Assembly (NCBI RefSeq): GCF_030816015.1
Contig: NZ_JAUSXN010000001.1
Location: 3,968,001 to 4,032,000 of the forward strand
Reading direction: 5' to 3'
DNA from: Pedobacter sp. W3I1
GTDB taxonomy: Bacteria; Bacteroidota; Bacteroidia; Sphingobacteriales; Sphingobacteriaceae
DNA length: 64,000 nt
Shown one piece after another: positions 1 to 64,000 of this stretch. The translations under genes and the position numbers were made by a program. The notes below the pieces were generated by a model. That model made no database searches and was not told where the DNA came from. It was given only the letters and a program-made list of their open reading frames with translations. How positions within the stretch are numbered: the stretch's first letter is position 1; each line of letters opens with the position of its first letter.

Positions 1-14
1 CAGGGTGACATCCG

Positions 15-882
15 TTAAGGTATTAATTTCTGATATACTCTAACGTAATCGACTTCCATCCTGTTTGGAAATTTAGTATCATTTAAGGACCCACCGTTCA
101 TACCACCTATTGCCAAATCGAACAAGATATAATGTTGTTGTTTAAAAGGATGAAAATCTGAGCCATCATCATTTTTAAGATCGCTTAAATTGGTTTTATT
201 CAGGAGCATTCCATCTACAGATAAACTGATGGCTTCGCTATCCCAATCCATGCGCCATATATGAAATTCAGCTGCCCATTTTTTACCGCCCAATTCGGCT
301 ACGGGTTTTGTGTTACTAAACCATTTCGCCTTTTTATCGGGCCCTAAACTTGCGATATTGGCCAATAATTTTCCCCGGTAGTATTCCATAATATCGATTT
401 CACCATTTGCGGGCCAGCGCCCTTTTACACCCAATGTCCAAAATGCCGGCCAGAGTCCATCTGAAATGTCGATCTTTCCTCTCATTTCGAATCGACCATA
501 CTGCCAGTTTTGTAAACCTTTAGTAATGATACAGGCTGAAGTATATTCAATATTTTTTTGGTTTTTTACGCCATTCTTTGCTTCCTTCTACATATAGCGG
601 ATTAGGTTTTACTTCTTTCCTTGCTTCGATAATTAGTTTGCCATTTTCACAAAAAGCATTTTCAGGCTGATACCATTGCAGCTCTTCGTTACGTACAAAA
701 CCTTTTTCATAATCCCAATTGGCTGGATCAGGAGTGCCATTTTGATTAAATTCATCGCACCAAACCAGTTTATAACCTTCTTTAACATAAGCATCTGAAA
801 AATTTTGTTCTTTTTTTATTGCGCAGGATTGGATTAAAATGGCTAGCAAAACAGTAAAGAAAAATTTGATTCTATTGCGCAT
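15..882 (-). pseudogene. GH16 endo-beta-glucanase/galactanase-type lipoprotein, frameshifted
   Basis: Two reading frames together encode one glycoside hydrolase family 16 protein of about 288 residues. The N-terminal part (547..882) has a lipoprotein signal with lipobox LIQSC (Cys20) and the typical GH16 start YKLVWCDEFNQNG. The C-terminal part (stop at 15..17) holds the catalytic motif GEIDIMEYY, whose two Glu residues are nucleophile and acid/base in the family. The frames join at a run of seven T on the plus strand (553..559); removing one base gives an uninterrupted protein reading KNIEYTSACIITKG across the join. It is the last gene of the SusC1 unit and would act at the cell surface on a beta-glucan or beta-1,3-galactan backbone. 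The break may be real decay, slippage or a sequencing error; I cannot tell which. Confidence 0.8.
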
Positions 883-927
883 AGGGGCTTTTTGATCAAT
901 AAATTTAACACTATTCTTAAATAGAAA

Positions 928-970
928 ATTCTCTGGGTTTTCTATAAATCTATAAAGAAACCCAGAGAAT
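928..970 (-). terminator. Perfect 13-bp inverted repeat between two PUL genes
   Basis: The arms ATTCTCTGGGTTT (928..940) and AAACCCAGAGAAT (958..970) are exact reverse complements around a 17-nt loop. Read on the minus strand the hairpin lies just after the stop of the DUF5013 gene and is followed by a short T-rich stretch (TTTTC). It looks like an intrinsic terminator or attenuator that would reduce read-through into the GH16 gene. Confidence 0.6.
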
Positions 971-992
971 AAGCAATTAGCGGGAATTAACC

Positions 993-2187
993 TTAAAGTG
1001 ATTTAAGCATTACTTCTTTTACAATCCAAAACTGATTGCCTGATGCCGTCGTCATAGTCGCGAGAAAGCCCATTGATACTGTTGTCGATTGTGTTAAGGT
1101 AAATTGAAACTTGTTGTTGGCAAAATTGGTATATCCTAAAGATGTGGCCACATTGGCAACATCAGGCAGGGTATTGCCAGCTGCTGCTACGATGTAAACC
1201 GGATCTTTTGCTTCATTTTTAGCCATGGTAATTTCGAAACTATAACTGCCTGCCGGAAGCGTAAAAGTTTGGTAGATTTTACCATTGGTAATTTGCGCAG
1301 TACCATCCCAACCCATTTCCATGGCGAGGCATCCTCCCTGATCGGAACACCAGCCACCTAAACCACCATGGTTACGGATGTTATCGGTAACCGTCCAGTC
1401 GGCAATATTACGCCAACGGCCACCACTTGCTGCAGCTAGGAAAGGGTTTCCTTTATTCTTAAAATAGGTTGCGGTAATATCCGCCCCTACCCGTTGCGTT
1501 TGAAAGGCGGTAGAAAAAGTATCAATCGAAATTGTATCAGGTAAAAACAAGGTACGGTATCTTAAATTTGTACCTGGTTTAATATCAGAAATAGAAGTTG
1601 TGGTTTCGTCTATTTTAGTTCTGATCTTTTTTATGACATTACTCAGGTTGGTGTATTCTATCTCGGTAGCAAATACCCCTGTTAACCTATCCATTCCCTG
1701 CCAGGTAATTTTAGTTGCACCACTAGCATCTGTAAAAGCAGATTCGATTGGCCTGTTAAATAAGGATGATTGGTACCTTGTGCCATAAGATCTTCCTGTT
1801 TTATATACCGGGATAGATTTATTTCCAACGGCGTCATAGGTATAGATTTCGAAATTCTGCACACCTTCTTTCACATTTTCTACAAAGTATTTTAGGGTAT
1901 CAACGGCGTATTTTTTCTTTACGGGAATAACGACAGAATCAGCCTTATTATTCCAAAAGATTTTACACTGTGTTACTTTTGGATCAGCGAGAAAACAGCC
2001 CTCGGATATACACCCTGTTATTTCCCGACATTACTTTCACCGAATCTAATTTTCCTGTGTAAGAAATCTCCCCTTTCTCGGTAAACTTTTTGTAATCATC
2101 AGCTTTTGTGCAGGCTAAATAAGTGCCCGACAATAGAATCATAAAAGCGAGTTTTACGGTTCGTATATTTATTTTTTGATTATTCAT
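993..2187 (-). pseudogene. DUF4998/DUF5013 surface lipoprotein, frameshifted
   Basis: The N-terminal frame (1984..2187) is a lipoprotein start (Cys26 in GTYLACTKAD) leading into a DUF4998-type region (KFTEKGEISYTGKLDSVKV). It stops at about 1984, while the continuation (DPKVTQCKIFWNNKADSV) is open in another frame down to the stop at 993. The total length is one base more than a multiple of three, so one extra base near 1984..1995 explains the break; the repaired protein would have about 397 residues. The C-terminal half resembles DUF5013, a jelly-roll-like domain common in PUL-encoded surface glycan-binding proteins. It sits after the DUF4959 gene in the SusC1 unit and was probably an outer-membrane glycan-binding lipoprotein. 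Confidence 0.72.
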
Positions 2188-2214
2188 CTCTAAAATTCTA
2201 TTTAGTTATTGCCT

Positions 2215-3414
2215 CTACCTTGGATCTCCATAAAGTTGAACTTCTGATACACTCATAAATGAGTTACCTTGCCAATTGGTAATAGATTTTATACGGATGT
2301 ACCTTACTTTTTTAAGGCCTACAGCAAAGTTGTAACTGATACCTGCATTTGCAAAAGCATAATCTTCGCTTGTTTGAACGCCATAAGCACTTTTAGAAGG
2401 CTTTTGAGAGCTGTATTTGCCTAACATTACCCAATTGTTATAACTTCCATCTGCTGGTGGATTATCAGTTCCCCAAATTTCAAAATCTTTTAAATTACCG
2501 CCATAGTAATAGGTACGGCCAGCATTCAGGTATTCAGGATAATTCCAAACCACAATACGGCTAAGCGTAGCCAATTTACCCAGATCGAACGTTACCCATT
2601 GTGGTGTTAATACTGTGGTTTTGGTTAGGCATACACTAGGCCAATCGATAATATTTCCATCCCACATTTTAGATACACCGGTGTTAGAATATTCTTGTGG
2701 AGTATCTGTAGGTAAGATCACTTCTTTATAGGTCGACTTAGATAATACCGTTTCATAAAGTGGCTTTAAGGTAGTGAAAAGCGTATCGCTATAGTTTAAC
2801 CATCTATCTCTAATGGTAATGGCAAATTTCTGAGTTAAGGTATCCAAACCCCTGACTGACTGATCGATATCAATAGCAGCGGTGTAAATATTTTTCGAAG
2901 TTGGTATATATTTACCTTTCGATAAAACCAATACCTCTATCGCCAAATCTGCCTTTGATGGATTAGTACCTTTAAAGTTTAATCCACCAAAATCGGCAAC
3001 GGCTTTAAGACTCCTGTAAACGCCCCAAATTGGGTTTTCGAGCGGCTTAACTTTAACAACAACCGGTTCTGATGCTGTTTCACTTCTGTTTACTGCATAT
3101 ACTTTTACCTCATGTTCATTGGTGTCGCCGAAGCCTTCTACCAGTAAACTATTGCCATAATAGGAAGTTTTCACTTCCATTTCCTGTCCGTTAGCTAGAT
3201 TATATACTGCTTTTACGTATAACAAATCTTTATCACTGGGCAAACTAAAGGTGATGGTAGCATTGCCCGGACCATTGGTGATGGATATATTAGATACTTT
3301 TCCGGGCGGATTGGTATTATTTTCTAATGGCTCAATTACATCTTCCTTACAGCTTGAAAAGGCTGCTGTTAAGCCAACCAGCAATACAAGCAGGTTTCTA
3401 TTCATTCTTTTCAT
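2215..3414 (-). CDS. DUF4959/DUF5126/DUF5000-type surface glycan-binding lipoprotein
   Basis: A 399-residue lipoprotein with signal peptide and acylated Cys22 (AAFSSCKED). The N-terminal region looks like a fibronectin/Ig-type DUF4959 domain (PPGKVSNISITNGPGNATITF, first half), the middle like DUF5126, and the last 150 residues like a discoidin-type DUF5000 domain (WVTFDLGKLATLSRIVVWN; ending VRYIRIKSI and VSEVQLYGD). Such proteins follow SusD in Bacteroidetes PULs and act as surface glycan-binding proteins without catalytic residues. The gene starts 25 bp after the SusD stop and is co-transcribed with it. The ligand cannot be read from the sequence. Confidence 0.82.
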   Translation of the reverse strand: MKRMNRNLLVLLVGLTAAFSSCKEDVIEPLENNTNPPGKVSNISITNGPGNATITFSLPSDKDLLYVKAVYNLANGQEMEVKTSYYGNSLLVEGFGDTNEHEVKVYAVNRSETASEPVVVKVKPLENPIWGVYRSLKAVADFGGLNFKGTNPSKADLAIEVLVLSKGKYIPTSKNIYTAAIDIDQSVRGLDTLTQKFAITIRDRWLNYSDTLFTTLKPLYETVLSKSTYKEVILPTDTPQEYSNTGVSKMWDGNIIDWPSVCLTKTTVLTPQWVTFDLGKLATLSRIVVWNYPEYLNAGRTYYYGGNLKDFEIWGTDNPPADGSYNNWVMLGKYSSQKPSKSAYGVQTSEDYAFANAGISYNFAVGLKKVRYIRIKSITNWQGNSFMSVSEVQLYGDPR

Positions 3415-3439
3415 ATTGAATATTTTATAAAAATTAATA

Positions 3440-5419
3440 TTACCAACCTGGGTTTTGAACCAGTTTAGGATTAACTGTTAAATCGTATGCCCGGAGTGGC
3501 CATAAATAATCGCGTGGTGCCACAAAATTCTGGTTAAATATGGTTCTAACGCGGTAGTACTCAGATGCTGTTGGTTGATAAACACTCCATCCGGTGATAG
3601 ATTGATTAAACATTTCTGCAGCACGTTTCCAACGTTTAATATCCCAGTAACGGCTACCTTCAAATGCCATCTCGATCAGTCTCTCTTGCTGGATAATTTC
3701 ACGCATACCATCTTTTGTGGTGTACTTGCCAGGATTATTGGAGTAGGTGGCCCAAGAGGTTTGTACCGTTTGAAGACCAGCTCTTGCTCTAATGCGGTTG
3801 ATGTATTCGTAAACATCGGCAGAAGGACTGGCAAGAGTTTCGTTTAAAGCTTCGGCATACATTAAATAAAGATCTGCCATTCTTACCTGCGGCCATGGAT
3901 AGTCTCTGTAACTGGCACCGTTTGTACCGTTAATCATGTTCCAATCTACCAGTTTCTTAATAAAATAACCTGTTTCGTTATACCAGCCAAAGTTGTTTGC
4001 ACCTGCCACCTGGTTAGATTTACCTTCTAATACAAAAGTTCCTTCATCAGAATTGGTAGGGCTATCGTATTTGTACCAAATACCCCCATCAAAGCCTAAA
4101 TCGGCATAAAATCTAGGTTCTCTGTCAAAATTTATTCTTGCTGTAGTATACCCTTCTTTAACATAAAACCTTTCACTTTTAACAGCTGTTCTAAGGGTAT
4201 ATTTATTGGTAAAATCGAGGGTTTTATCTTCGTTAATCGGCACACCGTTTCGGCTGTAAAACATTTCGGCAATTTTTAAAGGCGGAGCCAACTGTTGTCT
4301 CGCGCTACCAACCACTACAGTTGCTGTCAATCGCGGCATGGCTGCTCTTTGCATATTAAATGTTCTACTATTCGGATTTGCCCAAACATGTTCTAAATTT
4401 ACGTTGAAGCGTTCTGTTACTGCACCTTTAATGGTTAATTGCCTCAAGGTTGTATCCGATAGTTTAAAAGTGGTACCCGGAAACTGATACAGTTTAAATC
4501 CGGCAGCTTCCGCCCCATCAATCGCTGCTTTTGCGGCGTCAGCAGCCTTTTTCCATTTACCAGCATCGTAAGTGGTATTAAATAACACTACACCGTCCTT
4601 ATCCCTAAAATTACTATAGTCGGTATTTCCATTAAATAGCGGACTTGCAGCGGTTAATAGAAGTTTCGCTTTTATGGCAAGGGCAATAGGTTTTGTGATG
4701 CGTCCCAATTCGGTGCTTTTATCTGTGATAATTTGAGGTAGGTCAGGAATGGCCTGATCCAATAAGCCAACTACATAGGTTACGCATTCATCAAAAGGCA
4801 TTCTTTTAACCCTTACTTCTTCTTCAGTAGCACTAATCCCTAAATTGGCATCGATAATTGGAATTGGCCCATACATCCTTAAGAGATAAAAATTATAATA
4901 GGCTTTTAAAAACTTTACCTCTGCAATCCAGCGTTGTCTTTCATTTAAGCTTAAATCTGGTATTTTGCTTAGGTCTTGCACGTTTTCCAGAAAAATATTA
5001 CAGTTTCTGATAGCTTTGAACATCCCAAAGTTATCGCTATTACCACCACCCTGATAGCGACCATTCCAGGCATCTAAATAAGGATTTTCAGCACCCTGGC
5101 TACCTCTGGCCATTCTCCAGCCATAAGAAATAAACTCTCTTTCATCTAATGAAGTCCAGATTTCATCACCGGCCATAAAACCGGCATTCAACAAGGGTTC
5201 CCCATCTTTTGGGAGAAAGGAATAACAGGTAAACAGGTATTTTTCGGCCTCATTTCTAAGTGTAAAGGCATTATCTATTGTAGCTACGTTATCAGGCACA
5301 ATATCCAGGTATTTTTTGCAAGAACTAATGGATATTACGATAACGAGTAAGGCCAGCATCAGTTTAGCTAAACCTGGCTTCGCCGTATCTTTTCGAAATA
5401 AAATATTGTTGATTTTCAT
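3440..5419 (-). CDS. susD: SusD/RagB-family outer-membrane lipoprotein (first pair)
   Basis: A 659-residue SusD homologue, on the long side for the family (usually 500-600). It has a lipobox ending in Cys34 (VISISSCKKYLDI), the N-terminal SusD-like TPR region (EKYLFTCYSFLP, FLKAYYNFYLLRMYGPIPI) and the C-terminal RagB/SusD domain (RMADLYLMYAEALNE, RDYLWPLRAYDLTVNPKLVQNPGW). SusD caps the SusC barrel and captures oligosaccharide at the cell surface. It lies 23 bp after the SusC gene, as usual for these pairs. Confidence 0.95.
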   Translation of the reverse strand: MKINNILFRKDTAKPGLAKLMLALLVIVISISSCKKYLDIVPDNVATIDNAFTLRNEAEKYLFTCYSFLPKDGEPLLNAGFMAGDEIWTSLDEREFISYGWRMARGSQGAENPYLDAWNGRYQGGGNSDNFGMFKAIRNCNIFLENVQDLSKIPDLSLNERQRWIAEVKFLKAYYNFYLLRMYGPIPIIDANLGISATEEEVRVKRMPFDECVTYVVGLLDQAIPDLPQIITDKSTELGRITKPIALAIKAKLLLTAASPLFNGNTDYSNFRDKDGVVLFNTTYDAGKWKKAADAAKAAIDGAEAAGFKLYQFPGTTFKLSDTTLRQLTIKGAVTERFNVNLEHVWANPNSRTFNMQRAAMPRLTATVVVGSARQQLAPPLKIAEMFYSRNGVPINEDKTLDFTNKYTLRTAVKSERFYVKEGYTTARINFDREPRFYADLGFDGGIWYKYDSPTNSDEGTFVLEGKSNQVAGANNFGWYNETGYFIKKLVDWNMINGTNGASYRDYPWPQVRMADLYLMYAEALNETLASPSADVYEYINRIRARAGLQTVQTSWATYSNNPGKYTTKDGMREIIQQERLIEMAFEGSRYWDIKRWKRAAEMFNQSITGWSVYQPTASEYYRVRTIFNQNFVAPRDYLWPLRAYDLTVNPKLVQNPGW

Positions 5420-5442
5420 ATTTTTCTTTTTAAGCTCAATCG

Positions 5443-8400
5443 TTAGAATGAAACATTTAAACCTAAATTATATACCGTTTGAACAGGGTATCCAAGACCA
5501 TTCCCGCCCATTTCAGGATCCCAAAGTTTAAAAGCACTTAAGGCCCAAAGGTTAGTGGCATTGGCATAAATCCGGGCACTGCTTAAGCCAAGCCTTTTTT
5601 GCAGTTTGGTTTGCAGATTATAACCAAGTTCTACGCTCTTTAATCTTAAGAAAGCGCCATTACGCATCCACCATGTTGAGGTACGGGTATTGTTGTTTAC
5701 AAAATTGGAGCTTAAGCGCGGCCAGAATGCATAACTGTCTCTGTTCTGCTCCGACCAGTGGCTGTTGGCTATTACTTCTAATAATCCATTTTGTGTAACG
5801 TTAGGATTACCAATTTCGTTATTGAGTACGAAAGGAGAAATATTGCCAGGATTGATGAAAAAGGAAGATCTGGCCGAACCTTGTAAAAATGCAGAGATAT
5901 CAAATCCTTTGAAACCAAATGTTCCACCGAAACCATAAATAATTTCGGGGCTCGTAGGCAAACCAATTGGCACCTGATCTACATCACTGATAATACCATC
6001 GCCATTTACATCTCTGTATTTAATATCACCGCCGCCATAATCTAAACCAGGTACGCCTGCAAACTGTACTGGTGAGTTTTTGGCTTCAGCATCATCAATA
6101 AATAAACGCTCGGCAATGTAACCGAATGATTGTGTTGTGGGTAAACCTATATGGTAACGGTACGCCTCATTGGTATTAAATGAAGGCTCATCGTAAATTA
6201 ATATTTTATTAGTAGCATAAGTGAAGTTACCGCGTAACTGTAAAAACATACTATTGCTAAATGATTTATTATAGCTTGCAGAAAAATCGACACCTTTGCT
6301 TTCTGCTTTATTGGTATTAGCCCTAACAGAAGCCTGTAAGCCCATTGTACTTGGGATAAAAGTTCTGTCGGTTAAAATATTCGAACGTTCATTTTTATAC
6401 ACATCGAATGTTAAATTCAAACTATTAAACAAGGTCATATCCAAACCAATGTTAGTCTGCTTAGATCTTTCCCAGGTAATTAACGGATTGGAATAGCGGG
6501 ATATAGAAATACCATTTCTGTAGTATAAACCATCCTCACCAAAGCTCGAACCAAATGTTCCATTGTTCATATCTACCTCCGATAGGTAAAAGAAACGATC
6601 ATCTGCATTTCCAATCTGATCGTTACCCACCAGACCATAAGTTGCCCTCAACTTTAAGCTGTTAATTACGTTAGTTAGCGGCTTAAAATAGTTTTCATTG
6701 GAAATAATATATCCTAAACCAAATGAAGGAAAGAAACCAAAACGGGTATTTTCCGCAAAACGTTCAGATCCATTATACCCAAAGTTGAATTCGGCTAAAT
6801 AGCGGTTATCGTATCCATATGTAGCTCTTCCTGATACTCCCTGATTACGCGATGGTAAAGATAACTGAAGACTACCGGGATTTGCAGCGAGATAATTTCT
6901 CATGGTAGTGATTAACATCGCGCCCACCGCATGTTTCTCTTTAAAAGTACGGTTGTAGTTTGCAGAAAACTCGGCATAAAAAGTCGAATTTAATTCTTTT
7001 TTGCCTTCCGAATAACCTAAATACTCTGTACCCACCGGACCAATAGATAAAGCACCGCCACCGTTAATGAGGCTGAGTCCAATTGATTTGTCTGGCTGCT
7101 CGGTAGCAGAATAATAGAAAGGATTGTAAGCACGTGAAATATCAAAATAGGAATATCTGCGGGCATAACTCATCATCCTTGCAGTTAAACCTGGTGTAAT
7201 AAATTTTAAATCCTGCTTAATTTCTATCTGGGTTTGTAATGTTGAGGCATTTTTATCCTGATAACCTTTTACCATTTCGGCATAAGGATTCATATACAGT
7301 CCGCCCCTTGGTGAAATGGCATTGCCAAATAAAGGGTGGCTGCTAAAAGGCGACAAACTTGCCGGATAAACCGCAGGAAACATTACCGGGTTAGACCAAA
7401 TTGCCCGGTTAAAGGTAGCGCCACCACCACCTACCGGCCCAGTATAATCATCAAACTGGCCATAAACACGGATAATGGCTTCGGTAGTATTGGTCAGGTT
7501 AATGTTCACGTTAGAACGAACGGAATAATTCTTTAACTTGATGTTACTGTTAAAGTTGTTTAAATCGGCAACTTTCAATACCCCGTTATCAATGTTATAG
7601 GTACCAGCGATGTAATAGCTTGCTTTGGTACCTCCACCGGAAATGTTAAGGTTATAACGCTGGTTCACTGTATAATCTTTTATCAATTGTTCAATCCAAT
7701 TGTTGTTTGGATAAAGCAACTCGTTTTCGCCTGCTGCAGTAGCATCAATTTTGGTTTGCAGATATGGCAATATGGCTAAACGATTCCGCGTAAGAGCAGC
7801 TTCATTGGCCAGTTTCATATAAGTTACGTTATCGGCAAATTTAAAATTTTGGGTATTAGAGGATAAGGAAGACTCGGCCCTGAACCCAAATTTAGTTTGA
7901 CCTGCAACACCCGATTTTGTTAAAATAAGCACTACTCCATTGGCACCTCTGGCACCATATACTGCCGATGCTGTAGCATCTTTAAGTACGTTAAATGAAG
8001 AAATATCATCTGGCTGCAAGCGTGCCATATCATTCTGGCTTGATTCTATACCATCGATCAGGATTAATGGATCTTGTTTACCAGCGCCGAAAGTGCCTAA
8101 ACCACGAATAAAAAACTGTGCGTTATCTGCGCCTGGCTCACCACTCCTTTGGTAAGCAATCATACCGGCCACCCTACCTGCCATCATGGTGGTTAAGTTA
8201 CTGGTTGGCCCTTTAAGCTCTTTCGGATTAATGGCCGTAATTGAACTGATTACACTGGTTTTTTTCTGTGTACCAAAGCCTACAACTGCTACTTCATCTA
8301 AGGAGTTGGCATCAGACTGAAGTGTTATATTAATTACGTAAACGCCTTCGGCATTTTTATCATAATTGGCAATGGCAACATTTTTGGGTTTGTAGCCCAC

Positions 8401-8676
8401 TAACGAGAATAATAATTTACCTGTTCTTGGTAATTTAATGGTATATCGTCCAAACTCATCGGTTGATATCCCTCTATTGGTACCCGAAACTTTAACATTT
8501 ACACCTGGCAAACCGCCAACAGTATCTTTTACTAGCCCTCTTACCGTTACATCTGTTTGTGCAGATGCGGTTAAGCAGGAACCTGTAATCACGAAATAGA
8601 TCAAAAGCTGCAAGATTGATCTAAAAGCAATACCCTGCTGATGGAGCGGGATTTTCTTCGGTAATTTTTTCTTCAT
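5443..8676 (-). CDS. susC: SusC/RagA-family TonB-dependent glycan transporter (first pair)
   Basis: A 1077-residue outer-membrane TonB-dependent transporter. It has a signal peptide (ending LTASAQ), a carboxypeptidase-regulatory-like domain (about 43-130, VTVRGLVKDTVGGLPGVNVKV), a plug with the SusC signature VYGARGANGVVLILTKSG, and a C-terminal barrel ending in LNVSF. No STN domain is present, so it is not expected to signal to an anti-sigma factor; regulation probably comes from the HTCS at 23.6-27.7 kb. It is the first gene of a unit running to the GH16 remnant. A candidate promoter/operator lies about 500 bp upstream, implying a long untranslated leader. Confidence 0.95.
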   Translation of the reverse strand: MKKKLPKKIPLHQQGIAFRSILQLLIYFVITGSCLTASAQTDVTVRGLVKDTVGGLPGVNVKVSGTNRGISTDEFGRYTIKLPRTGKLLFSLVGYKPKNVAIANYDKNAEGVYVINITLQSDANSLDEVAVVGFGTQKKTSVISSITAINPKELKGPTSNLTTMMAGRVAGMIAYQRSGEPGADNAQFFIRGLGTFGAGKQDPLILIDGIESSQNDMARLQPDDISSFNVLKDATASAVYGARGANGVVLILTKSGVAGQTKFGFRAESSLSSNTQNFKFADNVTYMKLANEAALTRNRLAILPYLQTKIDATAAGENELLYPNNNWIEQLIKDYTVNQRYNLNISGGGTKASYYIAGTYNIDNGVLKVADLNNFNSNIKLKNYSVRSNVNINLTNTTEAIIRVYGQFDDYTGPVGGGGATFNRAIWSNPVMFPAVYPASLSPFSSHPLFGNAISPRGGLYMNPYAEMVKGYQDKNASTLQTQIEIKQDLKFITPGLTARMMSYARRYSYFDISRAYNPFYYSATEQPDKSIGLSLINGGGALSIGPVGTEYLGYSEGKKELNSTFYAEFSANYNRTFKEKHAVGAMLITTMRNYLAANPGSLQLSLPSRNQGVSGRATYGYDNRYLAEFNFGYNGSERFAENTRFGFFPSFGLGYIISNENYFKPLTNVINSLKLRATYGLVGNDQIGNADDRFFYLSEVDMNNGTFGSSFGEDGLYYRNGISISRYSNPLITWERSKQTNIGLDMTLFNSLNLTFDVYKNERSNILTDRTFIPSTMGLQASVRANTNKAESKGVDFSASYNKSFSNSMFLQLRGNFTYATNKILIYDEPSFNTNEAYRYHIGLPTTQSFGYIAERLFIDDAEAKNSPVQFAGVPGLDYGGGDIKYRDVNGDGIISDVDQVPIGLPTSPEIIYGFGGTFGFKGFDISAFLQGSARSSFFINPGNISPFVLNNEIGNPNVTQNGLLEVIANSHWSEQNRDSYAFWPRLSSNFVNNNTRTSTWWMRNGAFLRLKSVELGYNLQTKLQKRLGLSSARIYANATNLWALSAFKLWDPEMGGNGLGYPVQTVYNLGLNVSF

Positions 8677-9173
8677 AAGAATAGTTTAAATTGGTTAGCA
8701 TTATCAATAAGTCAGATCATAGATTACCAATTGCTCAAAACAGGTTGAGACACTAGGCATTCGTCCAATCGAAATATTTCGTCGGCAACGTGCGGGAATT
8801 CTACACGAGGTAATTACCCTTTAGTATGGTGTGGTGTTTACTTTGCTTTTACAAAAACGAAGGCCAATTTATTTTTGCCTTACGGTTAAAAGCGGAGAAT
8901 GGATTAGGTTTAGTTTTCTTCATAAAATTTGGTTTAAGGATGAATGGTTTGTTAATGATGATCATGCCATTTTACTTTTGCGAGCAACTACTAACTAGCT
9001 TTATAAGAATGGTACATTTGATTCTGCTTTTTGTCATTTCATGATCTTTTAAATGTTTGGCATTACTTCGAAAAAATTGGATGTAACTTTTTTAATTTGC
9101 TACAACCATTGATTATCCTAGGTAGTTAATCTCGAATAATCTGGATCGGTCTAATATTCTTATACTTGGTTGA
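8677..9173 (-). other. About 490-nt presumed 5' leader of the SusC1 unit, no gene seen
   Basis: This stretch lies between the predicted start of transcription near 9169 and the SusC1 start codon at 8676. I find no convincing reading frame on either strand; the plus-strand 72-codon frame at 8826..9044 has no protein-like features. A 12-bp palindrome CGAAATATTTCG occurs at 8770..8781. The corresponding leader of the second SusC gene is only about 130 nt. Confidence 0.35.
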
Positions 9174-9239
9174 AACAAATTAACCATAAAAAATGTGCTC
9201 GCAGTGAGGGGTAATACGGTAATTTGTAGGGGTTAAATT
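9174..9239 (-). promoter_or_regulatory. Candidate HTCS operator and promoter, site A (SusC1)
   Basis: Two direct AGGGG half-sites start at 9207 and 9228, exactly 21 bp apart (AGGGGTAATACGG... and AGGGGTTAAAT on the plus strand). On the minus strand a near-consensus Bacteroidetes -7 box (TTAATTTG against TAnnTTTG; plus strand AACAAATTAACCA at 9174..9186) follows 21 bp away. The same arrangement, with a long identical core, is found upstream of SusC2 (site B). A two-turn direct repeat overlapping the -33 region is what is expected for an AraC-type output domain. Assignment to the HTCS is inference. Confidence 0.6.
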
Positions 9240-9456
9240 CTTATTTTTTTGCCTTTTTGAAGGTTTTATGGTTTTTTAGACAATAATTAAACGTCAACAT
9301 AACGTTTAATTAGAAAAAGGAAGGTTAAAAAACAGGTTGAATGAACGTTGTATTAATACTATTTTAGGGGAGGCTTTGATATAGAATAATCCGTTTTTGA
9401 AACTGAAATGAATATAAAGCTTAGGCTATTTGGCTTTGATTAAAAAGGCCTTAAAC

Positions 9457-9498
9457 AAAAAACTCTCCGAACCTTTCTTTGCAGAAAGATCCGAAGAG
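9457..9498 (-). terminator. Rho-independent terminator after the second SusC/SusD pair
   Basis: On the minus strand a 15-bp imperfect stem (arms 9463..9477 and 9484..9498; CTCTTCGGATCTTTC against GAAAGGTTCGGAGAG) is followed directly by TTTTTTG. It begins about 30 bp after the SusD2 stop codon and separates that unit from SusC1. Confidence 0.8.
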
Positions 9499-9526
9499 CG
9501 CAATTAATCAAACTAACCGCAATACG

Positions 9527-11161
9527 TTAATAGCCTGGGTTTTGCTCTAAGAGCGCATCTTTATTTAATTGAATTTCTGTTAATGGAATAGGTAATAATA
9601 AGTTTTTTGCAGTTAAACCTTTTAAAGGTTTCGCAGCATCATTACTGTTTAAATTAATAGCCCGATCAACCAAAGTACCTGTACGCATTAAGGTCATTCT
9701 TCTGTTTTCTTCACCAATAAGTTCTCGGGCACGTTCATCCAGTATAAAGTTTAAGTTAATATCAGAAGATTGTACCTGTCCTCTGGTAGGATAGTCGGCA
9801 AATGCCCGCTTCCTTAACTCATTTATCGAAGCTGCTGCATCACTCAGTTTTCCTTGTTTGAATTGCGCTTCTGCAAGCAGTAAATAGGTCTCTCCAAGGC
9901 GCATCAGGATAAAATCCTTAATCATTGCAAAGCCAAAGGTATCATTAGGATCGAATTGATTCCATTTCGTAATAGAAGGGTTAATTTTAAATAAAGTATC
10001 AGGTCCGGTGTAAGGAATAATCTGGCCAAATTTTGCATTTGCAGGATCATTATAATAAAATCTTCTCTTTACATTGTATTGTGAGTTGCGGATGTCGCCA
10101 GGCTTGTATAAGCTATATAAAAACCAATTGCTTAATCTTAACCTCGATAAACCCCTGCCGCCTAAAGAATCAGCAAGTATCATTCCCTGAATGGCATAAT
10201 ATCCGGTTCCCCATACTCTTCTTTGCTGAGGGCTATTGGTAATCCCTCCTACAACACTTGATGGGTTTTCTTGTTCCAATGTCCAGATAACCTCCCTATT
10301 ACTCTGAGAACGGCGCTGATTACCATAAACGAATAAATCTGAGTAATAATCTCCCGGCAGACTTGCTTTAACACCGAACCTGGCTTTGTTTAGGCTAAAT
10401 TTACCACTGTTTATAATACCTAATGCCTGCTGCTCAGCCAAATCATTTTTACCAGCCCTAAGGTATACTTCAGCAAGTAACTGCATTGCCATAAATTTAT
10501 TTGCCCGGCCATACATTTTGCCTTTCGTATTCGATTTAACGGCTTCAATATCTGGTAAATTTGCAACTGCAAACTGCAGATCGTTTATAATAAAATCGTT
10601 AACCTCATTTAAAGGAGCCCTAACAAAATCGGTTTTGGGTGCGGTAAGGGCATTTTTAATTAAAGGGACTCTGCCATAAAGTGTAGCCAGTGTATTGTAA
10701 GCATAAGCTCTAAAAAATTTAGCTTCGGCATTTATTGCGGCTTTACCCTTTGCACTAATGGCACTTACTGATGGGTTTTCTATACCATCTATAATTACAT
10801 TAGAAAGATTAATAAGGATGTAATTCCTGTTCCACATGTACGCGGCGGCCCCATCAGTAGGTGTTAGCTGTGTATAATCGTAATAAGGCACTTCAACACC
10901 TTGCTGATTTGTGGTTGCATTTGCCACATCGGTACCAACCTGCCAAACGCTTGGCCAACCCTGCTGATCTGAGTACGAATAAATTGTACTTACATGGTTG
11001 TACAAACCAATTAAAGAGGCTTCAAAACCCAACGAATCATTTAACGTAATCGGTGTATAATTTGAATATGGCTTTTCATCTAAGAATGCCTTTTTGCAGG
11101 AAGAACAAAACATTAATGCAACGGCAAGAAAAGAAAATAGTGTATATTTTAATTTTTTCAT
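9527..11161 (-). CDS. susD: SusD/RagB-family outer-membrane lipoprotein (second pair)
   Basis: A 544-residue SusD homologue with a lipobox ending in Cys22 (LMFCSSCKKAFLDEKPYS). The SusD-like N-terminal region includes AEAKFFRAYAYNTLATLYGRVPLI, and the RagB domain includes FILMRLGETYLLLAEAQFKQGK and the usual C-terminal ...LEQNPGY ending. It binds glycan at the mouth of its SusC partner. It starts 21 bp after the SusC2 stop and is followed by a strong terminator, so the pair probably forms its own two-gene unit. Different SusD proteins in one PUL suggest two fragment sizes or branches of the same glycan are imported separately. Confidence 0.95.
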   Translation of the reverse strand: MKKLKYTLFSFLAVALMFCSSCKKAFLDEKPYSNYTPITLNDSLGFEASLIGLYNHVSTIYSYSDQQGWPSVWQVGTDVANATTNQQGVEVPYYDYTQLTPTDGAAAYMWNRNYILINLSNVIIDGIENPSVSAISAKGKAAINAEAKFFRAYAYNTLATLYGRVPLIKNALTAPKTDFVRAPLNEVNDFIINDLQFAVANLPDIEAVKSNTKGKMYGRANKFMAMQLLAEVYLRAGKNDLAEQQALGIINSGKFSLNKARFGVKASLPGDYYSDLFVYGNQRRSQSNREVIWTLEQENPSSVVGGITNSPQQRRVWGTGYYAIQGMILADSLGGRGLSRLRLSNWFLYSLYKPGDIRNSQYNVKRRFYYNDPANAKFGQIIPYTGPDTLFKINPSITKWNQFDPNDTFGFAMIKDFILMRLGETYLLLAEAQFKQGKLSDAAASINELRKRAFADYPTRGQVQSSDINLNFILDERARELIGEENRRMTLMRTGTLVDRAINLNSNDAAKPLKGLTAKNLLLPIPLTEIQLNKDALLEQNPGY

Positions 11162-11182
11162 GATCTTTTTTTTAGAGATAAA

Positions 11183-14182
11183 TTATTTTAAAGAAATATT
11201 TGCTCCAAACACAAAAGAGCGTGTTAAAGGATAATTATTGGTCCAATCTCCCGATCCGCGTGGGGCATAATCGTTTTCTGGATCCCATCCTATCCAATCG
11301 GTAAAGGTGTAAAGGTTTCTACCGCTTGCATAAAGTGTTAAGCTGCCAAGATGGAGTTTTTCCATAATTTTTGGCGAGAAAACATAACTCACCGTTACAT
11401 CTTTTATACGGGTATAACTTGCATCTGATGCATAGCCGTAGCCTCTGGTATTGTTATAAGATAGGGCCGGACGTGTTGTACTTGGATTACTTGCTGTCCA
11501 ATAACCAATTTCGGCAGGTGTATTTCTTCTGCCTGTTTCATCACCATAATTTAAATCGGTATTATTTCTGGTAATGCCTTGTGCCGTTTGGATAAAGACA
11601 CTTAAGTTCCAGTTTTTATAGTGGAAAGTATTGGTTAAACCACCTGTCCATTTTGGAGCGCGTTGGCCAATAATTTCGCGGTCTTTATCTGCAGTAATTA
11701 CACCATCGCCATTAAGATCTGCAAATTTTAAATCACCAGCTTTTGCGCCTGGATCTTGTTTTGATGCATCTTCGCCAGTTTGCCAAACACCAGTCATTCT
11801 ATAATCATAAACAACACTAATTGGTTTGCCGATAAACCATCTATTACCTAAATCATCTTTCCCATCTCCATAGAGATCAATGATTTTATTTTTGTTAGCA
11901 GTAAAATTTGCAGAAGTTTCCCATTTAAAGTCTCCGTTTGTAATATTTTTAGTGTTTATGGTAAGCTCAATACCTTTATTTTCTACTTTACCCAGGTTAT
12001 CCAGAATTCTCGAATAACCCGTTATAATCGGCAGACTTCTGTTTAGCAATAAATCTTTCGTTTTACCCCTATAAACATCCAATGTTCCACTCACACGATC
12101 TTTAAATAACGAAAAATCTACCCCCAAATTAGCCGTTGTTGTGCTTTCCCAATGCAGGTTGGCATTCCCTAAATTATTAGGGGCAACACCAATAGTACTT
12201 AAACCGTTAAACGGCGAACGCAATGCACCTTCTGTGGTAATGGTTTGATAAACACCAACAGCCTCATTACCCGTTTTACCATAAGAACCTCTTAACTTAA
12301 GGTTATTCACGAATGAAACATTTTTCATGAAGTTTTCTTTGCTAACGTTCCATCCTGCAGCTACTGAAGGAAATACCCCATATTTGGTTGTATTGGCCCC
12401 AAATACTGATGAGCCATCTCTCCGTGCTGTTGCTGTAAATAAGTAACGACTATCATACGAATAATTAACCCTAACCATCTGAGAATTTAAACGATACCGA
12501 TCGGCATAAGAATCGCTGGTTTGCGTTGCTCCTGCACTTAATCTATTATATGAAAGCTCATCATTTACAAATCCTACTGCCCCAGCTGTTGTATTGGTAT
12601 ATTTTCTTTGCTGGGCACTATATAGACCTGTAAAATCTAAATGATGCTTTTGAATATCTTTTGTATAGGTAAGTATATTTTCTAATGTGTAGCTGTTGGT
12701 TTGGGCATAAAAAGTTCTGGCAGTACCGAGCATATCATTTGCTTTTCTACCAGTATAACTAGCTGTATTTTCTGGAAAGAAAGTATAACCACCATTTAAA
12801 CGGTATTTTAAGCCTTTTAAGATACCAGAGAATTTAACCTCAGCATAACCATTTCCATTTAAGTTAGTGCTCCTGCTGATCCGATCAGTTACTAAACCAA
12901 GCATAGGATTGGTATAAAGCTGTTCAGGCTCCATCGGAAAGATTTTATATTCTCCTTTATCATTGTAAACTGGTGAGTACGGGCTCATTGCTGTAGCAAA
13001 GAGTAAATTTGCTCTCCCCCCATCATAATTATTTCCGGTGAAAAACAGGGATGTACCAACAGTTAAATAATCGGTGACATTAACATCTAAATTAGATCTT
13101 AAACTGGTTCTGTTATATTGATAACCTTTTATCGGACCTTTTTGATCCAGATAACCGCCAGAAATAAAATACTTCACATCCTGGCTACCACCAGAAATAC
13201 TTAGATTATGATCTTGCATTACTCCGGTTTGTGTCACTTCTTTTACCCAATCGGTAGTTGTACCTGAATTATAATAGGCAAGCTCTCCAAAATTCGGAAC
13301 TGGGCTGGTTTGTGGCTGGTTTATTTGCTTTAAGTAATCAGCGTATTTTTGAAGATATTCTGCACCAGTTCTAGGCTCTAATATATGGGCAATATTTTCT
13401 ACACCTGCGTAAGCATTGTACCTAATAGTGGGTTTGCCAGTATTTCCTCTCTTGGTGGTAACGAGGATAACCCCATTAGAACCATTGGTACCATAAATTG
13501 CTGTAGATGAGGCATCTTTTAATATTTCCACTGAGGCTATATCATTAGGGTTGATATCGTTTAAGGAGCCTCCTGTTTTACTCAATGGCACCCCATCTAC
13601 AACCACAAATGGGCCTGTGCCTGCTGTAATGGAATTTTGACCACGGATAGATGCTGCTGGCTGGCTGCCTGGTACAGATGAACCACTGGTAATATTTACA
13701 CCGGCAACAGCGCCCTGGATGGCTTGCAAAACATTGGTAACCGGAAGTTGTGATAAACGTTCTTTTGGAACAGATGCCACAGCACCTGTAACATCAGAAC
13801 GTTTTTGTGTACCATAACCTACCACCACTACATCTTCCAGATTTTTGTTTTTATCTTCCGCAAGGGTGATGCTCAGTTGCGTTTCATTAGCAACCAGTAT
13901 TGTACTGCTTACATACCCAACAAAAGTGATCACTAAACTTTCTCCCTTTTGGGCTGATATTTTAAAATTTCCATTGGCATCGCTGGCCACTACCTGCGTA
14001 GTTCCTTTAACGCTGATGGAGGCACCTGGAATGGGGTTACCCTGGCTATCTTTTACTTTTCCTGAAATTGAGATTTGAGCAGTGGTTTGTGCAATGGAAT
14101 TGTTTGATTTACCTAAAGATAGGATCAAAGCAAACAAAAATATTACCGCACACTTAGATGTGTCTAGTAGTTTTCTTTTCAT
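11183..14182 (-). CDS. susC: SusC/RagA-family TonB-dependent glycan transporter (second pair)
   Basis: A 999-residue transporter with signal peptide (ending NNSIAQ), carboxypeptidase-regulatory-like domain (ISGKVKDSQGNPIPGASISV, about 38-115), TonB box/plug region (VVVVGYGTQKRSDVTGAVASV) and SusC signature AIYGTNGSNGVILVTTKRG. The beta-barrel ends in FVFGANISLK. It differs clearly from SusC1 in length and plug sequence, so it is not a recent duplicate. It starts about 130 nt after a predicted promoter at site B, and SusD2 follows directly. Confidence 0.95.
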   Translation of the reverse strand: MKRKLLDTSKCAVIFLFALILSLGKSNNSIAQTTAQISISGKVKDSQGNPIPGASISVKGTTQVVASDANGNFKISAQKGESLVITFVGYVSSTILVANETQLSITLAEDKNKNLEDVVVVGYGTQKRSDVTGAVASVPKERLSQLPVTNVLQAIQGAVAGVNITSGSSVPGSQPAASIRGQNSITAGTGPFVVVDGVPLSKTGGSLNDINPNDIASVEILKDASSTAIYGTNGSNGVILVTTKRGNTGKPTIRYNAYAGVENIAHILEPRTGAEYLQKYADYLKQINQPQTSPVPNFGELAYYNSGTTTDWVKEVTQTGVMQDHNLSISGGSQDVKYFISGGYLDQKGPIKGYQYNRTSLRSNLDVNVTDYLTVGTSLFFTGNNYDGGRANLLFATAMSPYSPVYNDKGEYKIFPMEPEQLYTNPMLGLVTDRISRSTNLNGNGYAEVKFSGILKGLKYRLNGGYTFFPENTASYTGRKANDMLGTARTFYAQTNSYTLENILTYTKDIQKHHLDFTGLYSAQQRKYTNTTAGAVGFVNDELSYNRLSAGATQTSDSYADRYRLNSQMVRVNYSYDSRYLFTATARRDGSSVFGANTTKYGVFPSVAAGWNVSKENFMKNVSFVNNLKLRGSYGKTGNEAVGVYQTITTEGALRSPFNGLSTIGVAPNNLGNANLHWESTTTANLGVDFSLFKDRVSGTLDVYRGKTKDLLLNRSLPIITGYSRILDNLGKVENKGIELTINTKNITNGDFKWETSANFTANKNKIIDLYGDGKDDLGNRWFIGKPISVVYDYRMTGVWQTGEDASKQDPGAKAGDLKFADLNGDGVITADKDREIIGQRAPKWTGGLTNTFHYKNWNLSVFIQTAQGITRNNTDLNYGDETGRRNTPAEIGYWTASNPSTTRPALSYNNTRGYGYASDASYTRIKDVTVSYVFSPKIMEKLHLGSLTLYASGRNLYTFTDWIGWDPENDYAPRGSGDWTNNYPLTRSFVFGANISLK

Positions 14183-14316
14183 TTTTGATGATTATTTGGT
14201 TAGTTATATAATTGAACCATTAACGTGATTCAAGGGTAGCTTAGCAAAAAAAATGTTAAACATTATTCTGACCTGATGTAGAAATTGTGCATGAATAGGG
14301 ATAAGGATTTGGTTCT

Positions 14317-14416
14317 AACAAAGTAACCACTTATAACCTTGATGGAGTGAGGGGTAATACGGTAATAAGTAGGGGTTAAATCGTTACTTTTTGTTAAAAT
14401 TTGGCCTTTAACCCCT
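14317..14416 (-). promoter_or_regulatory. Candidate HTCS operator and promoter, site B (SusC2)
   Basis: Direct AGGGG half-sites begin at 14350 and 14371, 21 bp apart. The plus-strand sequence from 14346 to 14366 is identical to that at site A. The minus-strand -7-like box TTACTTTG (plus AACAAAGTAACCA, 14317..14329) lies at the same 21-bp distance as in site A. An additional half-site in the opposite orientation, TTTAACCCCT, lies at 14407..14416. The region sits between the GH35 stop (14438) and the SusC2 start (14182). Confidence 0.65.
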
Positions 14417-14437
14417 ATTTTTAAGTTTTTTAAACGT

Positions 14438-16273
14438 TTAATCTACGTTTAATTTTTTGAGCGTATTTAAAATTGGCTGATCAATTGCTTTTAAAATATT
14501 TTGATCAGGTTTAATCAGTTCTAAAACGGCGATATCATTCCTGCCGTTTTTTAACCATTCTTGAGGGATATAAAGTGTTTGTTGCGGACCAATTGCCCAA
14601 TACTTTCCTAAGTTGTGTCCGTTAACCCACACTACTCCTTTTCCCCAATCGGTCATATCCAAATAAGTATCTGCAACGGTTGGTATCTGAAAAGATCCTT
14701 TTTGCAACGTTGGCCCATTTCCATTTGCTTTTGATGGACTCGTAATCGTAATGCGATCGTTGCTAAAAGGAAAACCATACATCGACCAGTTTTTTACTTC
14801 GGTACCTGCAAAAGTTACCTGTTCAGTAATTCCTTTTTTGTTTTCTAACAAATACTTTCCAAAGTTTACCCGACCCATATTCTCGACAAAAATATCGAGC
14901 TGTACCTCTCCTGCCGGGAGATCTAATGCCAAAGTATTTTGGTTAAGCCTGCGGTCTAAAATGCCTACTCTTTTCTGATTGATAAAAATGAGGGCATAAT
15001 CGCGCAATTGTTTAATCTGAAGTTCGCCTTTTTTCCCTCCCTTAATGGTAGTGCGGTACAATACGTAACCATAATCTTGTTTAAGATCTTCGAAAGTTAA
15101 GGGTGTAATATTTTTTACGGCTTTTGGTAATGCATTAAACAAGGCTACTTTATTGCCCAGTTTAAAAGGAGCAATTGCGATACTTGGTTTCGAAGCAGGA
15201 ATAGGTGGCAAACTTTGTCCTGCCGGAAGATGTTTTTCGATCACAGTTCTAAACGCTTTGAATTTATCCGTTACGTTTCCAGCCTCATTTAAAGGCGCAT
15301 CATAGTCGTAACTACTGGTTTGTGGCTCGTAAGGCGAAATATCCTTGTAGTTGGCTCCATTCATAAAATCGCGGGTTGTGCCGCCATGGAACATGTACAT
15401 GTTAATTGAAATACCTGCCGCTAAAACAGAATCTAACTTTTTGGTATATTGTGCCGCCGGAACGGTGTGATGAGGTGTTCCCCACCAATCGAACCATGCA
15501 GGGTACCATTCTGCTATAAAATACGGGCCTTTTCCATTATGATTCTCATTTACCAATTGTCTAATTTTTGCCGGATTATCGATCCCGTTTACTGCTGGTA
15601 ACAACCCTGCTAAGTGACCGTCTTTTACATCAGCAGCAGGATCACAGGTATAAAGCAATCCATCAAAGCCTGCTTCGATAAACATTTTTCTGTTGATATC
15701 TAAATAATTTTTATCGGCAGCGTAAGAACCATATTCGTTCTCTACCTGCACCATAATGATATTGCCACCATGGTTAATCTGCAATGGTGCCAACTGTTTC
15801 CCTACTTCAATAATATATTTCTTATACTCTTCTAAATATTGTTTTTCGGTACTTCGTACCACAAGCCCTTTTTCATTCTGAAGCCAATATGGATAACCAC
15901 CAAACTCCCATTCGGCACAAACATATGGACTTGGTCTTAAGATAACCCAAAGGCCCTCTTGCTGAGCGATTTTAACGAATTCAGCAATGTTATTATTGCC
16001 GGAAAAATCGAATTTCCCTTTATGCGGTTCATGCAAATTCCAGAACACATAGGTACCAATGGTATTTAGCCCCATTGCTTTGGCCATTTTCATACGGGCT
16101 CGCCAGGCCTCTTTTGGTACACGTGGATAATGTAACTCGCCAGAGATAATCTGAAAGGGCTTTTCGTCTAATAAAAAGTCTGTTTCTCCTAGCTTAAACG
16201 TGTGTTTAGCTTGCTGGCCAAAAGCTGATAAGGAGAAACATATCGCCACCAACCATAATAATTTTGCTTTCAT
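14438..16273 (-). CDS. GH35 beta-galactosidase, periplasmic
   Basis: A 611-residue glycoside hydrolase family 35 exo-beta-galactosidase with an N-terminal signal peptide (ending SAFGQ). The N-terminal TIM barrel (about 25-340) carries the family motif GGNIIMVQVENEYG with acid/base Glu180 and the nucleophile Glu255 in YFIAEWYPAWFDWWG. The C-terminal beta domains (about 390-600) include DWGKGVVWVNGHNLGKYW, typical of GH35. It removes terminal beta-galactose from imported oligosaccharides. It is the last gene of a unit running from the BNR_4 protein, and ends just before site B. A truncated GH35 relative lies at 39551..39865. Confidence 0.93.
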   Translation of the reverse strand: MKAKLLWLVAICFSLSAFGQQAKHTFKLGETDFLLDEKPFQIISGELHYPRVPKEAWRARMKMAKAMGLNTIGTYVFWNLHEPHKGKFDFSGNNNIAEFVKIAQQEGLWVILRPSPYVCAEWEFGGYPYWLQNEKGLVVRSTEKQYLEEYKKYIIEVGKQLAPLQINHGGNIIMVQVENEYGSYAADKNYLDINRKMFIEAGFDGLLYTCDPAADVKDGHLAGLLPAVNGIDNPAKIRQLVNENHNGKGPYFIAEWYPAWFDWWGTPHHTVPAAQYTKKLDSVLAAGISINMYMFHGGTTRDFMNGANYKDISPYEPQTSSYDYDAPLNEAGNVTDKFKAFRTVIEKHLPAGQSLPPIPASKPSIAIAPFKLGNKVALFNALPKAVKNITPLTFEDLKQDYGYVLYRTTIKGGKKGELQIKQLRDYALIFINQKRVGILDRRLNQNTLALDLPAGEVQLDIFVENMGRVNFGKYLLENKKGITEQVTFAGTEVKNWSMYGFPFSNDRITITSPSKANGNGPTLQKGSFQIPTVADTYLDMTDWGKGVVWVNGHNLGKYWAIGPQQTLYIPQEWLKNGRNDIAVLELIKPDQNILKAIDQPILNTLKKLNVD

Positions 16274-16380
16274 TTTTAACTGTTGTTTTTAAGACGACCT
16301 GAATTTGGACAAAAAGACTCCCATTTGCGCATTTTTACGCAATTCATCATCTAGGTTTATATAAAAATTTTGTTTTTTCT

Positions 16381-17502
16381 CTACTTTTTAAACACGCTCA
16401 GATCCCATTCGTCTGCCCAGGTTATCGAAATTTTATCGTTCTCAAATTTAATCGGCAACCATAAATAACGCCCATCAATGGCATTTTTCGGTTCCCATTT
16501 ATCGGCCATAAAAATAAATTCTCCTTTTTTGCCAGGTGCAGGTAATACATGCGTGCTCTGCCCACCATAGGTTAACTTAGCCCCCTCGCCCTGACATGGA
16601 TTTCCCATATAAGTCCAGGGACCCCAAATGGAGTTTGCTTTGAACCATCTTGCCGGATTTGGTGCCCAACCTGTACAGCCCGAACCAATCATGTAGTAAA
16701 TTCCGTTTTTCTTAAACAAAGCTGGTGCTTCAGTTTGCTGCCCCACATAAATTCTAATAAATTTTCCGGTATGCCCTAAATAATCGGGGGTTAACTCAGC
16801 TAAATGCAGCGTAAAATTCTCTTCTGAAGAAAATACATGATAGGCTTTTCCATCATCGTCTACAAAAACTGTCATATCCCTCGCCATTTGCCCACCTGGT
16901 AAATCCCTACAGAAAAAGCCGTCACTTTTATTGGCTGGTTGCTGGCAGTTTATCATATCTTTTTCTGCTGTACCTGCCGGATAGAAAGGCATTTTCTCTG
17001 GATTTGGACGATAACTCTTAATAAACGTATATGGTCCGGTTGGACGATCGGCTACTGCAACACCCGATCTTGCTGCCGCATAACCTTTACCTAAAAGCTC
17101 CAGGTGAAACCACATTACAAACTTTTTCGTTTTCTTGTTATATACCACTTTTGGTCGTTCCAGAATAGAACCTTTAGCGATATCACTTTTCAGGTCTTCA
17201 GAAACCGGAAGTGCAATACCTTCATCTTTCCAATTGTATAAATCTTTTGATGAATAGCAATGCACGCCTACCTGTGCACTATTACCTTTTTCTCCTTCAA
17301 TTTTATGTTCTCCAAACCAATAGTAGGTTCCTTTATATTCTACAATACCCCCACCATGGGCATTAATGTGAACGCCTTTATCATCCTTCCAAATTTTACC
17401 TGGGGTAAAAGAAGTATAGGTTTGCTGCGCAGCAACATAACTGCTTAGGCTCAAACTAAAGGCGATAAATCCTAAAACAAAACTGATTCTCTTATTCATC
17501 AT
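16381..17502 (-). CDS. GH43 exo-beta-1,3-galactanase-like (subfamily 24 type)
   Basis: A 373-residue secreted five-bladed beta-propeller of clan GH-F with a signal peptide ending VAAQ. The first blade reads VHINAHGGGIVEYKGTYYWF (about 44-63): the Asp that serves as general base in ordinary GH43 enzymes is absent there, as known for the GH43_24 exo-beta-1,3-galactanases, which pair a Glu acid with a Gln. Candidate residues here are Glu258 (QQTEAPALF) and Gln315 (YGGQSTHVL), with Asp209 as supporting residue. This assignment points to the beta-1,3-galactan backbone of arabinogalactan. The gene starts in a 76-bp gap after DUF2264 in the same direction. GH43_34 is a possible alternative subfamily. 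Confidence 0.8.
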   Translation of the reverse strand: MMNKRISFVLGFIAFSLSLSSYVAAQQTYTSFTPGKIWKDDKGVHINAHGGGIVEYKGTYYWFGEHKIEGEKGNSAQVGVHCYSSKDLYNWKDEGIALPVSEDLKSDIAKGSILERPKVVYNKKTKKFVMWFHLELLGKGYAAARSGVAVADRPTGPYTFIKSYRPNPEKMPFYPAGTAEKDMINCQQPANKSDGFFCRDLPGGQMARDMTVFVDDDGKAYHVFSSEENFTLHLAELTPDYLGHTGKFIRIYVGQQTEAPALFKKNGIYYMIGSGCTGWAPNPARWFKANSIWGPWTYMGNPCQGEGAKLTYGGQSTHVLPAPGKKGEFIFMADKWEPKNAIDGRYLWLPIKFENDKISITWADEWDLSVFKK

Positions 17503-17578
17503 TTTTAATTAAATAATTTTTAACGTTACAAAGACTGTATTTACTTACTTCATTTTCAATTGTATAGTGAACTGCTAT

Positions 17579-18826
17579 TTATTTTAAACTGGCACTGTGG
17601 TCGTTCTCAAAATTTTCACCACTCCAGATCTTTTGTGCGCTCCATTTCTCAGCCGGGTTGGCCCAAAAAGGATCTGATTCTGGCAAACCCAACGGCAAAA
17701 AGATGTTTGAAGCAATGTACGGGCTGCCCTGGTTGTTATAGAAATCGCCAAGATTGGGCTGATCGCCATATAAGCCTATTGTTAACCAGCCATTTTTATA
17801 AGTAGTTGGACTCTCTAAAGTTTTTTTGATTACCGCGGTTAATGCGCAACGTACCTGAGCTGGACTTAACTGTTTTGGCAATGCTTTTCTCCAGGCCATA
17901 TCGGCCAAATGATGAAATGCAGCGCCACGATAAATGATAGAGCGACCAGTTGCAGGATAAGTACCATCGGCATTGATTAATCTTTCCTGAATGATGGCAT
18001 ACCGTTCATTACGCTTTTTAATCTTCTCGAACATCTCTTTATAACTATTCGTTTTAGCACCAATGATATTGGCCAAAGTAGCCAGATAAGGGTGGATAAC
18101 ATAACTATTGTAATAATCGAAGGCGAAAGATGTTCCATCGGTGTACATTCCATCACCTGTGTACCATTGCTCCATTTGTTGCAGCGCATAATCAACCCGC
18201 ATAGGATCCCAGCTGTAACCGAATCTGGCTAAAAATGCTTCGTTCATTGCTGAGAACAGTAACCAATTAGAAAACACAGGTTTGAATCTCCTGGTAGTTA
18301 CAATAGATTTCATCATCAGTTCCTGGTTCTTCTTGTCCAGATTTTCCCATAACCAAGGTGCACGGACCAAAGCCAATGCAACATAAGAAGCATCTACCAG
18401 TTGTTGCCCACCGATATCGAAATTCATAAAATCTTTAGCATTAGAATCTAAAGCATTTTTTAGTCCTTGAATGGCCCACCCGCGGTATTGTTTCCTTAAA
18501 GCCACTTCTTCTGCCGAACCTCCTTCTAACTGTAACCATGGCGCAATACCACTTAAAACCCTGCCCATAACCTCAACATACTGTACTTTAATACGGTGTT
18601 CTTTATTATCAATATGGATGGAGGTGACTTTTGGCATTGCAATACGCAGGCTGTCTTTAGCCAGGTTATACAAAACTGGTTTTACCATTCTGTCCATCTG
18701 CTGCAACCAAAACTGCCGATCGCTTAACATCAAATTCTTGGTGTTTTTACTTTTCTTTTGGGCAAAAGCAGTTCCGCCAATCAATGTGATGAGTAAAACT
18801 ATAACGTAGATATTTCTTAATTTCAT
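17579..18826 (-). CDS. DUF2264 family secreted protein
   Basis: A 415-residue protein of the DUF2264 family, predicted alpha/alpha-barrel fold. The start at 18826 is chosen because it begins a clear signal peptide (MKLRNIYVIVLLITLIGGTAFAQ, first 20 residues or so) 13 bp after the GH105 stop; the frame stays open further upstream into that gene. Visible family sequence includes FWLQQMDRMVKPVL, APWLQLEGG, GGQQLVDASYVALAL, SNWLLFSAMNEAFLARFG and GDGMYTDGTSFAFDYYNSYV. I recall DUF2264-type proteins being linked to beta-glucuronidase activity (GH154) in arabinogalactan systems, which fits the context, but I cannot confirm family membership here. Confidence 0.78.
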   Translation of the reverse strand: MKLRNIYVIVLLITLIGGTAFAQKKSKNTKNLMLSDRQFWLQQMDRMVKPVLYNLAKDSLRIAMPKVTSIHIDNKEHRIKVQYVEVMGRVLSGIAPWLQLEGGSAEEVALRKQYRGWAIQGLKNALDSNAKDFMNFDIGGQQLVDASYVALALVRAPWLWENLDKKNQELMMKSIVTTRRFKPVFSNWLLFSAMNEAFLARFGYSWDPMRVDYALQQMEQWYTGDGMYTDGTSFAFDYYNSYVIHPYLATLANIIGAKTNSYKEMFEKIKKRNERYAIIQERLINADGTYPATGRSIIYRGAAFHHLADMAWRKALPKQLSPAQVRCALTAVIKKTLESPTTYKNGWLTIGLYGDQPNLGDFYNNQGSPYIASNIFLPLGLPESDPFWANPAEKWSAQKIWSGENFENDHSASLK

Positions 18827-18839
18827 TTTGTGTTTAAAT

Positions 18840-19973
18840 TTAATTCTGGTTTGATAAGTGGCGATACATTTCGCAGCCCGCCAATAAAAAGGCACCTACG
18901 CCGAAATTCGCGGTAGAATTTACATCAACCACCTGACCTGGAATGGCTTTCTCTCCTATCGGTTGTACATAACCCAGTTTACCGTTAGGCTGTAATGCTG
19001 TTTTGGATAGATATGCCCATGCTTTTTGTGCCGCAGGCAGATAGGTTTTTTCTTTTAAGTAGCCATTGTTTATTCCCCATAACAAACCATAAGTAAAAAA
19101 GGCTGTTCCACTGGTTTCTGGTCCCGGAGCATGTTGCGGATCAAGAATGCTTCTGGTCCAATAGCCTTCTGTTTGCTGGCTTTTAACGATTGCTTTGGCC
19201 ATATTTTTATACCTGGTTACATATTCGTTGCGATGTGGATCGTTAAGGGGCAAATCTTTTAAAACCTTTGCCAAACCTGCAAATACCCAACCATCGCCTC
19301 TTGCCCAAAAATCTTTCTTTCCGTTTACACTTTTATGTTTTGGATAAACGTATTTGGCATCACGGTAATAAAGCTTTTCTTTTTTATCGTACATAATGCT
19401 GTTGGCATACATAAAATATTCGTAAAGTTTATCCAGGTATTTTTGATCGCCCGTTACTTTATAAAGTTTAGTCATCACCGGCATTACCATGTATAAACCA
19501 TCGGCCCACCACCAATAATCGTTATTAGGTGTGCTCATTTCGTATTGCATTACCTCTTTTGCCCTTGCGATTTTATTTTCTTCGGGTTTTAACTGATATA
19601 GATCGATATAGGTTTGAAAGCAGATTTGCCAATCGCCAAACAGCACATATTCATCGGTTTCGCCATATTTATATTTCCAGTTGGATTTATCAGTTGATTT
19701 TGCACCCATCCATTGGTTGTGAACGGCCCAATCTTCTGAATATTTACGGTAAGCTTCGTTTTTGGTAATTCTATAAACTTCCATATTGCCCGTATGGTAG
19801 GCAGCATGATCCCAAAAAGCACGCACTTCAGGTTTATTGTTGTTTTGCCAATAGGTATTTGCGCGATTGATCATTTCGAGCACTTCCTCTTTTGAAGTTG
19901 AAGTTTGGGCATTTACGACAATGTTGCTCAAAAACAACAATAAGAAAAGGGGTTGATATAATCTTAAATTCAT
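18840..19973 (-). CDS. GH105/GH88-type unsaturated glucuronyl/rhamnogalacturonyl hydrolase
   Basis: A 377-residue secreted (alpha/alpha)6-barrel protein with signal peptide ending VVNAQ. It shows YesR/YteR-like features: WWWADGLYMVMPVMTKLYKVTGD (about 155-177) and KKDFWARGDGWVFAGLAKVL (about 223-242), the latter matching the family WxRGxGW motif. These enzymes hydrate and remove the 4,5-unsaturated uronic acid left by polysaccharide lyases. That gives a substrate link to the BNR_4 protein (possible lyase) two genes upstream. Its ATG shares one base with the stop of the double-GH43 gene (TAATG), indicating translational coupling. Confidence 0.88.
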   Translation of the reverse strand: MNLRLYQPLFLLLFLSNIVVNAQTSTSKEEVLEMINRANTYWQNNNKPEVRAFWDHAAYHTGNMEVYRITKNEAYRKYSEDWAVHNQWMGAKSTDKSNWKYKYGETDEYVLFGDWQICFQTYIDLYQLKPEENKIARAKEVMQYEMSTPNNDYWWWADGLYMVMPVMTKLYKVTGDQKYLDKLYEYFMYANSIMYDKKEKLYYRDAKYVYPKHKSVNGKKDFWARGDGWVFAGLAKVLKDLPLNDPHRNEYVTRYKNMAKAIVKSQQTEGYWTRSILDPQHAPGPETSGTAFFTYGLLWGINNGYLKEKTYLPAAQKAWAYLSKTALQPNGKLGYVQPIGEKAIPGQVVDVNSTANFGVGAFLLAGCEMYRHLSNQN

Positions 19974-22144
19974 TACTGTATTGGTTTAATGCCATTTACT
20001 GTTGGTACGACAGGTTTAATCGTTCCATCAGCGTTAAATTCCATCTTATCAATGCAAACCTCGCGGTTATAACCGGCAGCTCTTCCCATCGAAATGCCTT
20101 TTGGTCTGGTAAAGCGATGGTAAACCATGTACCATTCATCTTTTCCGTTAACTTTGATTACACTATTGTGCCCTGTTCCGTAAATGCCTTGTGTTACGTC
20201 TTTTGCCAGAATCAGATTATTTTCCGGAATGGTTATTTTTTCTGTAGGCGAATCAGAAAAGCCATAACGTACCCTATAATTTTCGCTCCGTGTATCATCT
20301 TCCGACCATAAGAAGTAATACTTTCCGTTACGATAGAAAACTTCGGTACCTTCTCTAAAACCATTGTTTGGCGTAATGATTTTAATCGCATTGGTATCAA
20401 TCGAAACCATATCGTCATTTAATGGTGCAACAGCCATATACCCATTGCCCCAATACAGATAACTTTTACCGGTTTTAGGGTCGTTAAATACATCAGGATC
20501 AATTTCCTGCCCCCCTTTAACTCCTTTTGGCTTGCCCGAAATTAAAGCCTTACCGCTATCTTTAAACGGACCGGCGGGATGATCAGCAACAGCTACCCCA
20601 ATTTTCTGCGCAGCTGTGAAATAGTAGTAATACTTATACCCGCCATTCACTTTCTTTTCGATAATGGTAGGTGCCCAGGCATTCTTTTTCGCCCATGAAA
20701 CGTCTTTTTCGAGGTCTAATATTTTACCTTCATCTGTCCAGTTAACAAGATCTGTTGATGAAAAACTTTTAAAATAGGTACCACTCCAGTTGTTAAAACC
20801 ATCGCTAGTTGGATAGATGTAATATTTACCTGTTTTATTGGAGTATAAAATCTCGGGATCGGCATAATAACCTTTTAATACAGGGTTATTGGCTACTGCA
20901 ACGCTTACTTCATAAGTTTCAGGTTGTTGATTGGCAATGCACACCTTAATTTTCATGGAACCTTTAGTAAAATCCAGTTTTCCTTTTGGCGCGATACTGA
21001 TTTGATTAAAGGTATTAAACTGCGGGTCAAAAGCCTTTAAATCTGTTCCATCGTTTACAGGCAAATAAAGTTTTTTGTTCACACTGTCTAAAACAACATT
21101 ATTTTGGTTAATTGCCTTATTTTGTCCGCTTAGCAAAACAGATTCAACAGTATACCATTGATTGAGCAACCGGCTTAGCTCTTGTTGATTAATAGGTAAA
21201 ATAGTTCCGTGCCTGGGGTGAAAATCCATTGTGATATCCTGATCCACTACACTAAAATTTGCCAGATCTTTGCTTTTGGTAAACTGATAGCGGCCTTTCA
21301 TATATACATCGTACATCAGGATATATTCGTCGCTATGGTTCAGTTTAAAAACACCAGCTCCTTCTACAGCCTCTTTGGTCTGTTGTAGATATTTATCCTG
21401 TTGCACATAACCTTTGGTTAGTTGATTAGAAACTGCTTTTTTAATGCCATTGCCATTACCTTCTGTTTTAAAGAACAAATTGTATTTTCCATTATCGTAA
21501 ATAATGTCACCATCAATACAAGAGCCATTGGTTGGACTAAAAAAAAGTTGCTTCGGAACGATTTCCAGGTCAGTAAAATCAGCGTTGGCGTAAGCATAAT
21601 AAATTTTATCAGGATCATCACCATGCTTCATCGACCAATAAATCATGTATTTTTTAGCAGTTTTATCGTAAATGGTCTGTGGCGCCCAAACGCGTAGTAA
21701 GTTTTCGTTATTTGGAAAACGTTTTTGAATATTAACAACGGCCGATGTCCAATGGATCAGATCTTTCGATTTAAGTAATACCATGGCCCTGTTTGAATTC
21801 CACCCATTTGCCGAAACCATATCAGTAGCCACCATATAAAAGGTTTTGCCATCTTCGCCGCGTAAAATATGCGGATCGCGTACGCCTCCAGTACTGCTGA
21901 TCTTTTCGGAAGAAATGACCGGGTTATTATTGTTTAAAGCTTTGTAGTGGTAACCATCCGTACTCACCGCAAAGCGAATGGCTTCCTCTGCTTTAGTGTT
22001 TCCAGTAAAATAGGTAAATAAATAAGCGGTGTTTGCTTTGAATACTTGAGCCGTTTTTTTGCTTTGTGCCTGCACCAGATTTACGGATACCAGGAACAAA
22101 ACAGCAAGCAGTGAAAAGTTATATTTTATAATGGGATATTTCAT
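19973..22144 (-). CDS. Two-domain GH43 protein
   Basis: A 723-residue secreted protein (signal peptide ending LVQAQ) with two GH43 propellers. The N-terminal one (about 38-310) has GVRDPHIL (Asp90), CIDGDIIY and EGAGVFKL; the C-terminal one (about 415-715) has YYADPEILY, EIDPDVFND and FREGTEVFY. Each set matches the base, modulating Asp and acid Glu of the family, so both domains look catalytically complete. Between them lies a linker of about 100 residues. GH43 enzymes cover arabinofuranosidases, xylosidases and galactanases; in this PUL an arabinofuranosidase/galactosidase role on arabinogalactan side chains is likely but not shown. It is coupled to GH105 by a 1-bp overlap. Confidence 0.88.
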   Translation of the reverse strand: MKYPIIKYNFSLLAVLFLVSVNLVQAQSKKTAQVFKANTAYLFTYFTGNTKAEEAIRFAVSTDGYHYKALNNNNPVISSEKISSTGGVRDPHILRGEDGKTFYMVATDMVSANGWNSNRAMVLLKSKDLIHWTSAVVNIQKRFPNNENLLRVWAPQTIYDKTAKKYMIYWSMKHGDDPDKIYYAYANADFTDLEIVPKQLFFSPTNGSCIDGDIIYDNGKYNLFFKTEGNGNGIKKAVSNQLTKGYVQQDKYLQQTKEAVEGAGVFKLNHSDEYILMYDVYMKGRYQFTKSKDLANFSVVDQDITMDFHPRHGTILPINQQELSRLLNQWYTVESVLLSGQNKAINQNNVVLDSVNKKLYLPVNDGTDLKAFDPQFNTFNQISIAPKGKLDFTKGSMKIKVCIANQQPETYEVSVAVANNPVLKGYYADPEILYSNKTGKYYIYPTSDGFNNWSGTYFKSFSSTDLVNWTDEGKILDLEKDVSWAKKNAWAPTIIEKKVNGGYKYYYYFTAAQKIGVAVADHPAGPFKDSGKALISGKPKGVKGGQEIDPDVFNDPKTGKSYLYWGNGYMAVAPLNDDMVSIDTNAIKIITPNNGFREGTEVFYRNGKYYFLWSEDDTRSENYRVRYGFSDSPTEKITIPENNLILAKDVTQGIYGTGHNSVIKVNGKDEWYMVYHRFTRPKGISMGRAAGYNREVCIDKMEFNADGTIKPVVPTVNGIKPIQ

Positions 22145-22159
22145 TTTAAGGTTAATTCG

Positions 22160-23485
22160 TTAATTATTTTTCGGTTTCCAATCTAAGGCCTGCACTATTG
22201 TTGGTGCCTGGCTGGCCTTTCCTTCTCCATCTATCTGGGTAACATGCTGCAGAAACAGGCTCAAAATCCCTTTGCTTTTCCAAAGCTCGGTATCGTAACT
22301 GGGTTCCCAATCGCCAACGCTTTTTTGAGTAAGATCTTTAATCTTCCACTTTCCTTGTCCAAGCTGATCGTTCAAAGCAATTGAAACTTTGTTACCTCGT
22401 TCAGCATCTCTAAACAACAATCCCGCAGCATAATGTTTTCCATTTGGCCAAACGATAATCTGTGGCCGCGAAATCGGAATCTGTTTGGTGCCGCCTCCAC
22501 TTAAACTAAAAGCTGTTTTTCTAAAATTAAGGTTGCTTACTTTCCAATGGTTATCTGTTTTAAAAACCAAATGATATTGGGGTATAGTCTCGTTTATATC
22601 GCGCCAATAACCAGCAATAAATACATTGCCTTTGGCATCAGCAAACATCGATGTTTGGTTGATCAGCTCACTTTTCTGCGGAATTCTAATTGCATATTCA
22701 GCATTGGCCGCCGTTATAGGAAGATTATATTTTTCATTGCTAGATTTTAACCAGGTTAGCCCCCCATCAGTAGATTTGGCATAACATAAATCATGGTTAC
22801 TGGCTACATCAGGGCTTTCGCGCCATACCCACGATAAATGAATGGTTCCAGCCTGATCTACAGCAACCTGCCAATATGCATTTCGTTCACCTTCGCCATC
22901 AATCATCCCATCCTGCACACGTGTCCACTTTTTGGTCTTCAGGCTATAACGGTTGATCATCAGGTTTCCATTTCCAGAGCCTCCATCACGGTAAAAAAAC
23001 AATAGATCGCCATTGGCCAGCTTATAAAATTCGGGATAACTGACCTTATTTTCCTTTGCAGCAAGCATAACGGCCTTATTTCCTAAGATTAACGAACCTG
23101 CTGAAACCGATTTGGCATAATTTAAATTGTTGTTATGCTGGCCCCAGGCAATATGAAGGAAACCATCGCCATCTATCATAATACTTATTGATTTATGGGC
23201 GTCGGTAGCATCACCTTTATAGGGCGTGGTAACTAATATCCAGCGGCTTGACCCCATTTTGCGTTTGGCCAATACCACATTTTGTTCATGATCATAATAA
23301 GCGGCATACTGGCTATCCTTAAAACTGATTAAAGAATTTTTACGAAAAATAACAGTATTTACCGAGTTATTGGCCCAGCCATTACTGGCAATGGTACTCA
23401 GTTGTATTTCTTGCGCAACGCTCATCAGGCTGATGCCGACGAATGCGCAGATGAGAAATATACTTTTATTTAGGGATTGATACAT
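22160..23485 (-). CDS. BNR_4 seven-bladed propeller protein, PL24/PL25/GH145-like
   Basis: A 441-residue secreted beta-propeller of the BNR_4 family. The start at 23485 is preferred over the upstream ATG at 23608 because it gives a proper signal peptide (SIFLICAFVGISLMSVAQ) and leaves candidate operator site C outside the coding region. Conserved blocks are DAHKSISIMIDGDGFLHIAW (His97), GQHNNNLNYA (His117), FFYRDGGSGNGNLMINRYS and NAYWQVAVDQAGTIHLSWVWR. Paired His residues of this kind are catalytic in the ulvan lyases PL24/PL25, and related propellers (GH145/PL42) act on rhamnose-GlcA ends of arabinogalactan. I infer a lyase or rhamnosidase acting on Rha-GlcA caps. It leads the seven-gene enzyme unit. 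Confidence 0.78.
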   Translation of the reverse strand: MYQSLNKSIFLICAFVGISLMSVAQEIQLSTIASNGWANNSVNTVIFRKNSLISFKDSQYAAYYDHEQNVVLAKRKMGSSRWILVTTPYKGDATDAHKSISIMIDGDGFLHIAWGQHNNNLNYAKSVSAGSLILGNKAVMLAAKENKVSYPEFYKLANGDLLFFYRDGGSGNGNLMINRYSLKTKKWTRVQDGMIDGEGERNAYWQVAVDQAGTIHLSWVWRESPDVASNHDLCYAKSTDGGLTWLKSSNEKYNLPITAANAEYAIRIPQKSELINQTSMFADAKGNVFIAGYWRDINETIPQYHLVFKTDNHWKVSNLNFRKTAFSLSGGGTKQIPISRPQIIVWPNGKHYAAGLLFRDAERGNKVSIALNDQLGQGKWKIKDLTQKSVGDWEPSYDTELWKSKGILSLFLQHVTQIDGEGKASQAPTIVQALDWKPKNN

Positions 23486-23553
23486 GATAAGGTTAGCTGC
23501 TCGGTTTCTTACATTTGGTGAAGCCGAAGTACCGAATTTTTTAAGTTTTACAC

Positions 23554-23590
23554 AGGGGGCTAAATCATACTTTGCAGGGGGCGTTTTAAG
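23554..23590 (-). promoter_or_regulatory. Candidate HTCS operator, site C (enzyme unit)
   Basis: Two direct AGGGGG half-sites begin at 23554 (AGGGGGCTAAAT) and 23576 (AGGGGGCGTTTTA), 22 bp apart, about 70 bp upstream of the BNR_4 start and 36 bp after the HTCS stop. The arrangement matches sites A and B but is less well conserved, and the -7 box is poor. It would control the BNR_4-GH43-GH105-DUF2264-GH43-GH35 unit. Confidence 0.45.
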
Positions 23591-23625
23591 ATAAATGCCT
23601 TTAAACATCTAAAATAGCGTAACTT

Positions 23626-26600
23626 TTATGTAGTACCATTAATATTATAATATTTATGAAAGCTTTTCCGATGTTTCTTAATAAACTCAGATGGCGTCAA
23701 CTTAAACAACTTTTGAAACTGCTCTCTAAAATATTTACTATCATTTATTCCTACCCTGAAGGCGGCTTCGTTAATATTTAAATTGGTATTGATTAACAAT
23801 TCGGCAGCCTTTCTTAACCTGATAAAACGAATAAAACCATTTATCGATTGGCCAGAAGTAGCTTTGATTCTTTTATAGAGATTAGAATGGCTCATTCCAA
23901 GATCAGATGCCAGTGTTTTTACATTAAAGCTGTCTTCCATCAAATTTTCTTCGATAATCATGATACATTTTTGAAGAAAGCCCTTATCCTCTTGTGATAC
24001 CTTGTGGGCATCACTCTTCAAGGTGATTTCATTGTAGAAATAAGACTGAAGATTGGTCCTGTTTTTAATAATGCTATTAATTTTGGCCGTAAAAAGCTCT
24101 TTATCGAAGGGTTTACTGATAAAATCGTAGGCACCCACTTCGATTCCTTTAAGTTTGATTTCCGGACTAGGGTCGCCGGTTAGCAGAATTACCGGAATAT
24201 GACTCAGGGCAGAATCGTCTTTAATCGCTTTACAGAGTTCGATACCGTTAAGGCCATCCATGTTTACATCAGATATGACGATATCAGGCAAATATTCTTT
24301 ACAGAGTTTTAGTCCATCGGTACCGTTATCGGCCTTGTAAATTTTGAAGTTATCCTGAAAAATGTGCCTGATGTAATCGATAATTTCGGGGTTATCATCA
24401 ATAACTAAAATCGAGTGTAAATCTGAGATGAGCAATTCGAGGTTTCCCAGATTCTCGGCATCATTATTTTCTGCTTCTTCCTCTTGCGCAATGAGCTCAT
24501 TTACATAGGTTAATTCGTTTTGAAAAACACCGCTGTGTTGCAAGTTTGGCTCTCCAACCGGAATATCGATCAAAAATATGGTACCCATCCCCTGATTGGA
24601 GCGAAAAGAAATTTTTCCTTTATGCAATTCTACAAAGTTTTTAGCCAGGTAAAGCCCAATACCGAAACCCATCTTTAGCGATTCGTTCGACATTACCTTA
24701 TAAAATTTATCGAACAATTTTTCACCCACATGCGACGGTATGCCCGGACCACTATCACTTACCTCAACCTGCACACGCATACCAAGTGTTTTCACACTAA
24801 ATTTCACAAAACCGCCTTTTGGGGTAAACTTAAGTGCATTAGAGAGCAGGTTAAAAAAAACAATTTCGAGTTTATCTTTATCTGCATAAATATCCAGCTC
24901 TTCTTCCTCGCACTCAAAAGTATATTCGATATGGTTCTGTTTTGCTAAATAATTAAAGCAGAGGAAAATCTCGTTGGTAAACTTGTACAGGTTAATCCTT
25001 ACAATTTTTAAGGCATCATTCTCGCTTTCCGTTTTTCTAAAGAGCAATAACTGATCTACCAGGCTTAATAAACGCCTCGAATTGCGGTAAACTACATTTA
25101 AATCGTTCTTCTCTTGTCCCGGGTCTTTCTTATGGATAATATCTTTAATCGGATTAACAATTAAGGTTAACGGCGTTCTCAGCTCGTGCGAAATATTGGT
25201 AAAGAAATTCAGTTTTTTCTCATTCAGATCCTTTTCGCGCTCCATTTTAAGGTTGGTAATCTCTACTTCGTGTTTCAATCTTCTCTGGCGGTTGCGATAG
25301 GTTTGAAAAAGATAAAACAGAGAAGACCCTATAATAAGGTAAATTGTATAAGCCCACCAGGTACGGTACCAGGGTGGTAAAATCTTAATTATTACGATCT
25401 TTTCATTGTTGCTCCAGGCGCCTTCAGTATCGGTACTTTTAATGTGCAGCTTATATTCACCTTCATTTAACCTGGAATAATAGGCTGTACTTAATTTGTT
25501 TACATAATTCCAGTCTCTGTCCCACCCCTCGAGGTAATAGGCGTAAGAAATCTGTCCCTGAAAAGAGAATTCTATAGCCGCATAATCGATAGAAATCACT
25601 GCAGCACTAAATGGAATTTCTATACGCTCTAAATTAACAACAGAGATATCGTTATAACTCGAATCCTGATCAAGCGGAATATTATTGATCCTAAAATCGG
25701 TCAGTACCATTTTAGGTATCCGTTTATTTTTTTTAATGCTATCGGGCGAAAACAAGTTGAAACCGCCAATCCCACCAAATAAAAAGTTACCGTTTGCAAG
25801 CTTTAATGCTGCATTATAATTAAACTGATTGCTTTGTAAACCATCGGTAGCATAATAGTTTTTAAAGCTATGGTGCTTAACATCAAATTTCGATAAGCCA
25901 TTGTATGTACTGCACCATAAATTACCTTGTGTATCCTGAAGGATATTGAGCACCGAATTACTTGGCAATCCATCACTCTGGATATACCGCTTTATTTTTT
26001 TAGTTTCCGGATCAAAAAGCAACAAACCACCACCTTCCGTGCCGATCCATAATTGATGATTAAAATCTTCCTGTATGGCCCTAATGGCAAAGTTGATCTT
26101 CGTATAACGATGTTTCTTGTTTATTGGATCTATTTCGATCAGTTCGGTATAATTCCCTGCCCAAAGCCTGCCTTTCGAATCCTGGAACAGGCTATGAATA
26201 TCCTTTAGTTTATAATCGAAAAGTTCAAATTTATCAGCGCTTTTATTGTAACGGTATAATGCACCACCTTTTGTGGTACCTACCCAAATATTTTGTTGTT
26301 TGTCTTGATAAAGCTTCCAGATATTAATATCATCAACGCCTTTAAAGGTATTATAACAGTTATAGTGGATAAATTTTCCGGTTGTTTTATTAAAACGATC
26401 TATCCCTCCGCTAAAACTGGCCACCCAAACGTTATGGTCTGCATCGTTTAAAATACTGGTAACAAAATTACTGGTTAAGGAGTTTTGATCGCTGGTTTTA
26501 GCATAATTGGTAAAAGTATTTTGCTTTCGGTTCCAAACACTTAAACCGCCTCCATCAGTCCCGATCCAAATGTTTTTGTTTTCATCTTCACTAAAGGAGA

Positions 26601-27672
26601 GCACAAAATTATTAATTAAGGAATTGCTTTTTAATGGATCATGTTTAATAGTAGTAAACTGCTCGTTTTCCGGATCAATGATATTAACCCCACCACGTAA
26701 GGTTGCAATCCACTTTCTAGATTCGCGGTCTTCGTAAACCTGGGCGACAGAATTACTGCTCAGTAAGCCTTTTTCTTTTCCTGCAGACAGGTAATTTGTT
26801 TTTTGATTTTTTGCATCGTAAACGGCAATTCCTCCTCCATCAGTCGAAATCCAGAGTTTTTGTTTCCGATCAAACAACAAACTCATAATATTCTCATTAC
26901 TTAAATGCTGGTTAAACCTTGCGAGGCTGCCTTTGGCTTTATCAAACTGAAAAAGTCCGCGTTCTGTTCCAACCCAAAGCGTTTGGTTAGTACCTTTTGT
27001 AATGCAAGTTACTGAGCGTACGGCAGTGGTTACTAAACGGAGCGTATTTTTATCATTATCATACCTGCAAAGCCCTACATCTTTTATAAAAAGCCAGAGG
27101 GTTTGATCTTCATCGATATATAAAGCTTTTACAGTATAATCGAAATTTTTACCAAATGGTATCCGTTCTGCTGCACTGCTATTTTTTTTGAGCCTGAACA
27201 GGCCTTTTTCTTCAGTAGCCACATACACCGTTAAAGCCTGACTTATTGCAATGGAATTAATAGCAAAATTTACCTCATTTTTTTTGCCTTTATCCAGATA
27301 AATCAATTGATGAAACCTGGAATCGGCATAATCGTAATATGAAACTCCCTTTTGCGTACCTACCCAAACCCTGTTATTGGCATCTCCATTCAGTACAGTA
27401 ATATGGTTATTTACCAATGAATGTTGATCTCCCCATCCGTTTCTGAAGACCTTAAAGTGATAGCCATCGTAACGGTTTAATCCGTCATAGGTACCCATCC
27501 ACATAAACCCGAAATGATCCAGATACAAAGAATTTACCACATTGTTAGACAGCCCACTTTCTACCCCCAAATATTTAAGGGGGGGAATAGTTGAAGATTG
27601 GGCAAAACAAATACCTGCGCCCATCCATAAAAAAAGTATGAAGCAGGCAGTTTTTTTTTGAATAAGGAACAT
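23626..27672 (-). CDS. Hybrid two-component system regulator (HTCS)
   Basis: A 1348-residue one-protein signalling system typical of Bacteroidetes PULs. In order: N-terminal signal/membrane anchor; two periplasmic seven-bladed propellers of Reg_prop repeats (about 30-690, repeated LWIGT/VWVGT and GGLNxYD-like blades); Y_Y_Y domain (about 700-760); one membrane helix (about 775-791); HisKA with His829 in FFTNISHELRTPL; HATPase (about 930-1040, SDSGPGIP and FGIGLYLAKNFV); receiver domain 1086-1198 with phosphoacceptor Asp1135; and an AraC-type HTH domain at the C-terminus (about 1240-1340). It senses an oligosaccharide in the periplasm and activates PUL promoters. All domains appear intact, and it is transcribed separately upstream of the enzyme unit. 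Confidence 0.95.
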   Translation of the reverse strand: MFLIQKKTACFILFLWMGAGICFAQSSTIPPLKYLGVESGLSNNVVNSLYLDHFGFMWMGTYDGLNRYDGYHFKVFRNGWGDQHSLVNNHITVLNGDANNRVWVGTQKGVSYYDYADSRFHQLIYLDKGKKNEVNFAINSIAISQALTVYVATEEKGLFRLKKNSSAAERIPFGKNFDYTVKALYIDEDQTLWLFIKDVGLCRYDNDKNTLRLVTTAVRSVTCITKGTNQTLWVGTERGLFQFDKAKGSLARFNQHLSNENIMSLLFDRKQKLWISTDGGGIAVYDAKNQKTNYLSAGKEKGLLSSNSVAQVYEDRESRKWIATLRGGVNIIDPENEQFTTIKHDPLKSNSLINNFVLSFSEDENKNIWIGTDGGGLSVWNRKQNTFTNYAKTSDQNSLTSNFVTSILNDADHNVWVASFSGGIDRFNKTTGKFIHYNCYNTFKGVDDINIWKLYQDKQQNIWVGTTKGGALYRYNKSADKFELFDYKLKDIHSLFQDSKGRLWAGNYTELIEIDPINKKHRYTKINFAIRAIQEDFNHQLWIGTEGGGLLLFDPETKKIKRYIQSDGLPSNSVLNILQDTQGNLWCSTYNGLSKFDVKHHSFKNYYATDGLQSNQFNYNAALKLANGNFLFGGIGGFNLFSPDSIKKNKRIPKMVLTDFRINNIPLDQDSSYNDISVVNLERIEIPFSAAVISIDYAAIEFSFQGQISYAYYLEGWDRDWNYVNKLSTAYYSRLNEGEYKLHIKSTDTEGAWSNNEKIVIIKILPPWYRTWWAYTIYLIIGSSLFYLFQTYRNRQRRLKHEVEITNLKMEREKDLNEKKLNFFTNISHELRTPLTLIVNPIKDIIHKKDPGQEKNDLNVVYRNSRRLLSLVDQLLLFRKTESENDALKIVRINLYKFTNEIFLCFNYLAKQNHIEYTFECEEEELDIYADKDKLEIVFFNLLSNALKFTPKGGFVKFSVKTLGMRVQVEVSDSGPGIPSHVGEKLFDKFYKVMSNESLKMGFGIGLYLAKNFVELHKGKISFRSNQGMGTIFLIDIPVGEPNLQHSGVFQNELTYVNELIAQEEEAENNDAENLGNLELLISDLHSILVIDDNPEIIDYIRHIFQDNFKIYKADNGTDGLKLCKEYLPDIVISDVNMDGLNGIELCKAIKDDSALSHIPVILLTGDPSPEIKLKGIEVGAYDFISKPFDKELFTAKINSIIKNRTNLQSYFYNEITLKSDAHKVSQEDKGFLQKCIMIIEENLMEDSFNVKTLASDLGMSHSNLYKRIKATSGQSINGFIRFIRLRKAAELLINTNLNINEAAFRVGINDSKYFREQFQKLFKLTPSEFIKKHRKSFHKYYNINGTT

Positions 27673-27997
27673 AGAGAAAACAGTACGGTGGTATTACTTG
27701 GTATGAAACGAATATACATATTTTCCTAAAAAATAAGTTAGCGCTCCTGTACGGGTAACCAATAAGATTTTTTTCTGTACTGAGACACAGTACTATTGAG
27801 GTAATATTTGGCCAATTTTTCTTTTTCGCTCGCATTTAACCACCTCATCAAAGGGAACAACACCACAAATGCTGCTCAATCTGTACGCTTAATTAATTCT
27901 GCAGCTGGACAGGCAGTTAATGGGAAGCCTTGGCGGACATTTTTGTAAGCAGCATTAAACCTGCTCATTAACTCATCATCATATTTTTAATAAAAGA
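27673..27997. other. Intergenic region upstream of the HTCS
   Basis: No gene is visible. The part next to 27672 should hold the HTCS promoter, but I find no clear TAnnTTTG box. A plus-strand stretch near 27855..27945 translates to a protein-like string (NNTTNAAQSVRLINSAAGQ) without start codon or recognised homologue, possibly a gene relic. Confidence 0.3.
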
Positions 27998-28279
27998 TTA
28001 TTTAACATCAGAGTGCCCAAGGTTCATGTTCGGATTCACTTCATCACGAATAAGCTGTTTTAGTTCCTTAATTTCAGGAAAACGTTGCATCTGCTTTCTG
28101 TCGAAAATTAGTTTCTCGCCAACATGAACAGTAAAAACGCCCGATGTTTTACTTGGAATTAAAGTTACGCCCTTCACATCGTCTACAAAAGTGGTTAAAA
28201 TTTCTTGCGCCATGTAAGCCGAACGCAACATCCAGCCACATTTGGGACAATAGGTTATATTAACAAGTGCTTTCTCCAT
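27998..28279 (-). CDS. SelT/SelW/SelH-family (Rdx) thioredoxin-like protein
   Basis: A 93-residue cytoplasmic protein with the Rdx-family signature VNITYCPKCGWMLRSAYMAQE at the N-terminus; the redox CxxC is Cys11-Cys14, and the remainder (GVFTVHVGEKLIFDRKQMQRFPEIKELKQLIRD, about 47-80) matches the family core. Members are small thioredoxin-fold proteins, and here Cys replaces the selenocysteine of animal relatives. Substrate unknown. It stands alone between the PUL and the next genes; nothing ties it to the PUL. Confidence 0.85.
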   Translation of the reverse strand: MEKALVNITYCPKCGWMLRSAYMAQEILTTFVDDVKGVTLIPSKTSGVFTVHVGEKLIFDRKQMQRFPEIKELKQLIRDEVNPNMNLGHSDVK

Positions 28280-28723
28280 TTTATTTTTTTACAAGGGTAC
28301 AAAAAATATAGAGTGATGAAAAATAGAAGATGTTAAATAGTAATGGAACTAATTAAGCACCTGGGGATGTACCTGCTCTTTTGTTCTTTGTTGCAAAAAC
28401 ACTTCCTTTTAATTTCGAATACTAATCAAAACTGAATAAAATGAACTAAACAAGTTTGCCCTTTAAAATGTTATCAAAAAAGAAAAGGGTAACCACATCC
28501 ATGTTTACCCCTTTCCAATTACTCCCGTGTTAGAGGAACTATAATTACACTGGTGAAGCAATTTTTGTTTGCTTTATCTATATAATCATACACCTTAAGT
28601 CTGAAAAAAAGATAGTAAAACTGCTGTTTCTTTAAACCATATTTTTAATTTCGCTCAAATCACCCTATAATTTGTCTTTAATGGCCACCTAAAAGCAGAG
28701 CTGGAACTATTAATTTAGTCTAT
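28280..28723. other. Intergenic region with no gene seen
   Basis: About 440 bp between two outward-facing genes. It should hold their promoters. A weak hairpin (GGGTAA/TTACCC around 28487..28510) is present, without a following T-run that would support a terminator. No reading frame of interest was found. Confidence 0.3.
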
Positions 28724-29140
28724 ATGAAAAAGAATGCCTTAATAGCCAGTGTTGAGATAAACCAGCCGATTAACCTGGTTTGGAAAATCTGGAATGAACC
28801 AGAACATATTGCCAGGTGGAATGCTCCGTCAGACGAATGGATCAACAAGAAAATTGAAAATAACCTGATAGAAGGGGGTGGTTTTTTATACGTTATGGCC
28901 AAAAAAGACGGAACTGAAAGTTTTGATTTTAGCGGAACTTACACAGAAATAATTGAGCATGAACGAATTGTTTATACATTAGACGATGAGCGGAAAAGCC
29001 TGATCACTTTTACTGGAAGTAACCCTGTTACCCTTACCGAAATCTTTGAACCTGTTGAAGGCCTTGATTTGACCATGCAACAGAAATTCTGTCAATCGGG
29101 ACTGAACCAGCTTAAAACATACGCGGAATCAGCATTATAG
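28724..29140 (+). CDS. AHSA1/SRPBCC-domain protein
   Basis: A 138-residue START/Bet v1-fold protein of the AHSA1 group (activator of Hsp90 ATPase homologue 1-like). The N-terminal IDQPINLVWKIW-type strand-helix (here VEINQPINLVWKIWNEPEHI), WNAPSDEW, GGGFLYVMAKKDG and the C-terminal helix with QQKFCQSGLNQLKTYAES are typical. Such proteins bind small hydrophobic ligands; bacterial members are mostly uncharacterised. It is monocistronic and converges with the PepSY gene, with 8 bp between the stop codons. Confidence 0.88.
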   Translation: MKKNALIASVEINQPINLVWKIWNEPEHIARWNAPSDEWINKKIENNLIEGGGFLYVMAKKDGTESFDFSGTYTEIIEHERIVYTLDDERKSLITFTGSNPVTLTEIFEPVEGLDLTMQQKFCQSGLNQLKTYAESAL

Positions 29141-29148
29141 AATAGATT

Positions 29149-30240
29149 TTATGCTTTCTTTCTGGGCTTTTTCCTTTTCTTCCACCAGATGATAAAACCG
29201 GTAATCGGCAAACTCGCTGCAACCAAAGCCGCTAAAAAAGAAAGAATTTTATTTGGAAGCCCCAAAAGCCTGCCTGTGTGCAGATCGTAATTGGTGGCTT
29301 CTATTAAATCGGCTCCATTAAAATCTTTATACAGTTTAGCTCTGGTCATTGTGCCAGTAGCTTCCTCATAAAAAAAGGTATTCTGGTTGCGTGCCCAACG
29401 GTACGGATAGATCATCCTTAACCGCAGTTCGCCTTTGCCACGCAGCGAAAAACTAGTAGAAATAACACCAGGGTATTTAATTTTGGCTTCAGTGTAAATT
29501 TTATTGTAACGTATGGGTACGGAGTCAATATGCGTAGGTTTGGCTAAAACGATAGCTTTGCCCTGCCCTAATTTACTTCCGGTAAAAAAGCTGGCTGCAT
29601 TTTTCACCTCTTTAAATGCAAAGTACAAACCGCTTAAAGCAGTAAGCAATAGCACAACTGATGCATAAAAGCCCAATACGTTGTGTAAATCGTAATTTAG
29701 TCGTTTAAATGAAGCTTTCCTTTTAATAGTTAACGATTGTTTTAATAACCGCATTTGGCCAGGAAACCAGAGTACCAGCCCCGTGATCAGCATCAGTACA
29801 AAAATAACCACCGACCACTGCATAATAAACTTCCCGGGTTTACCTAACAATAGCGAGGTATGGATATGTTCTACAACCTGGAGCCAATCTTCACCACCCT
29901 TTTTAACTAAAGTGGCATCGTAAGGGTTAAAGTAGTAAACCATTCCCTTTTTACTGATAATTTCGACCGTTGCATTGGGCAGCGCATCTTCAATTCTGAT
30001 CAGCCTTAGTTCATCTTTAGGCGAAAGTTTTTCGAATCCCGAAATCACTTTATCTAAACCTATAAAAGGCTTTTGTTGAAGCCGTACGTAGCGAAAATCT
30101 TTTTGTGTAAAATCCCTGATCTCTTCTTCAAAGATATACAGCGCACCTGTTACACTAATAATAAATACCACCAGGCCAGTTGCCAGGCCGAGCCAGAGAT
30201 GAATGTTCCTGATGGTATTTTTAAAATTCTTTTTCTTCAT
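29149..30240 (-). CDS. PepSY-domain membrane protein, ferrisiderophore-reductase type
   Basis: A 363-residue inner-membrane protein of the PepSY_TM family with four predicted helices: NIHLWLGLATGLVVFIISVTG (about 13-33), SVVIFVLMLITGLVLWFPG, VLGFYASVVLLLTALSGLYFAF and ILSFLAALVAASLPITGFIIWW. The His-rich helix starts (NIHLWLG, YDLHNVLG) could ligate haem. In this family the genes sit beside siderophore receptors and the proteins are proposed to reduce ferric siderophores in the periplasm. It begins 3 bp after the stop of the receptor gene, so the two are co-transcribed. Confidence 0.87.
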   Translation of the reverse strand: MKKKNFKNTIRNIHLWLGLATGLVVFIISVTGALYIFEEEIRDFTQKDFRYVRLQQKPFIGLDKVISGFEKLSPKDELRLIRIEDALPNATVEIISKKGMVYYFNPYDATLVKKGGEDWLQVVEHIHTSLLLGKPGKFIMQWSVVIFVLMLITGLVLWFPGQMRLLKQSLTIKRKASFKRLNYDLHNVLGFYASVVLLLTALSGLYFAFKEVKNAASFFTGSKLGQGKAIVLAKPTHIDSVPIRYNKIYTEAKIKYPGVISTSFSLRGKGELRLRMIYPYRWARNQNTFFYEEATGTMTRAKLYKDFNGADLIEATNYDLHTGRLLGLPNKILSFLAALVAASLPITGFIIWWKKRKKPRKKA

Positions 30241-30243
30241 TGC

Positions 30244-32595
30244 CTAAAAAGCGTAACCTAGCGAAAGGTTAAATCTGCGTCCATTCCCCCTCACATAATT
30301 TACATTGCTGCCATAAAACTGAGAAATAGCAGGATAATAAACTTTATTCAATAAATTTTCTACACCTACCGATAGTTTTAAAGGTTGTGTAACCTGATAT
30401 ACTGCTGCAACATTAAATAAGTTAAAGGCTTTTACCGGACCCTCGCCGATTAAATATTTACCTGCAGCATTGGTTTTAAAACGGTCGCGATTTCCAACAC
30501 GCATCCAGTTTACATCCAGACTTAAATTTTTAATGCCTGAATATTTTAGATAAACAGTAGTTTTTGATGGAGGGATACGCGTTGTGTTTAAATACACATC
30601 TTTCTCTCCGTTAAAATTACCATCATCATCTACATCGCCTTTTCCTTCTACTTGGGCATAATTACCACCAATGCTCAGCTCTTGTAAAACCTGATAATCA
30701 GCCTGGATTTCGAATCCATAAACACGCTCAGGAATACGTTGAGAGATATAAGTGCCATTTACTTCTAAAAGATTGGCGCCCAGTTTGGAAGTGCTGTAGT
30801 AATAAGCTGCGCTGAAATTCAGTTTGCCTAGGCTGCTGCTAAAACCAGCTTCATAATTGTTTACAATGATTGGTTTAGTATCCAACTGCGATAAAGTATT
30901 GCTTTTTGCTGCCCTTAACACCCTGCCTAGCTCAAATACCGAGAATGACTGTGCATAACTGATAAAGGGGTTAAAAAACTTGAATTTTGAATAACGTGCA
31001 CCAGCATTAAACACCAAAGCATTGTAATTTAATTTACCGCCCTGCACCGCTATACTCCCTGCACCATTTGCACCCGTAGCCAGGGTATTAAAATCGTCTA
31101 CATCAATGTTAATATTTTCGACTCTTAAACCGCCTTTTATTGTTAAATCATTAATTAAAGTTGCAGAAGCCTGTAAGTAGGGTGCAAAGTTCACCATATT
31201 CATATTAGGCACCCATAAACGGCCATCAGTTAAACTTTGAGCAGTTTTATCATTCATTAAATCTAAACCATAGTTCAATTGCATGGGCACCTCATCTGTA
31301 ACGTTAAAAGGGGTGTTCAAGTTTACCCTTGCGCCCTTTTTAGTAGAGGTAATGGCCGATTGGCCGCTTCCGAAAAATGATGCTGAGTTAGAATAAATGG
31401 TATAAAAGTCCTGATAATATACATTGGCTGTTAAATCCGTTTTACCGAAAATCTGCTGATTGGTGTATTGTAAATTAACATTATGGTTAAATCTTGTTCC
31501 TTCATCTTCACCCAATCTTGTTCCATAAATACCAATAGCCGGCGATTGACCGTAAACGCCATCTTTGGTTAGGTATTTAGAATGCTGTCTGGAGCTGAAA
31601 TAATTATACATTACCTGTAAACGTTGCTTTGGGGTAAAGTTATAACCTACTTTTACAAAACCATTGTAAGATTTAGTTTCACCAAGGCCATATTCCGGCG
31701 AGATGACCAGGCCTTCAGCATCGCGGAAAACACCCGTTTTTTCAAACATGCCGCTTACCAGGTAATCAAATTTACCTGTTTTACCATAAAGCTGTTGCGA
31801 AAAACGGTAGCCAATGGTGCTATCGCCTTTTAAGTTTCCTGTAATTCCGGCTTGAGAGTAACCTCCGAATGATTTTCCTTTGTCGGCCTTTTTAGTAATA
31901 TAATTAATCAAGCCGCCTTCTGCACCATTACCATAAATAGCGGTGGCACCTTTAATCACTTCAACACGCTCAATAACTGAAGGATCTATACTGCGAATGT
32001 CTCTTCCTCCTGCTCTTAGTGGCGTAGATTGTGGAATACCATCAATTAATACCAAAACATTTCTACCTCGCAAAGTCTGACCAGAGTTCCCTGTTTGATT
32101 GGTAGAAAAACCTAATCCAGGGACACTGTAGGAAAGTATGTTAGCCAAATTCGGGCTGATGGTTGATTGTGTATTCAATTCCTTAGCGGTAAGCACCGTC
32201 ACCGATGATGGCGTTTGCGATAATGATTCTGGCCTTCTGCTTGCCGAAACAATGACGTCGTTAAGTTCTGAGTGCTGCTCTTTTAAAACAAATGTTACCT
32301 GAGTGGTATCATTTGCAGTAACTGATACACCCTGTTCAAACTGATCGTAACCTGTAATCGAAATCTTAATCTGTTGGTTTCCTACAGGGACAGCTGTTAA
32401 TTTAAATGCACCTGTTTTATCAGAAGTGGTTTTAAGATTCTGTTTTTTAACCTGTATGTTGGCGAAAGGTATGCTATTCCCCAACGAATCGACAACTTTT
32501 CCGCTAATTGTTCCCTTCCCTGTTTGTGCAAAGAGGGTGATTGTGGATAGCATAATAAGAGTCGTGGCAAAAAATTTTATGTATGGGTGTTTCAT
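30244..32595 (-). CDS. TonB-dependent siderophore receptor
   Basis: A 783-residue outer-membrane receptor with signal peptide (ending TLFAQ), a carboxypeptidase-regulatory-like domain (about 25-110, GTISGKVVDSLGNSIPFANI), a plug (VIVSASRRPESLSQTPSSVTV; IERVEVIKGATAIYGNGAEGG) and a 22-strand barrel ending NLSLGYAF. It lacks SusC signatures and a SusD partner and, paired with the PepSY membrane protein, is best read as a ferric-siderophore importer of the FhuE/FpvA type. The upstream 150 bp probably holds an iron-regulated promoter, but I cannot identify a Fur box with confidence. Confidence 0.9.
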   Translation of the reverse strand: MKHPYIKFFATTLIMLSTITLFAQTGKGTISGKVVDSLGNSIPFANIQVKKQNLKTTSDKTGAFKLTAVPVGNQQIKISITGYDQFEQGVSVTANDTTQVTFVLKEQHSELNDVIVSASRRPESLSQTPSSVTVLTAKELNTQSTISPNLANILSYSVPGLGFSTNQTGNSGQTLRGRNVLVLIDGIPQSTPLRAGGRDIRSIDPSVIERVEVIKGATAIYGNGAEGGLINYITKKADKGKSFGGYSQAGITGNLKGDSTIGYRFSQQLYGKTGKFDYLVSGMFEKTGVFRDAEGLVISPEYGLGETKSYNGFVKVGYNFTPKQRLQVMYNYFSSRQHSKYLTKDGVYGQSPAIGIYGTRLGEDEGTRFNHNVNLQYTNQQIFGKTDLTANVYYQDFYTIYSNSASFFGSGQSAITSTKKGARVNLNTPFNVTDEVPMQLNYGLDLMNDKTAQSLTDGRLWVPNMNMVNFAPYLQASATLINDLTIKGGLRVENINIDVDDFNTLATGANGAGSIAVQGGKLNYNALVFNAGARYSKFKFFNPFISYAQSFSVFELGRVLRAAKSNTLSQLDTKPIIVNNYEAGFSSSLGKLNFSAAYYYSTSKLGANLLEVNGTYISQRIPERVYGFEIQADYQVLQELSIGGNYAQVEGKGDVDDDGNFNGEKDVYLNTTRIPPSKTTVYLKYSGIKNLSLDVNWMRVGNRDRFKTNAAGKYLIGEGPVKAFNLFNVAAVYQVTQPLKLSVGVENLLNKVYYPAISQFYGSNVNYVRGNGRRFNLSLGYAF

Positions 32596-32756
32596 GCAAT
32601 TTTAAATTTCGGCAAAGCTAACATTATTTAGACTCGTTAAAAATAATAAATGAAAAAAGATAGCTAACCGGCATTTAATCATGCAACATTTTAAAATAAA
32701 TAAGGCATAAGATTTAATTTATTTGATATTTGCGTTAAATCGTTTTGAGTAAAAAG

Positions 32757-33545
32757 ATGTTGGAAACAAAGATTACGTACGCCATGATAACCGGAGCCAG
32801 TAAAGGTATTGGCAAATCGATGGCCATTGCGCTGGCCAGGAGAAAAATCAATCTGTTGCTTATTTCCCGCTCCACTGATGAATTAGGTGTTTTACAAACC
32901 GCTATTAAAAACCAATATGGGGTTGAAGTGCATATCCTGGCAATCGATCTTAGCCAGGCGCAAGCCCCAAAAGCAGTATATAACTGGATAACAGAAAAGA
33001 ATTACGCCATTCATATACTGATTAACAATGCAGGTTACGGATTGTGGGGGAAATTTGGAGAACTGGATTTAGGTGCCCAGTTAGAAATGTGTCAATTAAA
33101 CATGACTACAGTAACTTCATTGTGCCATTTATTGCTTCCAGTCCTTTCAGCAGAAAAAAAAGCATATATACTTAACGTATGCAGTACTGCAGCCTACCAG
33201 GCGGTACCAACCCTGGCCATTTATTCGGCAACTAAAGCCTTTGTTTTATCTTTTACGAGGGCATTAAGGTTCGAACTTAAAGATGGCCCGGTTTCAGTAA
33301 GTTGCCTAAGCCCTGGCCCTGTTGATACTGGTTTTGCACACCGCGCCGGACTGGATGCTTTTAGCAAAATGGCGGAGAAATTTAATATGAAACCCGATGA
33401 AGTGGCCGAAATTGCCATTAAAGGAATGTTCGCCGGAAAATCTGAAATTATTCCAGGTTTTACCAATATTATCAGTGTGTATGCCAATAGGATCCTGTCG
33501 AAAGGGTTCATCGAAAAAATGGCCGCAGGGATTTATAAGACTTGA
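32757..33545 (+). CDS. Short-chain dehydrogenase/reductase (SDR)
   Basis: A classical SDR of 262 residues. The NAD(P)-binding motif TGASKGIG lies at 12-19, NNAG at 90-93, and the catalytic triad is Ser143 (NVCSTAA), Tyr156 and Lys160 (YSATK). I prefer the ATG at 32757; an in-frame TTG at 32745 would add four residues. The sequence resembles the DltE/YdfG-like group of unknown substrate (LCHLLLPVL, GPVDTGFA). It is divergent from the siderophore receptor and monocistronic. Confidence 0.88.
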   Translation: MLETKITYAMITGASKGIGKSMAIALARRKINLLLISRSTDELGVLQTAIKNQYGVEVHILAIDLSQAQAPKAVYNWITEKNYAIHILINNAGYGLWGKFGELDLGAQLEMCQLNMTTVTSLCHLLLPVLSAEKKAYILNVCSTAAYQAVPTLAIYSATKAFVLSFTRALRFELKDGPVSVSCLSPGPVDTGFAHRAGLDAFSKMAEKFNMKPDEVAEIAIKGMFAGKSEIIPGFTNIISVYANRILSKGFIEKMAAGIYKT

Positions 33546-34248
33546 TAAAGTCTGAAAGTTAGAGGTCGGACGATTACTATCGCATACTCACCTTCTATGA
33601 TTTTAGTCTATGTGCAGTCAGATGTTTCCATGAATTATCATGGTTGATGCATGAGTGTAGGATGGTAACATCCAACACCACGGATAAATAGAAGTAGTTT
33701 GTAAAATGGTTTGGAAATGAGCAGTTCTGCGTGCTTGGCAGCTGTAGTCCCGCTCCATTACAAGTCCGTCCCGATGAATCGGGATTCCTCGTTTATGGGC
33801 TTTTCATTACATTCGGGTTTAGGAACAAAGTTTCTGTAACCTGCAACACGAAAATGAAATGCTATTTTAGCCATTTAGCCCCGGTTGAAGCGTTACCCTG
33901 CAGCAACGAGGTACGAGGAAGCGAAGCGTAAAAGTGGAAAACGGGAAGAAACTCATTGATTTGCACAGATATTGCGCTCCAAATAAAATCGTTTTTAATA
34001 AAACCCTTAGTGTCGGATGGTAATAGCTAGCACCACGAGGTTGTGCAGTTAGATGTTACCATCTGACTGATCATATACCTCATTTCCATGAATTATCTTT
34101 GTCGATGTATGAGTGTCGGATGGTAACATCCAACACCACGGATAATTTAGAAACGGAATGTAGTGTCAGATGGTAATAGCTAACACTACAGAATACTTCT
34201 CCAAAAAAAATATTTTAAATAAAATTCTTTCGTATATTAAACGAATGT
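33546..34248. repeat. Repeat-rich intergenic region with GTAA-loop hairpins
   Basis: About 700 bp without a gene. It carries hairpin repeats of one family at 33655..33678 and 34113..34136 (GTGT-n-GGATG-GTAA-CATCC-n-ACAC), a variant at 34046..34069 in opposite orientation (TTAC loop), and weaker copies at 34010..34036 and 34163..34186. The two best copies sit in longer direct repeats of about 63 bp (33625..33687 and 34082..34145). Between them, 33710..33960 looks like another repeated sequence, with the hairpin TCCCGAT-GA-ATCGGGA near 33773..33788. Confidence 0.7.
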
Positions 34249-34283
34249 TACATTTGTATTAAATACTACTAATTCTATAGGAT
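34249..34283 (+). promoter_or_regulatory. Promoter and shared 13-bp motif of the PhyH leader
   Basis: TACATTTG at 34249..34256 is an exact match to the Bacteroidetes -7 consensus TAnnTTTG. Downstream, AATTCTATAGGAT (34271..34283) directly precedes the leader ATG; the same 13 bases occur in the same sense upstream of the FGE leader (53627..53639). At 34266..34280 it forms a partial dyad, CTACT-N5-TATAG. An alternative -7 box, TACGTTTT at 34301..34308, would put the motif upstream of the promoter as in the other copy. Confidence 0.5.
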
Positions 34284-34364
34284 ATGTCGAATAAAACAAA
34301 TACGTTTTATTTTCCTTCAGTACCGAACCACTCGCCAATGCGAATGTGCTGTTGCTGCGCATAA
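34284..34364 (+). CDS. Cysteine-rich leader peptide ending MRMCCCCA, upstream of PhyH
   Basis: A 26-codon frame starting in GATATG and ending Met-Arg-Met-Cys-Cys-Cys-Cys-Ala-stop, 48 nt before the PhyH start. An internal ATG at 34338 would give only the 8-residue peptide. A second frame at 53488..53580 has the same last eight residues, a similar start (NK...FYF.S) and different Cys codons (TGC TGT TGC TGC here, TGT TGT TGT TGC there), which argues for selection on the peptide. Polycysteine upstream ORFs act as cysteine-responsive attenuators in mycobacteria; I infer a comparable role here. No transcript data are available. Confidence 0.68.
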   Translation: MSNKTNTFYFPSVPNHSPMRMCCCCA

Positions 34365-34412
34365 CTCTATCTCTAATTTACCCTTTTCCTTAAATCTTTT
34401 AAATTATTAAAC

Positions 34413-35219
34413 ATGGCCACATCGTATCCAACCTTTACCTTATCTGAACAATTAACACAAGAACAGCTTGATTTTTTTAACACACATGGGTTTATCCATT
34501 TCAAGAATTTCATCAAACCCGAAACGGTTTCTTCCATTATCGATGCTTCTAAACAAGTAGAACAAAAATGGATACAAGAAGATGTTAAAAAAATAAATGG
34601 GGTGCCAATTAAATACGGAAAAGATCTTGACGGCTCCGCAATTGTACAACGTTTTGCCTTTATTAACCAGCAACATCAAACTTTAAGCGGTCTGCTATTA
34701 GATCCACGCTTTAACGCCCTTCTTCAGTTGGCAGGAGATGGTGCACGCCTGGGTACTGAAGAAAAAGACGGCATGGTATTTAACCACTATATTAATGGAC
34801 CGGAAAGTAAGTTCAGTAAAATGGGCTGGCATACGGATGGTTTAAGGGATATTTTCTATGGTATTAAACTGAACCCGATGCTCAATGTAGGCATCCACTT
34901 GAGCACTTTAAAACCAGAAAATGGCGGGTTGAAAATTATCCCGGGTACGCACAAACAAAGTATTTACCAAATGCTTTTCCGCAAAAAATACTTCCTGGAT
35001 AACAAACCTGATGCTGAAGAAGTATCAATATTACCAGAAGCAGGAGATTTAACCATCCACGATGGAAGACTGTGGCACAGGGTGGCAGAATCGGCCATTC
35101 GGGGCGAGGAAAGTAGACGACGTGTAATCTATATTCCAATTATCGCAGGAAAATATACCCCAAAAAATGAGAATAGTCCAACCGTATTTTACCAGCGTTT
35201 TGCCGGAATTGTAAAATAA
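34413..35219 (+). CDS. PhyH-family Fe(II)/2-oxoglutarate dioxygenase
   Basis: A 268-residue cytoplasmic protein of the phytanoyl-CoA dioxygenase family. The iron-binding facial triad is visible as His140-x-Asp142 (MGWHTDGLRD) and His222 (GRLWHRV); an Arg in 236-238 (SRRRV) is placed to bind 2-oxoglutarate. N-terminal EQLDFFNTHGFIHFKNF is typical of the family. Substrates range from lipids to amino acids and natural products, so the target cannot be assigned. It leads an operon with a 50-aa ORF, a CDP-alcohol phosphatidyltransferase and GtrA, and lies behind a polycysteine leader, which suggests a sulfur-related (for example organosulfur) or lipid substrate. Confidence 0.88.
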   Translation: MATSYPTFTLSEQLTQEQLDFFNTHGFIHFKNFIKPETVSSIIDASKQVEQKWIQEDVKKINGVPIKYGKDLDGSAIVQRFAFINQQHQTLSGLLLDPRFNALLQLAGDGARLGTEEKDGMVFNHYINGPESKFSKMGWHTDGLRDIFYGIKLNPMLNVGIHLSTLKPENGGLKIIPGTHKQSIYQMLFRKKYFLDNKPDAEEVSILPEAGDLTIHDGRLWHRVAESAIRGEESRRRVIYIPIIAGKYTPKNENSPTVFYQRFAGIVK

Positions 35220-35222
35220 ATT

Positions 35223-35375
35223 ATGTTATTTGCCCTATTATTTACTTACCTGGTCAGATCAGGGAAGTTAAAGCGAATAACTGAGTTTTCTAAGGGAATT
35301 CCGAAGAAAATCAGTTTAAAATTTTATCGACCGGAAACAGCCATACTTTTTGGCTTTATACTGGTAGGGGCTTAA
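35223..35375 (+). CDS. Small 50-residue protein in the PhyH operon
   Basis: An open frame of 50 codons that starts 3 bp after the PhyH stop and ends 1 bp before the TTG start of the phosphatidyltransferase. It encodes a hydrophobic N-terminus (MLFALLFTYLV), a basic middle (RSGKLKRITEFSKGIPKK) and a hydrophobic end (TAILFGFILVGA), consistent with a small membrane or membrane-associated protein. The tight fit without gaps or overlaps is the main argument that it is translated. I do not recognise a family. Confidence 0.5.
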   Translation: MLFALLFTYLVRSGKLKRITEFSKGIPKKISLKFYRPETAILFGFILVGA

Positions 35376-35376
35376 A

Positions 35377-36066
35377 TTGGAGGGTAATATTAAAAAGGAA
35401 GAAGACCATTCAGATGGCAAAAGGGTATTTTCAGATCGGGAACGGACTAATATTTTACGTAAGGGCGAACAAAGCCTGATCCTTTTTTTACTTAAAAGGG
35501 TTCCAAAATGGATTACGCCCAATATCATGACGGGTATTGGCATGTTTGGATCACTGATTGTTTTTTCAGGCTTTATTTTGGGTAGTTTTTATGCCAAGAG
35601 TTATTTGCTAATCGGAATTTTGGGATTTATGATCAACTGGCTTGGCGATTCGCTTGATGGCAGATTGGCCTATTTCCGTAAAATACCAAGAAAATGGTAT
35701 GGTTTTGCACTCGACATTACAATGGATTGGCTCAGTATTATCCTGATTGGTTTGGGCTACTACTATTATGCTGGTGAAAACACACAAATTTTCGCTTTTC
35801 TATTCGTGGTATTATATGGCTGGTCTATGATTATTTCTCAGCTCCGTTATAAAATTACAGGCTTTTATCAAATCGATTCGGGTTCTTTAGGTCCAACCGA
35901 GTTACGGGTAATTATTTCACTTGTCCTGATAGCCGAAACTTTATTAACAGGCAGTATTACTTATTTCGCAATTGCAATGGTTACGCTGTTATTGATCTTC
36001 AACATTATTGATACGTTTAAACTTTTAAAAGCAGGCGATGCTAAAGACAAGGAGGAGAAAATATAA
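35377..36066 (+). CDS. CDP-alcohol phosphatidyltransferase family protein
   Basis: A 229-residue membrane enzyme with about six helices. The CDP-alcohol phosphotransferase motif is visible at 91-117: D91-SL-DG-RL-A-Y-x9-G109-FAL-D113-ITM-D117. The four metal-binding Asp residues are present, but the usual Arg after Ala is Tyr99. The family transfers a phosphatidyl or phospho-alcohol group from CDP to an alcohol (glycerophosphate, serine, inositol). The start is a TTG, as no ATG occurs in frame before residue 51; it lies 1 bp after the preceding stop, which suggests coupling. It overlaps the GtrA gene by one base (TAATG). Confidence 0.85.
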   Translation: MEGNIKKEEDHSDGKRVFSDRERTNILRKGEQSLILFLLKRVPKWITPNIMTGIGMFGSLIVFSGFILGSFYAKSYLLIGILGFMINWLGDSLDGRLAYFRKIPRKWYGFALDITMDWLSIILIGLGYYYYAGENTQIFAFLFVVLYGWSMIISQLRYKITGFYQIDSGSLGPTELRVIISLVLIAETLLTGSITYFAIAMVTLLLIFNIIDTFKLLKAGDAKDKEEKI

Positions 36067-36533
36067 TGACCTGGGCATCTGTTAAACTTTTCCTCAAAGC
36101 ACAGGTATCTGCTTTTTCGGGAGGCGTTACCGATTACGGCTTAATGATATTGCTAACAGAATGGTTGCATATCTATTTTGCCTTTTCGATCTTAATTTCT
36201 GGAACGCTTGGCGGGATTGTTAATTTTTGCATCAACCGTTACTGGGCATTTAAAACTGATGATGGCTATTGCAGCTCTACCAGTGGACAACTCATTCGTT
36301 TTTTCACCGTAGTTTTGGGGAGTATCTCTTTAAAATCTGGTGGTACCTATCTCCTACACCAAAGCTTAAATGTAGATTATAAAATTGGCAGGCTTTTAAT
36401 CGACAGTGTGGTTTCCTACGGATTTAACTATCCCCTAATGAAATATTGGGTGTTCAAAATCAATAAACTAAGTGCTTCTGAAGCAGATGATGAAGATTAC
36501 TTTGAAAGGCTTGGCGAAAAACAACGGGCTTAA
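36066..36533 (+). CDS. GtrA-like membrane protein
   Basis: A 155-residue protein with four predicted membrane helices and GtrA/DPMS-type motifs: AFSGGVTDYGLMILLTE at the start, GTLGGIVNFCINRYWAFK (about 48-65) and YPLMKYWVFK near the end. GtrA proteins are thought to move polyprenyl-phosphate-linked sugars across the inner membrane. It is translationally coupled to the phosphatidyltransferase, which points to a joint role in building or decorating an envelope lipid or glycan. The acidic C-terminal tail (SEADDEDYFERLGEK) is probably cytoplasmic. Confidence 0.87.
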   Translation: MTWASVKLFLKAQVSAFSGGVTDYGLMILLTEWLHIYFAFSILISGTLGGIVNFCINRYWAFKTDDGYCSSTSGQLIRFFTVVLGSISLKSGGTYLLHQSLNVDYKIGRLLIDSVVSYGFNYPLMKYWVFKINKLSASEADDEDYFERLGEKQRA

Positions 36534-36876
36534 ATGCCTGCTTATACCCATTTGCAACAGATGAATTTACCCTATCAAACGTTTGCGCGTTATTTGTTAA
36601 TGCAAGGCTAATCCGAGGGATAGTTTATTTTCTAAAATCAATATAAATCCCAGGAAATTTTAAGGAGATGATGGCTTTCGAAATGTCGTCATTGCGAAGC
36701 CAATCCTTCATTGGATGAAGCAATCTTTATAGCAAGAATATTAATTATGAAAGATTGCTTCGTCGTGCCTTCTCGCAATGACGACCCTTCTATAGTGATC
36801 TGTCATTGTTAAAGGTAAAAAGAATGTCCAGCCCAAACGATGAAGCATAAAAACTGAACACCCTGCCTTTACCTTA
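36534..36876. repeat. Intergenic region with a 97-bp inverted-repeat element
   Basis: The gap between convergent genes contains an element at 36687..36783 whose ends are CGTCATTGCGA and TCGCAATGACG, with a second inner pair (GAAGCAATCTTT at 36717..36728 and AAAGATTGCTTC). It looks like a small non-autonomous repeat of the type scattered through Bacteroidetes genomes and could act as a bidirectional terminator. Nothing else is seen. Confidence 0.7.
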
Positions 36877-37968
36877 TTAGTTTAATATTGTTTTAGCGTC
36901 GTTCACTCTATTTTCATTAATTTTCTTAATAATTCCTTCAAATTCTGCTTCTTTAGCAATATACTTATTCAGTAAATCGATCTGATTTAAGCCCCTTACT
37001 AAATTATGCTCAGGATAATTTGTTTTATAGTAAATATCGCCGTTTAAAAAATCGGCTATAAACCTTACCGCCTGCATGTAAATCATAAATTTACCCGAAT
37101 AAATAAAGAATTGTTTTTCGGTAAAGGCCAAAACCTGGTCCATTTCTTCCATGTAGCCTTTGTGTATGGCAGCAAAAACATCTTCTCTAATGGCTATTTT
37201 GCTAAAATCTTTTTCTTCTTCATTGGCTTCTGAGAGATAAGTACGCATCATATCCCCTACATCGCTAATAAAGTATCCGGGCATTACAGTATCTAAATCG
37301 ATTACGCATAAACCCAGGCCAGTTTCGGCCTGTAGCAATACATTGCTAATTTTGGTATCGTGGTGTACAACACGTAAATTAAGCGCACCACTATCAACCA
37401 TGTGCACATACTGCTCTTCTATATTATAATGTCTGATAATCTCTTCTATAGCAAACTTTGCTTCATTAATCCTTTCGTCGCCAGCTTGTTCTAAAGCTTT
37501 TTTAAACTGCTCTACACGCAAGGGCAGGTTATGAAAATCTTCGATAGTGGGCTTTAATTTTTGTACGTTGAAGGCACAAAGCATCCTGGTAAATTTACCA
37601 AACTGTTTGGCAGCGTGATAAGCTTGCTCAGGCTCATGTACAAAATCAATAGAGCAAGAATTTTCTACAAATGGAAAAATCCGGTAAAAGTGATTGTCAA
37701 TAACCACAAAATCATCTCCATTCGAAGCCGTAATTGGGGCAACAAATAGATATTTAGGGGCTGTTTGATCGAGATATTTTTTTATTGTCTCAATATTTTG
37801 AGCAATATTTTGAGGCTGGCGAAAAACCTCTGTATTTACCTCTTGCAAGATATAGGCTAGTCCTTCACCGTAAACCTTCCAGGTATGGTTAATTAAGCCC
37901 GAGCCGAAAGGTTCAATTTTAAATTTTTCTGCGTTAAGTCCATAAGCACCTAATACTGCTTGAAACAT
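36877..37968 (-). CDS. APH-fold sugar kinase, N-acetylhexosamine 1-kinase (NahK)-like
   Basis: A 363-residue kinase of the aminoglycoside phosphotransferase fold. The start at 37968 is preferred: it gives the usual N-terminus MFQAVLGAYGLNAEKFKIEP, whereas the longer frame adds 33 unlike residues. The catalytic loop is VVHHDTKISNVLL (Asp204, Asn209), followed by the metal-binding VIDLDTV (Asp224). The loop resembles that of NahK, which phosphorylates GlcNAc/GalNAc at C1. It follows a GH109 gene by 121 bp on the same strand; the pair would release and then phosphorylate GalNAc. Homoserine-kinase-like or methylthioribose-kinase-like functions are less likely alternatives. Confidence 0.75.
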   Translation of the reverse strand: MFQAVLGAYGLNAEKFKIEPFGSGLINHTWKVYGEGLAYILQEVNTEVFRQPQNIAQNIETIKKYLDQTAPKYLFVAPITASNGDDFVVIDNHFYRIFPFVENSCSIDFVHEPEQAYHAAKQFGKFTRMLCAFNVQKLKPTIEDFHNLPLRVEQFKKALEQAGDERINEAKFAIEEIIRHYNIEEQYVHMVDSGALNLRVVHHDTKISNVLLQAETGLGLCVIDLDTVMPGYFISDVGDMMRTYLSEANEEEKDFSKIAIREDVFAAIHKGYMEEMDQVLAFTEKQFFIYSGKFMIYMQAVRFIADFLNGDIYYKTNYPEHNLVRGLNQIDLLNKYIAKEAEFEGIIKKINENRVNDAKTILN

Positions 37969-38089
37969 AAGATGGTAATATATTTGAATGAAAATTGTTT
38001 CAGAAAAATCAATAAATAAAATGATAGCCCTGAATAAAACTGCTTGTAAATTAAGCGGGTAAGCCATATGACATTACCCGCAAACGAGA

Positions 38090-39442
38090 CTAAAAACCGC
38101 TATCGTCTAAAGCGAAAGTATTTTTACGATCTTTCCATTTTCCTTTTGTAAAATCAGGGAATTTTTGTGGCATATTTCCTTCTTTTAAAGATTTGGTAGA
38201 AAGTGGCATAATTACACTCATGGTAACTGAATCATATACGTCAATTGGTGTTTGTTTTTTCTGCTTTACCGCCTGGATAAATCCATTAAATACAAACCAG
38301 TCCATACCACCGTGACCGGCGCCTACTGCTTCTGCTTCATATTTTTTCCAAAGTGGGTGATCGTATTTAGCAAACCATTCCTGAGCTGGATCCCATACAT
38401 CATCTTTCTTCGATTTATGATCGATGTAAACTGATTTGTTTACATCCATCCAAAGACCTTTTGTTCCCTGTACCCTAAAACCGATAGAATATGGCCTGGG
38501 TAAGTGGGTATCGTGACTCAACAATACGGTTTCGCCGTTTGCACAGTTGATCATTGTAGTGGTAACATCACCATTTTTATAGTTAATCTTAGCGTTAGGA
38601 TGACCTGGAGAAACTTCTTCTACGTAAGCGGCCAAACCCCTTGCTTTAGAACTGAACGATACCAAACTGGTAAAGCTATTTCCCCTGTTAATGTTAGCAT
38701 ATTGCATTAATGGGCCAACACCGTGGGTTGGATATAAATCGCCATCCTGATCGATGTTAAATTGCGTACGCCATTGCGCCTCGCTTAGTGCTTTTGGCCC
38801 AAACTCTACCCCACCTCCGTAATAATCTTTACCATTGTTAAAAAGTACGTTTCTTAAGTTGTGCTGGTAACCACCTTCAAGGTGCACCAATTCGCCGAAA
38901 AGGCCCTGTCTAACCATATTTAAAGCCGCCATTACATCTCTACGGTAACAAACGTTTTCTAAGGTCATGTAAGGCATTCCTGTTTTTTCAGAAGTATTTA
39001 CAATATCCCAATGATCCTGAACACTTAAACCTGCAATTACCTCGCAGCCTACATATTTACCAGCTTTCATCGCATCAACTGCCTGATCTCTGTGAAACTG
39101 CCATGGTGTGGCGATAATTACGGCATCGATATCTTTACGATCTAACAGTTTTTTATAAGCATCTAAACCACCAGTATATTCTGTTGCTGCTGGTCTGCCT
39201 TTTTTCGCTATAAAATTACGGCAGATTTTAAGTGAGCTTTCCTGGGTATCGCAAATTGCAACAATTTCTACATCGTCTCTTAAGGCACCTTCAGAGATAT
39301 GGCTCATACCTCGTGCACCCACACCGATATAACCTACTCTTACTTTTCCACTGTCTGATGATGCAAATAAACTTCCGGTTGGCAGGATGGTTAAACCCGC
39401 AGCCGTAAATGCACCATTTTTGATAAAATCTCTACGTTCCAT
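38090..39442 (-). CDS. GH109-type alpha-N-acetylgalactosaminidase / Gfo-Idh-MocA family protein
   Basis: A 450-residue protein with a Tat-like signal (MERRDFIKNGAFTAAGLTIL), an N-terminal Rossmann domain (VRVGYIGVGARG, about 35-46; IIATPWQFHRDQAVDAMKAG) and a C-terminal domain with YPTHGVGPLMQYANINRG and EAVGAGHGGMDWFVFNGF. These match the GH109 family, in which tightly bound NAD+ supports a redox-elimination hydrolysis of alpha-GalNAc. Other Gfo/Idh/MocA oxidoreductases are possible, but the export signal and conserved blocks favour GH109. The following NahK-like kinase fits a GalNAc pathway. Confidence 0.82.
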   Translation of the reverse strand: MERRDFIKNGAFTAAGLTILPTGSLFASSDSGKVRVGYIGVGARGMSHISEGALRDDVEIVAICDTQESSLKICRNFIAKKGRPAATEYTGGLDAYKKLLDRKDIDAVIIATPWQFHRDQAVDAMKAGKYVGCEVIAGLSVQDHWDIVNTSEKTGMPYMTLENVCYRRDVMAALNMVRQGLFGELVHLEGGYQHNLRNVLFNNGKDYYGGGVEFGPKALSEAQWRTQFNIDQDGDLYPTHGVGPLMQYANINRGNSFTSLVSFSSKARGLAAYVEEVSPGHPNAKINYKNGDVTTTMINCANGETVLLSHDTHLPRPYSIGFRVQGTKGLWMDVNKSVYIDHKSKKDDVWDPAQEWFAKYDHPLWKKYEAEAVGAGHGGMDWFVFNGFIQAVKQKKQTPIDVYDSVTMSVIMPLSTKSLKEGNMPQKFPDFTKGKWKDRKNTFALDDSGF

Positions 39443-39550
39443 TTGTGTTTTTTAATATTTATTGTTTAGTTTTTTAATTGGTCCGGTTAATACTGAACAA
39501 ACGTTTTACTTGCTATTATTTCGCACTTTTTCGTACCAAAAGCCATTCAG

Positions 39551-39865
39551 TTACAGCTCATTAATGGGGCTAAAGGTTTTGGTCCAGGCAAACTGATCAG
39601 GTTGTTTTTCGTGTATATTTCTGAATAAGTAAGCATAAACCGTATTTAAACCCCTTGTTTTGGCCATTTGCGAACGTTGTTTCCACCCGGCTTTTGGTAT
39701 ACTGGCAAAATGCATTTCGCCACAGTGTATAACATACGGCTTGTCATTAAGCTCAAAAGACCCGGTACCTATTGCAAAGGTGCTTTCTCTTTGGGGCCAG
39801 CTATTAAAGGATAGGGTTATTAATAGTCCTAGAACAAGTGTTTTTTTAAGCAAACGGGTACGCAT
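39551..39865 (-). pseudogene. Truncated GH35 beta-galactosidase remnant
   Basis: The 104 residues match only the first 95 or so of a GH35 enzyme: signal peptide, then FAIGTGSFELNDKPYVIHCG, EMHFASIPKAGWKQRSQMAK and RGLNTVYAYLFRNIHE, aligned to the intact GH35 at 14438..16273. The frame ends shortly after (TFSPINEL), before both catalytic Glu residues, and I see no continuation in other frames before the GH109 gene. Canonical W is R in LFRNIHE, also a sign of relaxed selection. It cannot be a functional hydrolase. Confidence 0.8.
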
Positions 39866-40004
39866 TTGTGCTGGTCTTTTTCGGTTTTATTGATTTGTAT
39901 TTTTTAAAAGTAGAACAAGCAAATGAGCATTACAACATAAATATCAGCGCAAACGATTGACTAATTTTAAGATGATCAATTATTTTAATCCCAAATCAAA
40001 TCAT

Positions 40005-40097
40005 CTATTTCCACAGCTTATTTAGCCTACGCTTTAATGCTCCTGCAACAAGCACCATCACCAAAAAATAGATTATAATAAAAAGAGGCTGTATCAT
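40005..40097 (-). CDS. Possible 30-residue membrane peptide using an ATG inside a MITE end
   Basis: The frame starts with ATGATACAG in the inverted terminal repeat of the MITE at 40085..40233 and continues out of the element as a hydrophobic segment (FIIIYFLVMVLVAGA) followed by a basic tail (LKRRLNKLWK). Composition fits a single-pass small membrane protein whose original N-terminus may have been replaced by the insertion. It could equally be chance in AT-rich DNA. Confidence 0.28.
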   Translation of the reverse strand: MIQPLFIIIYFLVMVLVAGALKRRLNKLWK

Positions 40098-40233
40098 AAG
40101 TTGTGATTCCATTCAAACTTGCCACGTTGAGCTTCCCGAAGAATCGGGACAAGTAGTCGAAACACTTTGCGAGGCATTTAAACAGGCCCTTCGACAGGCT
40201 CAGGATGACAATCTATATTTATGATACAGCCTC
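40085..40233. mobile_element. 149-bp MITE, copy 1
   Basis: The ends GAGGCTGTATCATAA (40085..40099) and TTATGATACAGCCTC (40219..40233) are perfect 15-bp inverted repeats, flanked by AAAA on both sides (possible target duplication). Inside are CACGTTGAGCTTCCCGAAG and CCCTTCGACAGGCTCAGGAT. The element ends 7 bp before the stop of the metallo-beta-lactamase-fold gene. A second copy in the same orientation lies at 42536..42684. Confidence 0.85.
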
Positions 40234-40240
40234 AAAAGAA

Positions 40241-41238
40241 CTAACCTGGCAGTGCTGATGGCACCTGTACCCATTCAAAACCTTTCCCTTTTTGCCTTAC
40301 GTGGCCCACACCCGGCCAGGGGAGATGATACGAGAATACCATGGCCCGTGTATCGGTCAATTGTTGCAGCACCTTTTCGCGACTCTGTACGGCCAGTTCG
40401 AAATTGGTATCGCCTTCAAAGCCCCACTCAGGGTGTTCAAAAACCAATATGGGCGAATGGACCAGATCGGCCACATGGAAAAGCGATTCGCCTGCCGAAA
40501 AGATTTCGGTAACGGTATGGCCTGGGGTATGGCCAGGTGCGAGTTTTAATTTAATGCAACCTAATAGTATTTCACCATCATTAAACAGATGGAGTGTTTT
40601 TTTAACAGCCATTATATTTTTCCGGGCCACATTTACCACCAGTTTTTTAAGGGCTTCATCTTTTATTTTGCTTTTAGAAAAATCGGGTTCACCATTCATC
40701 CAGAAATCGTGCTCTATTTTAGACAGATAAATCTTTGCATTAGGAAATACCAGTTGCCTGCAGCATTGGTTAAGCCACCAATATGATCGGGGTGTGCGTG
40801 CGAAATCACTACATCGGTTATTGCGGCTGTAGTTATCCCTGCCCTCTTTAGGTTATCGGTTAACCAACCCGAATCTTTACCGAAATTAGCCCCGCAGCCA
40901 GTATCGATTAAGATCGTTTTATCATCCTTTTTTACGATGAGGATATTAATACCCAGATCTACTTCTTTTGTAGAGGCAAAATTATCCTTTAATAGGGTTT
41001 CTACTTCAGCAGCAGGTATGCCAGGCGCGAAGTTGGGCTGTACAGGTTTCATGAGGATGTGTCCGTCGGTTACGACCATTAAATCGAGCGTACCCAATTT
41101 AAAGCTGTGGAAACTATTGGCCGTGGGTAAATTGTTCCTGGTGGCTGAAAATACTTTATCGATACCTGTGAGGCCGAGCAGGGTGAGCACCGAGGCGGTT
41201 CTTATAGCGGTTCTTCTATCCATATCTTTTTTCTTCAA
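40241..41238 (-). pseudogene. Metallo-beta-lactamase-fold hydrolase, frameshifted
   Basis: Two frames together form one secreted MBL-fold hydrolase of about 330 residues with a Tat-like N-terminus (MDRRTAIRTASVLTLLGLTG). The first (40714..41238) has the zinc-binding motif VISHAHPDHIGG; the second (40241..40699) has GHTPGHT and the terminal SYHLPWPGVGHV. The proper continuation VFPNAKIYLSKIEHDFWMNG is read in another frame from about 40745, so one base is missing near 40742..40750 (GGCAACTGGTATTTCC on the minus strand). Without repair the protein would lose half its metal site. It is divergent from an HxlR regulator and flanked downstream by a MITE. Confidence 0.82.
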
Positions 41239-41341
41239 AGCTAAATCATTGTTATCTTTACATCAAGTATGTACTTTTAAGTATCCTACATACCTTTTGT
41301 AATCTATTACTGATTATCAGGCAGATAAAAATTAAAAAAGA

Positions 41342-41695
41342 ATGAAACCCAAAGAAACAAAGGCCTATTGTGCAGTCGACTTTGCTTTCCAACGCATTGG
41401 CGGGAAATATAGAGGTCGGATTTTATGGTATTTGCATGAGAACAATGTACTCCGCTACGGGGAACTTAAAAGGTTATTAAAAGGGATTACCACCAAAATG
41501 CTTACCCAAACTTTAAGGGAGTTAGAGCAGGATAAAATGGTTAACCGTAAGGTATATCTCGAAGTGCCGCCAAAGGTGGAATATACCCTTACTCCTGCCA
41601 CTGAAGAACTGATCCCGTTTATCAAAAACATCAGGGATTGGGCCGATAGAAGAATAGCGGAAGAGCCGGTTAATGCAGAAAAAATGGAGTGTTAG
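41342..41695 (+). CDS. HxlR-family winged-helix transcriptional regulator
   Basis: A 117-residue HxlR-type repressor/activator: AFQRIGGKYRGRILWYLHEN (about 15-34), RYGELKRLLKGITTKMLTQTLRELEQD with the recognition helix, and VPPKVEYTLTPATEELIPFI for the wing and following helix. It is divergent from the MBL-fold gene across 103 bp, and HxlR regulators often control the adjacent gene in response to electrophiles or quinones. Its last codons lie inside the first copy of the tandem repeat that follows. Confidence 0.9.
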   Translation: MKPKETKAYCAVDFAFQRIGGKYRGRILWYLHENNVLRYGELKRLLKGITTKMLTQTLRELEQDKMVNRKVYLEVPPKVEYTLTPATEELIPFIKNIRDWADRRIAEEPVNAEKMEC

Positions 41696-42542
41696 CGTTG
41701 GTAACTCAGCTCTTATCCCGTACCGAACATAAATAATGGTATAAGCGCTTATTCGAAATCGTTTTATTGGATTTGGAAAGCAGGATCCGGCAGGTTTGTT
41801 ATGGTTTCTTCCGGCTTTCCGATGCGATCTTTTTTGCTCAACACCGAAACTCAGGCCGCAAAAAAGGATCTCCTCTGCAATTCGGTTTAGAAAAATAGTG
41901 TTGTGGTTCTATTTGGGGCTGTAAAATGCATAGAACTAGCCTCCGACCAAAACGATTGAATCTTACTAAAACAGCGTGTTAACGTGGTTATTTCAGTCCT
42001 TTCCCATACCGAACATAAATAATGGTATAAGTGCTTATTCTGAAATCGTTTTATTTGGATTTGGAAAGCAGGTTCCGGCAGGCTGTTTTGGTTTCTTCCG
42101 GCTTTCCGATGCGATCTTTTTTGCTCAACACCGAAACTCAGGCCGCAAAAAAGGATCTCCTCTGCAATCCGGTTTAGAAAAATAGTGTTGTGGTACTATT
42201 TGGGGCTGTAAAATGCATAGAACTAGCCTCCGACCAAAATAATCGAATCTTATTAATGCAAAAAAACAGCATGTTAACGTTGGTTAATCCAGTCCTTTCC
42301 CATACCGGACATAAATAATGGTATAGGCGCTTATTCGAAATCTGTTTTATTTGGAAAGCATGATCCCGGTAGCTTTGTTATAGTTTCTTCCGGCTTTCCG
42401 ATGCGATCTTTTTTGCCAATACCAAAGCTCAGGCCGCAAAAAAGGATCTCCTCTGCAATCTGGTTTAGAAAAATAGTTTTGTGGTACTATTTGGGGCTGT
42501 AAAATGCATAGAACTAGCCTCCGACCAAAATGATTGAATCTT
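41692..42542. repeat. Triple tandem repeat, unit about 286-296 bp
   Basis: Three consecutive copies are anchored at GAACATAAATAATGGTATA (about 41726, 42012 and 42308). Each contains CTTCCGGCTTTCCGATGCGA, an inverted pair GATC-TTTTTTGC / GCAAAAAAGGATC, and ends CTAGCCTCCGACCAAAA. The first copy starts at the stop codon of the HxlR gene, and sequence resembling the gene end (TTAATGCA-A-rich-GTTA) recurs before copy 3. I see no credible protein in any frame. The third copy ends where the second MITE begins. Confidence 0.88.
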
Positions 42543-42684
42543 TATCATAAGTTGTGGTTCCATTCGAAGTTGTCACGTTGAGCTTCCCAAAGAATCGGGA
42601 CAAGTAGTCGAAACGCTTTAGAGGGCAATAAACAGGTCCTTCGACAAACTCAGGATGACAATTCTATATTTATGATACAGCCTT
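42536..42684. mobile_element. 149-bp MITE, copy 2 (left end degenerate)
   Basis: The body matches copy 1 (40085..40233) in the same orientation, with the intact right end TTATGATACAGCCTT. The left end reads GAATCTTTATCATAA, blending into the last tandem repeat copy. Together with copy 1 it brackets the MBL-fold gene, the HxlR gene and the tandem repeats. Confidence 0.8.
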
Positions 42685-42766
42685 TTTTCCGCAGGTATAT
42701 AACGAATATTCGCTTTTTCTTAGAAAATCTTTAGACTTCATTTTGCTAGTTGTAAAATATAGTTTT

Positions 42767-42865
42767 TTACTTCTTCTTAGGTTTATTCGGTTTGTCGGTA
42801 ATTTGATTTAAAGTTGCAGCCTCTTTCAATAAATAACGTTTTATAAGTTCGATTAACTCTTTCAT
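42767..42865 (-). CDS. Possible 32-residue small protein
   Basis: An ATG-started frame on the minus strand encodes a charged amphipathic helix (MKELIELIKRYLLKEAATLN) and a Lys/Pro-rich tail (ITDKPNKPKKK). The upstream DNA is A/T-rich as usual for starts in this phylum. It stands alone in a 1.4-kb stretch without other genes. No family is recognised. Confidence 0.35.
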   Translation of the reverse strand: MKELIELIKRYLLKEAATLNQITDKPNKPKKK

Positions 42866-43040
42866 AAAATTAAGTTGTTGTTATGCGTTCATGAGTATTT
42901 TAATTTCACAATTCAATCCACAACAATATTACTAAAAATATTAGTAATTAAAAATTCATTTTACCAACATTCTCTTAGTTGCATCAAAGATTTTTTTTAT
43001 TTTACCTATTGTGCTTTTAATTTATTGCTTGTGCATTAAG

Positions 43041-43569
43041 ATTCCCGTATGCACCTATCGTGTGGACACATCACTGTCAATTTACATTTGTTTTTAGCGT
43101 CGTTGCCTAGGTCGATCGTCATGCTGTCCCGAATCTTCGGGATCAGCATCTTTCCTGCTAATAACAAGCTTGATATCTTAAAAACTATAGTTTGGTGATA
43201 AATATTGTTTTTTTTTCCGCTCTATGCCGCGGTGGCATGGTACTTTGGAGCGCCAAAGTACCCAAAGCGCTTTGTCAATCCAGCAATGGGCCTTTTACAC
43301 AATCCTACACGCATCAAAAAAACAGCGGCACTTCGTTTTGTGTTCAATATTTCTTAAAGCTTTAAATTAGCGTTTATGAACACAAAACCACTGCGTTTTA
43401 GGTTTGGTAGTACTATCTGTTCTTTCCTGCAACTGTTTTTTTGATTCCTCGGGCCCTGGGGATTGACGGCGTTCTTCGGTTAAAACAATGTGTTATTTAA
43501 GGAAGCTAGCAAAACGCCTAAAAATTAACCTCAAAAAGATGTGTCCACACGATAGGTATACATGGGAAT
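43041..43569. mobile_element. 529-bp palindromic repeat element
   Basis: The 32-bp ends are inverted repeats: 20 bases, ACCTATCGTGTGGACACATC, are identical (43053..43072 and the reverse complement at 43538..43557), plus ATTCCC at the outer edge. Inside are nested inverted pairs: ATCAAAAAAACAG (43313..43325) with CTGTTTTTTTGAT (43433..43445), GTTTTGTGTTC (43335..43345) with GAACACAAAAC (43378..43388), and TACTTTGG-AGCG-CCAAAGTA at 43241..43260. No reading frame is present, so it is a non-autonomous element or structured RNA/DNA. Confidence 0.75.
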
Positions 43570-43975
43570 GACGAAAAGGCTATAATAGCTCTCTTCCTTA
43601 TCTAAGATGTAGAGGTTGAGCTATGTACCTAAGAACCACAAGCCCCTCAAGCCTAAACCCGGTAGTAACGAAAATCCTTTTTATTGCTTAAACGTAATTG
43701 CCCCTGTTCGCGTAAAGTTTTCAATAAAAAGATTGAAGTGCATAACGGGACTTATAAAAGATGTGTCTACGATAGGTATACATGGGAATGACGAAAAGGC
43801 TATAATAGCTCTCTTCCTTATCTAAGATGTAGAGGTTGAGCTATGTACCTAAGAACCACAAGCCCCTCAAGCCTAAACCCGGTAGGAACGAAAATCCCTT
43901 TTATTGCTTAAACGTAATTGCCCCTGTTCGCGTAAAGTTTGCAATAAAAGATTGAAGTGCATAACGGGACTGCAG
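43538..43975. repeat. Tandem duplication of a 220-bp unit
   Basis: Two nearly identical units, 43538..43759 and 43760..43975, both begin with GATGTGTC...GATAGGTATACATGGG, which is also the right end of the 529-bp element, and both contain CTATGTACCTAAGAACCACA and GCCCCTGTTCGCGTAAAG. The second unit lacks two bases in the terminal motif. The short frames found here are in repeat sequence and are not gene-like. Confidence 0.88.
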
Positions 43976-44042
43976 TACCTACGAAGGTATGAATGTTCGT
44001 TTTCAAATAAAAAGACACAAACCAATTGTAGACCACCCCCAG

Positions 44043-44063
44043 CCCCTCCTAGATTAGGAGGGG
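44043..44063. terminator. Hairpin after the distal sulfatase gene
   Basis: CCCCTCCTA-GAT-TAGGAGGGG is a perfect 9-bp stem with a 3-nt loop, starting 22 bp after the sulfatase stop codon. No T-run follows on the minus strand, so it may serve as an RNA 3' stabiliser rather than a classical terminator. It resembles a small repeat often seen between Bacteroidetes genes. Confidence 0.5.
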
Positions 44064-44085
44064 AGTTGGATGATACGATAAAATA

Positions 44086-45735
44086 TTAAAAACCGAAGCC
44101 TTCAGATACGGTTTCCTGTACCTTACTTTTCCGGAATTCTTTCATCGATTGTGGCTCTTTGGCCTCTAGGGTTGCAAAATCGACTACACCTGTTCTTTTT
44201 GCCCAGTCGAAATAAGCTACCGATAACCTGCTCACCACATCATGGTTTTGCCTGGCTACATTGGTGGTTTCACCGCGGTCGGTTTCTACATCGTACAGCT
44301 CCCAATTGTAACCTGGCCAGGTAGATACCAGTTTCCATTTACCAGCACGTACTGCGCGATTGCCTGCACGTTCCCAAAATAGCGGTTCGTCACGTTTCAG
44401 TTCGTTATCATTACCAAACAACACGGGCAGCAAACTTTTACCGGCCAATGCATTCGGTGTAATGCCCTGATGGCTTTTCGGGTAAGTAGCTCCGGCCAGC
44501 TCGTAAAAAGTTGGGGCAATATCGATGATATGTCCCGTGCCTTTTTTAATACTACCGGGTTTAATTTTAGCCGGATACCAGGCAATAAACGGCGAGCTGA
44601 TGCCACCTTCATACATGTAATCTTTAAAAGCTTTTAATGGCGAATTCGACGCATAAGACCAGTTTTTGCTCTGCGACTCGTACGAACCAATGGTACCCAC
44701 GGGGCCCGAATTGCGCACCGCACCTTTGTACCACTTTACCAGGTCTTCTGCAGGGGCGCCATTATCAGAAATAAACAGGATGATGGTATTTTTATCGGCT
44801 CCAGATGCTTTTAACTTATTTAGCACCTGGCCAATGCCCTGATCTAAGCGATCGACCATGGCGGCGAAAATCTCCATCTTTTTAGCCCACTGGCTGCGCT
44901 GATCGAATGATAGTTTATTCCAGTTGTAGATATCGGCATCTTTTTCCGAAATGCTCGATTTGCCATCGATAATACCCAGTTCTTTTTGCTTTTTAATTCT
45001 TTCGGCACGAAGCGCATCCCAACCTTTATCGTAGCGGCCTTTGTATTTGGCGATATCCTCAGGCAATGCATGCAGGGGCCAGTGTGGTGCGGTGTAGGCT
45101 AAATACAGAAAGAAAGGTTTGTCTTTAGGGCTTTGATCCAAAAACTTAACGGCATTTTCGGTAATTACATCGGTTTGATAAAATTTACCAGCTTCTAAAG
45201 GATAAGGTTTCCCGTCAATGGTATAGGCACGTTTTTTACCCCCTTCATAATCACCCTGATCGAAATAACTTCCATTTTCCGACATCATAACATGATCGAA
45301 ACCTCGTTGCCACGGGAAACTCACCTCTTTACCTGCCACGTGCCATTTGCCCGACATTAAAGTATTATATCCCTGGGTTTTTAAAACCTCAGCTAGGGTA
45401 AGCGATTCTTTATTGAGGTAACCCTGGTAAGCAGGAAGGCCCAGATCGTTAGCGAAATAGCCCACCCCAGCTTTATGCTGGTATTGGCCGGTTAATAAGG
45501 AAGCACGTGTAGGCGCACAAATGGAATTGTTATAAAATTCTTTTAGCCGAAGCCCCTCGTTGGCCAGGCGATCTAAATTGGGCGTTTTAATCTCTGAACC
45601 ATAGGCACCAAGATCTGAATAACCCAGATCATCGGCCAGGATCAGGATAATATTAGGCTTTGCCGGTTTGGCATTTTGTGCAAAACCCTGGAAAGCCATT
45701 AATGCACCCAGGCATGTTAATATTATTTTGTTCAT
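44086..45735 (-). CDS. Type I sulfatase (family S1), distal copy
   Basis: A 549-residue exported sulfatase of the alkaline-phosphatase fold with signal peptide (ending FQGFAQ). The signature NNSICAPTRASLLTGQYQHK carries Cys73, the residue converted to formylglycine, in the C-x-P-x-R motif. Metal-binding Asp residues appear in ILADDLGYSD (Asp35, Asp36) and in ILFISDNGAPAE further on; HWPLHALP also fits. It removes sulfate esters from an imported or surface glycan. It follows a related sulfatase by 19 bp, and the two share long blocks, suggesting an old duplication with different sulfate positions as targets. Confidence 0.93.
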   Translation of the reverse strand: MNKIILTCLGALMAFQGFAQNAKPAKPNIILILADDLGYSDLGAYGSEIKTPNLDRLANEGLRLKEFYNNSICAPTRASLLTGQYQHKAGVGYFANDLGLPAYQGYLNKESLTLAEVLKTQGYNTLMSGKWHVAGKEVSFPWQRGFDHVMMSENGSYFDQGDYEGGKKRAYTIDGKPYPLEAGKFYQTDVITENAVKFLDQSPKDKPFFLYLAYTAPHWPLHALPEDIAKYKGRYDKGWDALRAERIKKQKELGIIDGKSSISEKDADIYNWNKLSFDQRSQWAKKMEIFAAMVDRLDQGIGQVLNKLKASGADKNTIILFISDNGAPAEDLVKWYKGAVRNSGPVGTIGSYESQSKNWSYASNSPLKAFKDYMYEGGISSPFIAWYPAKIKPGSIKKGTGHIIDIAPTFYELAGATYPKSHQGITPNALAGKSLLPVLFGNDNELKRDEPLFWERAGNRAVRAGKWKLVSTWPGYNWELYDVETDRGETTNVARQNHDVVSRLSVAYFDWAKRTGVVDFATLEAKEPQSMKEFRKSKVQETVSEGFGF

Positions 45736-45754
45736 CTTTTTCTTTATTTAATTG

Positions 45755-47410
45755 CTAAAAATTCTGGTTGCCTCTATTGTTTCTTTGAGCAGGTTGGGCA
45801 GGTGCGGTTTTAAGCGTTTCGTAATCTACCACCCCATTTTCTGCAGCCCACTTTACGTAAGCGGCTTTTAACTGTGCTACAACTTCAGGATGTTGTGCCG
45901 ACACATCTGCATTTTCGGCCCTATCCTTTTCGATATCGAAAAGCTCATATTTTTCAGTCAAACCTGCCGGAGAAACGAGTTTCCATTTGCCCAACCGGAC
46001 GGCTTTGTTACCACCACGTTCCCAAAATAAAGGCACCGAACGCTGAACGGTATCAGTTGATCCGCTAAGCAATGGCAACAAACTTTTACCAGGCAGGGTA
46101 TTGCTGGTTATGCCGTTTAACTGTTTTGGATAGATAATACCCGCCAGTTCGTAAAAAGTTGGCGCAAGATCGATTAAATGACCGGTGCCTTTGGCAATTG
46201 TTCCGGCTTTAATTTTATTCGGAAACCAGGCGATAAAGGGTGCACTAATGCCGCCTTCGTATGGAGCGCCTTTATAATTGCGGAGCGGCGAATTGCCGGT
46301 TTGCGACCAATTGCTGTTCTGCGTTTCGTAAGATCCGGCGGTACCAACAGGGCCAGTGGTACGTTGTGTGTAAGGCCTGGTACCATTGCCACCCTGAGCA
46401 CCATTATCTGAAATAAAAATGATGAGGGTATTTTCGTCCTGTTTCAGTTCTTTTAGTTTAGCAAGCAAACGGCCAACACCCTGGTCTACATGATCGATCA
46501 TAGCGGCATAAACTTCCTGGCGGGTTTGCCAATATTCCTGCTCATCGTAAGTTAACTTGTTCCAGGGTTTTACCTGATCATCGTGCGCAGCAATTTTCTG
46601 ATCGGCACCGATAAGGCCTTTTTTAATCGCATTGCGGTAGCGTTGTACGCGCAGCGAATCCCAACCCAATTTATATTTGCCTTTATATTTGGCAATATCA
46701 GCAGGAAGCGCCTGAAGTGGCCAATGTGGCGCATTGTAGGCCAGGTATAAAAAGAAAGGCTTTTTAGCTTTTTGCTGACCATCTAAGAAACCCAATGCAT
46801 TATTGGTGATCTCTTCGGTTAAATATTTACCAGGCTCCAGAAAATAGGGTTCATTATCTTTAACCAGAGGGACTGTTTCAGTACCTTTTTCTCCGATTTC
46901 ATAATAGTTACTGGCACCACCAATAAAGCCAAAGAAATGATCGAAACCGCGTTGGTTTGGCCATTGGTTCCGATCGTCGCCCACATGCCATTTACCCGCC
47001 ATGAGTGTGGTGTAACCACCAGATTTAAGTACTTCGGCCAGCGTAAGCGATTCACGGTTTAGAAAACCCTGATAAGCAGCCAGGCCAAGATTATTGTTAA
47101 AAAAACCAACACCAGCCTTGTGCTGATACTGTCCGGTAAGCAATGATGCCCTGGTGGGTGCACAGATCGAATTGTTGTAAAATTCTTTCAACTTTAAACC
47201 GCCAGCGGCCAGCTTATCCAAATTGGGCGTTTCTATTTCTGTCGCCCCAAAAGGGCCAATGTCTGAAAAGCCAAGATCATCAACCAATACCAGTACGATA
47301 TTTGGTTTCTGCTTTTTCTGTGCCGATGCGACCTGCACAGCCAATAAACAGGCAGCCAACAGGCATGCTTTTAAGATCGGCAAACGGGAATATTTTTGTT
47401 TAAAATTCAT
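45755..47410 (-). CDS. Type I sulfatase (family S1), proximal copy
   Basis: A 551-residue exported sulfatase (signal peptide ending QVASAQ). The formylglycine site is Cys83 in NNSICAPTRASLLTG; metal ligands are in VLVDDLGFSDIG and IIFISDNGAQGG. Compared with the distal copy it has an insertion rich in Glu/Lys/Pro around 185-200 and a Gln/Asn/Arg-rich C-terminus (PAQPAQRNNRGNQNF). Its gene follows SusD by 24 bp. Cys-type sulfatases need the maturase encoded at the head of this operon, or an anSME elsewhere. Confidence 0.93.
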   Translation of the reverse strand: MNFKQKYSRLPILKACLLAACLLAVQVASAQKKQKPNIVLVLVDDLGFSDIGPFGATEIETPNLDKLAAGGLKLKEFYNNSICAPTRASLLTGQYQHKAGVGFFNNNLGLAAYQGFLNRESLTLAEVLKSGGYTTLMAGKWHVGDDRNQWPNQRGFDHFFGFIGGASNYYEIGEKGTETVPLVKDNEPYFLEPGKYLTEEITNNALGFLDGQQKAKKPFFLYLAYNAPHWPLQALPADIAKYKGKYKLGWDSLRVQRYRNAIKKGLIGADQKIAAHDDQVKPWNKLTYDEQEYWQTRQEVYAAMIDHVDQGVGRLLAKLKELKQDENTLIIFISDNGAQGGNGTRPYTQRTTGPVGTAGSYETQNSNWSQTGNSPLRNYKGAPYEGGISAPFIAWFPNKIKAGTIAKGTGHLIDLAPTFYELAGIIYPKQLNGITSNTLPGKSLLPLLSGSTDTVQRSVPLFWERGGNKAVRLGKWKLVSPAGLTEKYELFDIEKDRAENADVSAQHPEVVAQLKAAYVKWAAENGVVDYETLKTAPAQPAQRNNRGNQNF

Positions 47411-47434
47411 ATGATTAAATTTTAGTATAAACGG

Positions 47435-48910
47435 TTAATAGTTTACCCAATCCGGGTTTTGTTTTAATTTAGGGTTGAGGTTAAGCTCGCGTTGTGGAAT
47501 CGGAAAATGGATGTGGCGCTTGGCCGCTAAAGTTTTTCCGGCGGCTTTAAGCGTGGCCACATAATAATCGGCTCCTCTCCTTGCCAGATCGAACCAACGT
47601 TGATATTCGAAAACAAGTTCCTTTCTACGCTCCTGAAAAACAGCATCCCTAAACTGATCTACATTTAATGCCGGGGAAACATCAGCTAGTTTGACAATGC
47701 CTGCACGCTGGCGAACTTCGTCTATAGCGGCATAGGCTGCTGCATTTGGACCATTGTTTACTTCATTTAGCGCTTCAGCATAAATTAAAAGCACTTCTGC
47801 ATAGCGGATAATGGGCAAATTTTTAGAAGACTGAGATTGATTGCCCACTACAGCCGGATCGTAATATTTATTAAACTGCGGCGAAAAGGTATACAATTGA
47901 CCATTGGTAGGGCTTACCATCTGGGTAACAAAAGTGATTGCCTTTCTAGTATCGTTATCGGCAAAACTGGCATACAAACCGCCCGCAGTATGCAAAGCAT
48001 CCGCATAATCGCCATTAATACCAGGTACATCTGCAGGTGCCGAACGACTAGCTAAACTGTTGCCCTGATAACCAGCATTGCCCACAAACTGTGCAGAGAA
48101 GATATGTTCTTTGCCGTTTTTAGTGGCTACGTTAAACACATCGGCAAAATTTGCAAACAGCGAATAGTATTTACTATCGATTACTTCTTTACTTTTTTGT
48201 GCAGCATTTGCCCACTCTTTATGGGTAAGGTAAACTTTTGCCAGCAGGCTTTTGGCTGCGCCTGAGGTTGCTCTTCCTAAATCTTTACTGCTATATTCAG
48301 CCGGTGCTGGTAAGGATTCTGCATCTTTTAAATCCTGAATAATCTGTGCATAAACTGCCGCCTCGGGCGCGTTGGATACATATAAATCTTCGGGCGCTAA
48401 TGAAGTATTTTCGTGCAATACAATGGGTACATCGCCAAACCAGCGTACCAGATTGAAATAATGTAGTGCCCTTAAAAACTTCGATTCGTTAATTAACCGT
48501 TTTCTAATGGCCGAACCGATATTGGCATCATCTATTAAAGCGATTTTATCGATGGCAATGTTCGAGGCATTAATGGCATCATAACTTTGTTTCCATAACT
48601 GCTCCATCCTATCGTTTGATGAATCGTGGGTTAGGCCCGATATGGCCCTAACATGTGCATTTCTGGCTCTTGGCCCTGCCTCATAATCGTCGGTAGCCAT
48701 TTCTACGCCGATCTGCATCAAACTGTTGTAAAGCGACTGACCACTTTCGTAAAGTTTGCGGTAATTGGCCGTAACGGCAGAAACCGCCTGACCTTCATTT
48801 TGATAGAACTGTGCAGTAACGAGCACAGCATCTGGATCTTCTTCTAACTTAGAGCAGGCCGAAAATGCTATAGCTAAAATAGACAGGTATAATAAGTTTA
48901 TCTTTTTCAT
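47435..48910 (-). CDS. susD: SusD/RagB-family lipoprotein of the sulfatase PUL
   Basis: A 491-residue SusD homologue with lipobox ending in Cys19 (AIAFSACSKLEEDPDA). Typical blocks: SKFLRALHYFNLVRWFGDVPIV, LPIIRYAEVLLIYAEALNE and the C-terminal RHIHFPIPQRELNLNPKLKQNP. It partners the SusC gene 15 bp upstream. The presence of sulfatases suggests a sulfated polysaccharide ligand, which cannot be named from sequence alone. Confidence 0.95.
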   Translation of the reverse strand: MKKINLLYLSILAIAFSACSKLEEDPDAVLVTAQFYQNEGQAVSAVTANYRKLYESGQSLYNSLMQIGVEMATDDYEAGPRARNAHVRAISGLTHDSSNDRMEQLWKQSYDAINASNIAIDKIALIDDANIGSAIRKRLINESKFLRALHYFNLVRWFGDVPIVLHENTSLAPEDLYVSNAPEAAVYAQIIQDLKDAESLPAPAEYSSKDLGRATSGAAKSLLAKVYLTHKEWANAAQKSKEVIDSKYYSLFANFADVFNVATKNGKEHIFSAQFVGNAGYQGNSLASRSAPADVPGINGDYADALHTAGGLYASFADNDTRKAITFVTQMVSPTNGQLYTFSPQFNKYYDPAVVGNQSQSSKNLPIIRYAEVLLIYAEALNEVNNGPNAAAYAAIDEVRQRAGIVKLADVSPALNVDQFRDAVFQERRKELVFEYQRWFDLARRGADYYVATLKAAGKTLAAKRHIHFPIPQRELNLNPKLKQNPDWVNY

Positions 48911-48925
48911 TGAAATATCGATTGA

Positions 48926-51900
48926 TTAAAATGTTAACCTTAAACCAGCCCTAACCGATCTGGCGATGGGATAAATCCCGACATCAGTTCCTGGCGACAC
49001 ATTACTTCCTGAGGTAATTTCAGGATCGAAGCCTGAGTAATTTGTCCAGGTAAGGAGGTTTTGCCCGGCTACATAAAAATATACATTGGATAACTTTGCC
49101 TTAGCAGAAATCTTTTTCGGCAAGGTATAGCCCAGCGAAACATCTTTTAACCTTAAGAAGGAACCACTTTCGATAAAGCGATCGGAAAATACAGGTGCTG
49201 GATCTAACTTGGCTCTTGGAATGGTCTGACTTGGATTGTTTGGTGTCCATCGGTTTAAAGCGGTAGCCGAGGCGTTTTGTTGCCCGGTAAACAGCTCCAG
49301 GGTTTGCATATTCGAGTTCAAAATGCTGTTACCATAAGAACCTTGTACAAATATTAACAGATCGAAACCTTTATACTCGAAATTATTGGTTAGACCAAAA
49401 ATAAAATCGGGCTGTGCATTGCCAATAATGGCCTTATCTGCAGCTGTGGTAAACTGGCCATCGCCATTAATGTCTTTATATAATCTATCGCCAGGTTTTG
49501 GCACAGCGCTACCGGTATATTTACCTTTAGTTGCTTCTTCTCCAGTTTGCAGGATTCCATCGGTTACATTGCCATAAAAGCTACCCAATGGTTCACCAAC
49601 TTTTACTATATAGTTTCCGCTGATGTAAGATTGTGCGCCATTACCAATACTCAACACTTCATTCCGGTTAACAGAAAAGTTTAAATTGGTATTCCAGATC
49701 AATGCTCCGGTAAGGTTGCGGGTATTCAGGCCAATTTCGAAACCTTTATTTAATACAGATCCATAATTCTGGAGCGATGTACCGTAACCTGTTGTCCACG
49801 GAATCTCTACATTTAACAATAAATCTTTGGTTTTCTTGTAGTATCCGTCTAAGGTTAACTGAATCCTGTTGTTAAAAAATCCTATATCTAAGCCTGCATC
49901 GTACTGATGGGTGGTTTCCCATCCCAGTCTATCATTCGCAATGCGGTTAGGTGCAAAACCTGTGGCGGTAGTGCCACCAAAAACATAATTGAGACTGTAT
50001 AAGGTTGCCAAAGACTGGTATTGGCCAATCTCCAGGTTTCCTGTAGTACCGAAACTCGCACGCACTTTAAGTTCGCTGATTGTTTTTTGTAACGATTCGA
50101 AAAATTTCTCATTACTGATTTTCCATGAAGCCGCTGCTGAAGGGAAATAGCCCCATTTGTTTCCTTTTCCAAACCGTGATGAACCATCGGCACGGATACT
50201 GGAGGTTAGGAAATAACGGTTATCAAAACTGTAATTTACCCTCGCCAGGTAAGAATGTAATACCCATCTCGTGGCATCAGAATAAGGCGCTACCAAAGTT
50301 GCGCCGCTTTGCAGGTTGTTAAAGGTTAAATCGTCCGTTACAAACTTCTGTGCACTTGCCCTTGTGGTTTCACTCGAAAATTCCTGTTGCGTAAAACCGA
50401 TTACGGCATCTAAAGCATGTTTACCGAAAGCTTTATTGTACGAAAGGGTGTTTTCATTTAACCATGAGTAAGAATTGTAAGTGCCTTTTCCGGCCGAACC
50501 ACCAATGGCACTTCCTTCATAAATGGTTGATGGGATATAATTCTTTTCATTTACACTGTTTACATCAGCGCCAAGCAACACTTTTAAGTTCAGTCCTTCA
50601 ATAATGGTGTATTCTCCAAAGGCTGTTCCCAAAAATTTATTGGTGGTTGATTTGTTGATCTGTTCTTTTAATGAAGCAATTGGATTGGCAAATATATTTT
50701 CGAAAGGATTACGAAGGGTGTAAGCGCCCGAAGCATCGTAAATGGAAGCAGTAGCAGGCATGATTAACAAACCATTGATGATCCCTGAAGGAGATACATT
50801 GGCATCGGCCTTGCTTCCGGTAATACTTGCACTTACTTTAAACTTTTCAAAAGGCTGGGCATCTACATTGGCCCTGATACTGATCCTTGAATAATCGGTG
50901 TTCTTTAAAATACCATCCTGATCAAAGTAATTCCCCGAGATAAGATACCTCGTTTTTGGATTACCGCCGCTGATGGTGAGTTGATGGTTCTGTGTTGGTG
51001 CACGTTCGACTGCCTCGCTTTGCCAATCGGTCCCAACGCCTAACTGATCGATCTGTGCCTGACTTACATACTGAAAGCGGCCTTTGGTCGGATCGGTATC
51101 ATACAAAGCATCGTTCCTGAGCAAAGCAAAATCGTGTGCATTTAAGAGGTCTAACTTCTTTCTTAACGATTGCGTGCCGTAACTTCCTTCGTAGGTAACT
51201 GCACTACGATCTGCTTTTCCTTTTTTGGTGGTGATGATGACCACACCGTTGGCTCCTCTCGAACCATAAATCGCGGTTGCAGAAGCATCTTTCAGGATAT
51301 CAATGGTTTCAATATCTGAAGGATTAATACTGGCCAATGGGTTGAGCGGCGTACCGCTCAGCGTACCTGCAGAAGCCGAACTGTTGTACAAAGGAAATCC
51401 ATCTACCACATACAAAGGCTCATTTCCACCTTGTACCGAACTTCCTCCCCTTACACGGATGCTGACGCCACCACCCGGCTGACCAGATGTTTGGGTAACC
51501 TGCACACCGGCAGCGGCACCTTTTAACAATTGATCGACCGAACTTAAGGGTTGTTTTAATGCCGATTTAGAAATGGAAGACACGGAACCTGTAATGTCGC
51601 TTCTCTTCTGCGTTCCATACCCCACTACCACCACATTATCGAGCTGGTTGGCCGCTTCTTCCAGTTTAATTTCAATCGGACTTCCAGTTGCAATGATTTC
51701 GACGGTTTTATAACCGATGTAACTTACGGTCAAGGTGTAAGGAAACTTCTGCCCGGTTACAAACCTAAATTTACCCTCGTTATCTGTTGCTGCAGAGTGG
51801 GTTGTTCCATTAATGCGGACCACCACACCTGGGATGGGCTCTTTGGTTTTCGAATCGGTAACTAAACCAGTAAGGGTAGAGTTAATGATCGGTACTGTTT

Positions 51901-52078
51901 GCGCTTTAACCGCAATTGAAAAAATAAATTGAACGATAATCAACATTCCTAAATAGCACGAGGTGCGCAAGGAACGGACTGATAATCTGAATCGAACAGG
52001 CTTTTCCTGCCCGAAAACTGGTAACGAGACTTGCGAAGCCGACCCATAGGGCCACCTGACTTCTTCAAATTTTTGCAT
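48926..52078 (-). CDS. susC: SusC/RagA-family transporter of the sulfatase PUL
   Basis: A transporter of about 1050 residues. The start at 52078 (MQKFEEVRWPYGSASQVSLP) is preferred; the frame extends 16 codons further to 52126 without added features. A membrane-spanning signal (CYLGMLIIVQFIFSIAVKAQ) lies unusually far in, at about 40-60. Then follow the carboxypeptidase-regulatory-like domain (LTGLVTDSKTKEPIPGVVVR), VVVVGYGTQKRSDITGSVSS and the SusC signature AIYGSRGANGVVIITTKKGK. The barrel ends VRAGLRLTF. It imports oligosaccharides with its SusD partner. Confidence 0.94.
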   Translation of the reverse strand: MQKFEEVRWPYGSASQVSLPVFGQEKPVRFRLSVRSLRTSCYLGMLIIVQFIFSIAVKAQTVPIINSTLTGLVTDSKTKEPIPGVVVRINGTTHSAATDNEGKFRFVTGQKFPYTLTVSYIGYKTVEIIATGSPIEIKLEEAANQLDNVVVVGYGTQKRSDITGSVSSISKSALKQPLSSVDQLLKGAAAGVQVTQTSGQPGGGVSIRVRGGSSVQGGNEPLYVVDGFPLYNSSASAGTLSGTPLNPLASINPSDIETIDILKDASATAIYGSRGANGVVIITTKKGKADRSAVTYEGSYGTQSLRKKLDLLNAHDFALLRNDALYDTDPTKGRFQYVSQAQIDQLGVGTDWQSEAVERAPTQNHQLTISGGNPKTRYLISGNYFDQDGILKNTDYSRISIRANVDAQPFEKFKVSASITGSKADANVSPSGIINGLLIMPATASIYDASGAYTLRNPFENIFANPIASLKEQINKSTTNKFLGTAFGEYTIIEGLNLKVLLGADVNSVNEKNYIPSTIYEGSAIGGSAGKGTYNSYSWLNENTLSYNKAFGKHALDAVIGFTQQEFSSETTRASAQKFVTDDLTFNNLQSGATLVAPYSDATRWVLHSYLARVNYSFDNRYFLTSSIRADGSSRFGKGNKWGYFPSAAASWKISNEKFFESLQKTISELKVRASFGTTGNLEIGQYQSLATLYSLNYVFGGTTATGFAPNRIANDRLGWETTHQYDAGLDIGFFNNRIQLTLDGYYKKTKDLLLNVEIPWTTGYGTSLQNYGSVLNKGFEIGLNTRNLTGALIWNTNLNFSVNRNEVLSIGNGAQSYISGNYIVKVGEPLGSFYGNVTDGILQTGEEATKGKYTGSAVPKPGDRLYKDINGDGQFTTAADKAIIGNAQPDFIFGLTNNFEYKGFDLLIFVQGSYGNSILNSNMQTLELFTGQQNASATALNRWTPNNPSQTIPRAKLDPAPVFSDRFIESGSFLRLKDVSLGYTLPKKISAKAKLSNVYFYVAGQNLLTWTNYSGFDPEITSGSNVSPGTDVGIYPIARSVRAGLRLTF

Positions 52079-52238
52079 ACTTTTGTTTAGGGTTAAGTGG
52101 TAAATTGATTCAGGTGCCAACGCCAATTGAAGACCTGTTTCGATAATTTAATCTAGGGGAGATACATTTGTGTTTCCCCGATTCTTATATAGTTTGTAAA
52201 ATTTTTATTTGCTGCCCTCCTCTTGTTTAATTGCTTTG

Positions 52239-53396
52239 TTATTTGTCGCTTACGCACCTAAAACCCAGGTGTTCCATGCCACTGTCTTCTGATGTTTTCA
52301 TTCTTCTTGCTACGCGATAACCAGAACAATAACTATCGTTGCAGAGAAAAGATCCTCCTCTAACGGTATGTTTAATGGCATAAGGTTCATCAGGATCGTG
52401 AGATTTAGCCGGTCCCTGCGGATTGGTGATTCCCTGTGGTTTATTTACGCTTGCATAATATCGGTTATCATAAAAATCTGAGCACCACTCCCAAACATTT
52501 CCGGCCATATCATAAAGACCATAGGCATTCGGAGCGAAAGATTTAACAGGTGCTGAGTAATAGAATTTATCTTTCAGTACGTTTTTATAAGGAAAATCGC
52601 CTTCCCAAATATTCGCTTTTGCCTTGCTAATATTTACAGATTCGTTTCCCCACGGGTAAATATTATCTTTCAATCCACCTCGGGCTGCCCACTCCCATTC
52701 GGCTTCAGTTGGCAATCTTTTTCCAGCCCATTTGCAATAAGCAAGGGCATCGAAATAAGAAACATGTACTACCGGAAAATTGTCTTTTCCTAGAATGTTA
52801 CTTTTTGGTCCGCGAGGATGTTTCCAATCGGCGCCCTTGCTCCAGGCCCACCATTGTGCATAATTATTAATATCTACAGGACCTTTTGCAGGTACAAAAA
52901 CCAATGAAGCGGCAACCAGTACATTGGCAGCTGGCTTAGGTGTTCCGGGAGGTAATTGCTTTTTAAGTATGTTCCAATCTGGCTTTTGCTCTGCTGTGGT
53001 AACATAACCTGTAGCCTTAACAAACTGCTTAAATTGTGTATTGGTTACTTCTGTAACATCAATATAAAAGCCTTTAACACTTACTTTATGTTTCGGAAAT
53101 TCGTCGGCCGATGCCTGTGCATTGTCGCCACCCATGCGGTAAGTTCCTCCATTTATCCATACCATACCTTTACGCTCTTTAATTGATGAAGTTTTGCCTG
53201 TAGCATCTACCAATTTGGGCAAAGTACCGATGATACCAAAACGGTTAGGTAATTTAGCTGCACAACAAACTGCAACACTTGGGTAAATTGTTTTTTTTGG
53301 GTGGGTATCTTTTGCAGTCGAAGTTGGATCTGGCACTAAAAAGCCTGACAAAGCAATGATTACAAGGGATCTCCTGTAAAATAAGGCAAGGTTCAT
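52239..53396 (-). CDS. Formylglycine-generating enzyme (FGE, SUMF1 family)
   Basis: A 385-residue FGE-sulfatase-domain protein. The C-terminus RGGSFLCNDSYCSGYRVARR has the two copper-binding cysteines (Cys352, Cys357) spaced as in true FGEs, followed by HLGFRC; this separates it from the many SUMF1-like proteins that lack the pair. Other family blocks are GGTYRMGGDN, LPTEAEWEWAARGG, YPWGNE and GLYDMAGNVWEWCSD. FGE oxidises the sulfatase Cys to formylglycine using O2 and copper. An N-terminal hydrophobic segment (SLVIIALSGFLVP) suggests export, so sulfatases might be matured in the periplasm. It is the first gene of the operon, 160 bp before SusC. Confidence 0.88.
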   Translation of the reverse strand: MNLALFYRRSLVIIALSGFLVPDPTSTAKDTHPKKTIYPSVAVCCAAKLPNRFGIIGTLPKLVDATGKTSSIKERKGMVWINGGTYRMGGDNAQASADEFPKHKVSVKGFYIDVTEVTNTQFKQFVKATGYVTTAEQKPDWNILKKQLPPGTPKPAANVLVAASLVFVPAKGPVDINNYAQWWAWSKGADWKHPRGPKSNILGKDNFPVVHVSYFDALAYCKWAGKRLPTEAEWEWAARGGLKDNIYPWGNESVNISKAKANIWEGDFPYKNVLKDKFYYSAPVKSFAPNAYGLYDMAGNVWEWCSDFYDNRYYASVNKPQGITNPQGPAKSHDPDEPYAIKHTVRGGSFLCNDSYCSGYRVARRMKTSEDSGMEHLGFRCVSDK

Positions 53397-53487
53397 AATA
53401 AGGATGTATTTTGATATCTGACTAGTTAGGTCAAAGCATTATTGTTGAGCGCCTGGGCATTTAGAAAGCCACGGTTATATGATAAGT

Positions 53488-53580
53488 TTATGCGCAACAA
53501 CAACACATTCGCATTGTTTGGTGATGTTTCGGACAGTGGATAGCGTAGGTAGAAAATGAAAGAAAGTAAAATTTATTCAT
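53488..53580 (-). CDS. Cysteine-rich leader peptide ending MRMCCCCA, upstream of FGE
   Basis: A 30-codon frame starting in GATATG, encoding MNKFYFLSFS at the start and MRMCCCCA at the end, 91 nt before the FGE start. An internal ATG at 53514 would give the 8-residue form. The last eight residues are identical to those of the leader at 34284..34364, although the Cys codons differ, and the N-termini also align (NK..FYF). A ribosome short of Cys-tRNA would stall at the four Cys codons; I infer that this raises expression of the sulfatase operon when cysteine is low. Confidence 0.68.
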   Translation of the reverse strand: MNKFYFLSFSTYAIHCPKHHQTMRMCCCCA

Positions 53581-53602
53581 ATCGTTATTTGCAGGTGGCA
53601 GG

Positions 53603-53644
53603 CAAATATAATATTTAATTCTATAAATCCTATAGAATTTATAG
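53603..53644 (-). promoter_or_regulatory. Promoter and dyad operator of the FGE leader
   Basis: On the minus strand TATATTTG (53603..53610) matches TAnnTTTG exactly and would start transcription near 53596. Upstream lies a 15-bp dyad CTATA-N5-TATAG (53630..53644) overlapping AATTCTATAGGAT (53627..53639, minus sense), the 13-mer shared with the PhyH leader. The spacing (about 16 bp from motif to -7 box) allows an activator or repressor at the -33 region. Confidence 0.55.
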
Positions 53645-53785
53645 ATTAATAGGTTTTATTTATCCTACTCTGTTCTGATAAGGATTTAACGCATAAAATT
53701 TCATTAAAAATATTTCTAAAAAAAAATGTCGAAGGCACGATATGCATCCCGACAATCCAATAGAAACTAAAATAGCTATGCTTAT
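53645..53785. other. Intergenic, nothing further seen
   Basis: Sequence between the presumed FGE promoter and the stop of the beta-propeller gene. It is very A/T-rich, with no gene and no clear terminator hairpin for the upstream unit. Confidence 0.3.
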
Positions 53786-54793
53786 CTATTTACCTACTTC
53801 CAGAATTTTAAAGCTTCCGGGAATACGATGTGGGCGTTGGCTGGCATCTTTACTTTTTTCGAAAGCTGCCGTTGGCAGAAAAAGATGATGACTAGCTAAA
53901 TCAATAGCAATGGTTCTTGCTCCAGTTTCTGTTTTTACGGTTTCCTGTACAACAAATTTATTGGCCGAAACTTCTTTCACTACTGTAATGCTGCCTTCTC
54001 CATTGGCGCTGTAAGCTAATTTAGTTGCAGGATCGAAAACTACACCGTCACAATTATCGCCAATCGGTAACGAGGTAATCTGTTTGCCTGTTTTGGCATC
54101 CAGAATAAGCATCACTTTGTTTGCACAAACCGTAAACAGTCTTGATGTTACACGATCGATAGCTAAGCCAGACGGCTCTTCTCCGCCTTTTAACTTATAC
54201 CTTGATAAAACTTTATAGGTACTCATATCAAAACAAACAATTTCTCCGGTATCTTCGATATTTACATATACCTTCCCTTTCCCGTCTGGCACGCCTGCTT
54301 CGGGTTTGCCTCCTAATGCAATCGTTGCGATAACCTGATCAGTTTGTGGATCGATAATACTGGCATCGCTACTTTTGCCGTTGAATACGATTACTTTTTT
54401 GCTATAATCATCAAAGAAAGTAGCATCAGGATTTTGTCCAACCTTAATTTGTGCCGACACAATGAAGTTGTTCAAGTCGAAAACGGCACAAGTACCTGCT
54501 TTGCCATTGGTGGTGTAACCTTTCCCAAACAGACCTGCAATTGCAATTCCATGTACACCAAGTGTATTGTGAATCACGCCTACCGAATCGCCACTGTTCT
54601 TATTTAATATATTTACCTGATTGCCATGAGAAACAAAAAGATTGTTGTGCAGCTGATCGATACTTACATAATCCCAACCCCCATCGCTTTGTATTTTATG
54701 GATAGCCAATACATGCAGGCCACTTTTCTGTTGGGCATTCGCAGCAATTGACATTGCAAAAAGAACCACAATGCTTAATAATTTCCTTTTCAT
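53786..54793 (-). CDS. YVTN/NHL-type beta-propeller protein, exported
   Basis: A 335-residue protein with signal peptide (ending IAANAQ) and repeated propeller blades: DYVSIDQLHNNLFVSHGNQV, VIHNTLGVHGIAIAGLFGKG, KPEAGVPDGKGKVYVNIEDT, DGVVFDPATKLAYSANGEGS and ARTIAIDLASHHLFLPTAAF. The blade pattern is of the YVTN 40-residue family, which serves as binding scaffold in the periplasm; no catalytic site is seen. It follows the RND permease by 42 bp on the same strand, a repeated association I infer but cannot verify as functional. Confidence 0.82.
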   Translation of the reverse strand: MKRKLLSIVVLFAMSIAANAQQKSGLHVLAIHKIQSDGGWDYVSIDQLHNNLFVSHGNQVNILNKNSGDSVGVIHNTLGVHGIAIAGLFGKGYTTNGKAGTCAVFDLNNFIVSAQIKVGQNPDATFFDDYSKKVIVFNGKSSDASIIDPQTDQVIATIALGGKPEAGVPDGKGKVYVNIEDTGEIVCFDMSTYKVLSRYKLKGGEEPSGLAIDRVTSRLFTVCANKVMLILDAKTGKQITSLPIGDNCDGVVFDPATKLAYSANGEGSITVVKEVSANKFVVQETVKTETGARTIAIDLASHHLFLPTAAFEKSKDASQRPHRIPGSFKILEVGK

Positions 54794-54835
54794 TTTTTTA
54801 GTTTTAATATTCTTAGGGTATGGATTTAAAATCTG

Positions 54836-57800
54836 TTACGCTTGAACTGGATCTCCTGCAGGTTTGGCTGATTGGTAGAATCGCCTGATCAGGCTTGGTA
54901 AAGCAATGAGCAATAGTGGTAGGGCGGCTATAAAACCACCAATTACAGCGATGGCCAATGGTTGATGCAGCTGTGCACCGGCACCGATCCCTAAAGCCAG
55001 AGGCATTAAGGCGATAATTGCCCCAAGTGCAGTCATTAATTTTGGCCGCAACCGGGTAGAAATGGCAAAGGTTATGGCATCATCAACACTTTGTTTAGCA
55101 AGAGATTCTTTAAACTGTAAAAAGGTAAATATTGCATTCTCGCCGATAATGCCCACAATCATAATTAACCCGGTATAACTACCTACATTGAGTAGTGTAT
55201 GGGTTAAAAACAAGGCTAAATAACTTCCGGAAATACCCAACACCGAGATCAATAAAATGAGAAAAGCAATTTTAAAATCTTTAAATAGAAATAAGATTAC
55301 ACTAAACACCAACAAACTCGATGCGATAAGGATAGTGAGCAGTTCGGAGAACGATTGTTGCTGCTCTTTATATGCACCGCCATATTCGATATGATAACCC
55401 GGAGGCAGGTTTACATTGGTATTTATGGCTTTCTGAAGATCTTTCATTACACTACCAAGATCGCGGTTATCGAGCCTTGCGGTAACTACCCCAATGGTTT
55501 GCAGGTTTTCTCTTGCTACTTCGGCAATTCCGGCTTTAAGATCAACCCTGGCCATTTGCTGAATGGGTACAGTTGTTCCATTGGGTAAGAAAATTTTAAG
55601 CTTGTTGATGTCGGCCACGCTAAAAGTTCTGCTTCCGGGATAAACCATCCGAATAGGAGAAAGCTGTTGTTTATCGTATAAATCGCCAATTAAAGTTCCC
55701 TGCATTGCGGTTTGAAGCTGCGATTGAAAAGATACCGGACTAACACCATATTGCGCCAGCATATTAAAATTGGGTTGGATATTTACCGTTGGACCGGAGA
55801 TTACAATGCCGTCAAACACATCGGCTGTACCATTTACATGCGAAACCAGATCGGCTACCTTTTTAGATAAACCCTGCAATTTTTCCTGGTCGTTACCAAA
55901 AATTTTCACCTCGATGGGTTGTGTAGAACTCATTAAATCGCCTAACATGTCGCCGATTACCTGTCCGAAATCAATTACTAAAGCAGGTTGTGTATTTTCG
56001 ATATACGTGCGGATCTCCGAGATCACCTCATCTGTGCTTTTTGTCCTGTTGTGTTTCAGCTGGATGAGGTAATCGCCAGTATTGGGTTCGGTAATAAAAA
56101 AGCCCATCTGCGTTCCGGTTCTTCGCGAATACGCCTGAACATCTGGAATTTTAACAATTTCCTTTTCTACTTGTTTAAGCATCCTGTCGGTTTCTTCGAG
56201 CGAAGTGCCTGGAGGCGAAGCATAATCCAGTACAATACTTCCTTCGTCCATTTCGGGGAGAAACCCGGTTTCTAAACGTGGGAAAACAAGCACAATCGAT
56301 AGGATGAGCCCCAGCATAAATATGATCGAGATATAAGGTCTTTGTATAAAATAACGCACCCAGTTTTGCGATTTAACTTCGTGTACCACTACTTTTTTGC
56401 CCGATGATGCATGACTGCCCCCTTTTCGGGTAAGCAAAAGATAAATCACAGGTAAACCAATCCAGGTAACAAAGAAGGAACAGATCAGGGTAATGATCAT
56501 GGTATTGGTCATCACCTGAAAATAAGAGCCTGCAACACCCGTCATCAGTACAAAGGGAATAAATATCACAATGGTACTGATAGAAGAACCTAGCATGGCT
56601 GGGAAAAGATAACTCACCGCCTTACTTACTAACCTCATGGTAAGCTCTTCGGGATGTTCTTCATGTGTGCGATGAATCTGCTCTACGACCACTATAGCAT
56701 CATCTATAATTAAACCTATGGCAGCTGCAATGGCACCAAGTGTCATGATATTGAGCGAATAGCCAATAAAATAAAGCACGATTACCGTTAAACAAAGTGT
56801 AACCGGAATGGTAATTAAAATGGTGGCGCTTGACTTTATCGATCTGAGAAAAATAATGGCCACCAAAATGGCCAATGCCAAACCAATTAATAAACTATCG
56901 CGTACACTTTTTACCGATTCGTTTACAAAATCGGCTTGCACATAATAAGGTTTAATGCTTACGCCTGCCGGCAGAATATGTTTGAGTTGTTCTACTTTGG
57001 TAAACATCTGGTTAGAAAGATCAACCAGATTGGCATTGGGTTGTTTGATTACTGCAATCAGGATTCCATCCTTACCATTGGCATTAATGCGGGTATATTC
57101 TACACTTTGCTGAATATTTACCTTGGCAACATCCATTACCTTAATAATCCGGTTGCCCTTTCTGCTCAACACCAGATTTTCCAGATCGCTTTTGTTTTTT
57201 ACCGTGGCATCGGTTACGGATAGGTACAAATAATTGTGATCGGCGAGGTAGCCGTTAGATTTTATAAAATTGGTTTGGCTGAGTGCATTACTAATCTGAT
57301 CGGGGCCAATGCCCAGCGCCTGCATTTTCTGTGCATCAAGCTCCAGCCAGTATTCTTTGCTTTTACCACCAATTACGCGGATCTCAGAAACGCCATCAAC
57401 CTGTGAAAGAAAGGGTTTTACGGTATAGGTGGCAATTTTTTTCAGTTCAGCAGACGAATAATTGTGACTTTCTAAGCTGTATCCACTTACCGGAAGGATA
57501 GACGGATTCATCTTCTCTACCGAAATATTAACCCCAGCGGGCAATGAAGCACTAATTTTGGCAATCTGCGATTCTATGCGCTGCTGACTAAGATCGATAT
57601 CGGCACCTGGGTTCATAAACGCAGAAAGCTCGCAACTGCCCCTACTGGTGGTACTCCGAACCAACTGAAGATCGGGTACTTGTTTTACTGCATTTTCTAA
57701 GGGCCGGGTTACGGTAACCACCATCTTATCAACCGGCTGGAGTTCTGCATCGGCAATAATTTTGATCTTTGGAAAAGTAATTTCTGGAAAAAGCCCTGTT

Positions 57801-57892
57801 TTTAGCTGGCTGAAAGCATATACTCCGCCCATTAGTATAATGAGTAATACTGCCAGAATTGGATTTTTATGAGAAATGAAAAACTTGTTCAT
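54836..57892 (-). CDS. RND-family efflux permease (AcrB-type)
   Basis: A 1018-residue inner-membrane pump with the 12-helix RND layout: helix 1 PILAVLLIILMGGVYAFSQL, a first large periplasmic loop (porter domain, about 33-330), helices from 335, a second loop (about 540-830) and the final helices. The proton-relay motif GLIIDDAIVVVEQIHRTHEEHP has the paired Asp residues of hydrophobe/amphiphile exporters rather than the pattern of heavy-metal pumps. It follows the adaptor gene by 2 bp. Substrate unknown. Confidence 0.92.
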   Translation of the reverse strand: MNKFFISHKNPILAVLLIILMGGVYAFSQLKTGLFPEITFPKIKIIADAELQPVDKMVVTVTRPLENAVKQVPDLQLVRSTTSRGSCELSAFMNPGADIDLSQQRIESQIAKISASLPAGVNISVEKMNPSILPVSGYSLESHNYSSAELKKIATYTVKPFLSQVDGVSEIRVIGGKSKEYWLELDAQKMQALGIGPDQISNALSQTNFIKSNGYLADHNYLYLSVTDATVKNKSDLENLVLSRKGNRIIKVMDVAKVNIQQSVEYTRINANGKDGILIAVIKQPNANLVDLSNQMFTKVEQLKHILPAGVSIKPYYVQADFVNESVKSVRDSLLIGLALAILVAIIFLRSIKSSATILITIPVTLCLTVIVLYFIGYSLNIMTLGAIAAAIGLIIDDAIVVVEQIHRTHEEHPEELTMRLVSKAVSYLFPAMLGSSISTIVIFIPFVLMTGVAGSYFQVMTNTMIITLICSFFVTWIGLPVIYLLLTRKGGSHASSGKKVVVHEVKSQNWVRYFIQRPYISIIFMLGLILSIVLVFPRLETGFLPEMDEGSIVLDYASPPGTSLEETDRMLKQVEKEIVKIPDVQAYSRRTGTQMGFFITEPNTGDYLIQLKHNRTKSTDEVISEIRTYIENTQPALVIDFGQVIGDMLGDLMSSTQPIEVKIFGNDQEKLQGLSKKVADLVSHVNGTADVFDGIVISGPTVNIQPNFNMLAQYGVSPVSFQSQLQTAMQGTLIGDLYDKQQLSPIRMVYPGSRTFSVADINKLKIFLPNGTTVPIQQMARVDLKAGIAEVARENLQTIGVVTARLDNRDLGSVMKDLQKAINTNVNLPPGYHIEYGGAYKEQQQSFSELLTILIASSLLVFSVILFLFKDFKIAFLILLISVLGISGSYLALFLTHTLLNVGSYTGLIMIVGIIGENAIFTFLQFKESLAKQSVDDAITFAISTRLRPKLMTALGAIIALMPLALGIGAGAQLHQPLAIAVIGGFIAALPLLLIALPSLIRRFYQSAKPAGDPVQA

Positions 57893-57894
57893 GG

Positions 57895-58821
57895 CTACTT
57901 CTGGATTTTAACTTTGGCGGTATCGGCTATTCCATAATTCCCAGTGGTAATGATCCGGTCTGTTTTCGAAAATTTAGGGTCGAGCACTTCAATTGTATTT
58001 TGGCTTTCGATGCCTTTTTTCACGTTTATCTTTACCGCCGTTGAATCGTTAATCAGTTTCATTACCCAAAACTCATCTTCGGTTTCGTTGGCCAACACCG
58101 CCGATTTTGGCAATACCTGAGCCTGCGTATGGTTTACTTTTATTAACCTCACTTTTGCAATCAAACCTTCGGGAATATCTTTGCCTGCCCCTACTTTAAG
58201 GATATAGCGTTGGGTCTGCGCTGATGAGTCAACAGAAGGCATCGTTCCTGAAACCGTTCCGGTCATTTTGGTTCCATCGGGCAACAGGATAGCCAGGCTT
58301 CTATTCTGATTGATCAGCCGATTGTATTCGTAAGGCAGATCGAGCAGAAAAACCAAACTATTGCGGTTGCTGATGGTGGCCAAAGCTTCTCCATCCTGCA
58401 CATAATCTCCTTTTTGATGATTTACCTGAATAATTGTTCCGGCCTGATCGGCTCTGATATTGGAAATGCCAGAAAATTTAAACCCGGCATCAAGCTTATT
58501 TACACTATTGCCAATCGATTTCGCTTCTTTGGTAATTAAACTAAACAACAATTGATGGCTCCCCACCTGCTTGCCCAATACGGCCTGGGCACTTTCTACA
58601 TAACCGTTGATATTTGCCTTTACAAAACTTTTTTCCAGATAGGCCGAAACTGCCGAAAGTTCTACATATTCAGAAAGCGCACTATCCCGAACGGTAGTCA
58701 CCTGAACCGGTGTAATTGGCGAGGGCTCATCTACAGTTTCTGCCGGGGCAGAATGATTACATCCCGAAAAAACAAACAGGGTGGCAATACCACTACACAT
58801 TAATTTCAGATAGCTATTCAT
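57895..58821 (-). CDS. RND efflux periplasmic adaptor (MFP) lipoprotein
   Basis: A 308-residue membrane-fusion protein with lipobox ending in Cys21 (FVFSGCNHSAPAE). Domains in order: membrane-proximal/barrel-sandwich start (VTTVRDSALSEYVELSAVSAYLEKSFVKANINGYV), a short hairpin, lipoyl return (IRADQAGTIIQVNHQKGDYV), beta-barrel (TGTVSGTMPSVDSSAQTQRY) and the final domain with GIESQNTIEVLDPKF. The helical hairpin is short for the family (usual length 350-420). It links permease and TolC. Confidence 0.9.
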   Translation of the reverse strand: MNSYLKLMCSGIATLFVFSGCNHSAPAETVDEPSPITPVQVTTVRDSALSEYVELSAVSAYLEKSFVKANINGYVESAQAVLGKQVGSHQLLFSLITKEAKSIGNSVNKLDAGFKFSGISNIRADQAGTIIQVNHQKGDYVQDGEALATISNRNSLVFLLDLPYEYNRLINQNRSLAILLPDGTKMTGTVSGTMPSVDSSAQTQRYILKVGAGKDIPEGLIAKVRLIKVNHTQAQVLPKSAVLANETEDEFWVMKLINDSTAVKINVKKGIESQNTIEVLDPKFSKTDRIITTGNYGIADTAKVKIQK

Positions 58822-58823
58822 GG

Positions 58824-60071
58824 TTATCGGTTCCAGTAATTAAATTGGTTGATCAGTTTTAAACGGTTAATATTGGTTTGGCGCAATAAATTTTGAGCTG
58901 CCATATAGTTGTTGATCGCAATAACAAAATCGGCTACTTTTAAATCGCCGGTATGCATCAATTTGCTGTCAACCTCGATCAAGCCCTTACTAAAGCGGAT
59001 CTGCTCTTTAATTTTCGGAAAAAGTGCATCAGTCTGGTTAATCTGCTGGCGGATCAGGTTTAGCTGTTGCTGCTGCTGGCGGATAAAAAAATCACGGTAA
59101 CCGGATATGGTTTTAGCAGAAAGGCTGAGTTTATTGTACTGCATTTTTTTCTGATGACCATCGTAAATCGGTACCGAAAAAGTAAAACCAATACTTGCAC
59201 CAAAATTTTTATAGGGCTGCAAAATAAATGAAGAATTATAACCCCCATTTGCATACACCCCAAGTTTGGGCTTATAGTTAAAGTCGATTGCGTTTTTTTG
59301 ATTGCTGTTTTTTAAGCTGTCGATATCGAAACGTTTGTTAAAAAAGCCCTGATCGATTGAGGTGCTAGCGGTCTGCAATTGGGGATCGGCTAACTTAACC
59401 TGTGTGGTATCGGCAATGCCAGCCAGATAGTTTAATGTGGCATAATCATTTTTAAACTGCAGTTCGGCCTGTTTCACCACCAATTGCTGTTGTTGTAGCG
59501 TAACCAAAAAAGTTAAATACTCCGATTGTTTGTAAATATTGCTTCTGGTTAATTTTTTAAGCAATGTTTCTTCTTGTTCGAGCAGCATAACCACTTCCCG
59601 ATTAAAATCCACCTGTTCCTGACTGGCATAGGCTAAAATATATTGATCGGCAATAGATCTTTGCAAATCATACAGCGAGAGTTGCCCGGCATATTTAATG
59701 GAATCGCTTTGGATTTTAATGCCTTCGAGCTGGTTATTGATACGTTTCTTGTTCAGCAGATCATAATTCACATTAAGTAGTGCTTCTAACGCCTGCCCGT
59801 TGGTAAGCACTTCATCGTAACCATAACCACGCACAATCGGCGCATACATCCCTGCCGAACTGGCTGTAACCTGTGGCCCTCCGGTAGCCCGGACAATCAA
59901 ACTATCTATTCCTGCAGAACGTTGTTGATTCTGAAAATCTTTAAGTACCGGACTGGTAGATTCAGCTTGCTTTAAATAATAATCGAGACTTTTTGACGGG
60001 ACTTGAGCTGTTGCTCTTGCCACCCAAAAAGTAACCAGGCATAAAATCAGGTATTTCAACTTTATATTCAT
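58824..60071 (-). CDS. TolC-family outer-membrane efflux protein
   Basis: A 415-residue OEP-family protein. The start at 60071 is chosen over 60092 because it begins the signal peptide MNIKLKYLILCLVTFWVARA. The sequence is long-helical with coiled-coil character, for example LDYYLKQAESTSPVLKDFQN, NNQLEGIKIQSDSIKYAGQL, LNLIRQQINQTDALFPKIKE and the C-terminal YMAAQNLLRQTNINRLKLIN; one of two repeats has the usual GYNSSFILQPYKNFGASIGF strand. It stops 2 bp before the adaptor gene. Confidence 0.9.
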   Translation of the reverse strand: MNIKLKYLILCLVTFWVARATAQVPSKSLDYYLKQAESTSPVLKDFQNQQRSAGIDSLIVRATGGPQVTASSAGMYAPIVRGYGYDEVLTNGQALEALLNVNYDLLNKKRINNQLEGIKIQSDSIKYAGQLSLYDLQRSIADQYILAYASQEQVDFNREVVMLLEQEETLLKKLTRSNIYKQSEYLTFLVTLQQQQLVVKQAELQFKNDYATLNYLAGIADTTQVKLADPQLQTASTSIDQGFFNKRFDIDSLKNSNQKNAIDFNYKPKLGVYANGGYNSSFILQPYKNFGASIGFTFSVPIYDGHQKKMQYNKLSLSAKTISGYRDFFIRQQQQQLNLIRQQINQTDALFPKIKEQIRFSKGLIEVDSKLMHTGDLKVADFVIAINNYMAAQNLLRQTNINRLKLINQFNYWNR

Positions 60072-60106
60072 TTTTGGATGATTACAACTCAAAAAATATT
60101 GAATAA

Positions 60107-60898
60107 TTAAAATCTGCCCGAAAGCATTAAACCCGTGCTACCTTGTTGGTGGAAGGGCATAAATGTAAAATTCCCATCTTTTTTGGTAGTAAAAAGGCTT
60201 TTGATATATGGATATACCAGATAAGATATCTTTGTAGATGCAATCCCGAATCCAGCACCGGCCACAACATCACTAAACCAGTGTTTGTTGTTATACATTC
60301 GCAGTGTTCCGGTGGCAGTGGCAACAAAATAGCCGGCATAACCAATCCATGGATTAACATCTTTATACTCCTGGTGGAGAAATTCAGCAGCCATAAATGC
60401 AGATGCCGTATGCCCCGAAGGAAAAGAATTTTGGCCATTTTCATTGGGCCGTTCTCTACCAACACCCTGTTTCACAAAATGGGTAGAAACACCCATAATT
60501 GCAGCTGATGTAACATATAACATGGAAGCATCAAACAGATTATGTTTACCTTTTATACCTGATAAATTCAATGCATACACCGCAGCAGCAGGTGCAAATT
60601 GAAGATAATCATCAACATGAGCCGCAAATAAAGGATGATCTTCCTGTAATTCTGCTTTGGTACTTACATCCAGTTGTTTTAATGCGCCATGATCGTAAAC
60701 GGCGGCAAAACCATAACCAGCAAGTAAAACGGGTGCAATAAATGCCGTTGCCTGAAACCTTTTTTTGGTGATCGGATGGCCAGTATACCATCTTCCTGAA
60801 GAATCTGCAGGGATGTTTTTAACTGAATCTATACTTTGGGCCCTACACGATAAAGTAACAGCGACGAAAAGCAAGGTGCATGAAACGAAGTTAGGCAT
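60107..60898 (-). CDS. PAP2-family phosphatase
   Basis: A 263-residue exported or membrane phosphatase of the PAP2 superfamily. The three active-site motifs are KQGVGRERP, SFPSGHTAS (catalytic His) and the TLRMYNNKHWFSDVVAG block with nucleophilic His. A signal peptide or first helix (LLFVAVTLSCRAQS) precedes. Members dephosphorylate lipid pyrophosphates such as undecaprenyl-PP or phosphatidic acids. It lies between the PepSY-like gene (2 bp) and TolC (35 bp), so it is in the efflux operon; this suggests an envelope-stress unit. Confidence 0.9.
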   Translation of the reverse strand: MPNFVSCTLLFVAVTLSCRAQSIDSVKNIPADSSGRWYTGHPITKKRFQATAFIAPVLLAGYGFAAVYDHGALKQLDVSTKAELQEDHPLFAAHVDDYLQFAPAAAVYALNLSGIKGKHNLFDASMLYVTSAAIMGVSTHFVKQGVGRERPNENGQNSFPSGHTASAFMAAEFLHQEYKDVNPWIGYAGYFVATATGTLRMYNNKHWFSDVVAGAGFGIASTKISYLVYPYIKSLFTTKKDGNFTFMPFHQQGSTGLMLSGRF

Positions 60899-60900
60899 GG

Positions 60901-61308
60901 CTATGGTTTTATTTGATTTCCGTTTGAATCGAATAAAAGATCTTTACCTTTTACTTCGGCTTCGTAGTGTATGGTTCCATCTGCTTTGGTAATTTTTGCA
61001 GTTTCGGCAATTTTTTGGCCTTTTAATTTAGCAAGAACAGCAGTTGGCAATTCAGTCGGTTTAATTGCTACTTCGGTTTCTAAAAGCACTCCCTTTGCCG
61101 AATAAACTTCAGAAGTTTCTTTACCATTTAAGATAAATCCGGCTTCATAGTCTTGTTTCTCCATTTCCCATGAAACTTTGGTTCCGGCATGAAGTTTTGT
61201 AAACGCAGCTTTAACCTGAGCAGGCACTTTAGCGGTGTTCATTTTTTGTGCTTGAGCCGTAATAACCATACCACCAGCAAGTAATAAAATTCCAAAAGTT
61301 CTTTTCAT
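60901..61308 (-). CDS. Small periplasmic PepSY-like protein
   Basis: A 135-residue exported protein (signal peptide LLLAGGMVITAQAQK) with two PepSY-like (BLIP-type) units: VPAQVKAAFTKLHAGTKVSW...DYEAGFILNGKETSEVYSAKGVLLETE and LPTAVLAKLKGQKIAETAKI...GTIHYEAEVKGKDLLFDSNGNQ. Proteins of this kind are common in Bacteroidetes and often lie beside two-component systems. It is the first gene of the efflux operon. The function is unknown. Confidence 0.85.
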   Translation of the reverse strand: MKRTFGILLLAGGMVITAQAQKMNTAKVPAQVKAAFTKLHAGTKVSWEMEKQDYEAGFILNGKETSEVYSAKGVLLETEVAIKPTELPTAVLAKLKGQKIAETAKITKADGTIHYEAEVKGKDLLFDSNGNQIKP

Positions 61309-61596
61309 AGCTTTAAATTTTAATCAAAACTATAATCGAATTATGGAGAAATTCTGAAGTTATCTGTTGGTATTGTTATTATTATTCAAAGTGATGTTTG
61401 GAAATGAGTAATTGATGGTCATGACTGGTAACACCCGGCACCATTAAAAAATCTGCGGAAATCTTCTTAAATCTGCGGGCAATAAATAATGTGACAAATG
61501 CTTAGGCTTAGGTCTCTCGCAGATATCGCTGATCTACGCAGAAAGTGTTTATTATTTATAGTGACAGGTGGTAACACCTATCACCACATAAAATAA
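61309..61596. repeat. Intergenic repeats with GTAA-loop hairpins
   Basis: A perfect hairpin of the family at 33.6-34.2 kb lies at 61561..61584 (GTGA-n-AGGTG-GTAA-CACCT-n-TCAC), and a weak copy at 61419..61445. Between them (61448..61550) are ATCTGCGG-type repeats (AATCTGCGGAAATC, ATCTGCGGGC and inverted CGCAGATATCGCTGATC), common intergenic repeats in this group. The region separates the two-component genes from the efflux operon. Confidence 0.7.
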
Positions 61597-62850
61597 TTAA
61601 TCACTAAAATAGACTACAAAAACATGTTCACCACTTTCTTCATGATAATCAATGCGAAAGCCATAAAGATTACAGATCTGTTTGGTTATGGCCAAACCCA
61701 GCCCCATCCCTTCAGAATCGACAGATTTGGAAAAACGATCGAATATTTTGGTTTGTAAATGACTGGGGTTTCCTGAGTTGGAAATGGTTAAGGCTTCCTG
61801 ATTAAGTTCAACATCTATGTGTCCACCAGTTACATTATGTCGTACAGCGTTACTAAAAAGATTATTTAGCAGAATATCGCACAGATACCGGCTCATTTTA
61901 ACCGTTACAGGCACAAGATTTTCAGTAAGCATTAACCCATCCTTTTCCAATAACTCTTGAAACTGACGGCTCTTTGCCTCCACCATTTCTTTGAGTTCGA
62001 TATCCTGAAAATCGGGGATCAGGTTATTTTCAATTTTGGCCAGCAGCAATAAAGATTGATGCAATCTCGATAATTTGCCTGTGGCATGGTAAATATCTTC
62101 CAGCAACGCCCCTTGTTGTGCTGTAAATGATTCCGTTTGCAGTAAAGAATCTAATTTAGAATTAATAACGGCCAAAGGAGTCATCATTTCGTGCGAAGCA
62201 TTATCGGTAAAACTTTTAAGCTCTTTATAATCTTGCCGCACCCTTTCGGCCATCGCATTTACCGATTTATTTAACTCATTAAACTCATCAATTTTTGTTG
62301 GTTCGTGTTCAATTGTATCCATCCGAGTTACCTCGAAAGATTTCATCCGGTTTAAAATAGAATAAAAAGGGCGCCAAAGCCTGTTCAGTACAAATCTGTT
62401 GATTAGTAATAAGGACAAGAGCAAAACCACGGTAATACCTACGGTAATTAATAAAATAATTCTCACCAGATCTTCTGATTCTACCCTCGATTTGGTTATT
62501 GTTACTTCAATGGCTTTATCATCCAAACGAACAACCGTAATTAAACTCCTTCCGGGTTCGTTTTCCTGCTCTTTTGGATTATAATAGATGGTATATAGAA
62601 ATTCGCGTTCAGGAACAGGTCCATTAAGCGTTTTATAAGAAATCTGTTGATCGAGATAGCTTGCGGGTAAGGGCAGTTTATGATAAGTTTTTACATATTG
62701 GTTAATTTCATTCTCTTCGACAGCTAAATCCCTATCCAATTTTTGGGTTAAAATAAAATGGATTACAACATAGTAGATCACTCCAGTGATGATGAGCACC
62801 ACAATGGAGGTTAAAATATTCGCCCGGTTGTAACGGTTGGAGAGTTTCAT
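61597..62850 (-). CDS. Sensor histidine kinase of an OmpR-type two-component system
   Basis: A 417-residue kinase: helix 1 (about 10-34), a periplasmic sensor of about 95 residues, helix 2 (about 130-151), a HAMP-like linker, HisKA with His220 in SFTDNASHEMMTPLAV, and HATPase with LLNNLFSNAVRHN (N box), GNPSHLQTKIF and GMGLGLAITKQICNLYG. It overlaps the response regulator gene by 4 bp (ATGA). Proximity suggests control of the efflux operon 290 bp downstream; this is inference. Confidence 0.93.
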   Translation of the reverse strand: MKLSNRYNRANILTSIVVLIITGVIYYVVIHFILTQKLDRDLAVEENEINQYVKTYHKLPLPASYLDQQISYKTLNGPVPEREFLYTIYYNPKEQENEPGRSLITVVRLDDKAIEVTITKSRVESEDLVRIILLITVGITVVLLLSLLLINRFVLNRLWRPFYSILNRMKSFEVTRMDTIEHEPTKIDEFNELNKSVNAMAERVRQDYKELKSFTDNASHEMMTPLAVINSKLDSLLQTESFTAQQGALLEDIYHATGKLSRLHQSLLLLAKIENNLIPDFQDIELKEMVEAKSRQFQELLEKDGLMLTENLVPVTVKMSRYLCDILLNNLFSNAVRHNVTGGHIDVELNQEALTISNSGNPSHLQTKIFDRFSKSVDSEGMGLGLAITKQICNLYGFRIDYHEESGEHVFVVYFSD

Positions 62851-63524
62851 ATATCGCCAAATTTATAGCCAATCCCATAAACAGAACGAAGATAATCAGC
62901 TGATCCGGCTTCGAGTAGTTTTTTGCGGAGATTTTTAACGTGGGTATAAATAAAGTCGAAATCGTCAGACAGATCCATTTCATCTCCCCACAGATGTTCG
63001 GCCATGGCATTCTTAGTCACCACTTTATTGCGGTTAGAGAGGAAATAAACCATCAGATCGAACTCTTTTTTGGTTAATATTACCTGATTGCCTTTAACCG
63101 TAATTTTCATTGCCGATACATCAACTGTTATCTCATTGAAAACAATAACATTATTGCCATCAAAATTCTTTCTGCGCACAATGGCACTTACCCTTGCTTT
63201 AAGCTCTGATAAGTGAAAGGGTTTAACCAAATAATCGTCAGCACCAAGATCGAGTCCGGCAAGTTTATCATCTAACGAATGGCGGGCCGAAATAATGAGT
63301 ACACCATCTCTTTTTTTCAGTTGCTTCAGTTTGGTTAACAGCTCTAGCCCTTCCCCACCCGGCAAGCCCAAGTCTAAAAGAATACAATCGTAACTATAGA
63401 GCGATATTTTTTCGTTGGCAGCAGCAAAATCTGAAGCATGCTCACAAATATTACCTTCTCCGGTAAAATAGGCCAGGATACTCTCTAATAAAGCCTGTTC
63501 ATCTTCAATGACTAAAATTTTCAT
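62847..63524 (-). CDS. OmpR-family response regulator
   Basis: A 225-residue regulator with receiver domain (1-120; acidic pair Glu7/Asp8, phosphoacceptor Asp51 in YDCILLDLGLPGGEGL, Lys in DDYLVKPFH) and winged-helix Trans_reg_C domain (about 128-223; LTKKEFDLMVYFLSNRNKVV, RSVYGIGYKF). It is the first gene of the pair and likely transcribed from the region 63525..63578. Confidence 0.95.
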   Translation of the reverse strand: MKILVIEDEQALLESILAYFTGEGNICEHASDFAAANEKISLYSYDCILLDLGLPGGEGLELLTKLKQLKKRDGVLIISARHSLDDKLAGLDLGADDYLVKPFHLSELKARVSAIVRRKNFDGNNVIVFNEITVDVSAMKITVKGNQVILTKKEFDLMVYFLSNRNKVVTKNAMAEHLWGDEMDLSDDFDFIYTHVKNLRKKLLEAGSADYLRSVYGIGYKFGDI

Positions 63525-63578
63525 TGCTTAATCATTTGTTATTTAGTTGGACATAAAGTAATCATTAAAACCGGAAAA

Positions 63579-64000
63579 TTAAAAAAACCATCGCAAACCT
63601 GTTAGGTAAAATCGCTGTATTAGTTTTTCAATGTTCAGATTTTTTTTCTTCTGTAATGTCTGTTTGCCAAAGGTGGTAAAGTACTCGTGTCCCGCCAGCA
63701 TTTTGATATTGATGGCATCCCATTCTCTATCAGCGTACATTAAATGAAGGTTTTCTTCCCATTCTCTTTTCAGCCTGGCGGCAAAACCAATATAATTCTG
63801 AAGGGAAAAATGATAAAAATCGGCATCACATATAATTTTCTCTAGATTGTTATTTGGCAGTTGAGGATATTTCGTAGCCAAAATACAATCGGACACAACT
63901 CCTATATCAGCATCATTCAGACCATTTTCAAATAAAAAATCGCGGGCAATCTGGACACTGGCAAGCTCATGGCCCATGTATTGTTTAGTATAGCCAACAT
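63579..64000 (-). CDS. HD-superfamily-like protein, 5' end beyond the window
   Basis: The frame is open to the window edge (reading GYTKQYMGHELASVQIAR at the start of the visible part), so the ATG at 63977 is probably internal. About 140 C-terminal residues are seen. GHELASVQIAR, ILATKYPQLPNNNLEKIICDADFYHFS and the helical C-terminus fit the back half of predicted metal-dependent HD phosphohydrolases, with the D of IICDADFYHFS as possible metal ligand; the HD pair itself would lie outside the window. It ends 54 bp before the response regulator start. Confidence 0.6.
   Translation of the reverse strand, partial: VGYTKQYMGHELASVQIARDFLFENGLNDADIGVVSDCILATKYPQLPNNNLEKIICDADFYHFSLQNYIGFAARLKREWEENLHLMYADREWDAINIKMLAGHEYFTTFGKQTLQKKKNLNIEKLIQRFYLTGLRWFF

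Follow-up and report, generated by a model that had tools for sequence, protein, structure and literature searches.

Leader ORF 2 lies on the reverse strand of the window, the whole 64,000-nt stretch of DNA of the soil bacterium Pedobacter sp. W3I1 that was analysed, and encodes a 30-residue peptide, MNKFYFLSFSTYAIHCPKHHQTMRMCCCCA, that ends in MRMCCCCA. Its 30 codons, whose positions were rechecked, lie exactly where the sequence-only reading preceding this work had placed them. The ORF ends 91 nt before a gene for an FGE-sulfatase family protein, which is followed by SusC, SusD and two sulfatase genes (Table 1); this gene content had been proposed from the letters alone and is confirmed by Pfam. 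A candidate -7 promoter box fitting the TAnnTTTG consensus stated for Bacteroidota promoters (PMC9723704) precedes the ORF, and two overlapping operator copies precede the box, copy a at a spacing that is the same at orthologous loci.

A second ORF, leader ORF 1, lies on the forward strand before a PhyH-family dioxygenase gene, which is followed by genes for two membrane proteins. As had been claimed, it ends in the same MRMCCCCA written with other Cys codons: the 27-nt ends of the two leaders (ATGCGAATGTGYTGTTGYTGCGCATAA) show two base differences, both in Cys third positions. The two ends are nearly identical DNA, and the argument for peptide selection that had been built on the identical peptide is not supported in that form. 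The two ORFs also share an NK..FYF start; this likeness, pointed out in the sequence-only reading, is real and weak as evidence, because the NK..FYF codons of the PhyH family form an inverted repeat, AATAAAAC-N6-GTTTTATT, that is absent from the FGE leader. An NCBIfam search with both leader peptides returned no family, and no Rfam family covers either leader, even at E values up to 5.

Table 1. Features of the two leader loci in the window.
Feature	Position	Strand	Details
Candidate -7 box of leader 1	34249..34256	+	TACATTTG
Operator of leader 1	34266..34280	+	CTACTAATTCTATAG; 17 nt behind start of the -7 box
Leader ORF 1	34284..34364	+	MSNKTNTFYFPSVPNHSPMRMCCCCA, then stop; ends 48 nt before the PhyH-family gene
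PhyH-family dioxygenase	34413..35219	+	PF05721, E 4.1e-17
CDP-alcohol phosphatidyltransferase-like membrane protein	35377..36066	+	PF01066, 20.6 of 22 bits, just below cut-off
GtrA-like membrane protein	36066..36533	+	PF04138
Sulfatase	44086..45735	-	PF00884, E 3e-63
Sulfatase	45755..47410	-	PF00884, E 4.7e-64
SusD-like protein	47435..48910	-	Pfam
SusC-like TonB-dependent receptor	48926..52126	-	Pfam
FGE-sulfatase family protein (sulfatase-modifying factor domain)	52239..53396	-	PF03781, E 5e-80
Complement of the Cys-codon run	53436..53452	-	GCGCTCAACAATAATGC; in the leader-FGE spacer; duplex compared with shuffles
27-nt core, common to leaders 1 and 2	53488..53514	-	ATG CGA ATG TGT TGT TGT TGC GCA TAA (MRMCCCCA and stop)
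Leader ORF 2	53580-53488	-	30 aa, MNKFYFLSFSTYAIHCPKHHQTMRMCCCCA, then stop; orthologue known in G332
Candidate Bacteroidota -7 promoter box of leader 2	53603..53610	-	TATATTTG (TAnnTTTG); consensus from PMC9723704
Operator copy b of leader 2	53621..53635	-	CTATAGGATTTATAG; overlaps copy a
Operator copy a of leader 2	53630..53644	-	CTATAAATTCTATAG; starts 34 nt before the -7 box

Cys-run leaders in the genome and its relatives

Leaders 1 and 2 are the only two places in the 6.4-Mb genome that match the pattern M-R/S-M-C-C-C-C; its reversed control has no match. The shorter pattern TGYTGYTGYTGY is found five times in the window, where shuffles predict 0.10; the three sites other than the leaders lie opposite long ORFs. 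Genome-wide it gives 97 raw matches (51 + 46; control 10), most of them in other frames of long ORFs or opposite them; clear of long ORFs there are six, all in short frames. Three of the six are intergenic ORFs that start with ATG and end in a Cys run (L001, L002, which is leader 2, and L107); the intergenic Cys-run frames L111, L120 and L135 have no ATG before the run. The third of these Cys-run leaders, MISETFTCLLILVPDTSSDSSCCCC and then a stop codon, is found at G000:C1:3474790 before SusC, SusD and a sulfatase (PF00884, 1.7e-63). The downstream genes serve sulfur at two sulfatase operons of the genome, and each leader has the form of a short ORF with a codon run for the amino acid to be sensed, just upstream of the operon.

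A broader pattern, applied to 301 genomes of the family, matches at 28 places in 26 genomes: 24 PhyH leaders, leader 2, L003 and two chance occurrences. The L003 peptide is MRICCCCC, and its neighbours, which we take from their N-termini to be a sulfhydrylase gene and a homoserine acyltransferase gene, flank it. Five pattern matches (L010, L027, L288, L294 and L295) were discarded as chance occurrences, being located within long ORFs or on the strand opposite them. The orthologue of leader 2 in G332, MNKFYFLSFSTYAIHCSNHNRSMRMCCCCA, precedes an FGE gene that is 91% identical. Thirty FGE loci of the genus were read, out of 111 matches in 101 genomes, and seven of them (L029, L030, L032, L035, L037, L038 and L040) have a Cys-clustered leader, defined as a short ORF with at least three Cys in five residues within 350 nt; the L035 ORF ends 274 nt upstream. 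The sequences of these seven leaders are mostly unrelated, and all seven belong to the 12 best-scoring loci. Among FGE loci of named genomes, 80 in number, mostly from other genera and two from Pedobacter, no Cys-run leader was seen.

In a scan of the phylum 10 of 395 genomes match, and five of these belong to a single genus of another family, g29, where the same PhyH operon is accompanied by an operator-like site and a run of 6-9 Cys. When g29 genomes were taken irrespective of the leader, PhyH was found in 15 of 121 (L376-L390) at 87-90% identity. All 13 readable loci picked by the PhyH protein in this way (L376 and L380, which did not fit the start pattern used, being left out) have a Cys-run leader of 5-9 Cys, broken by one Ser in two cases, and 12 of the 13 have the operator pattern; at six, the leader ORF continues 43 nt beyond the first base of the PhyH start codon. 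An identity of 87-90% between two families of the class suggests that the PhyH operon moved between them together with its leader and operator. The leaders were found in the genus of the window; outside it, the PhyH operon has them in a single genus of another family. The scope "in Bacteroidetes" given to them in the sequence-only reading was too wide.

Conservation of the Cys run

Substitutions were counted by parsimony on the PhyH tree for 27 pattern-found PhyH loci; L015, shorter by one codon, was left out. In the 18 codons that precede MRM there are 19 synonymous and 63 nonsynonymous changes, whereas the PhyH protein on the same tree shows 1431 and 221, and selection on the whole peptide is rejected on this comparison. 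The Cys codons show six synonymous and no nonsynonymous changes, a zero that is partly built in because most loci were found by a pattern demanding TGY. This synonymous-nonsynonymous count had been proposed as a check on the leaders, and its outcome is divided, favourable for the Cys codons within that limit and unfavourable for the N-terminal part. The MRM, Ala and stop codons show no change of either kind. Since the Cys and MRM positions stand in the search pattern, the choice of loci partly fixes their residues; this does not hold for the synonymous silence of Arg and Ala, and in PhyH 171 of 178 constant-residue columns use more than one codon.

Loci chosen by other means are free of this bias. 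A Cys run is present at 14 of 14 PhyH loci selected by the operator, 13 times as MRMCCCCA and once, in L268, as MYYIEQHPKNNQVYLMCCCL. The 13 of these that can be aligned show 1 synonymous and 0 nonsynonymous changes in the Cys codons, 12 and 23 in the N-terminal part, and 662 and 67 in PhyH. In the g29 leaders, with column numbering that begins at the last Met ahead of the first CCC (anchoring on the first CCC biases the counts partly), run columns 2-5 show 10 synonymous and 0 nonsynonymous changes, column 1 shows 1 and 3, and columns 7-10 show 1 and 23. The Cys run is kept, its edges shift, and the remaining peptide is not kept as protein. The earlier claim that the identical peptide reflects selection at the protein level is borne out only in part: the Cys run recurs, and outside it the PhyH leaders are unconstrained as protein.

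These counts also bear on an unlikely alternative, in which the conserved element is RNA or DNA, with ATGCG...CGCAT and the AATAAAAC/GTTTTATT repeat folding, and the Cys codons are a by-product. The absence of synonymous change in MRM, Ala and stop among the PhyH leaders of the window's genus fits such an element, as does the formation of the PhyH-leader hairpins in 98.3% of cells in a sequence-level pairing check. So does L004, a PhyH leader whose first ATG has become ATA, followed by TAG, with the inner ATG of MRMCCCCA intact, so that only MRMCCCCA is translatable there. The hairpins nevertheless show no compensatory change among 26 sequences, and were rejected as a conserved device; g29 lacks the CGCAT arm, and its Cys run is enlarged to 5-9 codons with synonymous variation, and the Cys run is the sole feature common to the divergent leaders.

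A palindromic operator and its contexts

Leaders 1 and 2 both adjoin an operator of the form CTACTAATNCTATAG or CTATA-N5-TATAG. The element AATTCTATAGGAT is common to the two, and at leader 1 and the third leader it lies within CTACTAATNCTATAG. The exact 15-mer CTACTAATNCTATAG has four sites in the genome, namely leader 1, the third leader, a SAM riboswitch and a tRNA-Met-like gene. Looser forms show no excess in this genome, neither the 15-mer with as many as two mismatches (46 sites, control 141) nor the palindrome alone (15 sites, reversed control 27), and both were rejected as genome-wide predictors; the case therefore rests on the exact sites and on location. Three of the 15 palindrome sites lie within 400 nt upstream of a SAM riboswitch, where 0.006 are expected by arithmetic, and four of the six SAM riboswitches of the genome have an operator at most 400 nt upstream (three as the palindrome, one as the 15-mer).

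Across the genus the exact CTACTAATNCTATAG occurs at 66 sites in 52 of 144 genomes, and the reversed control at nine. A Cys-run leader, taken as an ATG ORF of 6-60 aa with at least three Cys in five residues within 315 nt, is found on the operator strand at 25 of the 66 sites and on the other strand at two. Of the first 34 sites 13 have leaders, compared with 0.145 on average and never more than 2 in shuffles; among background windows the figure is 8 of 1104. The 25 leaders precede PhyH (14), a TonB receptor (5), SusC (4), a SAM-riboswitch operon (1) and L236 (1). The TonB sites concern a receptor of the MKIKLYQ type, with Pfam run on L267 only; the SusC sites comprise a sulfatase operon of this genome and three orthologous SusC starts, of which only the former was read as far as the sulfatase; L236 is another SusC-like start. 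Leader promoters were the first source of the motif, which makes the PhyH and SusC counts partly circular; the TonB, SAM and L236 counts are not.

Further sites lie before other genes. At six sites without a leader, a tetrapyrrole methylase gene, which we take to encode SUMT (siroheme, sulfite reduction), follows at 30-60 nt (Pfam on L212 only); at four more without a leader a TauE-like permease gene follows (Pfam on L276 only, the rest by N-terminal likeness). The methylase gene of the W3I1 genome has CTACAATTCCCATAG before TATATTTG, with three mismatches by hand count. Seven sites have a SAM riboswitch, six of which read away on the strand opposite the 15-mer, and nine have a tRNA-like gene, some recognised by ARAGORN or Rfam only. 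Occurrences without a link to sulfur genes, named beforehand as evidence against a sulfur regulon, were looked for at all 66 exact sites: 51 stand before sulfur genes, SAM riboswitches, Cys leaders (25 sites) or tRNA-like genes, and 15 have no visible sulfur link. These counts lend good support to the earlier claim that Cys-codon leaders belong to a sulfur regulon.

The same contexts weigh on two other explanations. The operator alone might matter, as the target of a sulfur-responsive repressor at promoters, with the leaders as dispensable relics. The methylase, TauE-like and tRNA-like sites, which have no Cys leader, speak for this, and so does L234, one of the 15 unlinked sites, a SusC orthologue by its start that has the operator and in which no leader was found. 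The presence of a Cys run at every operator-selected and every readable protein-selected PhyH locus, and its recurrence in several gene contexts, make this quite unlikely. The short ORFs might instead be metal- or redox-sensing Cys peptides and not codon-based Cys sensors. Copper-responsive uORFs are an example of metal-sensing Cys peptides, and a CCCC motif could in principle bind metal; this is nonetheless highly improbable, since the neighbours of the same operator are sulfatases, SAM riboswitches, a TauE-family permease and tRNA-like genes, and since run length (3-9 Cys) and context vary among unrelated peptides.

Two positions of the operator can be distinguished. At leader 2 and at the methylase and tRNA loci it starts 23-34 nt before TAnnTTTG; at the leaders of the PhyH, SusC and TonB genes it begins 9-17 nt after the first base of the box, close to where transcription presumably starts. 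Either position would suit a repressor. Among the six other FGE loci with a leader, the best operator-like site of five stands 33, 34 or 43 nt in front of TAnnTTTG (34 nt at leader 2); L193 has no mismatch to the palindrome, and L194, L196, L197 and L198 have 2, 3, 4 and 3 mismatches to the 15-mer. L195 has a leader and no operator-like site in 450 nt. The best sites of the leader-less FGE loci L199-L204 have 3-5 mismatches, none with that box spacing, and as L197 with its four mismatches is no better than these, only the box spacing separates the two groups.

Several arrangements with tRNA genes and riboswitches were also seen. At L167/L250 (G000:C1:4863091-4863378) the operator is followed by a tRNA-Cys gene (Rfam 51.9 bits) and, about 24 nt behind it, a SAM riboswitch; the order in G366 (L272) resembles this. 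At L163 (1501-1830; G000:C1:3177007) there is an operator, a 53-codon ORF without Cys or inner Met, and a weak tRNA-like gene. An operator followed by a weak tRNA-like gene is common to L163, L211, L214, L217, L228, L231, L278 and L279; ARAGORN calls tRNA-Met in three of these and tRNA-Lys in L228, and Rfam scores are 30-43 bits where they pass. In L210/L249 of this genome an operator is followed by the short ORF MKLRRQPQPYFLINYSDQYNCCCR, behind which comes a SAM riboswitch; a riboswitch of this kind accompanies MKSRRQPQPTFLISLSDMCNCCCR in the relative L233. At both loci, a leader ending in ..NCCCR and a SAM-I riboswitch stand in series before the same gene, and two sulfur sensors on one transcript are possible. 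At L208 (G000:C1:3503697) a SAM riboswitch, for which no operator was found, precedes a gene for a PLP enzyme of Cys/Met metabolism; between the two lies a short ORF rich in Cys (..ICCDMRAITCMCCCIQ).

Proposed mechanism and known systems

The sulfur-scavenging operons (FGE/SusCD/sulfatase and SusCD/sulfatase) and the PhyH operon have a common operator at the promoter and a short ORF just behind it; what these ORFs share in coding is a cluster of 3 to 9 Cys codons, often beside Met. We propose, with a probability of roughly 0.7, that leader 2 is a translated leader sensing charged Cys-tRNA and a member of a sulfur-starvation regulon; that it is a Cys-codon leader in a sulfur regulon is held with rather good confidence, and we infer that the regulon responds to sulfur. 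When sulfur is plentiful, a putative DNA-binding repressor would block the promoter. Once the repressor is released, a ribosome would translate the leader; with Cys-tRNA plentiful it would pass the Cys run fast and the main genes would stay low, and with Cys-tRNA scarce it would stall in the run and the main genes would be expressed. Ribosome stalling at Cys codons is likely, with a downstream step that probably differs between operons. Met often stands beside the Cys run (as MRM, QMMM, LMMY, SM, NM, PM or LM). This is seen at L032, L035, L221, L236, L267, L268, L274 and L284 and in PhyH leaders from the genus of the window, and the sensing by the leaders may therefore extend to Met.

For leader 2, the downstream step could be an RNA-pairing switch, a possibility to which we give somewhat less than even odds. 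The Cys run (UGUUGUUGUUGCGC) can form a duplex with GCGCUCAACAAUAAUGC, which occupies 53452-53436 and lies 40-56 nt upstream of the FGE start; a stalled ribosome would hold the Cys run as the 5' arm and free the 3' arm. The duplex has -19.2 kcal/mol against a shuffle mean of -12.0, and 3 of 200 shuffled spacers are as good; for the G332 orthologue none of 200 is. The L035 and L038 duplexes are borderline, with 11 of 200 shuffles as good in each. No pairing signal was obtained at L032, L037, L040 and L236 (88, 198, 104 and 106 of 200 shuffles as good), at two SusC loci (157 and 149), at the SAM leader (141) or at two PhyH loci (199 and 189). The minimum-energy folds of the five TonB loci place a complement of the Cys run shortly before the gene start (ACAGCAAACAU in four); 173, 90, 24, 216 and 0 of 500 shuffles are as good, and only L274 and L284 stand out. 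A simple consensus scan of 53350-53800 for intrinsic terminators found no terminator-like site, an absence that is weak either way because shuffles give only 0.2. In the PhyH family the lack of a pairing partner, together with a G-poor, unstructured spacer (44-50 nt, 0-2 G and no structure in 28 loci), suggests that Rho or translational coupling would act instead of pairing.

Poly-cysteine leader ORFs of Actinobacteria are reportedly the subject of Canestrari 2020, and the actinobacterial poly-Cys uORFs lie on leaderless mRNA. Poly-Cys leaders are known in that phylum (PMC1262725, PMC13236596), and those of the cys operons described in PMC1262725 resemble the leaders found here in having a short upstream ORF, a Cys run near the stop codon, sulfur genes downstream and no obvious terminator. 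They differ in belonging to another phylum and to biosynthetic cys operons, where the operons here are mainly for uptake and sulfatases, and in the palindromic operator that stands beside the leaders here; the likeness drawn is one of design. The uORFC-8-2 motif upstream of cysS in Rhodobacterales has a uORF with tandem Cys codons, for which ribosome-mediated attenuation is proposed, and an RNA stem around the codons, but as described in PMC8632094 it ends in a U-run terminator and its target is cysS, whereas no terminator was found here and the genes are for scavenging. SAM-I riboswitch (S box) operons share the operator at four of the six riboswitches of this genome, and one of its operons has both a CCC leader and a riboswitch; the riboswitch senses SAM by its aptamer, and the leaders are proposed to sense Cys-tRNA by translation. 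Leader-peptide candidates in Bacteroidota are mentioned in passages of PMC9723704 and PMC7366714 that give no detail on Cys. A literature search that covered few subscription papers found no description of a Cys-leader regulon in Bacteroidota, and the Bacteroidota set of Cys-run leaders looks undescribed, with related designs known in other phyla.

The usual explanation for sulfatase-bearing polysaccharide-utilisation loci of Bacteroidota is sugar induction. In Flavobacterium heparinum, heparinase and sulfatases are said to be repressed by sulfate and cysteine. A wider picture that we regard as speculative, and as a whole somewhat doubtful, is that the genus runs a layered sulfur-starvation regulon, in which one operator with its putative repressor would act at promoters, Cys-run leaders (Cys-tRNA) and riboswitches (SAM) would act on individual operons and sometimes together before one gene, and operator-driven tRNA-Cys and tRNA-Met-like genes would retune translation; the PhyH/CDP-alcohol-transferase operon might replace lipids that contain sulfur by others that do not. 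Because sulfatases have a Cys-codon leader in front of them, together with a sulfur operator, their expression for the sake of sulfur can be tested directly, and the operator motif offers a handle on a presumed sulfur regulator of this group. If the proposal is true, sulfatase polysaccharide loci would be driven by the need for sulfur and not by sugar alone.
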